Source: Filomicrobium sp.
GTDB lineage: Bacteria > Pseudomonadota > Alphaproteobacteria > Rhizobiales > Hyphomicrobiaceae
Assembly: GCA_002689605.1 (NCBI GenBank)
Contig: NZGY01000006.1
Span: 1 to 34,015 of the forward strand
DNA: 34,015 bases
Direction of reading: 5' to 3'
Shown: positions 1 through 34,015 of the stretch, in pieces
Position numbering within the stretch: the first letter of the stretch is position 1
How the letters are laid out: each line of letters opens with the position of its first letter
Program-made: the position numbers and the translations under genes
The notes under the pieces: model-generated
The model's input: only the letters and a program-made list of their open reading frames with translations
The model's database searches: none
What the model was told of the DNA's origin: nothing

Positions 1-13
1 CCTGAGCCTTCAT
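1..13 (-). CDS. Possible start of a leftward gene cut by the window edge
   Basis: On the minus strand an ATG at 13-11 is preceded by the Shine-Dalgarno-like string CGAGGATACC and followed by codons for Lys-Ala-Gln before the window ends. Only four codons are visible, so the product cannot be named. It lies 71 bp downstream of the membrane-protein gene on the same strand, so the two could be co-transcribed. The call rests only on the ribosome-binding site and start codon. Confidence 0.25.
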
Positions 14-84
14 GGTATCCTCGCTAGTGACGAACCGTCAGTCAGCAAGGTCTCACAACATTTAGGCAGAACAGAGCCGTATTT

Positions 85-414
85 TTAGAGCCAGCCTGTA
101 GGATTGGATATTGGCTCGTTATCTGCTGCTTTTATCAAACCTCGAACACATCTGAATAGTCCCCACAATCCCAGCAGGAAGAGGATGAAGTAACCAACGA
201 AGACGAGTAGCAAGACGCTTCCAATGACGATGCCAATCAGTGAGATCCAGTCTGTCCGAATTGCGGATGTCAGATGAGATCCGAAGGGAGTGGAATTTAA
301 GTCGTCTCTTTTGACGTAAGCTATGATAAGGCCGATGATGGCTGTGATGCCAGCAGTGAAGAAAGAGGATATGTAAAGTGCCCAAGCAACTATTGCCCAG
401 GTTCGTCCTTGCAC
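85..414 (-). CDS. Small integral membrane protein, DUF4870-like
   Basis: This 109-residue protein has two long hydrophobic segments, about residues 6-33 and 57-88, joined by a polar loop. The end of the first segment plus the following IIAYVKRDD...SH stretch resembles the DUF4870 family of small membrane proteins, whose function is unknown. A GTG start at 414-412 is chosen because GGGGAG lies about seven bases upstream and no in-frame ATG precedes the first membrane segment. It probably sits in the inner membrane. The upstream neighbour is the remnant of a CHAT protein, so genomic context gives no hint of its role. The family assignment is by motif memory and is moderate. Confidence 0.6.
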   Translation of the reverse strand: MQGRTWAIVAWALYISSFFTAGITAIIGLIIAYVKRDDLNSTPFGSHLTSAIRTDWISLIGIVIGSVLLLVFVGYFILFLLGLWGLFRCVRGLIKAADNEPISNPTGWL

Positions 415-452
415 CTTCTTCTCCCCTTGCTCTCTGATTGCATCGTCTATTC

Positions 453-728
453 TTACTGCTTCGCCAGCCCTTCACCAACAACAATGAATGGTGCCCAAAA
501 GTAGGGATGAGCTTCTTCCTCGTCCTGAGCATTTTCAATCATCTGGACCATTGCCCGCTGCATTGCCTGTCCGTGTGTTAGTTGTGGGTTCTCATCCGCA
601 ATCTTGAATAGAGCTGACATCAAGTTGGCTGTAGCATCATCGGCAACAGCCCAGTGGGAGACCACCAAAGAACGAGCACCAGCATAGAGGAAAGCACGGG
701 CCTTCATCGAAAAGCGGCCATGGGTGTT
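453..728 (-). pseudogene. CHAT-domain protease, C-terminal remnant
   Basis: The reading frame encodes the distal end of a CHAT (caspase-like HetF/TPR) domain: ARAFLYAGARSLVVSHWAV, then an acidic region ending in AHPYFWAPFIVVGEG, both typical of the family's C-terminus. The His and Cys catalytic parts that should lie upstream are absent: an in-frame TGA stands at 731-729, directly before the preserved segment. CHAT proteins are normally several hundred residues long, often with TPR repeats, and some act in bacterial immunity or programmed cell death. The ATG at 707 would give only 84 residues. I read this as a 5'-truncated pseudogene. Confidence 0.7.
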
Positions 729-860
729 TCAGGGCAGATAGCATCAGTTACTAGAGCAATAAATAGGTATCGTGATCAAAGGGACGGATTTGTTGACCGG
801 TTTGCTCGATAATTGGCCTGAGCAATCGGAGTATGCGGACCAAGGCACTGTACCGAATTA

Positions 861-1076
861 TTGCCGAGAACCGGGTTGATCGTGATCTATACGATCTTAC
901 GAGGCGTTGGCGCAATCAAGCGCACCGGCACTTGTCTTTGTAGCGAAGTCACGTTCGAGGCTGAAACGATGCCGTCGGTGCAGGCCTGTCATTGTTCGAT
1001 GTGCCGTCAATCATTTTTAGTCGGACCACACGGAGCGTGCATGCGATGTTATTCGCGCGCATCGCTAGTGCGTTAA
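861..1076 (+). pseudogene. GFA / Mss4-like zinc protein remnant
   Basis: About 30 codons around 919-1010 match the start of the GFA family (formerly called glutathione-dependent formaldehyde-activating enzymes): a GTCLCSEVTFEA block followed by ACHCSMCRQ, which supplies the CxC and CHCxxC zinc ligands. The family is usually 115-160 residues long and has further conserved blocks after this motif, none of which is visible here. The sequence after MCRQ does not follow the family and the frame stops at 1076, and the codons before the match look unrelated. I treat it as a decayed fragment beside other debris. It could instead be a very short expressed zinc-binding peptide, which is less likely. 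Confidence 0.5.
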
Positions 1077-1353
1077 CCAAATGCACAATCCGTAAACGTC
1101 CGATCTGAACTGCCTTACGTGACTTAGCTTCCTCGCTCATGATGTCCAACTGCAGAAAAACCTGCAAAACCGTAATGGTACCAAAAAATAACTTACCTTC
1201 CGTACAAGACTGCTGTGTCGATCAGACGCTATCCTTGATCTGTTCACAGACGAGATTCTGTTGTACCGGTCGGCCTAATTGACATATATTTGATCCTGGT
1301 GGTCAGTTGGTACTTTTTACGGTGGTGCCTGATGTCATTGATGAGGAAACGCA

Positions 1354-2838
1354 ATGGCAAGCGGCTACGCTGGTTTCATACGGGCAACTCAACCTAAACG
1401 TGAAGTTTGCGCAATTCAATCGGTGCGACTGCTAACCCTTCTCGCATTATCGTGCCTGACATTTGCCGTCGCATCTGCACGAGATCGCAGTGAGACATAC
1501 TCTGCAAACGTCGACTGGAGTAGCTTCTACGTCGGTGGTCATGTCGGCTTTGCAGCGATAGGCTTCGATAGTGTTTTTGACTCCAACCACATCGGCGGCC
1601 CGCTAGAATTAGAAGACGCCACAGTTGGCCGCGACTTCGATCTGAATGGCGCCTTGGGCGGTCTCAATGTTGGCTGGAATGCAACACGCGGCCACTTTGT
1701 TTGGGGTCTAGAAGCTAGCATCAGTTATTTGGGTACGTCTGAACGCGCTGTTGACCCTGAAGACGAGGGTACGGACGGTAGTGAGACGGACAACGCGTCC
1801 GTCGATATCGATTGGCTCGCATCGCTTCGTGGTCGCGTTGGTGTGACGTCCGGCACGACTTTATTTTTTGTGACGGCTGGCGTTGCCTGGGTTGATGCCA
1901 CGTATTCGGCTCAGAACTTGGATAATTCGAGTAGCGATCAAGGTTCAGTCTGGCTGAGTGGCACGGGATTTGTCATTGGCGGCGGCATAGAGCATGCTGT
2001 ATCAGATCGGATTTCGGTTAAGGTGGAGGGGCTCTACCACGCATTCAACCGACGAAAAGACACGAATTCGCTCACGAGCGACTCTGACGCGGGTGATTTT
2101 GCCGAGCTTAAAGATATAGCCGTGGCGCGGCTAGGCGTTAACTACAGCCTTTCATCGAGAAAAAACAACGTAGCGACGCGGGCGCCATCTTCAAGCCCCG
2201 CCGCGTGGCAGGGCGTCTACGTGGGGGCTACTGCTGGTTACGGAGTGGTAGATTTCGATAGTGTTTTTGACGTAAGTAATATCACCAATCCCGGCGACCA
2301 CGAAGACTCTGTTCTAGGGCGGTTCCTTGACCTGGATGGTGGCGTGTTCGGCGGTTATCTTGGCTACAACAGACTTGTTGGCCGCTATGTTGTTGGCGTT
2401 GAAGCCGATTGGAACAAGATCAATTCCTCAGATCTGCGGGTCGACCCAGATGGCGGCGATCCCGATGATGATAGTGCATCCGCTGGGATTAATTGGATGG
2501 CTTCCTTGCGGGCTCGTCTCGGAGTGACATCTGAAAGGTCACTCATCTACACGACGGCTGGTGTTGCCTGGGTAGATGGTGCCTATTCTGCCCAGGATGA
2601 TGGCGGGTCGGATGTTGGTACAATTAGCCTCAATCAGACAGGTTTCGTTGTTGGCGGCGGATTAGAGCATGAGATGGTAGATCAAATTTTCATCCGGTTT
2701 GAAGTCCTGCACTACATGTTCGGTAAGGAGTTTGATACTCGCGGCCTGACGGCTGATTCGGATGCTGGTGATTTTGCAAAACTCAGCGACATTTCGACCG
2801 CACGGATCGGCTTGAGTTACAAATTTAACAGCAACTAG
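1354..2838 (+). CDS. Outer-membrane protein with two tandem beta-barrel domains
   Basis: This 494-residue protein has a basic N-terminus, a hydrophobic stretch at about residues 24-42 that should act as a signal peptide, and two homologous barrel units. Unit 1 begins at W55 (WSSFYVGGHVGF) and unit 2 at W285 (WQGVYVGATAGY). Both contain GFDSVFD or DFDSVFD early, an INWMASLRARLGV-type strand and a TAGVAWVDG-type strand. Both end with DAGDFA followed by K/R-x-x-DI and a final strand. A single unit resembles the 8-stranded Omp25/Omp31-like barrels common in alphaproteobacteria (about 200 residues), so this is a duplication in one chain joined by a Ser/Pro/Ala-rich linker. The ATG at 1354 has GAGGAA upstream. 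A GTG at 1423, just before the hydrophobic core, is an alternative start. Position is presumed to be the outer membrane; function is unknown. Confidence 0.85.
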   Translation: MASGYAGFIRATQPKREVCAIQSVRLLTLLALSCLTFAVASARDRSETYSANVDWSSFYVGGHVGFAAIGFDSVFDSNHIGGPLELEDATVGRDFDLNGALGGLNVGWNATRGHFVWGLEASISYLGTSERAVDPEDEGTDGSETDNASVDIDWLASLRGRVGVTSGTTLFFVTAGVAWVDATYSAQNLDNSSSDQGSVWLSGTGFVIGGGIEHAVSDRISVKVEGLYHAFNRRKDTNSLTSDSDAGDFAELKDIAVARLGVNYSLSSRKNNVATRAPSSSPAAWQGVYVGATAGYGVVDFDSVFDVSNITNPGDHEDSVLGRFLDLDGGVFGGYLGYNRLVGRYVVGVEADWNKINSSDLRVDPDGGDPDDDSASAGINWMASLRARLGVTSERSLIYTTAGVAWVDGAYSAQDDGGSDVGTISLNQTGFVVGGGLEHEMVDQIFIRFEVLHYMFGKEFDTRGLTADSDAGDFAKLSDISTARIGLSYKFNSN

Positions 2839-2908
2839 AACCACGAAACTCATCAAATATGCGGTGGATACAAGCGATGATTTGATTTTTGGGTGGAGCA
2901 CATGAGCG

Positions 2909-3208
2909 CTAGTTCAAATCATTAAGTTTCAGGATCCCCCAAGGGCGAAAGCCGTGTATCCGGTTGATCTTGTAGTCAGCGACGCGATTGAGAACATTTG
3001 TCAGCCATGACTGCGGGTCGACACCATTTAACTGTGCCGTTTCAATTAGTGTTTACGCAATCGCAGCAGACTTGCCGCCCCGGTCAGAGCCCATAAAGAG
3101 CTAAAGCTTGCGCCCAAGAGCTATACCGCGCATGCCACGCTCGGCGGCGGCATCCATTTTGGCCAGACCCGCCTCAAGCGGCTCCGCCCGCATCTCGACG
3201 ATAGGCGA
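2909..3208 (-). pseudogene. IS66-family transposase (TnpC) C-terminal remnant, leftward copy
   Basis: Reading leftward from about 3208, the frame gives AAERGMRGIALGRK, then GSDRGGKSAAIA, then TLIETAQLNGVDPQSWL and a VLNRVADYKINRI block. This is the C-terminal signature of IS66 transposases. At least two in-frame stops interrupt it, including a TAA at 3055-3053, and the N-terminal two thirds and the accessory genes are missing. It cannot make an active transposase. It abuts a second IS66 remnant on the other strand, so the two fragments point away from each other. Confidence 0.75.
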
Positions 3209-3456
3209 CTAAGTCTCGACAACAATGCTGCTGAACGAGGCACGAGAAGCATTGTGGCTGGGCGGACGATTATTTGCTTACGGGCTCAGAGAACGTTGGC
3301 AGATCAGCGGCGATTGTATAGACGGTGATTGAACCGGCCAAAGTCAACGGCGTCGATCCGCAGGCATAGCTGACAGATGTTCTCAGCCGCATCGCCGATC
3401 ATAAGGTCAAGCGGAGCGACTATCTGCAGCCCTCGAAATATGATCAGCGGATCTGA
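3186..3456 (+). pseudogene. IS66-family transposase C-terminal remnant, rightward copy
   Basis: The plus strand first encodes LDDRRLSLDNNAAERGTRSIV. After a frame change it encodes a GSENVGRSAAIV block, then TVIEPAKVNGVDPQA, then LTDVLSRIADHKVKRSDYL, ending at a TGA at 3454. These are the last conserved blocks of IS66 TnpC. Two in-frame TAG codons and the frameshift make it a pseudogene. It differs in sequence from the leftward copy (for example TVIEPAKVNG against TLIETAQLNG), so they come from two different IS66 elements rather than one that was recently split. Confidence 0.72.
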
Positions 3457-3921
3457 AACAGGCGCTTGCGATGACGCGGCGGGCCGGCAATACCCATCAA
3501 AACCGCACTTGCGCAATACGCTCATGATATTTGCTAAGCTGTAGCAATCTTGAGAAAATGCGTGAGGTTAGTGAATCGTCCAACACACCGACTGCAAATA
3601 GTACCTTGCTATGAACCTCCAACATGTTGGCTCTGTAGTCGCTGCTGATACAGCATGCAACTGACAGTCTGCTTACCGGCAGCCACAGCGGCACAGCCTC
3701 AATTACTGGGCATCAAGTCTGACAAGATCGACAAACTGATGTTCCCGCGGTGCCGATCGCAACGATATTAGCGTTGATCAGGTACGTTGGAGCGCAATTT
3801 AGTGATCCTCTAGCTGATTTTGGCACGACTGCGCGTAGCAAACGTTTAAATTCGTCGAATGCCAAGCGATTGTATTGCTCGAAATAATTAGATCAATTCT
3901 TGTCTGAACAGGAGCAACGAC
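3457..3921. other. Non-coding stretch between IS66 debris and the catabolic cluster
   Basis: No recognisable coding sequence was found in these 465 bases on either strand. Short open frames here have no family motif and no ribosome-binding site. The right end should contain the promoter and leader of the SDR gene that starts at 3922, but no convincing sigma-70 box pair could be picked by eye. Confidence 0.4.
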
Positions 3922-4764
3922 ATGTCTGTGTCAGAAGCTCGCGTTGCTCTCATTACCGGTTGCGGGAAAGAGAACGGCATAGGTGCTGCGATTACACGAC
4001 AGTTGGCCGAAGATGGATTTACCGTCGCGGTGGCCGATATCGCTGCTGCCGGTGTTGATAATGACAATGCTGTCGAACGCTCGGGAACCGGCTGGCAGGG
4101 TTTGGATACGCTTGTCGCCCGCATAGAAGAAGCGGGTGGCCAGGCGATGAGCCTGACCGGTGATGTCTCGCGCGAGGAAGGTGCCGCAGATCTGGTTGCG
4201 CGGACGCTTGAGCGTTACGGCCGCCTGGATGTCCTGGTCAATAATGCAGGTGCTCCACACGGTCAGGATCGCGGCCAGATCGAAGATATTCCGCTGGAGG
4301 CGTGGGAAGCCGTAATGGCCATCAATGTGCGTGGCGTCTTTCTGATGGCGCGTGCAGCGGTGCCGCATATGAAGAAGCAGGGCTACGGCCGGATCATTTC
4401 GATGTCATCAGTCGCCGGTTTGGTCGCCCTGCCTGAACGGGCGACCTACTGTGCATCGAAAGCCGCTGTCATCGGCTTCACGCGCTCGCTTGCCTATGAT
4501 CTTGCACCTCTCGGAATAACGGTAAATTGCATTTGCCCAGGTTCCATTCGCACTGACCGTGCAATTAGTTCCACATTGCGGGCCGGTTGGGCGGATGTTG
4601 ATGCTGGATTGGCAGAGCGTGCCAAGGTCATTCCCGTTGGCCGCCATGGTCAGCCGGAGGAGATTGCTGCAACAGTTGCCCATCTTGCGTCGGAGAAAGC
4701 TGGCTTTATTACCGGGCAGGCGATTGCGATTGATGGCGGCGGGCTTCCGGCGAGCGCGTTTTAG
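3922..4764 (+). CDS. Short-chain dehydrogenase/reductase, FabG-like
   Basis: This 280-residue classical SDR catalyses NAD(P)-dependent alcohol/ketone interconversion, probably on a CoA-bound or small hydroxy intermediate. Visible motifs are an ALITG cofactor loop with GIG near residues 11-22, NNAG in LDVLVNNAGAP, a catalytic Ser at about S163 (MSSVAG), and Y176-x-x-x-K180 (YCASK). The conserved PG after the Tyr motif and the C-terminal GGG also fit. The loop between strand 2 and helix 3 is about 20 residues longer than usual. The ATG at 3922 is supported by AGGAG seven bases upstream. It opens a rightward block with a PhyH oxygenase and the thiolase/DUF35 pair, so it may oxidise an alcohol formed by one of these. 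The substrate cannot be told from sequence. Confidence 0.88.
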   Translation: MSVSEARVALITGCGKENGIGAAITRQLAEDGFTVAVADIAAAGVDNDNAVERSGTGWQGLDTLVARIEEAGGQAMSLTGDVSREEGAADLVARTLERYGRLDVLVNNAGAPHGQDRGQIEDIPLEAWEAVMAINVRGVFLMARAAVPHMKKQGYGRIISMSSVAGLVALPERATYCASKAAVIGFTRSLAYDLAPLGITVNCICPGSIRTDRAISSTLRAGWADVDAGLAERAKVIPVGRHGQPEEIAATVAHLASEKAGFITGQAIAIDGGGLPASAF

Positions 4765-4911
4765 TGCCGTTTCACAAGTCTCTTCATCATCGCTATTGCG
4801 ATGATGCACGGCGGCGCCATCAATCAGACCAAACCCGTTTGATACCCGGGCCAGCAATCCGCATAGTGGCAATACAGGTTCAATTAACCGCTGAGGAAGG
4901 ATGACATCACC

Positions 4912-5709
4912 ATGCTCAGTCGGGCAGAAATCGAAACATATCATTGCGATGGCTACGTCATACCCGAGGGCTTCCAGTTTAAGGACACAGAGTTGGCCGA
5001 ACTGCGGGATGGCCTGAATGCCGTTCTCGCGCAAAACCCAGACATCATGCCGGACCGGCTGATGAACCCACATCTTAATCAGGGCAAGCCCTACGGCGTG
5101 TGCGGCCACGCGGCATTTCATAGGCTCGCCCATGATCCACGCATCATAGATATGGCCGAAGCTGGTATGGGGCCGGACCTCATCTTGCTGTTCACGCATC
5201 TCTTCTGCAAACCGGCGGAGAGTGCGAGGGTGGTGCCGTGGCATCAGGACGGACCGTTCTGGCCGGTGACGCCGATGAAGTCCTGCACCATCTGGCTCGC
5301 GCTCGACGACGTTGATGAGGCTAACGGTGCGATGAAGGTCATTCCCGGTAGTCATAGACGTGACGCGATTGAGCATAACCTGACCGATGATTCGAACTCG
5401 ACCCTGAACCGAGAGCTGCCGGTTGATGATGTTGATGAGAGCAAGGCCCAGCTGATCGGGCTGAAAGCAGGTCAAGTGTCACTGCACGACATTGGCATCA
5501 TTCATGGTTCGGCGGCTAACACGTCTGGCCGGCGGCGCGCTGGATTGGCGCTTCGATACATGCCGTCGACGTCCTGCATGTATCGTGTCATGCCGAATGC
5601 TGCCGCCAGTTGGGGAGATATGCCGATGGAGCTGGTACGCGGCGCAAATCGAAATGAGAGAAACGATTTCTCACTCGGCGACTTCGGGCAACCTTGGCCC
5701 TCGGCGTGA
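4912..5709 (+). CDS. Phytanoyl-CoA dioxygenase (PhyH) family oxygenase
   Basis: This 265-residue protein has the PhyH fold signature of Fe(II)/2-oxoglutarate oxygenases. The iron facial triad is visible as H111-x-D113 in PWHQDGPFW and H198 in IIHGSAAN. Arginines just downstream (SGRRRAGLALRY) are suited to bind 2-oxoglutarate. The length is normal for the family. Such enzymes hydroxylate an unactivated carbon, classically C2 of phytanoyl-CoA, though many act on free small molecules. It lies 147 bp after the SDR gene and 212 bp before the thiolase-like gene, all on one strand. It may place the hydroxyl group that later allows oxidation or retro-aldol cleavage; that role is inferred. A ribosome-binding site AGGAAGGA lies about ten bases before the ATG. 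Confidence 0.87.
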   Translation: MLSRAEIETYHCDGYVIPEGFQFKDTELAELRDGLNAVLAQNPDIMPDRLMNPHLNQGKPYGVCGHAAFHRLAHDPRIIDMAEAGMGPDLILLFTHLFCKPAESARVVPWHQDGPFWPVTPMKSCTIWLALDDVDEANGAMKVIPGSHRRDAIEHNLTDDSNSTLNRELPVDDVDESKAQLIGLKAGQVSLHDIGIIHGSAANTSGRRRAGLALRYMPSTSCMYRVMPNAAASWGDMPMELVRGANRNERNDFSLGDFGQPWPSA

Positions 5710-5921
5710 GTGAAATAACAATGTGTTCGGCTTGGCTCGGCGAGCAAATGGGATCGACTTGGGCGTCAAGGCTGCCGTGTGGTGATTGGTGTTGAGATGT
5801 TTGAGATGTGGCGGGATAGACCTGCGCTGACGGAGCTGGATTGATCGCTATCACTTATCCATGACACCAATATTTTCTAGAGGCACGAGCGTCCGAAGAG
5901 GCGCAGACCGGGGAGGCCGTT

Positions 5922-7181
5922 ATGAGTGCTCAGTTAGGCGATACAGACGCGACAAGTCCAAAACATCTCGCCGATAAATATGCGATTGTTGGCGTAGGCG
6001 AAACGGCTTACTTGCGTGGCGGTGGGCGCACGACGCGCGCTATGGCAACTGAAGCGATCTCGAATGCGATGGCAGATGCCGGACTGACGATGGATGACGT
6101 CGACGGCATGCTCTCATATTCTGGTGGCGACTCAACCTTTGCACCTTTCGTTGCTGGCGATCTTGGCATCCGCCTCAACTTTTACATGGACGTGTTCGGC
6201 GGCGGTTCGTCAACGGAGGCGCTGGTCGGCATTGCAATCGGCGTCATCGAGGCCGGCATGTGCAATACTGTTGCGATTTTCCGTTCCATGAATGGCAACA
6301 GTCAGGTGCGGATCGGTGGTACCGGGGCGCGCTCAGCGGTACCGGTCAAGGGCGACGATCTTCATTCACGTGCTTACGGCTGGCAAAGTGCGGGCCAGAT
6401 GTTTGCGCCGACCTTTATGCGCCATATGTACGACTACGGCACAACGCCGGAGCAAGTGGCGATGGTCAAAGTGGTGCATTCGGAACATGCATCGAACAAC
6501 CCCAAGGCTCTCTATAAGAACCGCGTTACGGTCAATGAGGTGCTGAGTTCGCGCATCATCTGCAAACCACTGCATCTGCTGGATTGCTGCGTTGAAACAG
6601 ATAATGCGACCTGCATTATTGTGACGCGCACTGAGCGTGCGACGGATCTCAGGCAACGACCGGCGTTGATCCGCTCTGTCGTTGGGCGTTGTTGCAAGCC
6701 GCGCATCGACATGCACTATCAGCACGGGCCAATCTCAACGGTCGCCGGTCACTACGCCAAGGATATTTTGTGGCCGAATGCCGGACTTGGCCCCGAGGAT
6801 GTCGATGTGACAGCCGCCTATGATGCGTTTACGTTCACGTCGATGTTGCAGCTCGAAGATTACGGGTTCTGCAAAAAGGGTGAGGGTGGCGACTACGTGT
6901 CGAATGGCACGACCCGGCTTGGTGGAAAACGGCCGAACAATACATCTGGTGGGCACCTTTGCGAAGGCTACACGCACGGCATGAATATGGTCATCGAAAA
7001 CGTACGGCAATTGCGTGGTGACGTAGATGACAGCTGTCCTATTGGTCCGGATGGTCAGCGCCAACACACTTACGATTACAAAGAGGGAGGTTGCCGGCAG
7101 GTGCGTGATGTCGAGGTCACATGCAATCTCGGCTGGGCGATGCCGGGGACCGGCTCGGCGATGGTCATGGTACGGGGGTAG
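5922..7181 (+). CDS. Thiolase-superfamily protein lacking the nucleophilic Cys; Ltp2-like aldolase candidate
   Basis: This 419-residue protein belongs to the SCP-x/lipid-transfer branch of thiolases: YAIVGVGET at the start, a long middle domain, YDAFTFT and a GGHLCEGYTHGMN block. Where true thiolases carry the acylated Cys, this protein has FGGGSST (G93-G95), so it cannot form the normal acyl-enzyme. The next gene encodes a DUF35 protein. Steroid-degrading Ltp2 proteins have the same combination: a thiolase fold without the Cys, in complex with DUF35, doing retro-aldol cleavage of a beta-hydroxy acyl-CoA. Two tyrosines in the C-terminal core, Y300 (YDAF) and Y350 (EGYTHG), are candidate catalytic residues. 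I infer a side-chain-cleaving aldolase releasing a ketone or aldehyde plus a short acyl-CoA. A plain thiolase or acyl carrier role is the alternative. The GGGGAGG ribosome-binding site is strong. Confidence 0.82.
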   Translation: MSAQLGDTDATSPKHLADKYAIVGVGETAYLRGGGRTTRAMATEAISNAMADAGLTMDDVDGMLSYSGGDSTFAPFVAGDLGIRLNFYMDVFGGGSSTEALVGIAIGVIEAGMCNTVAIFRSMNGNSQVRIGGTGARSAVPVKGDDLHSRAYGWQSAGQMFAPTFMRHMYDYGTTPEQVAMVKVVHSEHASNNPKALYKNRVTVNEVLSSRIICKPLHLLDCCVETDNATCIIVTRTERATDLRQRPALIRSVVGRCCKPRIDMHYQHGPISTVAGHYAKDILWPNAGLGPEDVDVTAAYDAFTFTSMLQLEDYGFCKKGEGGDYVSNGTTRLGGKRPNNTSGGHLCEGYTHGMNMVIENVRQLRGDVDDSCPIGPDGQRQHTYDYKEGGCRQVRDVEVTCNLGWAMPGTGSAMVMVRG

Positions 7182-7186
7182 AGATC

Positions 7187-7714
7187 ATGAGTGGATTGAC
7201 TGGTGATTTGAACGGCATGGTGTTGACCGTCGATGATCTCGACAACGAGAACATAGCCTATTTCAGTTACTGTGCAAAAGGCGACTTTCGCCTGCAGAAA
7301 TGTTCGGAGAATGGCTTGCTGCGTTATCCACCAACCACGCGCTGTCCGTTTTCAGGTAGTGCTGATGCAGAGTGGGTATCTGTCGAAGGCGAAGGGACTG
7401 TGTATTCCTACAATGAGGTGCATCATGCCATCCAGCCGGCATTTAAGGATGTCGTGCCGTACATGCTGTTACTTGTTGAACTTGACACTCAGAAGGGCAA
7501 GCCGACAGAGCACGATGGTTTGCGCGTGGCTGGGAACCTGATGACCCCCGATGGTGAATTCGCACCGCCAGAGATGATCAAACGTATCGGGATTGGAAGC
7601 CGGATGAAGATGGTTTTTAAGCCTGTGGGCGATGGCATTGCATTGCCAATGTGGACTTTGGATGAAGACGCAGAACAACCGGATCAGCCATGGCGTTACC
7701 CGCAAGAAGACTAG
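7187..7714 (+). CDS. DUF35 OB-fold protein, partner of the thiolase-like protein
   Basis: This 175-residue protein has the DUF35 layout: an N-terminal zinc-ribbon-like region followed by an OB-fold with GEGTVYSYNEVHHAIQPAF and PYMLLLVELD. DUF35 proteins bind thiolase-superfamily or MaoC partners and help hold acyl-CoA. Canonical members have four zinc Cys (CxxC and CPxC). Here only C39 and C53 occupy these places and the second member of each pair is Asn or Ser, so zinc is probably not bound. The ATG at 7187 begins 5 bp after the upstream stop, which implies translational coupling and supports an obligate complex. An in-frame start further upstream would overlap the thiolase gene and is rejected. 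Confidence 0.85.
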   Translation: MSGLTGDLNGMVLTVDDLDNENIAYFSYCAKGDFRLQKCSENGLLRYPPTTRCPFSGSADAEWVSVEGEGTVYSYNEVHHAIQPAFKDVVPYMLLLVELDTQKGKPTEHDGLRVAGNLMTPDGEFAPPEMIKRIGIGSRMKMVFKPVGDGIALPMWTLDEDAEQPDQPWRYPQED

Positions 7715-7795
7715 AAGTTGTTCTAATTCAACTGAAGGCGCTGCAAACCTGAGGCTGAGTTGAGCGGTTGACCACTTTCAGAGGCGCGTGCGTTA

Positions 7796-8233
7796 TTAAA
7801 GAGTTTGTTCCAGTAACTCGCCAAGCATGACGACCTCGCCGCGCTGGTTCTTGCACTCGACTTCGAACCGTATGCGCTTTCGATCGTCGATCTTCTCCTT
7901 GAGATGAATGACGGTTGTGATCGTGTCGCCAGCGATGACTGGCCGGATGTATTTCGAAGAAGACGAGAGCAGTGCGGTCCGAATTTTGAATCGTTCGCAG
8001 AACTGTACCAATGGTTGCGACATGAGAGCAGTTGTCATGACGCCATGGGCTATTCGATCCGGGAAGTGCGTGTTGGCGCGCGCCCAATCGCCATCCATGT
8101 GCACCGGGTTATAGCTTTTGATCGCATGAGCAAATGCATCGATAGCCGGGCCATCGATCAAATGGCTGCTTTCTTCGCGGGCTCCCAAGGGGAGTTCTTC
8201 GTAAGTCCCGTTCCAAAGCTCGACCTGCGCCAT
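7796..8233 (-). CDS. MaoC-like hot-dog-fold protein
   Basis: This 145-residue protein has the MaoC/R-hydratase hot-dog signature: an AIKSYNPVHMD segment on the central helix, then FPDRIAHGVMTTAL. R-specific enoyl-CoA hydratases use an Asp-x-Asn-Pro-x-His motif. Here N42, P43 and H45 are kept but the catalytic Asp position is S40, so normal hydratase chemistry is doubtful. It is the last gene of a leftward block (SDR, acyl-CoA dehydrogenase, MmgE/PrpD, MaoC) with 34 bp to the previous gene, and it converges on the DUF35 gene. GGGAGGGAG lies upstream of the ATG. It may be a hydratase with altered mechanism, a thioesterase-like enzyme, or an acyl-CoA binding subunit of the thiolase/DUF35 complex; these cannot be separated here. 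Confidence 0.82.
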   Translation of the reverse strand: MAQVELWNGTYEELPLGAREESSHLIDGPAIDAFAHAIKSYNPVHMDGDWARANTHFPDRIAHGVMTTALMSQPLVQFCERFKIRTALLSSSSKYIRPVIAGDTITTVIHLKEKIDDRKRIRFEVECKNQRGEVVMLGELLEQTL

Positions 8234-8267
8234 GACCGTTCTCCCTCCCTCTTTGCACGACGGCTCG

Positions 8268-9677
8268 TCATGCCTGACGCGCAGTTTGTTCCTCCGGCAG
8301 AGCGCCTTCCAGCAGGCAAGCCAGTGTTGAGACGCTGGCGTCTTCTTTCAGGCCCTCGATTGCCCGCATGGCGGCTTCGACATCGAACTTCGGTGCGGCT
8401 GATGCCGTCAGCCCCGCTCCCTTGTCCATGACCTGTTGTTTGTCCATCGGGCGGCCTGGCGTGCCGACGCTATCCAGGAGGGTTTGAGATCGAACGCTGC
8501 CATCTGCCATCATGATGTCGACACCTGAACCCATGTGCTTCGGGAACTTGGCTTCAATCTCGGCATCGTGGAGCGTTTCGACTTTGTCGGCCAGCTCCAG
8601 GATTTTGTTGTCGTTGTGATGTGCTTCTCCGTAGGCATCATAGGCCTGCGGACCGGCAACCAATGTTGCTCCGACGATGTAGGGAAGGGAATACTGAGCT
8701 GCCATCACAGACGTTGGCCGCCGGATCATGTGTTGATCGGCATGGGCATGGGGACCGCGCACAACTATCTTGTCGATGTCAGCAATGTTTGTCGAGAAAC
8801 CGTCCGTTATATTTTCCAATGCATCGATTGTCGAGTGGAATAAGCGACAGCACGAATATGGCTTGATGCTGATTTGGTGGATTTCGAACGGAGCATTCGG
8901 TTGTCGAGATAAACGGTCGTAGTTGGCATTCTCACCATAAAGACTGAGGAACCCAAATCGGCCGTCAAGGGCAAGCTCAGGAGCAGCAACGCCGGAAGCG
9001 GCCATTTCAACAGCGAGCACTGCATTGTGCGCAGCATATCCGGCATGCATTCTTTTGACTGCGGTGCCTGATGGCTCATCTGCGAACTGCATCGCGCCAG
9101 ACGCTAGAGACAGAAGATGTCCCCAAGCATGGCATGTCTGGGTTACATCCAGCCCGCGCAGACGGGCTGCTGCGATCGCACCGCCAAAGCCACAAAACAG
9201 GCCGGTTGGGTGGAAACCAGTTTCGATCACGTCTTTGGCGTTTGCGGCCCCACCAATGCGGGCGATAGCTTCATAGCCTGCCACGATCGCTGCGAGGAGA
9301 TCCTGACCGGAACGTCCGTACTCCATTCCGGTTGCAATGGCTGCAGGGATGACAACGCTGCCCGGATGGCTCATCGACTCGTCGTGTGTGTCATCGAGCT
9401 CATAGCTGTGGGTCATGGCACCATTGGCCAGGGCAGCAATGGCAGGGACCGTTCGTGCCGAACTGGCGATGACCTGCGCTTGACCTGTCCCGGTCATACG
9501 CTCGGCATATCTGCGAATAGCCGTCCCCCAATCGGTGGTCGCTCCATAAAGGGCGACACTGATCTGATCAAAGATCAGGATCTCAAGCTGATTGATGTCT
9601 GCAGCTGAAAGGTCAGCAAATGAGAGGCCGAAGAGCTCGTCGGCGAGAACTCGGGTTCTGTTGCTTGCTTCGTCCAT
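8268..9677 (-). CDS. MmgE/PrpD family protein
   Basis: This 469-residue protein aligns by eye over its full length with the MmgE/PrpD family: MTHSYELDDTHDESMSHPG near residue 85, then a GFHPTGLFCGFGGA region. The family includes 2-methylcitrate dehydratase, cis-aconitate decarboxylase and iminodisuccinate epimerase. No methylcitrate synthase or lyase gene is near, so the propionate pathway is unlikely here and a hydro-lyase, decarboxylase or epimerase step on a cluster intermediate is inferred. The start at 9677 is preferred over an in-frame ATG at 9713 because AAGGACGAG precedes it at suitable distance. It lies between the acyl-CoA dehydrogenase (46 bp) and the MaoC gene (34 bp), probably in one transcript. 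Confidence 0.85.
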   Translation of the reverse strand: MDEASNRTRVLADELFGLSFADLSAADINQLEILIFDQISVALYGATTDWGTAIRRYAERMTGTGQAQVIASSARTVPAIAALANGAMTHSYELDDTHDESMSHPGSVVIPAAIATGMEYGRSGQDLLAAIVAGYEAIARIGGAANAKDVIETGFHPTGLFCGFGGAIAAARLRGLDVTQTCHAWGHLLSLASGAMQFADEPSGTAVKRMHAGYAAHNAVLAVEMAASGVAAPELALDGRFGFLSLYGENANYDRLSRQPNAPFEIHQISIKPYSCCRLFHSTIDALENITDGFSTNIADIDKIVVRGPHAHADQHMIRRPTSVMAAQYSLPYIVGATLVAGPQAYDAYGEAHHNDNKILELADKVETLHDAEIEAKFPKHMGSGVDIMMADGSVRSQTLLDSVGTPGRPMDKQQVMDKGAGLTASAAPKFDVEAAMRAIEGLKEDASVSTLACLLEGALPEEQTARQA

Positions 9678-9723
9678 AATGTCTCGTCCTTCATTTGCGG
9701 CCATTTGCAACATGACGATATCA

Positions 9724-10881
9724 CTAGCCGCGATAGGCTGGAATGCCGGTTAGTTCACGACCTTCGATGAGTGTCAGAATTTGATTGGTGCCATCGGGAA
9801 TCGGCATCATGCGAACGTCGCGATACATCTGTTCAAGGCCAAGTTCGCGCGAAATCCCCATCGCGCCGTGAATGTGCATGGCTGCCGATATCGCCTGCTC
9901 GCAGGCGGCGAGTGATTGTCGCTTCGCCATGGCCGTGATCTGATTGGCGCGCTCGCCTGCATCGATACGCGACAGCGCGTAGTAACAAATAAGACGACTG
10001 GTTGTGACGGCGGCGGCGATGTCCGCGATCTGCTCTTGAATGAGTTGGTGGCCAGCGATGGCCTTGCCGAACTGGCGACGCTCCTTGGCATATTCGATGG
10101 CTTTGTCGAGAGCTTGCTGTGCCATGTTGGCAGCGCACAGTCCGATGAATGGCCGATTGCCCATCCACGTTAATGTCAGGCTGCGGGCGGCGTCTCCGGC
10201 TTGACCGAGTTTGTTGGCCGCTGGAACCCAAGTATTGTCGAAAACGGCTTCGCCAAGATGACCTTGGCGCAATCCAAGAGTTGGGATTTCACGTGCCTCG
10301 AATGGCGACTGTTCCTGATCAACGAGCAGGCGCACCATATGCGCAAGGCCCTGCTCATCTTTCCCCATTGCTCCTGTCACATTGACCACGTCCGCAATTG
10401 AAATGTTCGAAATCCACATTTTGCGGCCGGTAATGCGAAAGTCGTCGCCGTCCTGCGTGACCCGGGTTTCAACACCGCGCGGATCGGACCCCGCTCCCGG
10501 TTCTGTCGTTGCCGTACAGGCGAGCTTACGTGATGCCAGGATATCGGCGAGAACGCCATCGCGCTGCGCGTCTGTGCAATCGCTACTGATCCGTGCTGCT
10601 GTGACTTCCTGCGAGAGGACGCCGAAAAACACGTTGGCCGGCAACTGCTCATACATCAAGCCGAGATCAACCATGGACAGTTCCGTGCCACCCATGGCCG
10701 TTGGTACACGTCCACCAAGCATTCCGATCTCGGAGCAAGCCTGCAGGACTTTTCGCATAGCGTCTTTCGGCAGAGGCGTGTCCGGATCATGTGAATCAAG
10801 TACCGGTTGGATATGTTGGCCAACCATGCGTCGGGCTGAGTCCTGAATGAGCTGCTGCTCGGCCGTTAAATCGAAGTCCAC
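9724..10881 (-). CDS. Acyl-CoA dehydrogenase
   Basis: This 385-residue flavoprotein shows the standard acyl-CoA dehydrogenase order: an N-terminal helical domain, the ATTEPGAGSD FAD/substrate loop, KMWISN, and the C-terminal domain with ERRQFGKAIAGHQ and YRDVRMMPIPDGTNQI. In straight-chain enzymes the catalytic base is Glu in a YEGT motif; here it is D363 in IPDGTNQ, a change found in some branches of the family. It would introduce a 2,3-double bond into an acyl-CoA, plausibly an alicyclic or branched one given the BadI-like hydrolase nearby, and pass electrons to ETF. The start is GTG at 10881 with AGGA upstream. It is the second gene of the leftward block, 38 bp after the SDR. Confidence 0.9.
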   Translation of the reverse strand: MDFDLTAEQQLIQDSARRMVGQHIQPVLDSHDPDTPLPKDAMRKVLQACSEIGMLGGRVPTAMGGTELSMVDLGLMYEQLPANVFFGVLSQEVTAARISSDCTDAQRDGVLADILASRKLACTATTEPGAGSDPRGVETRVTQDGDDFRITGRKMWISNISIADVVNVTGAMGKDEQGLAHMVRLLVDQEQSPFEAREIPTLGLRQGHLGEAVFDNTWVPAANKLGQAGDAARSLTLTWMGNRPFIGLCAANMAQQALDKAIEYAKERRQFGKAIAGHQLIQEQIADIAAAVTTSRLICYYALSRIDAGERANQITAMAKRQSLAACEQAISAAMHIHGAMGISRELGLEQMYRDVRMMPIPDGTNQILTLIEGRELTGIPAYRG

Positions 10882-10919
10882 GGTTGGTATTCCTATCCTG
10901 TTGACAACGCATAGGGCGG

Positions 10920-11708
10920 CTATGGCATCACAAATCCGCCGTTGACGCTGATAACTTGTCCTGTCACCCAGGCTGCTTTGTCACTTGCGAGATATGAGAT
11001 CATACCGGCGATGTCGTCAGGCTCACCGATGCGTCCGACCGGGTAGCGACGGTTCACCTTGCGGGTATACGAGGCGTATTTTTCTTCACCCATGGACTGA
11101 CGTATCTCGGCTTCACGGTCCTGACGCAGTTCGGTGTTGGTTGCGCCCGGGGAGACGACATTCATCGTAATGCCGTGTGTGCCGACCTCTTGTGCGACGG
11201 ACTTCACGAGAGCGACGATGCCGCCTTTGGCGGCTGCGTAGTAGGATAGCCGGGCTTGCCCCACGCGTGCCGCATCGGATGCCAGGAAAATCATGCGGCC
11301 ATAACCCCGCTCGATCATTCCGGGCAGCAGACCGTGCATGAGATGCATCGGACCGGTCAGGCAAACCCCCAGCATTCGATCCCAGTCGGACCCATCCGAC
11401 TCCAGGAATGTCTTGTTATCGAGGACGGCAGCGCTGTTGACCAGAATGTCAGGTGGGGCGAGTTCTTTGCTGACCGTCTCGATCATTTTTGCCACTGCCT
11501 CTGGCGCGGCAATGTTAGCTGGAACTGCGATTGCTTCGATGCCGAATCCTCTGCGGAGTGCCTTCGCACCGTGCTCGATACCCTTGCTGTTGATATCGAC
11601 CAAAGCAATCTTGGCACCTTCACCGGCAAGAATGCGGGCTGTGGCAAAGCCGATGCCGCGGGCTCCGCCCGTGATGATAGCGCATTTGCCTGTCAGCCCG
11701 ATATCCAT
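10920..11708 (-). CDS. Short-chain dehydrogenase/reductase, possibly BadH-like hydroxyacyl-CoA dehydrogenase
   Basis: This 262-residue classical SDR has TGGARGIG (residues 13-20), S144, Y157-x-x-x-K161 and a C-terminal VISVNGGF strand. Two usual features are altered: NNAG reads NSAA (91-94), and the Asn of the SDR catalytic tetrad appears to be Cys in GVCLTG. It heads the leftward block. With the acyl-CoA dehydrogenase behind it and the crotonase and BadI-like genes across the divergent promoter, a role in oxidising a 2-hydroxy-alicyclic acyl-CoA to the 2-keto ester fits, as BadH does in cyclohexanecarboxylate degradation. That role is inferred from context. GGAG lies seven bases before the ATG. 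Confidence 0.87.
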   Translation of the reverse strand: MDIGLTGKCAIITGGARGIGFATARILAGEGAKIALVDINSKGIEHGAKALRRGFGIEAIAVPANIAAPEAVAKMIETVSKELAPPDILVNSAAVLDNKTFLESDGSDWDRMLGVCLTGPMHLMHGLLPGMIERGYGRMIFLASDAARVGQARLSYYAAAKGGIVALVKSVAQEVGTHGITMNVVSPGATNTELRQDREAEIRQSMGEEKYASYTRKVNRRYPVGRIGEPDDIAGMISYLASDKAAWVTGQVISVNGGFVMP

Positions 11709-11911
11709 TGCAATGCTCCGTTGCCCACCGCTTGTGATTGCAGCTTAGGTAAGATCCTGAACGTGGACAATGCAGCTCTGTCCGACAATCAGATACTCGG
11801 TGATTGCTGATCGCGTAACAAAGCATCACATCGCAGATCGGCGGAATCTTCACCGATGTGTTGGTCTCTATATAGTCGGGTGATCACATTCAACATGGCA
11901 CGAAGGCCGAT
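11709..11911. promoter_or_regulatory. Divergent promoter region of the acyl-CoA cluster
   Basis: These 203 bases separate the leftward SDR operon from the rightward CoA-transferase operon, so both promoters and any shared operator should be here. No gene is visible. I could not identify sigma-70 boxes or a clear dyad with confidence. The regulator that would act here is not encoded nearby in the window. Confidence 0.5.
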
Positions 11912-14095
11912 ATGGCTGTTGAACAAGCATTCACCGGGATCCGGGTCTTGGAACTGGGCACACGTCTTAGCGCTGGCGGGTGCGGCAGCTTGATGGCTCA
12001 GACCGGGGCGTCAGTTCTTTATGTCAATCTGACGGGCTATTCGTCTTCGGTTCCTACAAAGCACGACTATCGTGCTTTGTTCTCGGCGGGTAAGTCTGCC
12101 GTCTCAATTGTTTGCGATGTGCAGGCGAGTCAATTGCGGGAACTGGTTAGCGCCTCCGACGTCATCATAGCATCGCATGACACTGATCCTGATTGGTCGG
12201 GAGTTCTGGGTGCCGATTGGTCTGATGGTAAGATCGTCTGCGATATATCTGCCTTTGGGTGTTCCGGGCCGTTGAGCGGGCAGACCGCAACCGACTTTGA
12301 AGTCCAAGCGCTCACGGGCTTGATCGATACGACCGGTGATGCCGGTGCACCGCCATCGCGGATTGCTATCCCGGTCACGGAATGCCTGGCGGCTCTGCAT
12401 GCTTTTGGTGGAATTGGTGCGGCCCTGCGAACCCGTCGCATGCAAGGCATTGTCCAAAATGTAGAAATCTCTCTCTATGACTGCGCGTTCGCTGCAAGCG
12501 CTTCGTTTCTCCCTAAATTCATCGCTGAGGGGAAAGTGCCACGACGCGTGGGCAACCGGCATCCCATGACCCTGCCTTGGAACGTCTACAAGTCTCGCGA
12601 TGAGTGGGTTTTAATTTGTACGTCGAGCAATGATCATTGGAAACGTCTGGCCAATCAGCTGGGTGACCAACGCCTTATCGAAGACCAGGAGCTGATGACA
12701 GCAGCCGGCCGGGCCAACCGCGCGGATCAGTTGGATATCGCCATCTCGAAGTGGGTCAAGGAACAAACCGCCGAGGAGTGTGTCCAAACGATTTCGCGAC
12801 TATCAATTCCCTGCGCAACGATAGCGCCACTCGAAAACCATCCGCTTGAGGTCAACCTCGATCACCGCGGTCAGATCTGCAAACTTTATGATCCTGTCGA
12901 TGAACGTGATGTCTTCGTGCCCGGCCCGGTGCTGCGTACGATCGGCCAGTCAGGAAATGTTCCGAACCAGATTCCCAGCATCGATGATGACGGTGGTTGG
13001 AGTGGTGTGGCTGCAACCGTTAAGCCTGGACGAAGCCAGGAACCACAACGTCCACTTGCTGGCATTCGCGTGGTCGAAGTTGGACCTTTGACCACGGGTC
13101 CGCTGTGCGGCCGCATGTTGGCGTCACTCGGTGCAGATGTCGTCAAGGTCGAACCACCCTCGGGTGACGCTATGCGCCAACTGCCCCCGCTGCAGAATGG
13201 TCAGGGGTATTTCTTCAGTTACTACAATACAGGTAAGAGAACTGTTGCGCTTGATCTCAAACAACAAGGTGACCGCGCGCAGCTCACCAATCTTCTTGCT
13301 GGAGCTGATGTCCTTATTCAGAACCTGAAGGAAGGGGCGTTTGCTCGCATGGGTTTTACCAACGACGTGATGGCGGACATCAATCCGCGCCTGGTTCGCT
13401 GTGACATATCTGGATTTGGACAAGATTCGCTTTATAGCGGACGCCCCGCCGTTGACAGTGTCGTCCAGGCGATGTCGGGGATCATGACCGCCAACTGTGC
13501 CGGTAACGAGCCGATGAAGACCGGCATTTCTTTTGTTGACCTAGAAGTTGCTATTCTGTCGTTCGGCGCGGTTCTCGCAGCACTCGAACGACGGGATCAG
13601 ACCGGCAAAGGAGTTCATCTTGACCTTGCCATGCAGGACATTGCCAGCTGGTCGACACAGACGTTCTGGAACGGCGCGGCCTTGCCACCAGCATCGACTG
13701 TGATCGACTGCCAGGACGGAAAAGTTATTGCGCTGAGCGATGGTGACGATTGCTGCAAGGCGCTGGGTCCCCTAAGTGCTGCTGATGGTCATGATGCACA
13801 CCTCAGAACCGACCAAACTGTGACTGACGTTCTCACCGGCCTCGCGGCCGCGGAGTTGGCGGCAGCTCCCCTCAACTCGGTCGCAGACACTTTGAACCAT
13901 CCACAAACTGCGGCACGTCAACTGCATAGTGAGCTGTTAGATCCGACGGGTACAGTGTGGCCCGCGATCCGCGTTCCTGTCAGCCTGTCAGCCACGCCCG
14001 TGCATGCGACGCATGTGATTGGCCCCGTAGGACATGATGCAGCCGCGCTGCTTGATGTCAGCGATCAACCCAGAACGTCAGAGGCAGCGAACTGA
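11912..14095 (+). CDS. Tandem two-domain CaiB/BaiF (family III) CoA-transferase
   Basis: This 727-residue protein contains two family III CoA-transferase domains in one chain, at about residues 8-365 and 382-715; a standard enzyme is one domain of about 400 residues that works as an interlocked dimer. Both have the opening block (GIRVLELGTRLSAGG and GIRVVEVGPLTTGPLCGRML). The catalytic Asp that forms the acyl anhydride is D543 in the second domain (SFVDLEVAILSFGAVLAAL). The matching position in the first domain is E157 (PVTECLAALHAFGGI), so only domain 2 looks fully canonical. It would move CoA from a donor acyl-CoA to the pathway acid, replacing an ATP-dependent ligase. The stop overlaps the next start (TGATG), so translation is coupled to the crotonase. 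GAAGG precedes the ATG. Confidence 0.9.
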   Translation: MAVEQAFTGIRVLELGTRLSAGGCGSLMAQTGASVLYVNLTGYSSSVPTKHDYRALFSAGKSAVSIVCDVQASQLRELVSASDVIIASHDTDPDWSGVLGADWSDGKIVCDISAFGCSGPLSGQTATDFEVQALTGLIDTTGDAGAPPSRIAIPVTECLAALHAFGGIGAALRTRRMQGIVQNVEISLYDCAFAASASFLPKFIAEGKVPRRVGNRHPMTLPWNVYKSRDEWVLICTSSNDHWKRLANQLGDQRLIEDQELMTAAGRANRADQLDIAISKWVKEQTAEECVQTISRLSIPCATIAPLENHPLEVNLDHRGQICKLYDPVDERDVFVPGPVLRTIGQSGNVPNQIPSIDDDGGWSGVAATVKPGRSQEPQRPLAGIRVVEVGPLTTGPLCGRMLASLGADVVKVEPPSGDAMRQLPPLQNGQGYFFSYYNTGKRTVALDLKQQGDRAQLTNLLAGADVLIQNLKEGAFARMGFTNDVMADINPRLVRCDISGFGQDSLYSGRPAVDSVVQAMSGIMTANCAGNEPMKTGISFVDLEVAILSFGAVLAALERRDQTGKGVHLDLAMQDIASWSTQTFWNGAALPPASTVIDCQDGKVIALSDGDDCCKALGPLSAADGHDAHLRTDQTVTDVLTGLAAAELAAAPLNSVADTLNHPQTAARQLHSELLDPTGTVWPAIRVPVSLSATPVHATHVIGPVGHDAAALLDVSDQPRTSEAAN

Positions 14096-14877
14096 TGAGC
14101 GATGACATTCTTCTCGTTGAGCGCAATGCGCCTGCCGTCGTACTCCAGCTCAATCGACCGGCTGCGCGCAATGCGCTCTCAAGTGAGCTTCTGGAACGTC
14201 TTCGCACAGAGCTTCTTGCCGCCGAACAGGATCCAGAGATCCGCGGTGTTGTGATCACGGGCAATGAGAAGTTTTTCTCGGCCGGTGCGGATCTCAACGA
14301 GGCAATGGAAAACCATACTCCGCTTGAGATTGGGCGATGGCTGGATCACTTCACAGACCTCAATAGGACGATCGAGCGGCTATCGAAACCAGTGATTGCC
14401 GCGATTAACGGTCATTGCATGACCGGTGCTCTGGAAGTCGCGTTGGCGTGCGACCTACGGTTTGCGGGAACAGGGGCGAAGTTCGCGATCACAAGCTCAC
14501 GGATTGGTACCGTAGCAGGCGCTGGTGGCACGCAGCGGCTGCCACGGCTTGTGGGCATCCAGCGCGCGAAAGACATTCTGATGGGCGCTAAAGTGTTCGG
14601 GGCTGAGGAGGCCAAGGAGTACGGGATCGTGTTGGATGTGTTTGCTCCCGATCAGGTCTTGGACAAGGCATTGGAGCGCATTGCCGTTTATGCCGAACGT
14701 GCGCCGCTCAGCGTTTGGTTTGCCAAAAAGGCTGTTCACGTCGGCATGCAAATGGACCTCGAGGATGCCATTGAACTGGAGCAGAGCATGGTTGCTCACC
14801 TTTACAGCACTGAAGATCGGATCGAAGGCATAACCGCCTTCCTCGAGAAGCGCAGTGCAACATTCAAAGGCAAATAG
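14095..14877 (+). CDS. Enoyl-CoA hydratase/isomerase (crotonase) family protein
   Basis: This 260-residue crotonase has NRPAARNALS, the oxyanion segments FSAGADL and ALEVALACDLRF, and GAGGTQRLPRLVG. Aligning with classical enoyl-CoA hydratase, the first catalytic Glu position is S134 (AITSSRIGT) and the second is Asp in RAKDILMG. Both hydratase glutamates are therefore changed, and simple syn-hydration is uncertain. Many crotonases with such changes are isomerases, hydrolases or act on ring substrates. In the BadK position of an alicyclic pathway it would hydrate a cyclohexene-type CoA ester; that is an inference from neighbours. Its start overlaps the CoA-transferase stop and it is followed 41 bp later by the BadI-like gene. 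Confidence 0.87.
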   Translation: MSDDILLVERNAPAVVLQLNRPAARNALSSELLERLRTELLAAEQDPEIRGVVITGNEKFFSAGADLNEAMENHTPLEIGRWLDHFTDLNRTIERLSKPVIAAINGHCMTGALEVALACDLRFAGTGAKFAITSSRIGTVAGAGGTQRLPRLVGIQRAKDILMGAKVFGAEEAKEYGIVLDVFAPDQVLDKALERIAVYAERAPLSVWFAKKAVHVGMQMDLEDAIELEQSMVAHLYSTEDRIEGITAFLEKRSATFKGK

Positions 14878-14918
14878 TGCCAGGCAAGTTATATGGCCGC
14901 GACTAGAGGGCAAGATGA

Positions 14919-15713
14919 ATGACGCAGGATGCAACAGTCTATGAAGACCTGCTCTACGACGAGGCAGATGGTGTTGCGACGATCACGATCAATCGCCCCG
15001 ATCGTATGAATGCAACGCGGCAGACCACTTACTATGAGTTGATCGACGCGCTTCAACGCGCCGGCTGGGATGACGCGATCGGTGTTATGGTTTTGACCGG
15101 CGCTGGTGAAAAGGCGTTTTGTATTGGCGGTGACAATTCCGATGCGAAGTCAGAGCGCAAAGGGCGTGGCATTATTGGTGTCCCGGTTGAGGAAATACAT
15201 ACCACCATTCGCGATATTCCCAAGCCTGTGATTGCCAAGGTGCGCGGCTATGCGATTGGCGGAGGCAACGTGCTTGCTACCCTTTGCGATATGACGATCG
15301 CAGGTGAGAGTGCACAGTTTGGCCAGGTTGGACCGAAAGTTGGTTCGGTCGATCCGGGTTGGGGGACGGCATACCTTGCGCATATCATAGGAGAGAAGAA
15401 AGCGCGGGAGATGTGGTACCTCTGTCGGCGTTACACGGCGCGCCAGGCGATGGATATGGGCCTCGTCAATACTGTGGTGGCCGATGCAGACCTCGATGCG
15501 GAGGTCGCGCAATGGTGCGCTGAAATCATGGATCGTAGCCCAACAGCAATCGCACTAGCCAAGCGCTCGTTTAACGCTGCTACCGAGAACCTGAGGGGCA
15601 TTTCCCTGATGGGCTTTGAAGCCGTCAACCTTTACTACAACACAGATGAAGCAAAAGAGATGAGTGCTTCATTCAAAGAGCGGCGCAAGCCGAATGTGCG
15701 AAAGCGAAAATAG
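14919..15713 (+). CDS. badI: BadI-like 2-ketocyclohexanecarboxyl-CoA hydrolase (ring-opening crotonase)
   Basis: This 264-residue crotonase belongs to the MenB/BadI branch. Diagnostic blocks are FCIGGD, a RG..G.PVEEIHT stretch, KPVIAKVRGYAIGGGNVLAT, FGQVGPKVGSVDPGWGT and EKKAREMWYLCRRYTARQA. These match what I recall of Rhodopseudomonas BadI more closely than MenB, including the C-terminal YYNTDEAKE...RRKP tail. BadI hydrates and opens the ring of 2-ketocyclohexane-1-carboxyl-CoA to give pimelyl-CoA. A ring-opening step on some 2-keto-alicyclic CoA ester is therefore likely, although the exact ring is unknown. The menaquinone synthase MenB is the main alternative, but no other men gene is present. 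It closes the rightward operon; GAGGGC lies about nine bases before the ATG. Confidence 0.82.
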   Translation: MTQDATVYEDLLYDEADGVATITINRPDRMNATRQTTYYELIDALQRAGWDDAIGVMVLTGAGEKAFCIGGDNSDAKSERKGRGIIGVPVEEIHTTIRDIPKPVIAKVRGYAIGGGNVLATLCDMTIAGESAQFGQVGPKVGSVDPGWGTAYLAHIIGEKKAREMWYLCRRYTARQAMDMGLVNTVVADADLDAEVAQWCAEIMDRSPTAIALAKRSFNAATENLRGISLMGFEAVNLYYNTDEAKEMSASFKERRKPNVRKRK

Positions 15714-15777
15714 TACCCAATAGTATTCGCGGGGGATCTTTCCCGATTGGAGTGCTGCTGCATTGTATCCGCGGCGG

Positions 15778-16065
15778 CTACTGCGTGACGATGCTAGCCC
15801 CTCTTGCTTTTTGGACGTCGGCGCTGCCTGCAGGTGGTGGTATCAAGATGCCGCGCTGACAGGCCGGGCGCTCACGGATGGCCTCCATCCAGCGGCTCAG
15901 ATTATCGAGACCATCAACTGGAATACGGCTCCAACGGTGGGTGTGCACCCAGGACCAGGTAGCTATGTCCGCGATGCTATATTCGCCTGCTAGGAACTCA
16001 GCCTCTCCGAGGCGATGGTCGAGGACTTCATACAAACGCCGCGTTTCATTCTTGTAGCGGGCGCG
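15778..16065 (-). pseudogene. Glutathione S-transferase, C-terminal remnant
   Basis: The leftward frame encodes the helical C-terminal domain of a YfcG/Ure2p-type glutathione S-transferase: [17 protein letters not shown], then [15 protein letters not shown], and [15 protein letters not shown] near the end. The glutathione-binding thioredoxin domain that should lie upstream is missing. Homology stops near 16065, about 100 bp outside the island boundary at 16166. A TTG at 16035 could start an 85-residue peptide, but without the N-terminal domain it would not bind glutathione. Truncation by a former insertion event at this spot is likely. Confidence 0.72.
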
Positions 16066-16067
16066 TG

Positions 16068-16131
16068 TGGTCCTCCCCCTGTGAAGTGGTCCGACTCGAA
16101 GTATGGGTTTTATCCCTGAGGAGGACTGAAA
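16068..16131. repeat. Imperfect inverted repeat at the broken GST gene
   Basis: GGTCCTCCCCCTG near 16069-16082 and the reverse complement of CTGAGGAGGACT near 16118-16129 are similar over about 12 bases. They lie exactly where the GST homology ends. They may be the ends of a lost or internally deleted insertion element, or a hairpin. No transposase sequence remains between them. Confidence 0.3.
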
Positions 16132-16165
16132 TAATTATTATATATCACTGTTTTATTCGGAATTT

Positions 16166-16180
16166 ATGGCGGAGAGAGAG
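16166..16180 (+). repeat. Left attachment-site repeat (copy of the tRNA-Ser 3' end)
   Basis: The 15-mer ATGGCGGAGAGAGAG occurs here and again at 23851-23865, in the same orientation. At the second place it covers the encoded CCA and acceptor stem of a tRNA-Ser gene. This copy sits 151 bp upstream of a tyrosine integrase gene. The sequence before and after differs between the two places, so the match ends sharply. This is the expected form of an attL/attR pair. Confidence 0.75.
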
Positions 16181-16331
16181 TCCGCCTCGCACTGTTTGTC
16201 GGCGTTCGCCGACGTTCGTGGACATCGCATAAATCACAGAAATATCAGCGCATTGCCAGATAGTCGTCCTTGCACGTTCGCTCACGTTCATCCAAAACCA
16301 TGTAAGAGTGTGGGAACGAATGTGGTAACGT

Positions 16332-17477
16332 ATGGCATTGTCAGCTCGCAAGGTAGCAACTGCTCTGCCCGGCCGCCATTCCGATGGCAAAGGACTGATG
16401 CTGCTCGTCAAGAAGAGCGGCGCGAGGTCTTGGGTTTTCCGATACCAGCTTAACGGCAAGCGGCGGGACATGGGGCTTGGTCCCTACCCTGAAGTCAGTC
16501 TTGCTGCAGCAAGAGAGAAGGTCGTAGCGTTGCGCCGTCAGCTTCTCGAAGGACCAGATCCGCTTAATAGTGCTTCAGAGCGCATTTTCACATTTCAGGA
16601 CTTGGCCGCTGAGCTGATCGAGAGCAAACGCCCCGGTTGGAAGAACGCGAAACATGCCGCTCAGTGGACATCAACACTGGAAACCTATGCATACCCGACC
16701 TTGAGCAAGATGGACGTTCGGAACATAGACACTCCACATGTCCACGCCCTCCTTAAACAGATTTGGACGAAGAAACCGGAAACCGCGAGCAGAGTCCGCC
16801 AGCGCATCGAGGCCGTGCTAGACTACGCGACAGCGCTGGGCCTCCGGGACGGGGCAAACCCGGCGAGGTGGCGGGGGCATTTGCAAAACATTTTGCCAAG
16901 ACCGTCGTCGATACGGCCAGTGCAGCACCACCCAGCGCTGGATTGGCAAGAGATGCCAACATTCATGGCGGAACTTACAAAGCGCGAAGGCGTTTCTGCC
17001 ATTGCTCTGATGTTTACAATCCTCACTTCTGCTCGTTCTGGCGAAGTCCGCGGGATGAGATGGAGAGAGATCAGTCTAAATTCGGGCGTTTGGACAATTC
17101 CGGCCGACCGCATGAAGGCCTCGAAAGAACACCGAGTCCCCGTCGCCCCGCAGGCTGTTGCCCTTCTCGGAAATCCGGGCGAGGCTGATCAGCTGATCTT
17201 TGGCAATCCGATCCATCCATCCCGTCCACTCAGCGACATGGCCTTGACATCGGTGCTCAGAAAAATGGGGCGATCAGATATTACGGTGCATGGTTTCCGG
17301 TCTACGTTCCGGGATTGGGCAGGCGAGACGACCAGCTTTTCGCGCGAAGTCATTGAAGCCGCCCTTGCGCACCAGCTCAAAGATAAGGCAGAGGCTGCGT
17401 ATGCTCGCGGAGACCTCTTCGCCAAACGCCGTAAGCTGATGGAGGCTTGGGCAGCCTTCGTGGCGGAAGGACATTGA
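16332..17477 (+). CDS. Tyrosine recombinase (P4-type integrase)
   Basis: This 381-residue integrase has an N-terminal arm-binding domain of the DUF4102 type (GRHSDGKGLMLLVKKSGARS, then RRDMGLGPYPEVSLAAAREK), a central SAM-like domain, and the catalytic domain. Catalytic residues seen are R235 (TSARSGEVRG), H320 and R323 (HGFRSTFRDW), H347 (ALAHQ) and the nucleophile Y357 (AAYARGD). The set is complete, so it may be active. Such enzymes insert islands at tRNA 3' ends. The matching repeat lies directly upstream and its partner is in the tRNA-Ser gene at 23852-23941. It is slightly shorter than the usual 400-430 residues, mainly at the N-terminus. No excisionase gene is recognisable. Confidence 0.92.
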   Translation: MALSARKVATALPGRHSDGKGLMLLVKKSGARSWVFRYQLNGKRRDMGLGPYPEVSLAAAREKVVALRRQLLEGPDPLNSASERIFTFQDLAAELIESKRPGWKNAKHAAQWTSTLETYAYPTLSKMDVRNIDTPHVHALLKQIWTKKPETASRVRQRIEAVLDYATALGLRDGANPARWRGHLQNILPRPSSIRPVQHHPALDWQEMPTFMAELTKREGVSAIALMFTILTSARSGEVRGMRWREISLNSGVWTIPADRMKASKEHRVPVAPQAVALLGNPGEADQLIFGNPIHPSRPLSDMALTSVLRKMGRSDITVHGFRSTFRDWAGETTSFSREVIEAALAHQLKDKAEAAYARGDLFAKRRKLMEAWAAFVAEGH

Positions 17478-17604
17478 CCACCACAATATCCGCGCAGAAC
17501 GCCATCGCTGATGGCTTGGTCCGCTCATAGAGGTCTTGCTGCCACTGTGCTGCAGTGCAACCCATTCACCAAATTGACCCAGAACGGTCATTTAGTTGGT
17601 CACC

Positions 17605-18438
17605 TTAGCTCGCTTGTCTGAAAATCAGTTCGACAGGCGCCACCTTGTTGGCGCTAATGTTCGCGATCATGTTGCTGACCTTGAGCGGAGCTGTTTCCCC
17701 CATAAGAATATGAAGACCCAGGGGAGGTGGCCCACCACTGGCCGCTGTGCTGGCTCTGAGTTGATCGAAGAATTCTAGGGCGAAGTCTCTCCTATTGCGC
17801 TCGGTGACGACTTCAAATCCTACGGCACCGAATACTTTCTTGTATTCGTCGGCTGATGAAACGGCGCTTTCCTCCGCCGAGGTTGCCCATGGGACCGGGA
17901 ACGACAAATCTTCACTACCGACACTCATAACGTCGTAAATGCCCAAAATGCCATCCTTTCGAAGAACGCGGGACAATTCGGCCGCCACAGCAGCCTTATC
18001 AGCGATATTCATTCCAACATGCATCAAGAAAGCCTTGTCGAAAGAGGCGGCGGAGAACAGAGTTTTGCTAGCATCTCCCTCCTGAAGCTCTACCAGGTCT
18101 TTTAGCCCAACCCATGAAGTCAGCGTGTTTCCCGTCTCGATATACTCTTTTGTCAGATCTATGCCGGTTACGCGTGCTCCGTATCGATCCGCCACGAACC
18201 GGCTGGCCCCGCCGAGGCCGCATCCTACGTCTAGAACGTGATCGCTAGCTGCAAGTTCCAGCCGTTCGAGAAAGCTCTCGGTTGCAACTCTTCCACCGAT
18301 GTGAAACTCTTCGACCGGCCCCAAATCTTTAACGCTTACAGTTTCCGTAGTTTTTCCGAGGCGTTCCACACCCACCTTGATAGCATCCAGTAGCGCGCCA
18401 TGTGTGTAGTGTTCAGATACTGAGTTAGGATTCGGCAT
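17605..18438 (-). CDS. SAM-dependent methyltransferase, UbiE/sarcosine-methyltransferase type
   Basis: This 277-residue class I methyltransferase has the SAM-binding motif LDVGCGLGGASR (residues 69-80), the acidic VTGIDLT strand two, a GDA motif and DKAFLMHVGMNI motif-IV region. The LGGASR and MHVGMNI segments are typical of small-molecule methyltransferases related to glycine/sarcosine N-methyltransferases and ubiquinone C-methyltransferases. The acceptor is unknown. It is cytosolic (no signal or membrane segment) and convergent with the integrase. GGAGAG lies upstream of the ATG. The next gene upstream is the ketopantoate-reductase-like gene on the same strand, 231 bp away, so they may or may not share a transcript. 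Confidence 0.87.
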   Translation of the reverse strand: MPNPNSVSEHYTHGALLDAIKVGVERLGKTTETVSVKDLGPVEEFHIGGRVATESFLERLELAASDHVLDVGCGLGGASRFVADRYGARVTGIDLTKEYIETGNTLTSWVGLKDLVELQEGDASKTLFSAASFDKAFLMHVGMNIADKAAVAAELSRVLRKDGILGIYDVMSVGSEDLSFPVPWATSAEESAVSSADEYKKVFGAVGFEVVTERNRRDFALEFFDQLRASTAASGGPPPLGLHILMGETAPLKVSNMIANISANKVAPVELIFRQAS

Positions 18439-18669
18439 TCTATCTCTCCGGGAAATCCAAATGTTCGTGCAATGGCCCTAAACAGGCATGCCTCACAATG
18501 AGAAGCGACGCTCCGCGTCAACCAAGCGGAAGCACTATGCATCAAGTTCGTCTTATGCCTCGTAGCTTTGGCCGACAGACAAAATTTTGCGCAGGATGGC
18601 TAAAGCCGGAATATATACAACGGCGGACTCCTTTGCACAAATCTGTTTTAGGTTGACCGGTTGTAGAAC

Positions 18670-19593
18670 TTATTTGTGGCGCGCATTCTCGTATGCCTGC
18701 AAGTGGGTATTGGCTACCTTCAACAAAGGCGTCTCAATTCCATGTTGGGCGGCACGCTTGATCATATCGCCAATTATGTGTTCAGCCTCTGTCGGGCTAC
18801 CGGCCTCGAGGTCTCGGAGCATCGAAGCAGTCACCATTGAATTTCGTTCGAAAAGTATGCCGCGATATAATTGTGCGGATGATGGCCCAGGTGGATAGCC
18901 CTCTGCACACGCCGTTGAATTGCACTCATCGAAGAGCCCTTCAATGAGCTTCTCTCCGTGATCCGTCTCAAGGATTGACCCTATCGAACATCGCATCAGA
19001 CATGTTGAGGCTGCAAGCGTCGCTAAGAAGGTCCATTTCTCCCACATGGCTAGGTTGATGTTCGAACTAAGCGTCGCGTCGATGTCGGCCCTCTTCATTT
19101 CTGAGACGAGTTCTTCGAGCATCCCATGCGGGTCAGCGTTGTTTCGCCGTGGACCAACTGAGATGAATTGGTTCGGCCGCATGTGTCGAACCGTTCCATC
19201 TTCGGTTAAAGTTGCAATGATTCCAGCGGTCCCACCCGAGATGATCGCCGATGGAAACCGCTGCTCAAGTTGCTCTACGTGTGCGTAACCATTCAACAAG
19301 GGTACGACGACGGTACCCTCGTTGACATGGGGGGTAATTGCGTCAAGCGCATTAGCCAATCCGTACGATTTACAGGACAAGATAATCAAGTCGAACGGAC
19401 CACCGACATCCCCCTGTATAAATGTCTTCACAGGGATGGTGGCATCGCCGAGGGGACTTTCGATCCTCAAACCGTCGCTTAGTTGGACAGCCCTTTTCTC
19501 TCTGACAAGAAAGGTTACATCTGACCCGGCCGCTGTCATCCGGCCACCGAAATATCCACCTACAGCCCCTGCGCCGAGAACCATAACTTTCAT
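18670..19593 (-). CDS. 2-dehydropantoate 2-reductase (ApbA/PanE) family protein
   Basis: This 307-residue protein has the N-terminal NADPH-binding motif VLGAGAVGGYFGG (residues 5-17), LIILSCKSYG and VPLLNGY in the cofactor domain, and the ApbA C-terminal domain with EKWTFLATLAASTCL and DLEAGSPTEAEHIIG. The Lys in MWEKW and the Glu in SPTEAE occupy the catalytic positions of ketopantoate reductase. The ATG at 19593 is chosen because GGGAGGACACC directly precedes it and the Rossmann motif starts right after; a longer in-frame start upstream adds an unrelated tail. No other pantothenate gene is near and the gene is in an island, so it may reduce another 2-keto acid. Confidence 0.88.
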   Translation of the reverse strand: MKVMVLGAGAVGGYFGGRMTAAGSDVTFLVREKRAVQLSDGLRIESPLGDATIPVKTFIQGDVGGPFDLIILSCKSYGLANALDAITPHVNEGTVVVPLLNGYAHVEQLEQRFPSAIISGGTAGIIATLTEDGTVRHMRPNQFISVGPRRNNADPHGMLEELVSEMKRADIDATLSSNINLAMWEKWTFLATLAASTCLMRCSIGSILETDHGEKLIEGLFDECNSTACAEGYPPGPSSAQLYRGILFERNSMVTASMLRDLEAGSPTEAEHIIGDMIKRAAQHGIETPLLKVANTHLQAYENARHK

Positions 19594-20169
19594 GGTGTCC
19601 TCCCAGAAATTGGAAGAGCTTAGGTGAATTCTGAGAAATCGCCAAATGCGCCCACAGTTGGCCGCTTGTGGCCCTGAGCGTGAGTGGCCGGATCCGGCGG
19701 CGATACTCGAAGTTGGGGGTACAGCGGAAACGTTGTGCTCAGTCAGGGCCTTACCGGCCTTGACCCGTTGCGGACTTCGCACCTTCCCTGGCCATGGCGC
19801 ATTGTATGTCCGCCGCTGGGAGTAGCAGAAACGAATTGTCCTCCGCGTTAATGAAGGCCGCGTTGTCTATTCCCCACTAACGCCACTCACATGTTGGTGA
19901 GATGTCTGACGGTGATCGACGCTGGTCATCGAATGCGCCCCTCACGGCAGGCAAGTACGATTTATCCACTCGGCAGTTGTTGGGCACCGCGCTTCCCGCG
20001 CTCCTGAAGTCGTGACACGTCAGGAAGAGGGGATAGTTCTTTCCGATGCCGACACCGGCAAGAGCGGTCGCAAACGCGCACCGACAAGTGCGTTCACCGG
20101 ACCAATTCGGCCTGAGCCGGCGGTGGCTCGGAACTCACAGGTGTGGCTAACCCAAGTTCGTAGACCGAG
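19594..20169. other. Decayed stretch without a recognisable gene
   Basis: This stretch has no open frame with a family signature on either strand. Its left edge holds the ribosome-binding site of the ketopantoate-reductase-like gene. The right part follows the truncation point of the cyclase remnant, so it may be deletion-joint sequence. No tRNA, terminator or repeat was recognised. Confidence 0.4.
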
Positions 20170-20480
20170 ATCGGTGTTGACTTGCGCGTGGATCGTATCG
20201 ACGATGATGTCAAAGTAGTTGGCAAGACCATCGACGAGCGTTTCCGGCGGTTCGAACTCGGTCAGCGTGGTAAAGCTGTCGATGTCCGTAAACAGAACCG
20301 CCACCTCACGGCGACTGCCAACCAGCTCGAGGGGCAGGCGCAGATCGAGCAGGTCACGGACCACGGTGCGTGGAAACTTCGTAGCGCCGACAGCATGGTA
20401 TTGACGGATGCATTGAGTGCAGCGATCTCAGCCAGGGCGGAGATATCCGGCGCTGCTGAGCAGCGCCCGCGCACCGATGT
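20170..20480 (-). pseudogene. Class III adenylate/guanylate cyclase remnant
   Basis: The leftward frame encodes GSRREVAVLFTDIDSFTTLTE, followed by PPETLVDGLANYFDIIVDTIH. This is the beginning of a class III nucleotide cyclase catalytic domain with its first metal-binding Asp (FTDI). The residues just upstream (LSALRSF, then after a frame change VVRDLLDLRLPLELVG) match the linker that precedes such domains. The second metal Asp, the substrate-specifying Lys/Asp and the transition-state residues are missing because homology ends near 20175. A frameshift near 20375 and the truncation make it a pseudogene. Full-length relatives usually carry a membrane sensor domain, not seen here. Confidence 0.68.
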
Positions 20481-20548
20481 AGCCGCTGACCTGTAAGACG
20501 GTCACAGCACCGCAGCTATGCTGTAATTGGTCGGTTAGTATCCAGTGA

Positions 20549-20580
20549 GGGTCGCCAGCCTCGGAAAGGCGCGGCGACCC
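20549..20580 (-). terminator. Stem-loop downstream of the triple-barrel gene
   Basis: GGGTCGCC at 20549-20556 pairs perfectly with GGCGACCC at 20573-20580, and inside the loop GCCT and AGGC can form a second short stem. It starts 39 bp after the stop codon of the outer-membrane protein gene. There is no T-run on the minus strand, so it may be a Rho-dependent or RNA-stabilising hairpin rather than a classic intrinsic terminator. Confidence 0.5.
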
Positions 20581-20619
20581 TCGTCGCAGCCTGTTGCTGC
20601 GCTTTATGCGGCCGCATCG

Positions 20620-22530
20620 TTAGAAGTGATAGCTCGCGCCAATTCGCAAGGTGTGAAGTGTGCCGTCGGCAAAGGCCGGATCGGCAGCGCTGCAATCGTT
20701 ACACCTGTCCGATTTTTCATCGAAACCGTAGTAGAGATACTCAGCCCGAATTGCCAGGTTGTCGGTCGGTTTGAATTCGGTTCCGGCGCCGGCGACGAGA
20801 GCGGCAAAGTTCTTGTACGTAACGATCTGATCAGGAACGCTGTCATAGCCTGATACTTTGCCGTTGACGTATCCGATCCCCCCCGTCACGTAAACCAGGG
20901 ATTGCCCGGCTGCTAGTCCGATACGGCCGCGCAAGCTGCCAAACCCGTTAATTTTCGATGACTTGAAATGATCCGTACTGTCGAATAACCTCGCCTCGCC
21001 GGAATTGGTAAATGCGTAGTCAAGCTCGACGCCGAATACGGCCGATCCGATCTGGTAGTTGTATCCAGCATGCACGCCGCCCGCAACGTCCTGTGACGTC
21101 GTGAATACGGTCAAGCCTGCCGCATCGTATATCGTGCCGTCCTCATCCCGAATACCGGTCCTGCTGTTCACTCCGGCAATGTGCCCCCCAGCGTAGAGCC
21201 CTGTCCAATTGGACCCCTTTGTTTCGAATGCCTCGGCAAGCGCGCCGTTGATGTGATAAGTCACGCCGAGCCGCATGGAATGAATGGCACCATCGGCGAG
21301 CTGCGGCTGCGGCTGACAACTGGTACAGACGTCGCTTTTCTCGTCAAAAGAGTAGCGAAGATATTCGCCGCGGACCGACATGTTCGGGGTCAGTTTTGCT
21401 TCGACGCCGGCGCCGGCAACCAGAGCCCGGAAACCGCTGTAGGAGACGACCTGGTTTGGAAGGCTGTCATATCCCATAAGATCGGCGTTGACATAGCCGA
21501 CACCACCTGTGACGTAGGCAAGTGCATTACCCGAAGCAACGCCCATACGTCCTCTTATGCTGCCGAAACCGTCGATCTGAGACGACAGGAAATGATCTGT
21601 ACCGTCAAAAATTCGTGTGTAGCCAGAGTTGGTCCAGCTATAGTCCACTTCGACGCCGAGAACGGCCGCGCCGGACTGAAGATTATACCCGCCATGCAGA
21701 CCACCGGCAAAGTCCAAATCGTTGGTGAATACCGTGCCGACGTCCAGATCGAAAACGGTGGAGTCTTCGTCAGCAATGCCGGTATTCGTGTCTGAAGCAC
21801 CGACATGTGCGCCGGCATAGAAGCCGGACCAAGCCTTCGAACTCGTGCGACGCAAAGGCCGTGACCCGTCCGCGAAATGATGCGTCACGCCAGCCCGCAA
21901 AACGTGTAGGGCGCCGTTGCCAGTTTGAGGTTCATCGCAGTCGTTGCAGGTGTCGCGCTTATCATTGAAGTGATAGTAAAGGTACTCACCGCGGAATGAG
22001 ACATTTTCTGCGAGTTTGAATTCCGTGCCGGCACCGGCGACCATGGCGGTGAAATTCTCATAACGAGCAATCTGGTCGGGTAGACTTTCAAATCCGAACA
22101 CATCGGAGTTGACAAATCCGATGCCGCCGGTGATAAAAATCAGGGCGTTATTGACTGCCACACCAGCACGGCCACGAATGCTGCCGAAACCGTCAATCTG
22201 CGAAGAGATGAAATGACCGGTGTTGTCCAAATAGCGGGCTTGTCCGGCATCCGTCCGCGAATAATCTGCCTCGATGCCGAGCACAGTGGATCCGAATTGC
22301 CAGTTGTAACCTATATGAATGCCGGCAAGTCCGGTCAGATCGTTGGTAAAGCCTGTTGTGCCATCTTCGTCAAACACAGTGCTGTCTTCATCGCGGATCC
22401 CGGTAGTCGAATCGACGGCACCGGCATGCACACCGACGTAAAAGCCCGACCATTCTTCAGCGGCAACTGGAGTGGAAGCAGTGAAACCGAACAATGCGGC
22501 GGCTATAACCAAGCGTCTGATGATCGTCAT
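20620..22530 (-). CDS. Outer-membrane protein with three tandem beta-barrel domains
   Basis: This 636-residue protein has a Sec signal peptide (residues 1-24, IRRLVIAAALFGF then PVAA) and three homologous units starting at W27, W234 and W442 (W-S/T-G-F/L-Y), of 207, 208 and 195 residues. Each unit has TGIxDEDxT, an LGIEADYS-type strand, IDGFGSIRGR, YVTGGVGYVN, LVAGAGTE and a final LRxGVTYHF-type strand, as in Omp25/Omp31-like 8-stranded barrels. A CxxC occurs at the same offset in every unit: C195/C198, C402/C405 and C610/C613, in the last loop. The chain ends in Phe, the normal assembly signal. GAGGGG lies before the ATG. It is intact inside an otherwise decaying island, which suggests selection. 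Function is unknown; one triple barrel or three side-by-side barrels is inferred. Confidence 0.88.
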   Translation of the reverse strand: MTIIRRLVIAAALFGFTASTPVAAEEWSGFYVGVHAGAVDSTTGIRDEDSTVFDEDGTTGFTNDLTGLAGIHIGYNWQFGSTVLGIEADYSRTDAGQARYLDNTGHFISSQIDGFGSIRGRAGVAVNNALIFITGGIGFVNSDVFGFESLPDQIARYENFTAMVAGAGTEFKLAENVSFRGEYLYYHFNDKRDTCNDCDEPQTGNGALHVLRAGVTHHFADGSRPLRRTSSKAWSGFYAGAHVGASDTNTGIADEDSTVFDLDVGTVFTNDLDFAGGLHGGYNLQSGAAVLGVEVDYSWTNSGYTRIFDGTDHFLSSQIDGFGSIRGRMGVASGNALAYVTGGVGYVNADLMGYDSLPNQVVSYSGFRALVAGAGVEAKLTPNMSVRGEYLRYSFDEKSDVCTSCQPQPQLADGAIHSMRLGVTYHINGALAEAFETKGSNWTGLYAGGHIAGVNSRTGIRDEDGTIYDAAGLTVFTTSQDVAGGVHAGYNYQIGSAVFGVELDYAFTNSGEARLFDSTDHFKSSKINGFGSLRGRIGLAAGQSLVYVTGGIGYVNGKVSGYDSVPDQIVTYKNFAALVAGAGTEFKPTDNLAIRAEYLYYGFDEKSDRCNDCSAADPAFADGTLHTLRIGASYHF

Positions 22531-22753
22531 TGATAACCCCTCGGCGAACCCCGGAACGAATTATTCGGTGGCAGGGTCGCGAATCGCACAGAAATATATG
22601 AGTCGTGTGGATTCAGCAACATATGCTGCATTCGTGAAACAGGGTTGCTTTGTTAAAGCAGGCTTTCGCTTCATGCGCACTACCGTCCGGTTAAGCACAG
22701 TTTCAGATCTTTCGTCCCGACCTACGTTCGCTGCTGATGACGCGCGGAGGGGC

Positions 22754-23293
22754 GGTCAAGGCCGGCAGCTCGCGGGCTCGGCGGGCAACCGTCCCAGAGG
22801 AGTGCGAAACGCTGTATCAATTGTGTCCGGATCGGAGTTGTCGGGGAGACCTGCCGAGCCACCCAGAGCTGATTCCAGTTTTTCAATCCAGCGTCGCAGC
22901 ATGCTCTCGACTGACTGCGAACGAGGACTGGCTCCAGCAGCATGTGCCAGACCAAATGTATTGTGGACCCCGAGACGTCGGCAGATCTCACCAAAGACCG
23001 CGCTCTTGCCCGTACCCAGATCGCCAAGAAGAAGCGCGCCAGACGTTGAGTGATCCTCGATTCGCCGATAAAACGATACTCTGAATCCAAGCCAGCGTTG
23101 GACTGCGCCCTAAGAAGTCGCGTGCGCGATCGGCAATGAAGCATTCGAAGCCATAGCGCTCCGCCTGGCTCCAACTCAGCTCCACATCACTTTCAGCACC
23201 TACGGTTTCAGCCTCCAAATCCGTCCAGAGATCCTCAATGACTTGACGTCCCCATGCTTCAAGACCGACGACACGCTGGTGACCAGCCCCCAT
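22754..23293 (-). pseudogene. DUF4062/NACHT-type STAND ATPase remnant
   Basis: The leftward sequence first encodes EAWGRQVIEDLWTDLEAE and then FECFIADRARDFLGR, the end of a DUF4062-like domain and the start of a STAND nucleotide-binding domain. After a frameshift near 23090 it encodes DHSTSGALLLGDLGTGKSAV, a Walker A motif (GDLGTGKS), and then a GASPRSQSVESMLRRW block typical of these ATPases, stopping at a TGA at 22756-22754. The rest of the NTPase and the sensor repeats are missing. STAND proteins of this kind are large signal-sensing ATPases and many are antiviral. The frameshift and the 3' loss make this one a pseudogene. Confidence 0.65.
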
Positions 23294-23336
23294 CGAGTGG
23301 TCCACTTTCAATGTTAGTGCATGGGCGGCTTTATGG

Positions 23337-23675
23337 CTAGACAGATCGGGGCCGTCGGAGCCGCTCCAACAAGCGGAGGAAGGGACCACCATCCCAAGTC
23401 TGGACATGCGCTGGCAGTCCAGCGTTGTAGCGAACAGCTTGCTGGGCAAAGCCGCTGAGGGTTGTGCCTTCTTTCTTGGCCTCGATAACACCAGCTGCTT
23501 TTCGGTCAATATATACGATGTAGTCCGTCGGACCAGTCGCAGTTCCGAACTCACGTACTGCAACACCAAGCCCAGCGCCAAGATTGAGCTCATCACGATC
23601 CTGCACGACCCAACCAGCTGCGGTCAGCTGCCTGTCAATTTCCTCTCGTGCACGATCTTCAGGTCCCGCCGGCAT
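23337..23675 (-). pseudogene. Type I restriction endonuclease HsdR, N-terminal remnant
   Basis: The 112-residue frame starts MPAGPEDRAREEIDRQLTAA and carries the HSDR_N PD-(D/E)xK nuclease core: D51 in GPTDYIVYIDRK and E65-A66-K67 in VIEAKKEGTTLSG, followed by QAVRYNAGLPAHVQTW. After this the frame leaves the family (the YESTG block is missing), and the helicase and translocase domains of the roughly 900-residue HsdR are gone. No hsdM or hsdS is present. GGGGA precedes the ATG, so a short nuclease-domain peptide could be made, but the gene is a remnant. It is the island gene nearest the tRNA. Confidence 0.75.
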
Positions 23676-23850
23676 CGTTCCCCAATCAGCATACTATTTT
23701 CGTAATGTAGGCCGCATCGTGAGTCCATCCGAGCCTGGACTTGTTCGCTGAAGATTGTTGGAGTTCGCGCTTGAGTGTGGTAATAAATGTAGGAACACTT
23801 CCAGATCGAGGTGTAAAAAATATTTTTAAACAATGATTTAATCATTAGCA

Positions 23851-23865
23851 ATGGCGGAGAGAGAG
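23851..23865 (+). repeat. Right attachment-site repeat within the tRNA-Ser 3' end
   Basis: ATGGCGGAGAGAGAG matches 16166-16180 exactly and in the same orientation. Fourteen of the 15 bases belong to the tRNA-Ser gene (encoded CCA, discriminator and 3' acceptor strand). The tRNA stays complete because the element would have restored this end on insertion. Confidence 0.75.
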
Positions 23866-23941
23866 GGATTCGAACCCTCGAGACGGTTTCCCGCCTACAC
23901 GCGTTCCAGGCGTGCGCCTTCAACCACTCGGCCACCTCTCC
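23852..23941 (-). tRNA. tRNA-Ser(GGA)
   Basis: The minus strand from 23941 to 23852 folds as a 90-nt class II tRNA. It has acceptor GGAGAGG paired with UCUCUCC (one G-U), a D-loop region with GGCCGAGUGGUUGAAGGC, and an anticodon stem CACGC/GCGUG around loop CUGGAAC with anticodon GGA. It also has a long variable arm and GGGUUCGAAUCCC as T-arm. Discriminator G and an encoded CCA follow. The long variable arm and the anticodon identify serine (UCC/UCU codons). Confidence 0.95.
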
Positions 23942-24030
23942 TTACATACCGAATGCGCGAATATAACCATCGCGCCGCTGCTTGCAAGAGGGTCCTTGTT
24001 TTCGTCGTCGATCACCGCTAAGCCAGCAGG

Positions 24031-24429
24031 ATGATCAAGTGTGCACTGTCAGCAATTGCGTCAATGATTTGGCGTGGCATAAGCGGCGTTGGATGGTTTA
24101 TTTGGGCAATCCTCCGGCCGGCATTTCGATTCATAAGCGCAATCATGCTTTTGGCTGCAGTGATGTTGCTGACAACAGATGTCACACGCTGGCAGGTGGG
24201 TGCGGACGGACCAATATTCTTTTCGCTAGCCGATCACTTGAAATCGCTTGCCCCTGCAACTTTTGAGGGGGTCGCGAATGCGGTGGAGAGTGGCATTCAT
24301 CCGTTCGCTTGGGATCCGATGCTGCTGTCCATACTGGCTATTCCTGCTTGGATGTTCTTCGCGGTATTTAGCGCCTTGATCGCATTCGCAGCGCGCGAGC
24401 CCAAACGCATTAACGTGTTCATTAATTGA
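24031..24429 (+). CDS. Small membrane protein of unknown function
   Basis: This 132-residue protein has two hydrophobic segments, about residues 24-47 and 98-121, with a roughly 50-residue segment between them that is probably periplasmic, and a short charged tail (REPKRIN). I do not recognise a named family; similar small two-segment proteins are common in alphaproteobacteria. The ATG at 24031 has AGCAGG just upstream. It lies right of the tRNA and converges on the larger membrane protein at 24509-25333. Confidence 0.65.
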   Translation: MIKCALSAIASMIWRGISGVGWFIWAILRPAFRFISAIMLLAAVMLLTTDVTRWQVGADGPIFFSLADHLKSLAPATFEGVANAVESGIHPFAWDPMLLSILAIPAWMFFAVFSALIAFAAREPKRINVFIN

Positions 24430-24508
24430 TGGATCGCTCAACGCGAGTGTACGGCACGGTGCATCTGTAAGAATAGGGTCTTCACCACACCTGAAACACC
24501 GAAAGGGG

Positions 24509-25333
24509 TTACTGACCGCCGGTCGTCTTGCCTTGAACGAAGCCGTTGCGACCGCGTTCACCGGAATCTGGGTCAATGCCAACAATGTCGTTGAGAATGC
24601 CAAGCGCGAGAAGTGCGACAAGCACGGTAATGAGGATCGTCAAGAACTTGTTGTGTTGCTTGTTGAGTTTATCAATTTCTGGCGTATCACCCGCTTCTGC
24701 ACGGTTCGCGAGGCCGAACATGCGACGATGAAACTCCTGCATGATATTTCCGCGATCAATAATGTCGACACCTGCCCGGGTTGCGACTTGCCGCGCAATG
24801 ACTGGAAACGGAAACTTCGGGTCGTCATCCTTCTCATTCGTACGCCCCAGTTGGATCCGTTCTCCTGACTTAGTGATAATTCGGACGGTCTGCATCATCA
24901 TCGGGGCCATACTGCCACCGTAGATCTCACATCGTGTCTCAATCGCCTCAATCTCGTCGTAAGGAATACGGCGCGAATCGTATGCCAACCAAGGCACCGC
25001 TCCGCCGCCCCCAGAAGGGAGCGTAAACGAAACAGCTTTCTCTCCAATCTCAACTTCAGAACGCAGCGAGAAAATGAGCTCGAACAAGATCAGCACCATG
25101 ACGATGGTGAACAGAAAAGCCAGGATCATGAGTTGCCACGTATCGAGCCAAAGTTGGTTGCTGAGGCGCTGAAACAGCATGATCGGCAGGCTGACATAGA
25201 ATGGCAGGAGAAGAACGAACGCGAAGCTGAAGAACGTTTTACGCCCGGCTCCACACTCATAATAGGTTTGTTCAGGCAGATCACTCGCAACCGGGGCAAT
25301 GGTCTCTTCACCCGCTACGCCTGTTTCTGCCAT
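24509..25333 (-). CDS. Membrane protein with a PH-like central domain, unknown function
   Basis: This 274-residue protein has two membrane segments (about residues 33-54 and 67-88), a roughly 140-residue cytosolic-type domain and a third membrane segment near residues 229-246. The central domain begins with EVEIGEKAVSFTLP and includes RRIPYDEIEAIETR and VRIITKSGERIQLGRT. This pattern of short strands with I-PYDEIEAIE resembles bacterial pleckstrin-homology-like membrane proteins. A glycine-rich run (SGGGGA) lies inside it. No enzyme motif is seen. It is divergent from msrA across 146 bp. Function unknown. Confidence 0.72.
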   Translation of the reverse strand: MAETGVAGEETIAPVASDLPEQTYYECGAGRKTFFSFAFVLLLPFYVSLPIMLFQRLSNQLWLDTWQLMILAFLFTIVMVLILFELIFSLRSEVEIGEKAVSFTLPSGGGGAVPWLAYDSRRIPYDEIEAIETRCEIYGGSMAPMMMQTVRIITKSGERIQLGRTNEKDDDPKFPFPVIARQVATRAGVDIIDRGNIMQEFHRRMFGLANRAEAGDTPEIDKLNKQHNKFLTILITVLVALLALGILNDIVGIDPDSGERGRNGFVQGKTTGGQ

Positions 25334-25479
25334 GATCCGTTACTCCCTGTCGCACCATATGCGACTAATCCAGGGCCAATAGTGACCCAATATTTTTTCT
25401 CGATGGCTTGAGCAAACAAGCGCTCTATGTCGTATTATTATGGCAACTGTTGCACGACCACAAACAACGGAGATTTTTT

Positions 25480-26133
25480 ATGTTTTTCCGCAAAGCCGCT
25501 GAGATGCCAACCGCAGAGACGGCGTTGCCTGGCCGTGCTGAGCAATTGCCCACTGCCGAGCGACATTTCGTGTTCGACAGGCCGCTTAAGGGTCCGTTCA
25601 CTGATGGTCTGGAGACAATGGTTGTCGGTATGGGCTGTTTCTGGGGCGCCGAGCGGATGTTTTGGAACCTCGGCCCAGATAAGGTCTGGACGACAGCAGT
25701 CGGATATCTTGGTGGTTACACACCCAATCCCACTTATGAGGAAGTATGCACAGGGCGCACGGGACACAATGAAGTGGTGCTCGTCGTTTTCGATCCCTAC
25801 AAGACCGGCTATGAGGACTTGTTGAAGATCTTCTGGGAAGGGCATGATCCGACACAGGGCATGCGCCAAGGCAACGATGTTGGAACTCAGTACCGATCAG
25901 GCGTTTACGTAACATCGCCCGATCAAATGGCGGCAGCTGAAGCCACCCGCGATGAGTTCCAACGGGTATTGTCATCCAATGGTTACGGGCGAATTACGAC
26001 AGAAATCATAGACGCTGGCCCGTTCTATTACGCAGAGGACTACCATCAACAGTACTTAGCTAAGGTACCACATGGATACTGCGGCTTGGGTGGTACCGGT
26101 CTCAGCTGTCCGGTCGGCTTGAAAACCGGTTGA
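25480..26133 (+). CDS. msrA: Peptide-methionine (S)-S-oxide reductase MsrA
   Basis: MsrA repairs oxidised methionine by reducing the S-sulfoxide with thioredoxin. This 217-residue protein has the catalytic motif GCFWG with C53, then a Tyr-rich substrate pocket ([18 protein letters not shown]), [33 protein letters not shown] and YHQQYL. Two C-terminal Cys (C201, C210) are placed for the resolving disulfides of class 1 MsrA. The start at 25480 ([10 protein letters not shown]) fits homologues and is preceded by CGGAG; an in-frame start at 25408 would overlap the divergent promoter zone. The roughly 45-residue N-terminal extension before the core is common in rhizobial MsrA proteins. No signal peptide is seen, so it should be cytosolic. 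Confidence 0.94.
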
Positions 26134-26222
26134 TGAGTTTCTTCTTCTTGCGGCGAGGCGTCAGCGGATCAGGCACATTGGTACGCCTTGCTGCTGGTTT
26201 GTAGAGAATTGTGGTGCGGTGC

Positions 26223-26555
26223 ATGAAAATCCCCGAGCTCCCCTTCACTGTCACCGACTGGTCAGCGGTTGAGCCAACTGTTCACCCCGGCAAGACTGGC
26301 GAAGCACTTTGGCGCACGCTCAACATCGGTGACATCCGTGTGCGTTACGTCGAGTATTCGCCAGGCTATCTCGCCGACCACTGGTGTGATCGCGGTCACA
26401 TCCTCTATGTGTTGGACGGTGAACTTGAAAGTCAGCTGAAAGACGGTCGCAGCTATATTCTCAAGCCCGGTATGAGCTATCAAGTTTCAGACTTTGGCGA
26501 TGCGGCGCACCGATCCTACACAAAGACAGGCGTCAAGCTGTTCATTGTTGACTAA
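26223..26555 (+). CDS. DHCW-motif cupin-fold protein
   Basis: This 110-residue single-domain cupin contains ADHWCDRGHILYVLDGELE, which holds the conserved Asp-His-x-Cys region that names the DHCW-motif cupins, and LKPGMSYQVSDFGDAAHRS as second cupin motif. Such proteins may bind a metal through the His residues; the enzymatic role is unknown. The ATG at 26223 gives the usual family N-terminus (MKIPELPF). A GTG at 26211 would add four residues. It follows msrA by 89 bp on the same strand and may share its transcript, which would hint at a stress role. Confidence 0.8.
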   Translation: MKIPELPFTVTDWSAVEPTVHPGKTGEALWRTLNIGDIRVRYVEYSPGYLADHWCDRGHILYVLDGELESQLKDGRSYILKPGMSYQVSDFGDAAHRSYTKTGVKLFIVD

Positions 26556-26593
26556 AACGTTGGCAACTTGCCGGTGATCGCACAAACTGCTCT

Positions 26594-26629
26594 GGACCTA
26601 CCCCGAGGTTCCGCGGCTAGGCTCGGTCC
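26594..26629. terminator. Possible bidirectional hairpin between convergent genes
   Basis: GGACC at 26594-26598 and GGTCC at 26625-26629 are complementary, and CCGAG at 26603-26607 pairs with CTCGG at 26622-26626 as an alternative stem. The element lies between the cupin gene and the convergent marR-type gene. The stems are short and no T-run follows, so this is a weak call. Confidence 0.3.
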
Positions 26630-26637
26630 GCGATAAA

Positions 26638-27051
26638 TTAGATTTTGCGCAACGCCTCGATGAGTGACTGGCGCTCCTTTGTGGACAGTGGTGTCAGGAT
26701 TTCGTCGATCACAATCGATAAAATGCTCTTGATGTCGCCGACGAATGAAGTGCCCTTTGAGGTTAGCTCAAGGACACTGACGCGAGCATCCTCTTCGCAC
26801 GTACGGCGTTCAATCATTCCCTTCTTCTCGAGCGAACTGATAGCCCTTGTCATTTGCGACTTGTCCCGTCCCATCTGAGCAACCAGCAAAGAGATTGGCG
26901 CGGGTTGAATATCCGATAACGTCAATAGGATCATGCCTCCGAACGGCCCGACCCGATCGGTGTCTACGGCAAGCGCCTTATCATGAAAATTTGCTGAGAT
27001 TCGTCGCATAAATCGGTCAACCAAGTAGGCGACTTCATAGGGGTCCTGCAT
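26638..27051 (-). CDS. MarR-family transcriptional regulator
   Basis: This 137-residue protein has the MarR winged-helix pattern: helices PISLLVAQMGRDKSQMTRAISSLEKKGMI (recognition helix around KSQMTRA) followed by the wing ERRTCEEDARVSVLELTSKG. MarR proteins bind as dimers to palindromic sites and release DNA on binding small phenolic or oxidant ligands. A strong dyad lies just upstream of its start (27064-27084) and a variant copy at 27094-27107, so autoregulation and control of the divergent membrane-protein gene are likely. The single Cys in the wing (TCEED) could be redox sensitive, but that is speculation. Confidence 0.88.
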   Translation of the reverse strand: MQDPYEVAYLVDRFMRRISANFHDKALAVDTDRVGPFGGMILLTLSDIQPAPISLLVAQMGRDKSQMTRAISSLEKKGMIERRTCEEDARVSVLELTSKGTSFVGDIKSILSIVIDEILTPLSTKERQSLIEALRKI

Positions 27052-27063
27052 CTCTAGCTACGA

Positions 27064-27084
27064 TTGGTTGACTATATCAACCAA
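27064..27084. promoter_or_regulatory. MarR-type operator, site 1
   Basis: TTGGTTGA, a 5-bp spacer CTATA, and TCAACCAA form a perfect 8-bp inverted repeat. It begins 13 bp upstream of the marR-type start codon, where a bound dimer would block transcription of that gene. The size and position fit MarR-family operators. Confidence 0.7.
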
Positions 27085-27093
27085 CTCCTTTAG

Positions 27094-27107
27094 TGGACTA
27101 TATCAAC
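27094..27107. promoter_or_regulatory. MarR-type operator, site 2 (degenerate copy)
   Basis: GTGGA-CTATA-TCAAC repeats the core of site 1 with one changed base in the left arm. Twelve bases (GACTATATCAAC) are identical and the centres are 26 bp apart. It is nearer to the divergent rightward gene at 27167. Confidence 0.6.
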
Positions 27108-27166
27108 ATAATGACGATGACAAGTTTCGCAAATCCGATGGATTGATGAGCATTAAGGAGAGGGCA

Positions 27167-27619
27167 ATGACCTCAATGCAAGAGACATTACTTAAAGCGG
27201 CAGCAGTGCTTTGGATTATCTGGGGACTGGTGCATCTTCTTGCAGGTGTCATTGTTCTCACGAGCGACGCAAGCGCCGGGTTTCACGCAATTGCCGATGC
27301 TGTCGATCCTGATACGATCCAACATGAGTATGCGCCATCTGTTGGCGGAATTCTCAAACAGCATGGATGGAACCTCGCTTGGTTTGGTTTGGCAACAGCC
27401 ATCGGTGCAATATTTATCTGGCGACAGAACCTTACCGCAATTTGGGTCACTGGCATGATCGGGGGCTTGGCAGATCTTGGATACCTGCTGTTTGTGGACC
27501 TTCCCGGCTATGTGAATTTTTTCCCGGGAACCCTGATGACGTTTGTGTCCGGTACAGCAATTGCGATTAGCTTCTGGGTCTGGTTTGCAACTCGCGGAAC
27601 ATCGCAGTCTGCCATCTGA
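27167..27619 (+). CDS. Small four-helix membrane protein under probable MarR control
   Basis: This 150-residue protein has about four hydrophobic segments (LLKAAAVLWIIWGLVHLLAG; NLAWFGLATAIGAIFIW; WVTGMIGGLADLGYLLFV; LMTFVSGTAIAISFWVWF) and no signal peptide. The ATG at 27167 is chosen because AAGGAGAGGG lies just before it; starts at 27068 and 27146 lack such a site, and the first would lie in operator DNA. I do not recognise a named family. Its divergent position to a MarR gene with two shared operator dyads suggests it is induced by that regulator's ligand. Its stop is three bases from the stop of the convergent LysR gene. Confidence 0.75.
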   Translation: MTSMQETLLKAAAVLWIIWGLVHLLAGVIVLTSDASAGFHAIADAVDPDTIQHEYAPSVGGILKQHGWNLAWFGLATAIGAIFIWRQNLTAIWVTGMIGGLADLGYLLFVDLPGYVNFFPGTLMTFVSGTAIAISFWVWFATRGTSQSAI

Positions 27620-27622
27620 GCC

Positions 27623-28477
27623 TTACCCACTCGCAACGCTGCGGCGAACATGTCCGGCAAAGGCTTTGGCAATGTCACTCGGTTCAGGTGCCTGATAGAG
27701 GTTGATGCAGAATAATGGCAACTTGGGCAGTCGCCGGCCGGCATCGATAATCTCCAGGCTTTCGGGCACCGAGTGACTAAGCAGTGGAGCAACGGCCAAA
27801 TCAGATTCAAGTGTTGCCCTGACTGGTTCCATGTTGCTGACTTCACAAACCGGCTGCCACTCCCGTCGCCCCTTCTTCAGTGCCGCAATGGCAGCGGGCC
27901 GGAAGACACACGTGCCGGCTCCCAGTGAAACCGGAACAGGATCGCGCGTGAAGGCACTACCGTTACGCGCACCTGTCCAAACGAGGCGATCGCTCCGCAG
28001 TGTTTCTCCGCCCTTGCCGCACCCAAGCTCTGTGGTCAGTGCAACGTCAAGAGCGCCCGACTTCAGTCGATCGAGAAGAACGACGGTGTCCTCACAGACG
28101 AGTGTCACGCGGATGTTTGGAAACGCTGCACTGAAACGGCGGAGGATCCCAGGCGTATAGCTGCCCATGATGTCATAGGGTGCCCCGAAGCGAACTTCGC
28201 CAGTAAAGATGGGCTCGCGTAGCGCCATCAAAAGGCTGTCGTTCGCAGTCACCAGATTGCGTGTCGGGCCAATGACCCGTTCGCCCTCTGCAGTGAGAAC
28301 CATGCGTCGACCGGCGCGTTGGAATAACGCGTGCTCGGACAACTCTTCCAGTCGGCGGATTTGTTGACTGATGGCCCCTTGCGTGAGGTTGAGCTGACGG
28401 GCTGCCATGGTCACACTGCCACTTTCAACAACAGCTAGGAAAGCGCGCGCAACAGCAACATCAACGTTACGGATCAT
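27623..28477 (-). CDS. LysR-family transcriptional regulator
   Basis: This 284-residue protein has the N-terminal LysR helix-turn-helix (residues about 8-65: ARAFLAVVESGSVTMAARQL, TQGAISQQIRRLEE, LFQRAGRRMVLTAEGE). A periplasmic-binding-protein-like effector domain follows from about residue 90 (GEVRFGAPYDIMGSYTPGILRRF). LysR proteins normally activate a divergent operon when the pathway compound binds. The divergent gene here is the DapA-like gene 110 bp away, and a T-N11-A box and a 12-bp palindrome lie between, so it probably controls the DapA-FMO-RidA-DUF1028 run. Confidence 0.9.
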   Translation of the reverse strand: MIRNVDVAVARAFLAVVESGSVTMAARQLNLTQGAISQQIRRLEELSEHALFQRAGRRMVLTAEGERVIGPTRNLVTANDSLLMALREPIFTGEVRFGAPYDIMGSYTPGILRRFSAAFPNIRVTLVCEDTVVLLDRLKSGALDVALTTELGCGKGGETLRSDRLVWTGARNGSAFTRDPVPVSLGAGTCVFRPAAIAALKKGRREWQPVCEVSNMEPVRATLESDLAVAPLLSHSVPESLEIIDAGRRLPKLPLFCINLYQAPEPSDIAKAFAGHVRRSVASG

Positions 28478-28500
28478 CTCTGCATCCCATTACGATCTAT

Positions 28501-28534
28501 AAAGTTAACTTTTAAAATGATTAGATATACTAAT
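28501..28534. promoter_or_regulatory. LysR-type operator region with two dyads
   Basis: AAAGTTAACTTT (28501-28512) is a perfect 12-bp palindrome, and ATTAG-ATATA-CTAAT (28520-28534) is an inverted repeat that contains the LysR T-N11-A motif (T at 28521, A at 28533). Both lie in the 110-bp gap between the LysR gene and the DapA-like gene. The A/T-rich character contrasts with the flanking genes. Confidence 0.6.
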
Positions 28535-28587
28535 GACCAGAGAATTGGTAGCACGGATCCGCGGCAGATCGAGCGAAGGAGCGCAAG

Positions 28588-29457
28588 ATGATTAGCGGAG
28601 TCTGGATACCTCTGGTGATGCCTTTTCAGGATGGAGAGGTCGATCTGCCGAGCTATAGAAAACTGGTCGACTACTACATCGAGGCGGGGGCCGCCGGTCT
28701 GTTCCCTTTGGGCACCACTGGGGAGGCGCCTACCCTGGATGAAGGTGAAGTTGACAAGATCATCGCCACAACGATCGAGGCTGCGGATGGAAAGGCGCCG
28801 ATCCTGATTGGGGCTGGTGGCAGCGCAACTGCGAAAGTTGTACGCCAGATCCACCGTATGGGCCGATACGATGTTCAGGGCTTTGTCTCAGTATGTCCAT
28901 ACTACAACCGGCCGACCCAGGACGGTATGCGCAAACACTTTGCAGCGATCGCTGACGCCACCGATCGTGATATATTGATATACAACATTCCCTATCGGGC
29001 ATCCGTCAATCTGACGAACGAGTCGCTTTTGGCGCTGGCAGAAATTCCGAATATTGTCGGTGTTAAAGACAGCTCGGGGATCATTCTTCAGTCGCTTGAA
29101 CTACTCGCGCTTAGCCCGCCAGACTTCTCTGTTCTAACTGGTGAAGACCCGATGTTCTTTACATCACTGTGCAACGGCGCAAGTGGCGGTATTCTGGCCG
29201 AAGCCCATATAGCGCCGGAACGATACATTCAAATATCGGAGTTGATAGCGGCCAACGATCTCGACAGCGCGCGAGCTATCTGGCGGCCGCTACAGCAATT
29301 TATCCCAAAGCTCTTCCAGGAAGCCAATCCGATCCCGGTCAAGCATTGTCTTTGGCGGCAGGGGCTCATCGCCTCGCCCGAGTGTCGGCTTCCGCTCTCC
29401 ACAATCTCGCTAGGTCTGGCACAGGAATTGGATCAGATGCTCAAGGTACTGGTCTGA
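28588..29457 (+). CDS. DapA-superfamily lyase/aldolase (dihydrodipicolinate synthase-like)
   Basis: This 289-residue TIM-barrel protein has the DHDPS/NAL family motifs: LFPLGTTGEAPTL (carboxylate-binding GTTGE), VCPYYNRP, Y132 in IYNIPYRA, and the Schiff-base K160 in VGVKDSSG. These enzymes join or split pyruvate and an aldehyde or imine through a lysine-bound enamine. True DapA makes lysine precursors, but here the gene is the first of a LysR-controlled catabolic run, so a degradative aldolase or dehydratase of the same superfamily is more likely. AAGGAGCG lies before the ATG. The family is sure; the reaction is not. Confidence 0.87.
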   Translation: MISGVWIPLVMPFQDGEVDLPSYRKLVDYYIEAGAAGLFPLGTTGEAPTLDEGEVDKIIATTIEAADGKAPILIGAGGSATAKVVRQIHRMGRYDVQGFVSVCPYYNRPTQDGMRKHFAAIADATDRDILIYNIPYRASVNLTNESLLALAEIPNIVGVKDSSGIILQSLELLALSPPDFSVLTGEDPMFFTSLCNGASGGILAEAHIAPERYIQISELIAANDLDSARAIWRPLQQFIPKLFQEANPIPVKHCLWRQGLIASPECRLPLSTISLGLAQELDQMLKVLV

Positions 29458-29553
29458 CTCAGACTGCTGGCTCACTGCATCATTTTTCGTGACGAATGAC
29501 GTTGGATATGGTGGTGTTCCCTCAATGTGAGATTGATGATCACCAAGGCATCC

Positions 29554-30834
29554 ATGTCAGTAGAAAAGATAGATACCCTTGTTGTCGGCGCGGGGCAGGC
29601 CGGCATCGCAATGAGCGAACATTTAACCAGCAACGGCGTGCCGCATCTGGTCCTGGAACGCAAACGCATTGCGGAGCGTTGGCGTTCGGAGCGCTGGGAC
29701 TCCCTCGTCGCCAACGGTCCTGCCTGGCATGATCGATTTCCAAATATGGAATTCAAATGTGATCCTGATGCTTTTCCAGGCAAGGAAAGCGTTGCCGATT
29801 ACTTTGTCGCCTATGCAGAGATGATCAAAGCACCGGTGCGTACCGGGGTGGAGGTCAAGCGTGCGCACCGAACCAAAGGTGGCGCCGGTTTTCAGATTGA
29901 AACGTCCGACAGTTTGATCGAAGCAGATCGCATCGTCGCTGCAACCGGACCATTCCAGAAGCCTGTATTCCCGAATATCATTCCAGACGATGCCCGCATA
30001 CCTCAGATCCATTCGAACGCCTACCACAACCCTGCTCAATTGCCGGACGGTGCTGTCCTGGTCATCGGTTCGGGAGCATCGGGTGTGCAAATCGCTGACG
30101 AACTCCAAAGGTCGGGGCGCAAGGCCTACTTGTCCGTCGGCCCCCACCATCGTCCACCTAGAAGTTACCGCGGTCGCGACTACTGCTGGTGGCTAGGCGT
30201 TCTCGGCAAGTGGGACATTCAGGCGATGGAGCCCGGTCTCGAGCATATCGCGATCTCGGTGAGTGGGGCGTACGGAGGGTATTCTGTAGATTTTCGCCGG
30301 CTTGCCGAGCAGGGCATTACCCTTGTCGGCATGACGGCCGCCTACCAGGATGGCATTCTGCGTTTCGCTTCCGATCTTGCAAAAAACATCGCGGAAGGTG
30401 ATGCCAATTATCTGTCGGTCCTGGAGGGGGCGGACGCCTTCGCCGAGCGTCACGGTTTGGACCTGCCGGAGGAGCAGGAAGCGCATATGCTGGCGCCCGA
30501 CCCCGACTGCCTGACCAACCCAATTCTTGAAATGGACCTCGCACAGGAAGGCATCGCTGCTATTATCTGGGCCACCGGTTATACTGTGGATTACAGTTGG
30601 CTTGAGGTCGATACGTTTGATGACAATGGACGCCCTCGACATACACGCGGTGTTTCAGAAGAGCCAGGCATTTACTTCCTCGGCCTGCCGTGGCTATCGC
30701 GGCGTGGCTCCTCCTTTATCTGGGGTGTCTGGCATGATGCTCGGTTCATAGCGGATCAGATCGCAATCCAGCGCAGCTACCTCAACTATCACAATAAGGT
30801 CCAGGCCCGGTCTCAGAAGCCTTCATCGCGTTAG
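29554..30834 (+). CDS. Flavin-dependent monooxygenase / CzcO-like oxidoreductase
   Basis: This 426-residue protein has two dinucleotide-binding motifs, VVGAGQAG near the N-terminus for FAD and VIGSGASG in the middle for NAD(P)H. It also has ERWRSERWDSL after the FAD strand, an ATGPFQKP segment and a C-terminal ATGYTVDYSWL. This layout is that of class B flavin monooxygenases and the CzcO-like group once annotated as potassium-transport flavoproteins. It would use NADPH and oxygen to oxidise a heteroatom or carbonyl of a small substrate. The ATG at 29554 is preferred because the FAD motif follows directly and CCAAGG stands before it. It follows the DapA-like gene by 96 bp and precedes the RidA gene. 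Confidence 0.88.
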   Translation: MSVEKIDTLVVGAGQAGIAMSEHLTSNGVPHLVLERKRIAERWRSERWDSLVANGPAWHDRFPNMEFKCDPDAFPGKESVADYFVAYAEMIKAPVRTGVEVKRAHRTKGGAGFQIETSDSLIEADRIVAATGPFQKPVFPNIIPDDARIPQIHSNAYHNPAQLPDGAVLVIGSGASGVQIADELQRSGRKAYLSVGPHHRPPRSYRGRDYCWWLGVLGKWDIQAMEPGLEHIAISVSGAYGGYSVDFRRLAEQGITLVGMTAAYQDGILRFASDLAKNIAEGDANYLSVLEGADAFAERHGLDLPEEQEAHMLAPDPDCLTNPILEMDLAQEGIAAIIWATGYTVDYSWLEVDTFDDNGRPRHTRGVSEEPGIYFLGLPWLSRRGSSFIWGVWHDARFIADQIAIQRSYLNYHNKVQARSQKPSSR

Positions 30835-30872
30835 CCTACCCATTGAGCAACCGTATCAGTTCAGAGACAGTC

Positions 30873-31286
30873 ATGACACACAAACGCATTCGACCTTTCA
30901 ATACACGCGATACGTATCCGGAACAGAACCTTGATAATGATCTTTGTCACGCTGTCGTTGCGCGCGGCGCCATGGTGTTCCTTCGTGGCCAGTGTCCTCA
31001 AAACATCGAGGATGCGAAGAACATCGACAGCCACGACCCGGTCGAGCAAACCCACAAAGTGATGCAGAATATAAAGCAACTTATCGAAGAGGCAGGTGGC
31101 GAGATGAGCCATCTGGTCAAGGTCGTTGTGTACATTACCGACGTTCGTCACCGCGAAGCCGTTTACCGGACGATGGGAGAATACATCAAGGGTGTACATC
31201 CGGTCTCAACCGGCCTCGTCGTGCAAGCTCTGGCGCGGCCGGAATGGCTGGTAGAGATCGATGCCACCGCTGTCATTCCTGATTGA
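30873..31286 (+). CDS. RidA/YjgF/Rid-family protein
   Basis: This 137-residue protein has the Rid-family core: a GAMVFLRGQC strand, DPVEQTHKVMQNIKQLIEEAGG, VKVVVYITDV and a C-terminal ARPEWLVEIDATAVIPD. RidA proper hydrolyses reactive enamines or imines made by PLP enzymes and uses an Arg near the last strand. The Arg in the ARPEW segment does not fall at that position by eye, so this may be one of the Rid subfamilies without proven imine deaminase activity. It acts as a trimer in the cytosol. The ATG at 30873 is chosen over an upstream in-frame start (30843) because the family begins here. The DUF1028 gene follows after 12 bp. Confidence 0.86.
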   Translation: MTHKRIRPFNTRDTYPEQNLDNDLCHAVVARGAMVFLRGQCPQNIEDAKNIDSHDPVEQTHKVMQNIKQLIEEAGGEMSHLVKVVVYITDVRHREAVYRTMGEYIKGVHPVSTGLVVQALARPEWLVEIDATAVIPD

Positions 31287-31298
31287 GGGAATTCCGAT

Positions 31299-31973
31299 AT
31301 GACCTTCTCACTTGTTGCACGTTGCGCCGAAACAGGAATGTTCGGTGTGGCCGTGTCATCATCATCACCGGCAGTCGCTGCGCGGTGCGCATACGCAGAA
31401 GCCGCAGTAGGAGCGGTGGCAAGCCAAAATGTAACAGACCCGAGATTGGGAATTCGCGGGCTCGATCTACTTCGCAGTGGCGCTAACGCAGAAGAAGCGA
31501 TCGCCATCATCAGGCGGACGGCTCCACACATTGACTATCGTCAAGTGTTGATCGTCGATTGTTATGGCGGAACCGCAAGCCATTCAGGGGGCAATGCACT
31601 GGGGATCGGGTCGGAAGCCAAAGCAACCGACGTCGCCAGTGGCGGCAATTTGCTTGCGAATGCGCAGGTGCCTCAAGCAATCGTTGACGGTTTTCTTGCC
31701 AGTCAAGGTCATATCGGAGACCGATTGCTGGCTGCCATGCAGTCTGGTTTGGCAGCAGGCGGAGAGGCCGGTCCTGTCCACTCTGCGGGTATGAAGATAG
31801 TCGATAATGTGGCTTGGCCAATCGTCGATCTCAGATGCGATTGGACGGAGGATTGTCCCATAGCGGCTATCGAAGCCGCCTGGCGGATCTATAAACCACA
31901 GATCAAGGACTACGTGCAGCGTGCCAATAATCCAACCGAAGCACCGAGTTATGGTGTTGCAGGGGATGAGTAA
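31299..31973 (+). CDS. DUF1028 family protein
   Basis: This 224-residue protein shows the DUF1028 signature: MTFSLVARCAETGMFGVAVSS, AVGAVASQNVTDPRLG, and a GNALGIGSEAKATDVASGGNLLANAQV region. DUF1028 has an N-terminal-nucleophile hydrolase-like fold and frequently neighbours RidA and amino-acid catabolic genes, but its reaction is not settled. Here it comes 12 bp after a Rid-family gene, as the last enzyme gene of the run, so hydrolysis of an amide or peptide-like intermediate is a reasonable inference. GAGGGAA lies before the ATG. No signal peptide is seen. Confidence 0.87.
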   Translation: MTFSLVARCAETGMFGVAVSSSSPAVAARCAYAEAAVGAVASQNVTDPRLGIRGLDLLRSGANAEEAIAIIRRTAPHIDYRQVLIVDCYGGTASHSGGNALGIGSEAKATDVASGGNLLANAQVPQAIVDGFLASQGHIGDRLLAAMQSGLAAGGEAGPVHSAGMKIVDNVAWPIVDLRCDWTEDCPIAAIEAAWRIYKPQIKDYVQRANNPTEAPSYGVAGDE

Positions 31974-32023
31974 AGACAGCTTGCAACGATAGATCTTTGC
32001 ATTGAACGATGGATGGAGCCGCC

Positions 32024-32452
32024 ATGGCAGACCAAGAGAACAATAACCCAAACACCGAAGGTCATCCATTTGCCGGACCACAACTCCAGAATGGCGAGTT
32101 CAAGGCAGCCGATATGACAGATGCCAATTTTAACGGTGTGAATCTGACAAGGGCTAAGTTCTATGCCGTTCTGCAGGACGCGCAGTTCAACGATTGCAAC
32201 CTGTCCGCAGTCTTCTTCAAGAATGTCAATCTCTCGGGTGCGAAGTTCGATGATGTGAACCTGGCAAACTCAACTTTTCACAACATCAACCTGTCTGGCA
32301 CCAAATTCGACAGCCTGAGTATGCGCGACGTCGAGGTGACGCGTGTCGACATCACCGGCATGAAGATCGACGGTATTCCAGTATCCGATTTTACTGCCGC
32401 CTACGACGAGAAGCATGGATTGACGCCAAGAGATGAGGATTCGGAGAAGTGA
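32024..32452 (+). CDS. Pentapeptide-repeat protein
   Basis: This 142-residue protein consists largely of A(D/N)LxX-type pentapeptides, seen in FKAADMTDANFNGVNLTRA, NVNLSGAKFDDVNLANSTF and INLSGTKFDSLSM, with an acidic non-repeat N-terminus (NNNPNTEGH) and a C-terminal tail (YDEKHGLTPRDED). About 16 repeats would make a short right-handed quadrilateral beta-helix. Such proteins act as DNA mimics that protect gyrase, or as scaffolds; the role here is unknown. The ATG at 32024 has GGAGCCGCC before it; an in-frame ATG at 32009 lacks a ribosome-binding site. It follows DUF1028 by 50 bp and may be part of the same transcript. Confidence 0.85.
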   Translation: MADQENNNPNTEGHPFAGPQLQNGEFKAADMTDANFNGVNLTRAKFYAVLQDAQFNDCNLSAVFFKNVNLSGAKFDDVNLANSTFHNINLSGTKFDSLSMRDVEVTRVDITGMKIDGIPVSDFTAAYDEKHGLTPRDEDSEK

Positions 32453-32494
32453 GAGCTGGCGCAACAAATAACTAAGCGGTGGTTGCAGAGATCA

Positions 32495-32914
32495 TTAAGT
32501 TGGCTTAGGTTGCACAATGCGGTCTTTCGGGATTTCAGCGATCGCTGTGATTCCCACCATCAAGTCCGGATGATAGAGCCGTGACACCTCAACGGTGGTT
32601 GTCACTGGGAAAGGCGCTCGAAAGAACTCACTGCGCACCAAGCCAGCTGCCATGAAAGCTTCGATATCGGTCACGTACTGCGTCAGAGATATGATGTCAC
32701 TCATCTCTCCGCCAACATGAGCGAGCACCAACTAAATATTGTTGAGAACGGTTCGCACTTGTAGGGTCATGTCGCCTGTGCCGACAATCTCACCTTCAGC
32801 ATTCAAGGCAACCCGACCTTTCAGGTGGACGACCTGCCCTTCACCTTGGACAACACCCATTGAGAATGCACCAAACGGTGTCCACACACTCGGCGGGTTG
32901 AAGCTCTGAGACAT
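32495..32914 (-). pseudogene. RidA-family gene interrupted by one amber codon
   Basis: Two open frames on the same strand and in the same phase, 32914-32735 and 32731-32495, together give a complete Rid-family protein of about 139 residues: MSQSFNPPSVWTPFG, VLNNI, then HVGGEMSDIISLTQYVTDIE, and a C-terminal SRLYHPDLMVGITAIAEIP. They are separated only by a TAG at 32734-32732, where homologues have an Arg or similar codon. The usual Glu of the final VEITAIAE strand is Gly here, a second loss. CGGAG lies upstream of the ATG. I call it a young pseudogene; a sequencing error or amber readthrough would be the alternatives. Confidence 0.78.
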
Positions 32915-33007
32915 GATATCGAACTCCGATTGGTCTATGCAGAGATGGTAGCATGACTGCAGAGTGTCGTGTGCTGCGCAACTAGTAATTGATGCAAGTT
33001 GCGGCCA

Positions 33008-33922
33008 TTAGAACCTGGCACCGAAAGACACGGTTCCGCCGGGGATTGCCAGGTGCTCATTGTCTTCTTGCTGGTCACCTGTGCCATCGAGAATAGCCGC
33101 AGCTCGTGGCATGAACATCGCTTCAACAGCACCTCGGAAAAACAGTGTCGTTCCACCCCACAAGCGCAGGTATTCAAGCCTGGCTTTGGCTTCATAGAAA
33201 TCAAATACGTCGTCAACGACGTAGAGGAAATCATCATTGATATTGCTGTCCGCTCGGATTTCTCCGGCGACAAACCCGGCTCGAAACAAGGCAAAAGGTG
33301 AAAGGCCATCACCGGTCCGGCGTCTTAGCTCGACGCTGGCCAAAGGGCCGATCCCTTTAAAGGTGCTGAGTTTTAGGAATGAGCCGTACCCGTTCCGATG
33401 AATCTCGGCACGCGTTGTCATGTCCAAATAGCGTGCTCCTAAGCTCCATATAACATCCCAATTCGTCCAGCTGTCGTGGTACGCCATCTCGAAATCTGCG
33501 GTTGTGTATTTGAGGCGCTGTTTTGCGGATCCGTCAGCGTCACTGTAAACCGCGCTCGCGGAGGACAAACTATAGTAGCGGGCGCGCAAGCCATATCCGT
33601 TCTCACTCATCCAGCCGAGCCAGATGCGTGGTGAGACAGTCAAACCGTGGTTCGGTGCACGCAGGTCCGATTGACAGCAAGATCCACCATGTTCCTGACC
33701 AAGCAGAGGCTTGGCAAAGACGGCCTCGATACCAGCTTCCAAGCCGGAAATCTTTCGCGACCCGGATGTTGGAAGCGTTGGCGTTGAAGCACGATTTGCC
33801 AGCGGGAACCGCGATGGTTGCGCTAAGTGCCCTTGAGTAGGTTCCATCGATGTGGAGGTTTGCCAGCGACCTTGATCTGAAGAGGCTGAAGTAACCGAGC
33901 TGTCCGCTGTCCCTGGTGTCAC
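33008..33922 (-). CDS. Outer-membrane porin-like beta-barrel protein, N-terminus unresolved
   Basis: The 304-residue frame shows amphipathic beta-strands typical of a barrel (GLEAGIEAVFAKPLL, YGLRARYYSLSSAS, VIWSLGARYLDM, GIGPLASVELRRR, LFRAGFVAGEIRA) and ends in GTVSFGARF, with the C-terminal Phe of outer-membrane proteins. The long strands with GARYLDM resemble Lpg1974/Legionella MOMP-like porins. The GTG at 33922 gives no signal peptide, and the first 60 residues are Ser/Thr/Pro-rich and not barrel-like. A better start (ATG at 33974 with AGGGGGACACC) opens a different frame, so an early frameshift may have broken the gene. Product class is fairly sure, integrity is not. Confidence 0.6.
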   Translation of the reverse strand: MTPGTADSSVTSASSDQGRWQTSTSMEPTQGHLAQPSRFPLANRASTPTLPTSGSRKISGLEAGIEAVFAKPLLGQEHGGSCCQSDLRAPNHGLTVSPRIWLGWMSENGYGLRARYYSLSSASAVYSDADGSAKQRLKYTTADFEMAYHDSWTNWDVIWSLGARYLDMTTRAEIHRNGYGSFLKLSTFKGIGPLASVELRRRTGDGLSPFALFRAGFVAGEIRADSNINDDFLYVVDDVFDFYEAKARLEYLRLWGGTTLFFRGAVEAMFMPRAAAILDGTGDQQEDNEHLAIPGGTVSFGARF

Positions 33923-33979
33923 CGGCAGTGGGAAACTGACCCAGGTGGCAGATCGAATCTGACCTACCGTTCATGGTGT

Positions 33980-33999
33980 CCCCCTCAATCGGGAGGGGG
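33980..33999. repeat. GC-rich hairpin next to the porin start
   Basis: CCCCCTC (33980-33986) pairs with GAGGGGG (33993-33999) around a 6-base loop. On the minus strand the G-rich arm serves as the Shine-Dalgarno of the ATG at 33974, so the hairpin could mask that site. Confidence 0.4.
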
Positions 34000-34015
34000 C
34001 GATGTTGACGGTGGA

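Follow-up and report, generated by a model that had tools for sequence, protein, structure and literature searches.

What does a thiolase-fold protein do once it has lost the acylated cysteine, and on which substrate does it act? This question is raised by two adjacent genes in a 34,015-nucleotide stretch of Filomicrobium sp. DNA (contig NZGY01000006.1, hereafter the window), which comes from a 4.96-Mb genome assembly of 168 contigs. The genes encode a Cys-less thiolase-fold protein and a DUF35 protein (Table 1), and we establish here their sequences, predicted folds, pairing, residue conservation and separation as a clade. The first reading frame stops with TAG at 7179-7181, five bases before the ATG of the DUF35 gene at 7187; the coordinates and spacing of the original prediction are thus correct. 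The 419-aa protein matches Thiolase_C_1 in Pfam and several NCBIfam "lipid-transfer protein" and "thiolase domain" models, the latter all far under their cut-offs, and the 175-aa protein matches PF01796 (DUF35), the ChsH2 OB-fold family. Scans for promoters and terminators gave no excess of sites over chance expectation. The reading we favour, with moderate confidence, is that the pair is a Cys-less thiolase-fold beta-hydroxyacyl-CoA retro-aldolase with its DUF35 partner, probably acting on a substrate that is not a steroid.

Table 1. Position of the gene pair and of its diagnostic residues in the window
Feature	Position	Strand	Remarks
Aldolase-like thiolase-fold gene, Cys-less	5922..7181	+	419 aa; C-terminal domain PF22691
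Gly95 codon (acylated-Cys position of thiolases)	6204..6206	+	aligned to Cys of paralogue L104
Y300-D-A-F motif (Ltp2 Y294-D-H-F; Sal Y302-D-C-Y)	6819..6830	+	invariant 85/85
C347-E-G-Y350-T segment	6960..6974	+	Cys347 and Tyr350 invariant 85/85
Clade insert, residues 370-391	7029..7094	+	~22 residues; invariant Cys372, His382, Cys391
DUF35 gene, free-standing (ChsH2-type OB-fold)	7187..7714	+	175 aa; without fused MaoC domain
Degenerate DUF35 zinc ribbon: C39, N42, C53, S56	7301..7354	+	two of four ligands lost

Distribution and conservation of the pair

A scan of GTDB genomes recovered 80 loci whose products are 78-87% identical to the aldolase-like protein. Adding the loci of relatives, two of them already among the scan records, gives 84 further loci (at least 78% identity) and, with the window, the 85 orthologues considered below. 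The carriers in the scan are mostly MAGs labelled Acetobacteraceae, Reyranella, SAR116 and other Alphaproteobacteria, plus isolated MAGs with other labels; the closest orthologue in a named record belongs to a Rhizobiales MAG. Cultured carriers include Reyranella soli, whose DUF35 protein keeps Cys4, Vineibacter terrae and Bradyrhizobium sp. LHD-71. In an even draw of Alphaproteobacteria the protein occurs in 20 of 387 genomes, and a plasmid collection yielded no orthologue, all matches there being below 60% identity. A DUF35 gene (55-81% identity) lies directly downstream at every one of the 84 loci. Against the three relatives for which it could be computed, the estimated dN/dS of the aldolase gene is ~0.03-0.05 and dS is saturated, indicating that the gene is old and strongly constrained. 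The constant adjacency, the low dN/dS and the invariance of Gly95, Tyr300 and Tyr350 show that the pairing goes beyond chance. Judged by its sequences, the pair forms a highly conserved branch of its own, so far unstudied, in marine and soil alphaproteobacteria.

Fold and active site

Among solved structures, the best sequence match is Ltp2 of Thermomonospora curvata (TcLtp2; 6ok1_A, E 5.3e-61), followed by 4u4e and the Comamonas Sal. An AlphaFold2 model of the aldolase-like protein, built from orthologues and paralogues, has a mean pLDDT of 81.7 and a pTM of 0.86; its top fold match is the Ltp2 chain of the 6ok1 Ltp2-DUF35 aldolase (Z 49.8, 1.8 A over 357 residues), with 4u4e tied at Z 49.2 and Sal at Z 47.0. 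For the DUF35 model (pLDDT 88.2), the best matches are the DUF35 subunits in the complexes formed by Ltp2 and by Sal. The same fold as that of the aldolase-like protein occurs in SCP2-type thiolases (e.g. 6hsp) and in benzoylsuccinyl-CoA thiolase (7pxp, Bbs), and the latter also has a DUF35 partner.

The original prediction held that glycine replaces the acylated cysteine. The GGGSS motif is present, and in an alignment with Ltp2 and an SCP2-type thiolase the nucleophile column is occupied by Gly95. The thiolase used, L104, is a paralogue from the same genome and serves as a positive control, since it has a cysteine in this column (EGACASGG) as well as the HDCF and GHP motifs. Glycine occupies the position in all 85 orthologues and also in TcLtp2, the Comamonas Sal and 4u4e. 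The two tyrosines that were said to be kept are indeed the equivalents of the TcLtp2 pair: Tyr294 and Tyr344 align with Tyr300 and Tyr350 at a constant offset of 6, and both are invariant (85/85). For TcLtp2, PMC12329534 assigns Tyr294 the role of base, Tyr344 that of acid or proton donor and His296 that of oxyanion hole, and cites a ~14-fold cost of replacing His296.

Two features had been overlooked. First, the histidine of the Ltp2 YDHF motif is Ala302 in the alignment of all 85 orthologues, and the essential Cys304 of Sal, which falls at the same position, is missing as well. The Tyr302/Cys304/Gln352 set of Sal is represented here by Tyr, Ala and Tyr, while Gly95, YDAF and GYT stand in place of the Cys, HDCF and GHP of SCP2-type thiolases, whose Cys/His machinery is missing. 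Second, the clade has a C-terminal insert, found in every orthologue and absent from all compared outgroups that reach the region.

That Ala302 occurs naturally, set beside the ~14-fold cost of replacing His296, implies either a rebuilt oxyanion hole or a different chemistry. Under the second option the protein would be a decarboxylase, would run an aldol or acyl transfer towards synthesis, or would carry acyl-CoA without catalysis, and Cys347 or the C/H/C insert would have a role. It draws on the removal of both the Ltp2 oxyanion histidine and Sal Cys304 by Ala302, on the invariance of His345, Cys347 and the three insert residues across the orthologous sequences, and on the Cys-less homologue TbSLP, which shows slow malonyl-CoA decarboxylase activity (PMC12329534). 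A carrier or decarboxylase would, however, have no obvious need for the catalytic tyrosine pair of Ltp2 that is retained throughout, and we regard such chemistry as rather unlikely.

Proposed reaction

The retro-aldolase reading is favoured by the best match to Ltp2-DUF35, the glycine at the nucleophile position, the two invariant tyrosines and the unfailing adjacency of the DUF35 gene, which together back the original assignment to Cys-less, Ltp2/Sal-like thiolase folds with a DUF35 partner. Homology and residue conservation suggest complex formation, the reaction and the class of substrate. The two proteins would probably assemble like the Ltp2-ChsH2(DUF35) heterotetramer, the DUF35 protein completing the active site, and would cleave a beta-hydroxyacyl-CoA into a ketone or aldehyde and a short acyl-CoA. 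Tyr300 would act as the base that takes the proton of the beta-hydroxyl, and Tyr350 as the acid that protonates the resulting enolate; as position 302 is alanine, the oxyanion hole would be formed without the histidine side chain used by Ltp2. The alcohol of the substrate is probably tertiary or on a ring, and would not be oxidisable for normal beta-oxidation. A conserved tyrosine pair on this thiolase fold is not in itself proof of an aldolase. Operon-like genes for CoA ligase, CoA transferase or enoyl-CoA hydratase at some loci count for the retro-aldolase reading; Ala302 and the non-conserved neighbours count against it, and pathway context lends it no support.

Genomic neighbourhood

The neighbours of the pair in the window encode a PhyH protein, two SDR proteins, MaoC, MmgE/PrpD, an acyl-CoA dehydrogenase, a tandem class III CoA-transferase and two enoyl-CoA-hydratase-like proteins. 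One of the latter resembles BadI (398 bits; cut-off 467.6) and one SDR resembles BadH (228.5 bits; cut-off 431.2), so that "ring-degradation cluster", the label first given to the window, is a fair one. A lineage-specific block at 8268-15713 contains the MmgE/PrpD, acyl-CoA dehydrogenase, BadH-like SDR, tandem class III CoA-transferase, enoyl-CoA hydratase and BadI-like hydrolase genes, and suggests alicyclic ring opening. Downstream of the BadI-like gene is an integrase-like ORF (16332-17477, named from its sequence only), and the catabolic genes are possibly part of a mobile island. Elsewhere in the window we found a single tRNA gene, a tRNA-Ser at 23852-23941, and two long ORFs (20620-22530 and 1354-2838) with two or three internal repeats resembling outer-membrane beta-barrels (e.g. 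GFYVGVHAG, YYGFDEKSD).

It is tempting to place the pair in the local pathway with the PhyH/SDR and BadH/BadI-like ring-opening genes, for example cleaving an alicyclic beta-hydroxyacyl-CoA supplied by PhyH or MaoC. Such a role concerns the pathway and does not conflict with the retro-aldolase reading, and the window does hold PhyH, BadI-like and BadH-like genes, with MaoC and the acyl-CoA dehydrogenase next door. However, when 12 window neighbours were searched by tblastn against the fetched loci, none was conserved; the only match of at least 45% identity was the integrase, at one locus. De novo clustering of neighbours at 82 loci found nothing beyond 14/82 except the pair itself, and the 128 neighbour proteins tallied by Pfam family were widely scattered, with MFS and alpha/beta hydrolases the most frequent. 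The operon-like neighbours of orthologous pairs vary, including MFS transporters, CoA ligases, CoA transferases, enoyl-CoA hydratases and SDRs. Among 100 relatives, no counterpart of PhyH or of the CoA-transferase exceeds 45% identity, and in the window itself 212 bp separate PhyH from the pair, with the MaoC block on the opposite strand. Since the PhyH, SDR, MaoC and BadH/BadI-like genes are conserved beside 0 of 84 pairs, the local cluster is uninformative on the substrate, and we rejected a transfer of function from it; participation in the local pathway appears quite unlikely. The PhyH and ring-degradation setting, cited together with the lack of steroid genes when a new substrate was proposed, is thus weak evidence for a substrate.

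Relationship to steroid and other aldolases

In the reference tree the clade forms its own long, fully supported branch. It may adjoin the true Ltp2 group and the Bosea/Novosphingobium group. The closest outsider is ~41% identical and the two Ltp2 proteins compared are 35-37% identical, whereas Ltp2 orthologues of actinobacteria and Comamonas share 61-64% (PMC12502768). By these comparisons, neither steroid Ltp2 nor Sal is an orthologue of the clade.

The steroid C3 side-chain aldolase Ltp2-ChsH2(DUF35) (PDB 6ok1) has in common with the pair the thiolase fold, the nucleophile glycine, the tyrosine equivalents and the DUF35 partner. It differs in its YDHF motif and in the steroid operon and MaoC-fused DUF35, in place of which the pair has YDAF, the 22-aa C/H/C insert and a free-standing DUF35 protein, with no chsE/chsH/ltp2 operon conserved. 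The bile-acid C5 side-chain aldolase Sal-Shy(DUF35) of Comamonas testosteroni (PDB 9myr) is likewise proteobacterial and has the fold, the loss of cysteine, the first tyrosine and the DUF35 partner; it is 33% identical, and its Cys304 and Gln352 contrast with Ala302 and Tyr350 here. The uncharacterised "thiolase" 4u4e of Sphaerobacter thermophilus is also Cys-less with a YDxF motif, but this reads YDSF, and a histidine occupies the Tyr350 position.

According to the original prediction, this gene pair with loss of cysteine defines the steroid aldolases. The host genome speaks against this, as it contains four more thiolase-like/DUF35 pairs (L101-L104; contigs C49, C42, C14 and C44), three of which are Cys-less, with YDAF or YDSF and a histidine at the Tyr350 position as in 4u4e; only L104 is a Cys-containing thiolase. 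With four of five pairs in one genome lacking the cysteine, a DUF35 neighbour and cysteine loss are not diagnostic of a steroid aldolase. The predicted lack of a recognisable steroid context was upheld: a search of the genome for the steroid hydroxylase KshA gave a marginal partial match only, and a full-length match occurs in just 1 of 21 pair-bearing genomes tested. Although KshA is only one marker, its scarcity speaks against an aerobic 9,10-seco route for steroids.

That the pair is a divergent Ltp2 equivalent, cleaving side chains of steroids or other polycyclic terpenoids within a pathway whose genes lie at other sites of the genome, is very unlikely: TcLtp2 is its closest solved relative and the tyrosine pair is common to Ltp2 and not Sal, but the identity to Ltp2 is far from the 61% or more seen among true Ltp2 across phyla (PMC12502768), KshA is absent or marginal in this genome and seldom full-length in other carriers, Ala302 replaces the histidine, and neither a ChsH2-type fusion nor a conserved ACAD/MaoC block accompanies the pair. 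The proposed mechanism follows that of Ltp2 in outline, but since His296, orthology and the operon or fusion are all wanting, the name Ltp2 is inappropriate.

A non-steroid substrate is favoured by the low identity to Ltp2, the separate branch, the rarity of KshA and the precedent of IpfDE, a retro-aldolase of the ibuprofen pathway described in sphingomonads (PMC9195938). IpfD/IpfE, which we liken to the pair by description, are also an alphaproteobacterial two-gene system, to which a retro-aldolase step on a non-steroid CoA thioester has been assigned; they differ in acting on a ring dihydrodiol and in lying inside a dioxygenase cluster. The Gram-negative setting, stressed in the original prediction, is not new, Sal and Ltp2 of Comamonas having already been characterised (PMC12329534, PMC12502768) besides IpfDE in sphingomonads. 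With non-steroid retro-aldolases described, the kind of enzyme is already known, and the novelty here lies in the clade together with its residue set and insert.

If the proteins are aldolases, a C-C-cleaving step that is widespread and strongly conserved among alphaproteobacteria of soils and the sea now carries the wrong name; current annotation is loose (lipid-transfer protein, acetyl-CoA acetyltransferase, thiolase-domain protein), all far below curated cut-offs. They would also offer a natural test of a thiolase-fold aldolase that has neither the Ltp2 His nor the Sal Cys, with or without zinc in DUF35.

The DUF35 partner

Loss of two of the four zinc ligands, noted in the original prediction, is confirmed but marks a sub-lineage. 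The Cys4 ribbon is kept in 56 of the 85 DUF35 orthologues, the remaining patterns being GSCT (17), SSCS (6), CNCS (4), NNCT (1) and CDCC (1), and mapping the ligand state on the aldolase tree requires as few as two changes. The loss is thus a lineage trait and does not define the clade. Cys53 (7343-7345) is invariant in all 85 proteins even where other ligands are gone, suggesting a role outside the zinc ribbon. One could speculate that the clade is a third, non-steroid subfamily of thiolase-fold aldolases, in which catalysis uses the two tyrosines, the oxyanion hole has no histidine and the invariant C/H/C insert may coordinate a metal, perhaps with Cys53 of DUF35, and which acts on a substrate common to diverse alphaproteobacteria; we consider this full picture unlikely. 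Where complete, the orthologous DUF35 proteins are free-standing and 164-178 aa long. The DUF35 partners of the paralogues L102 and L103 also lack some of the zinc ligands.
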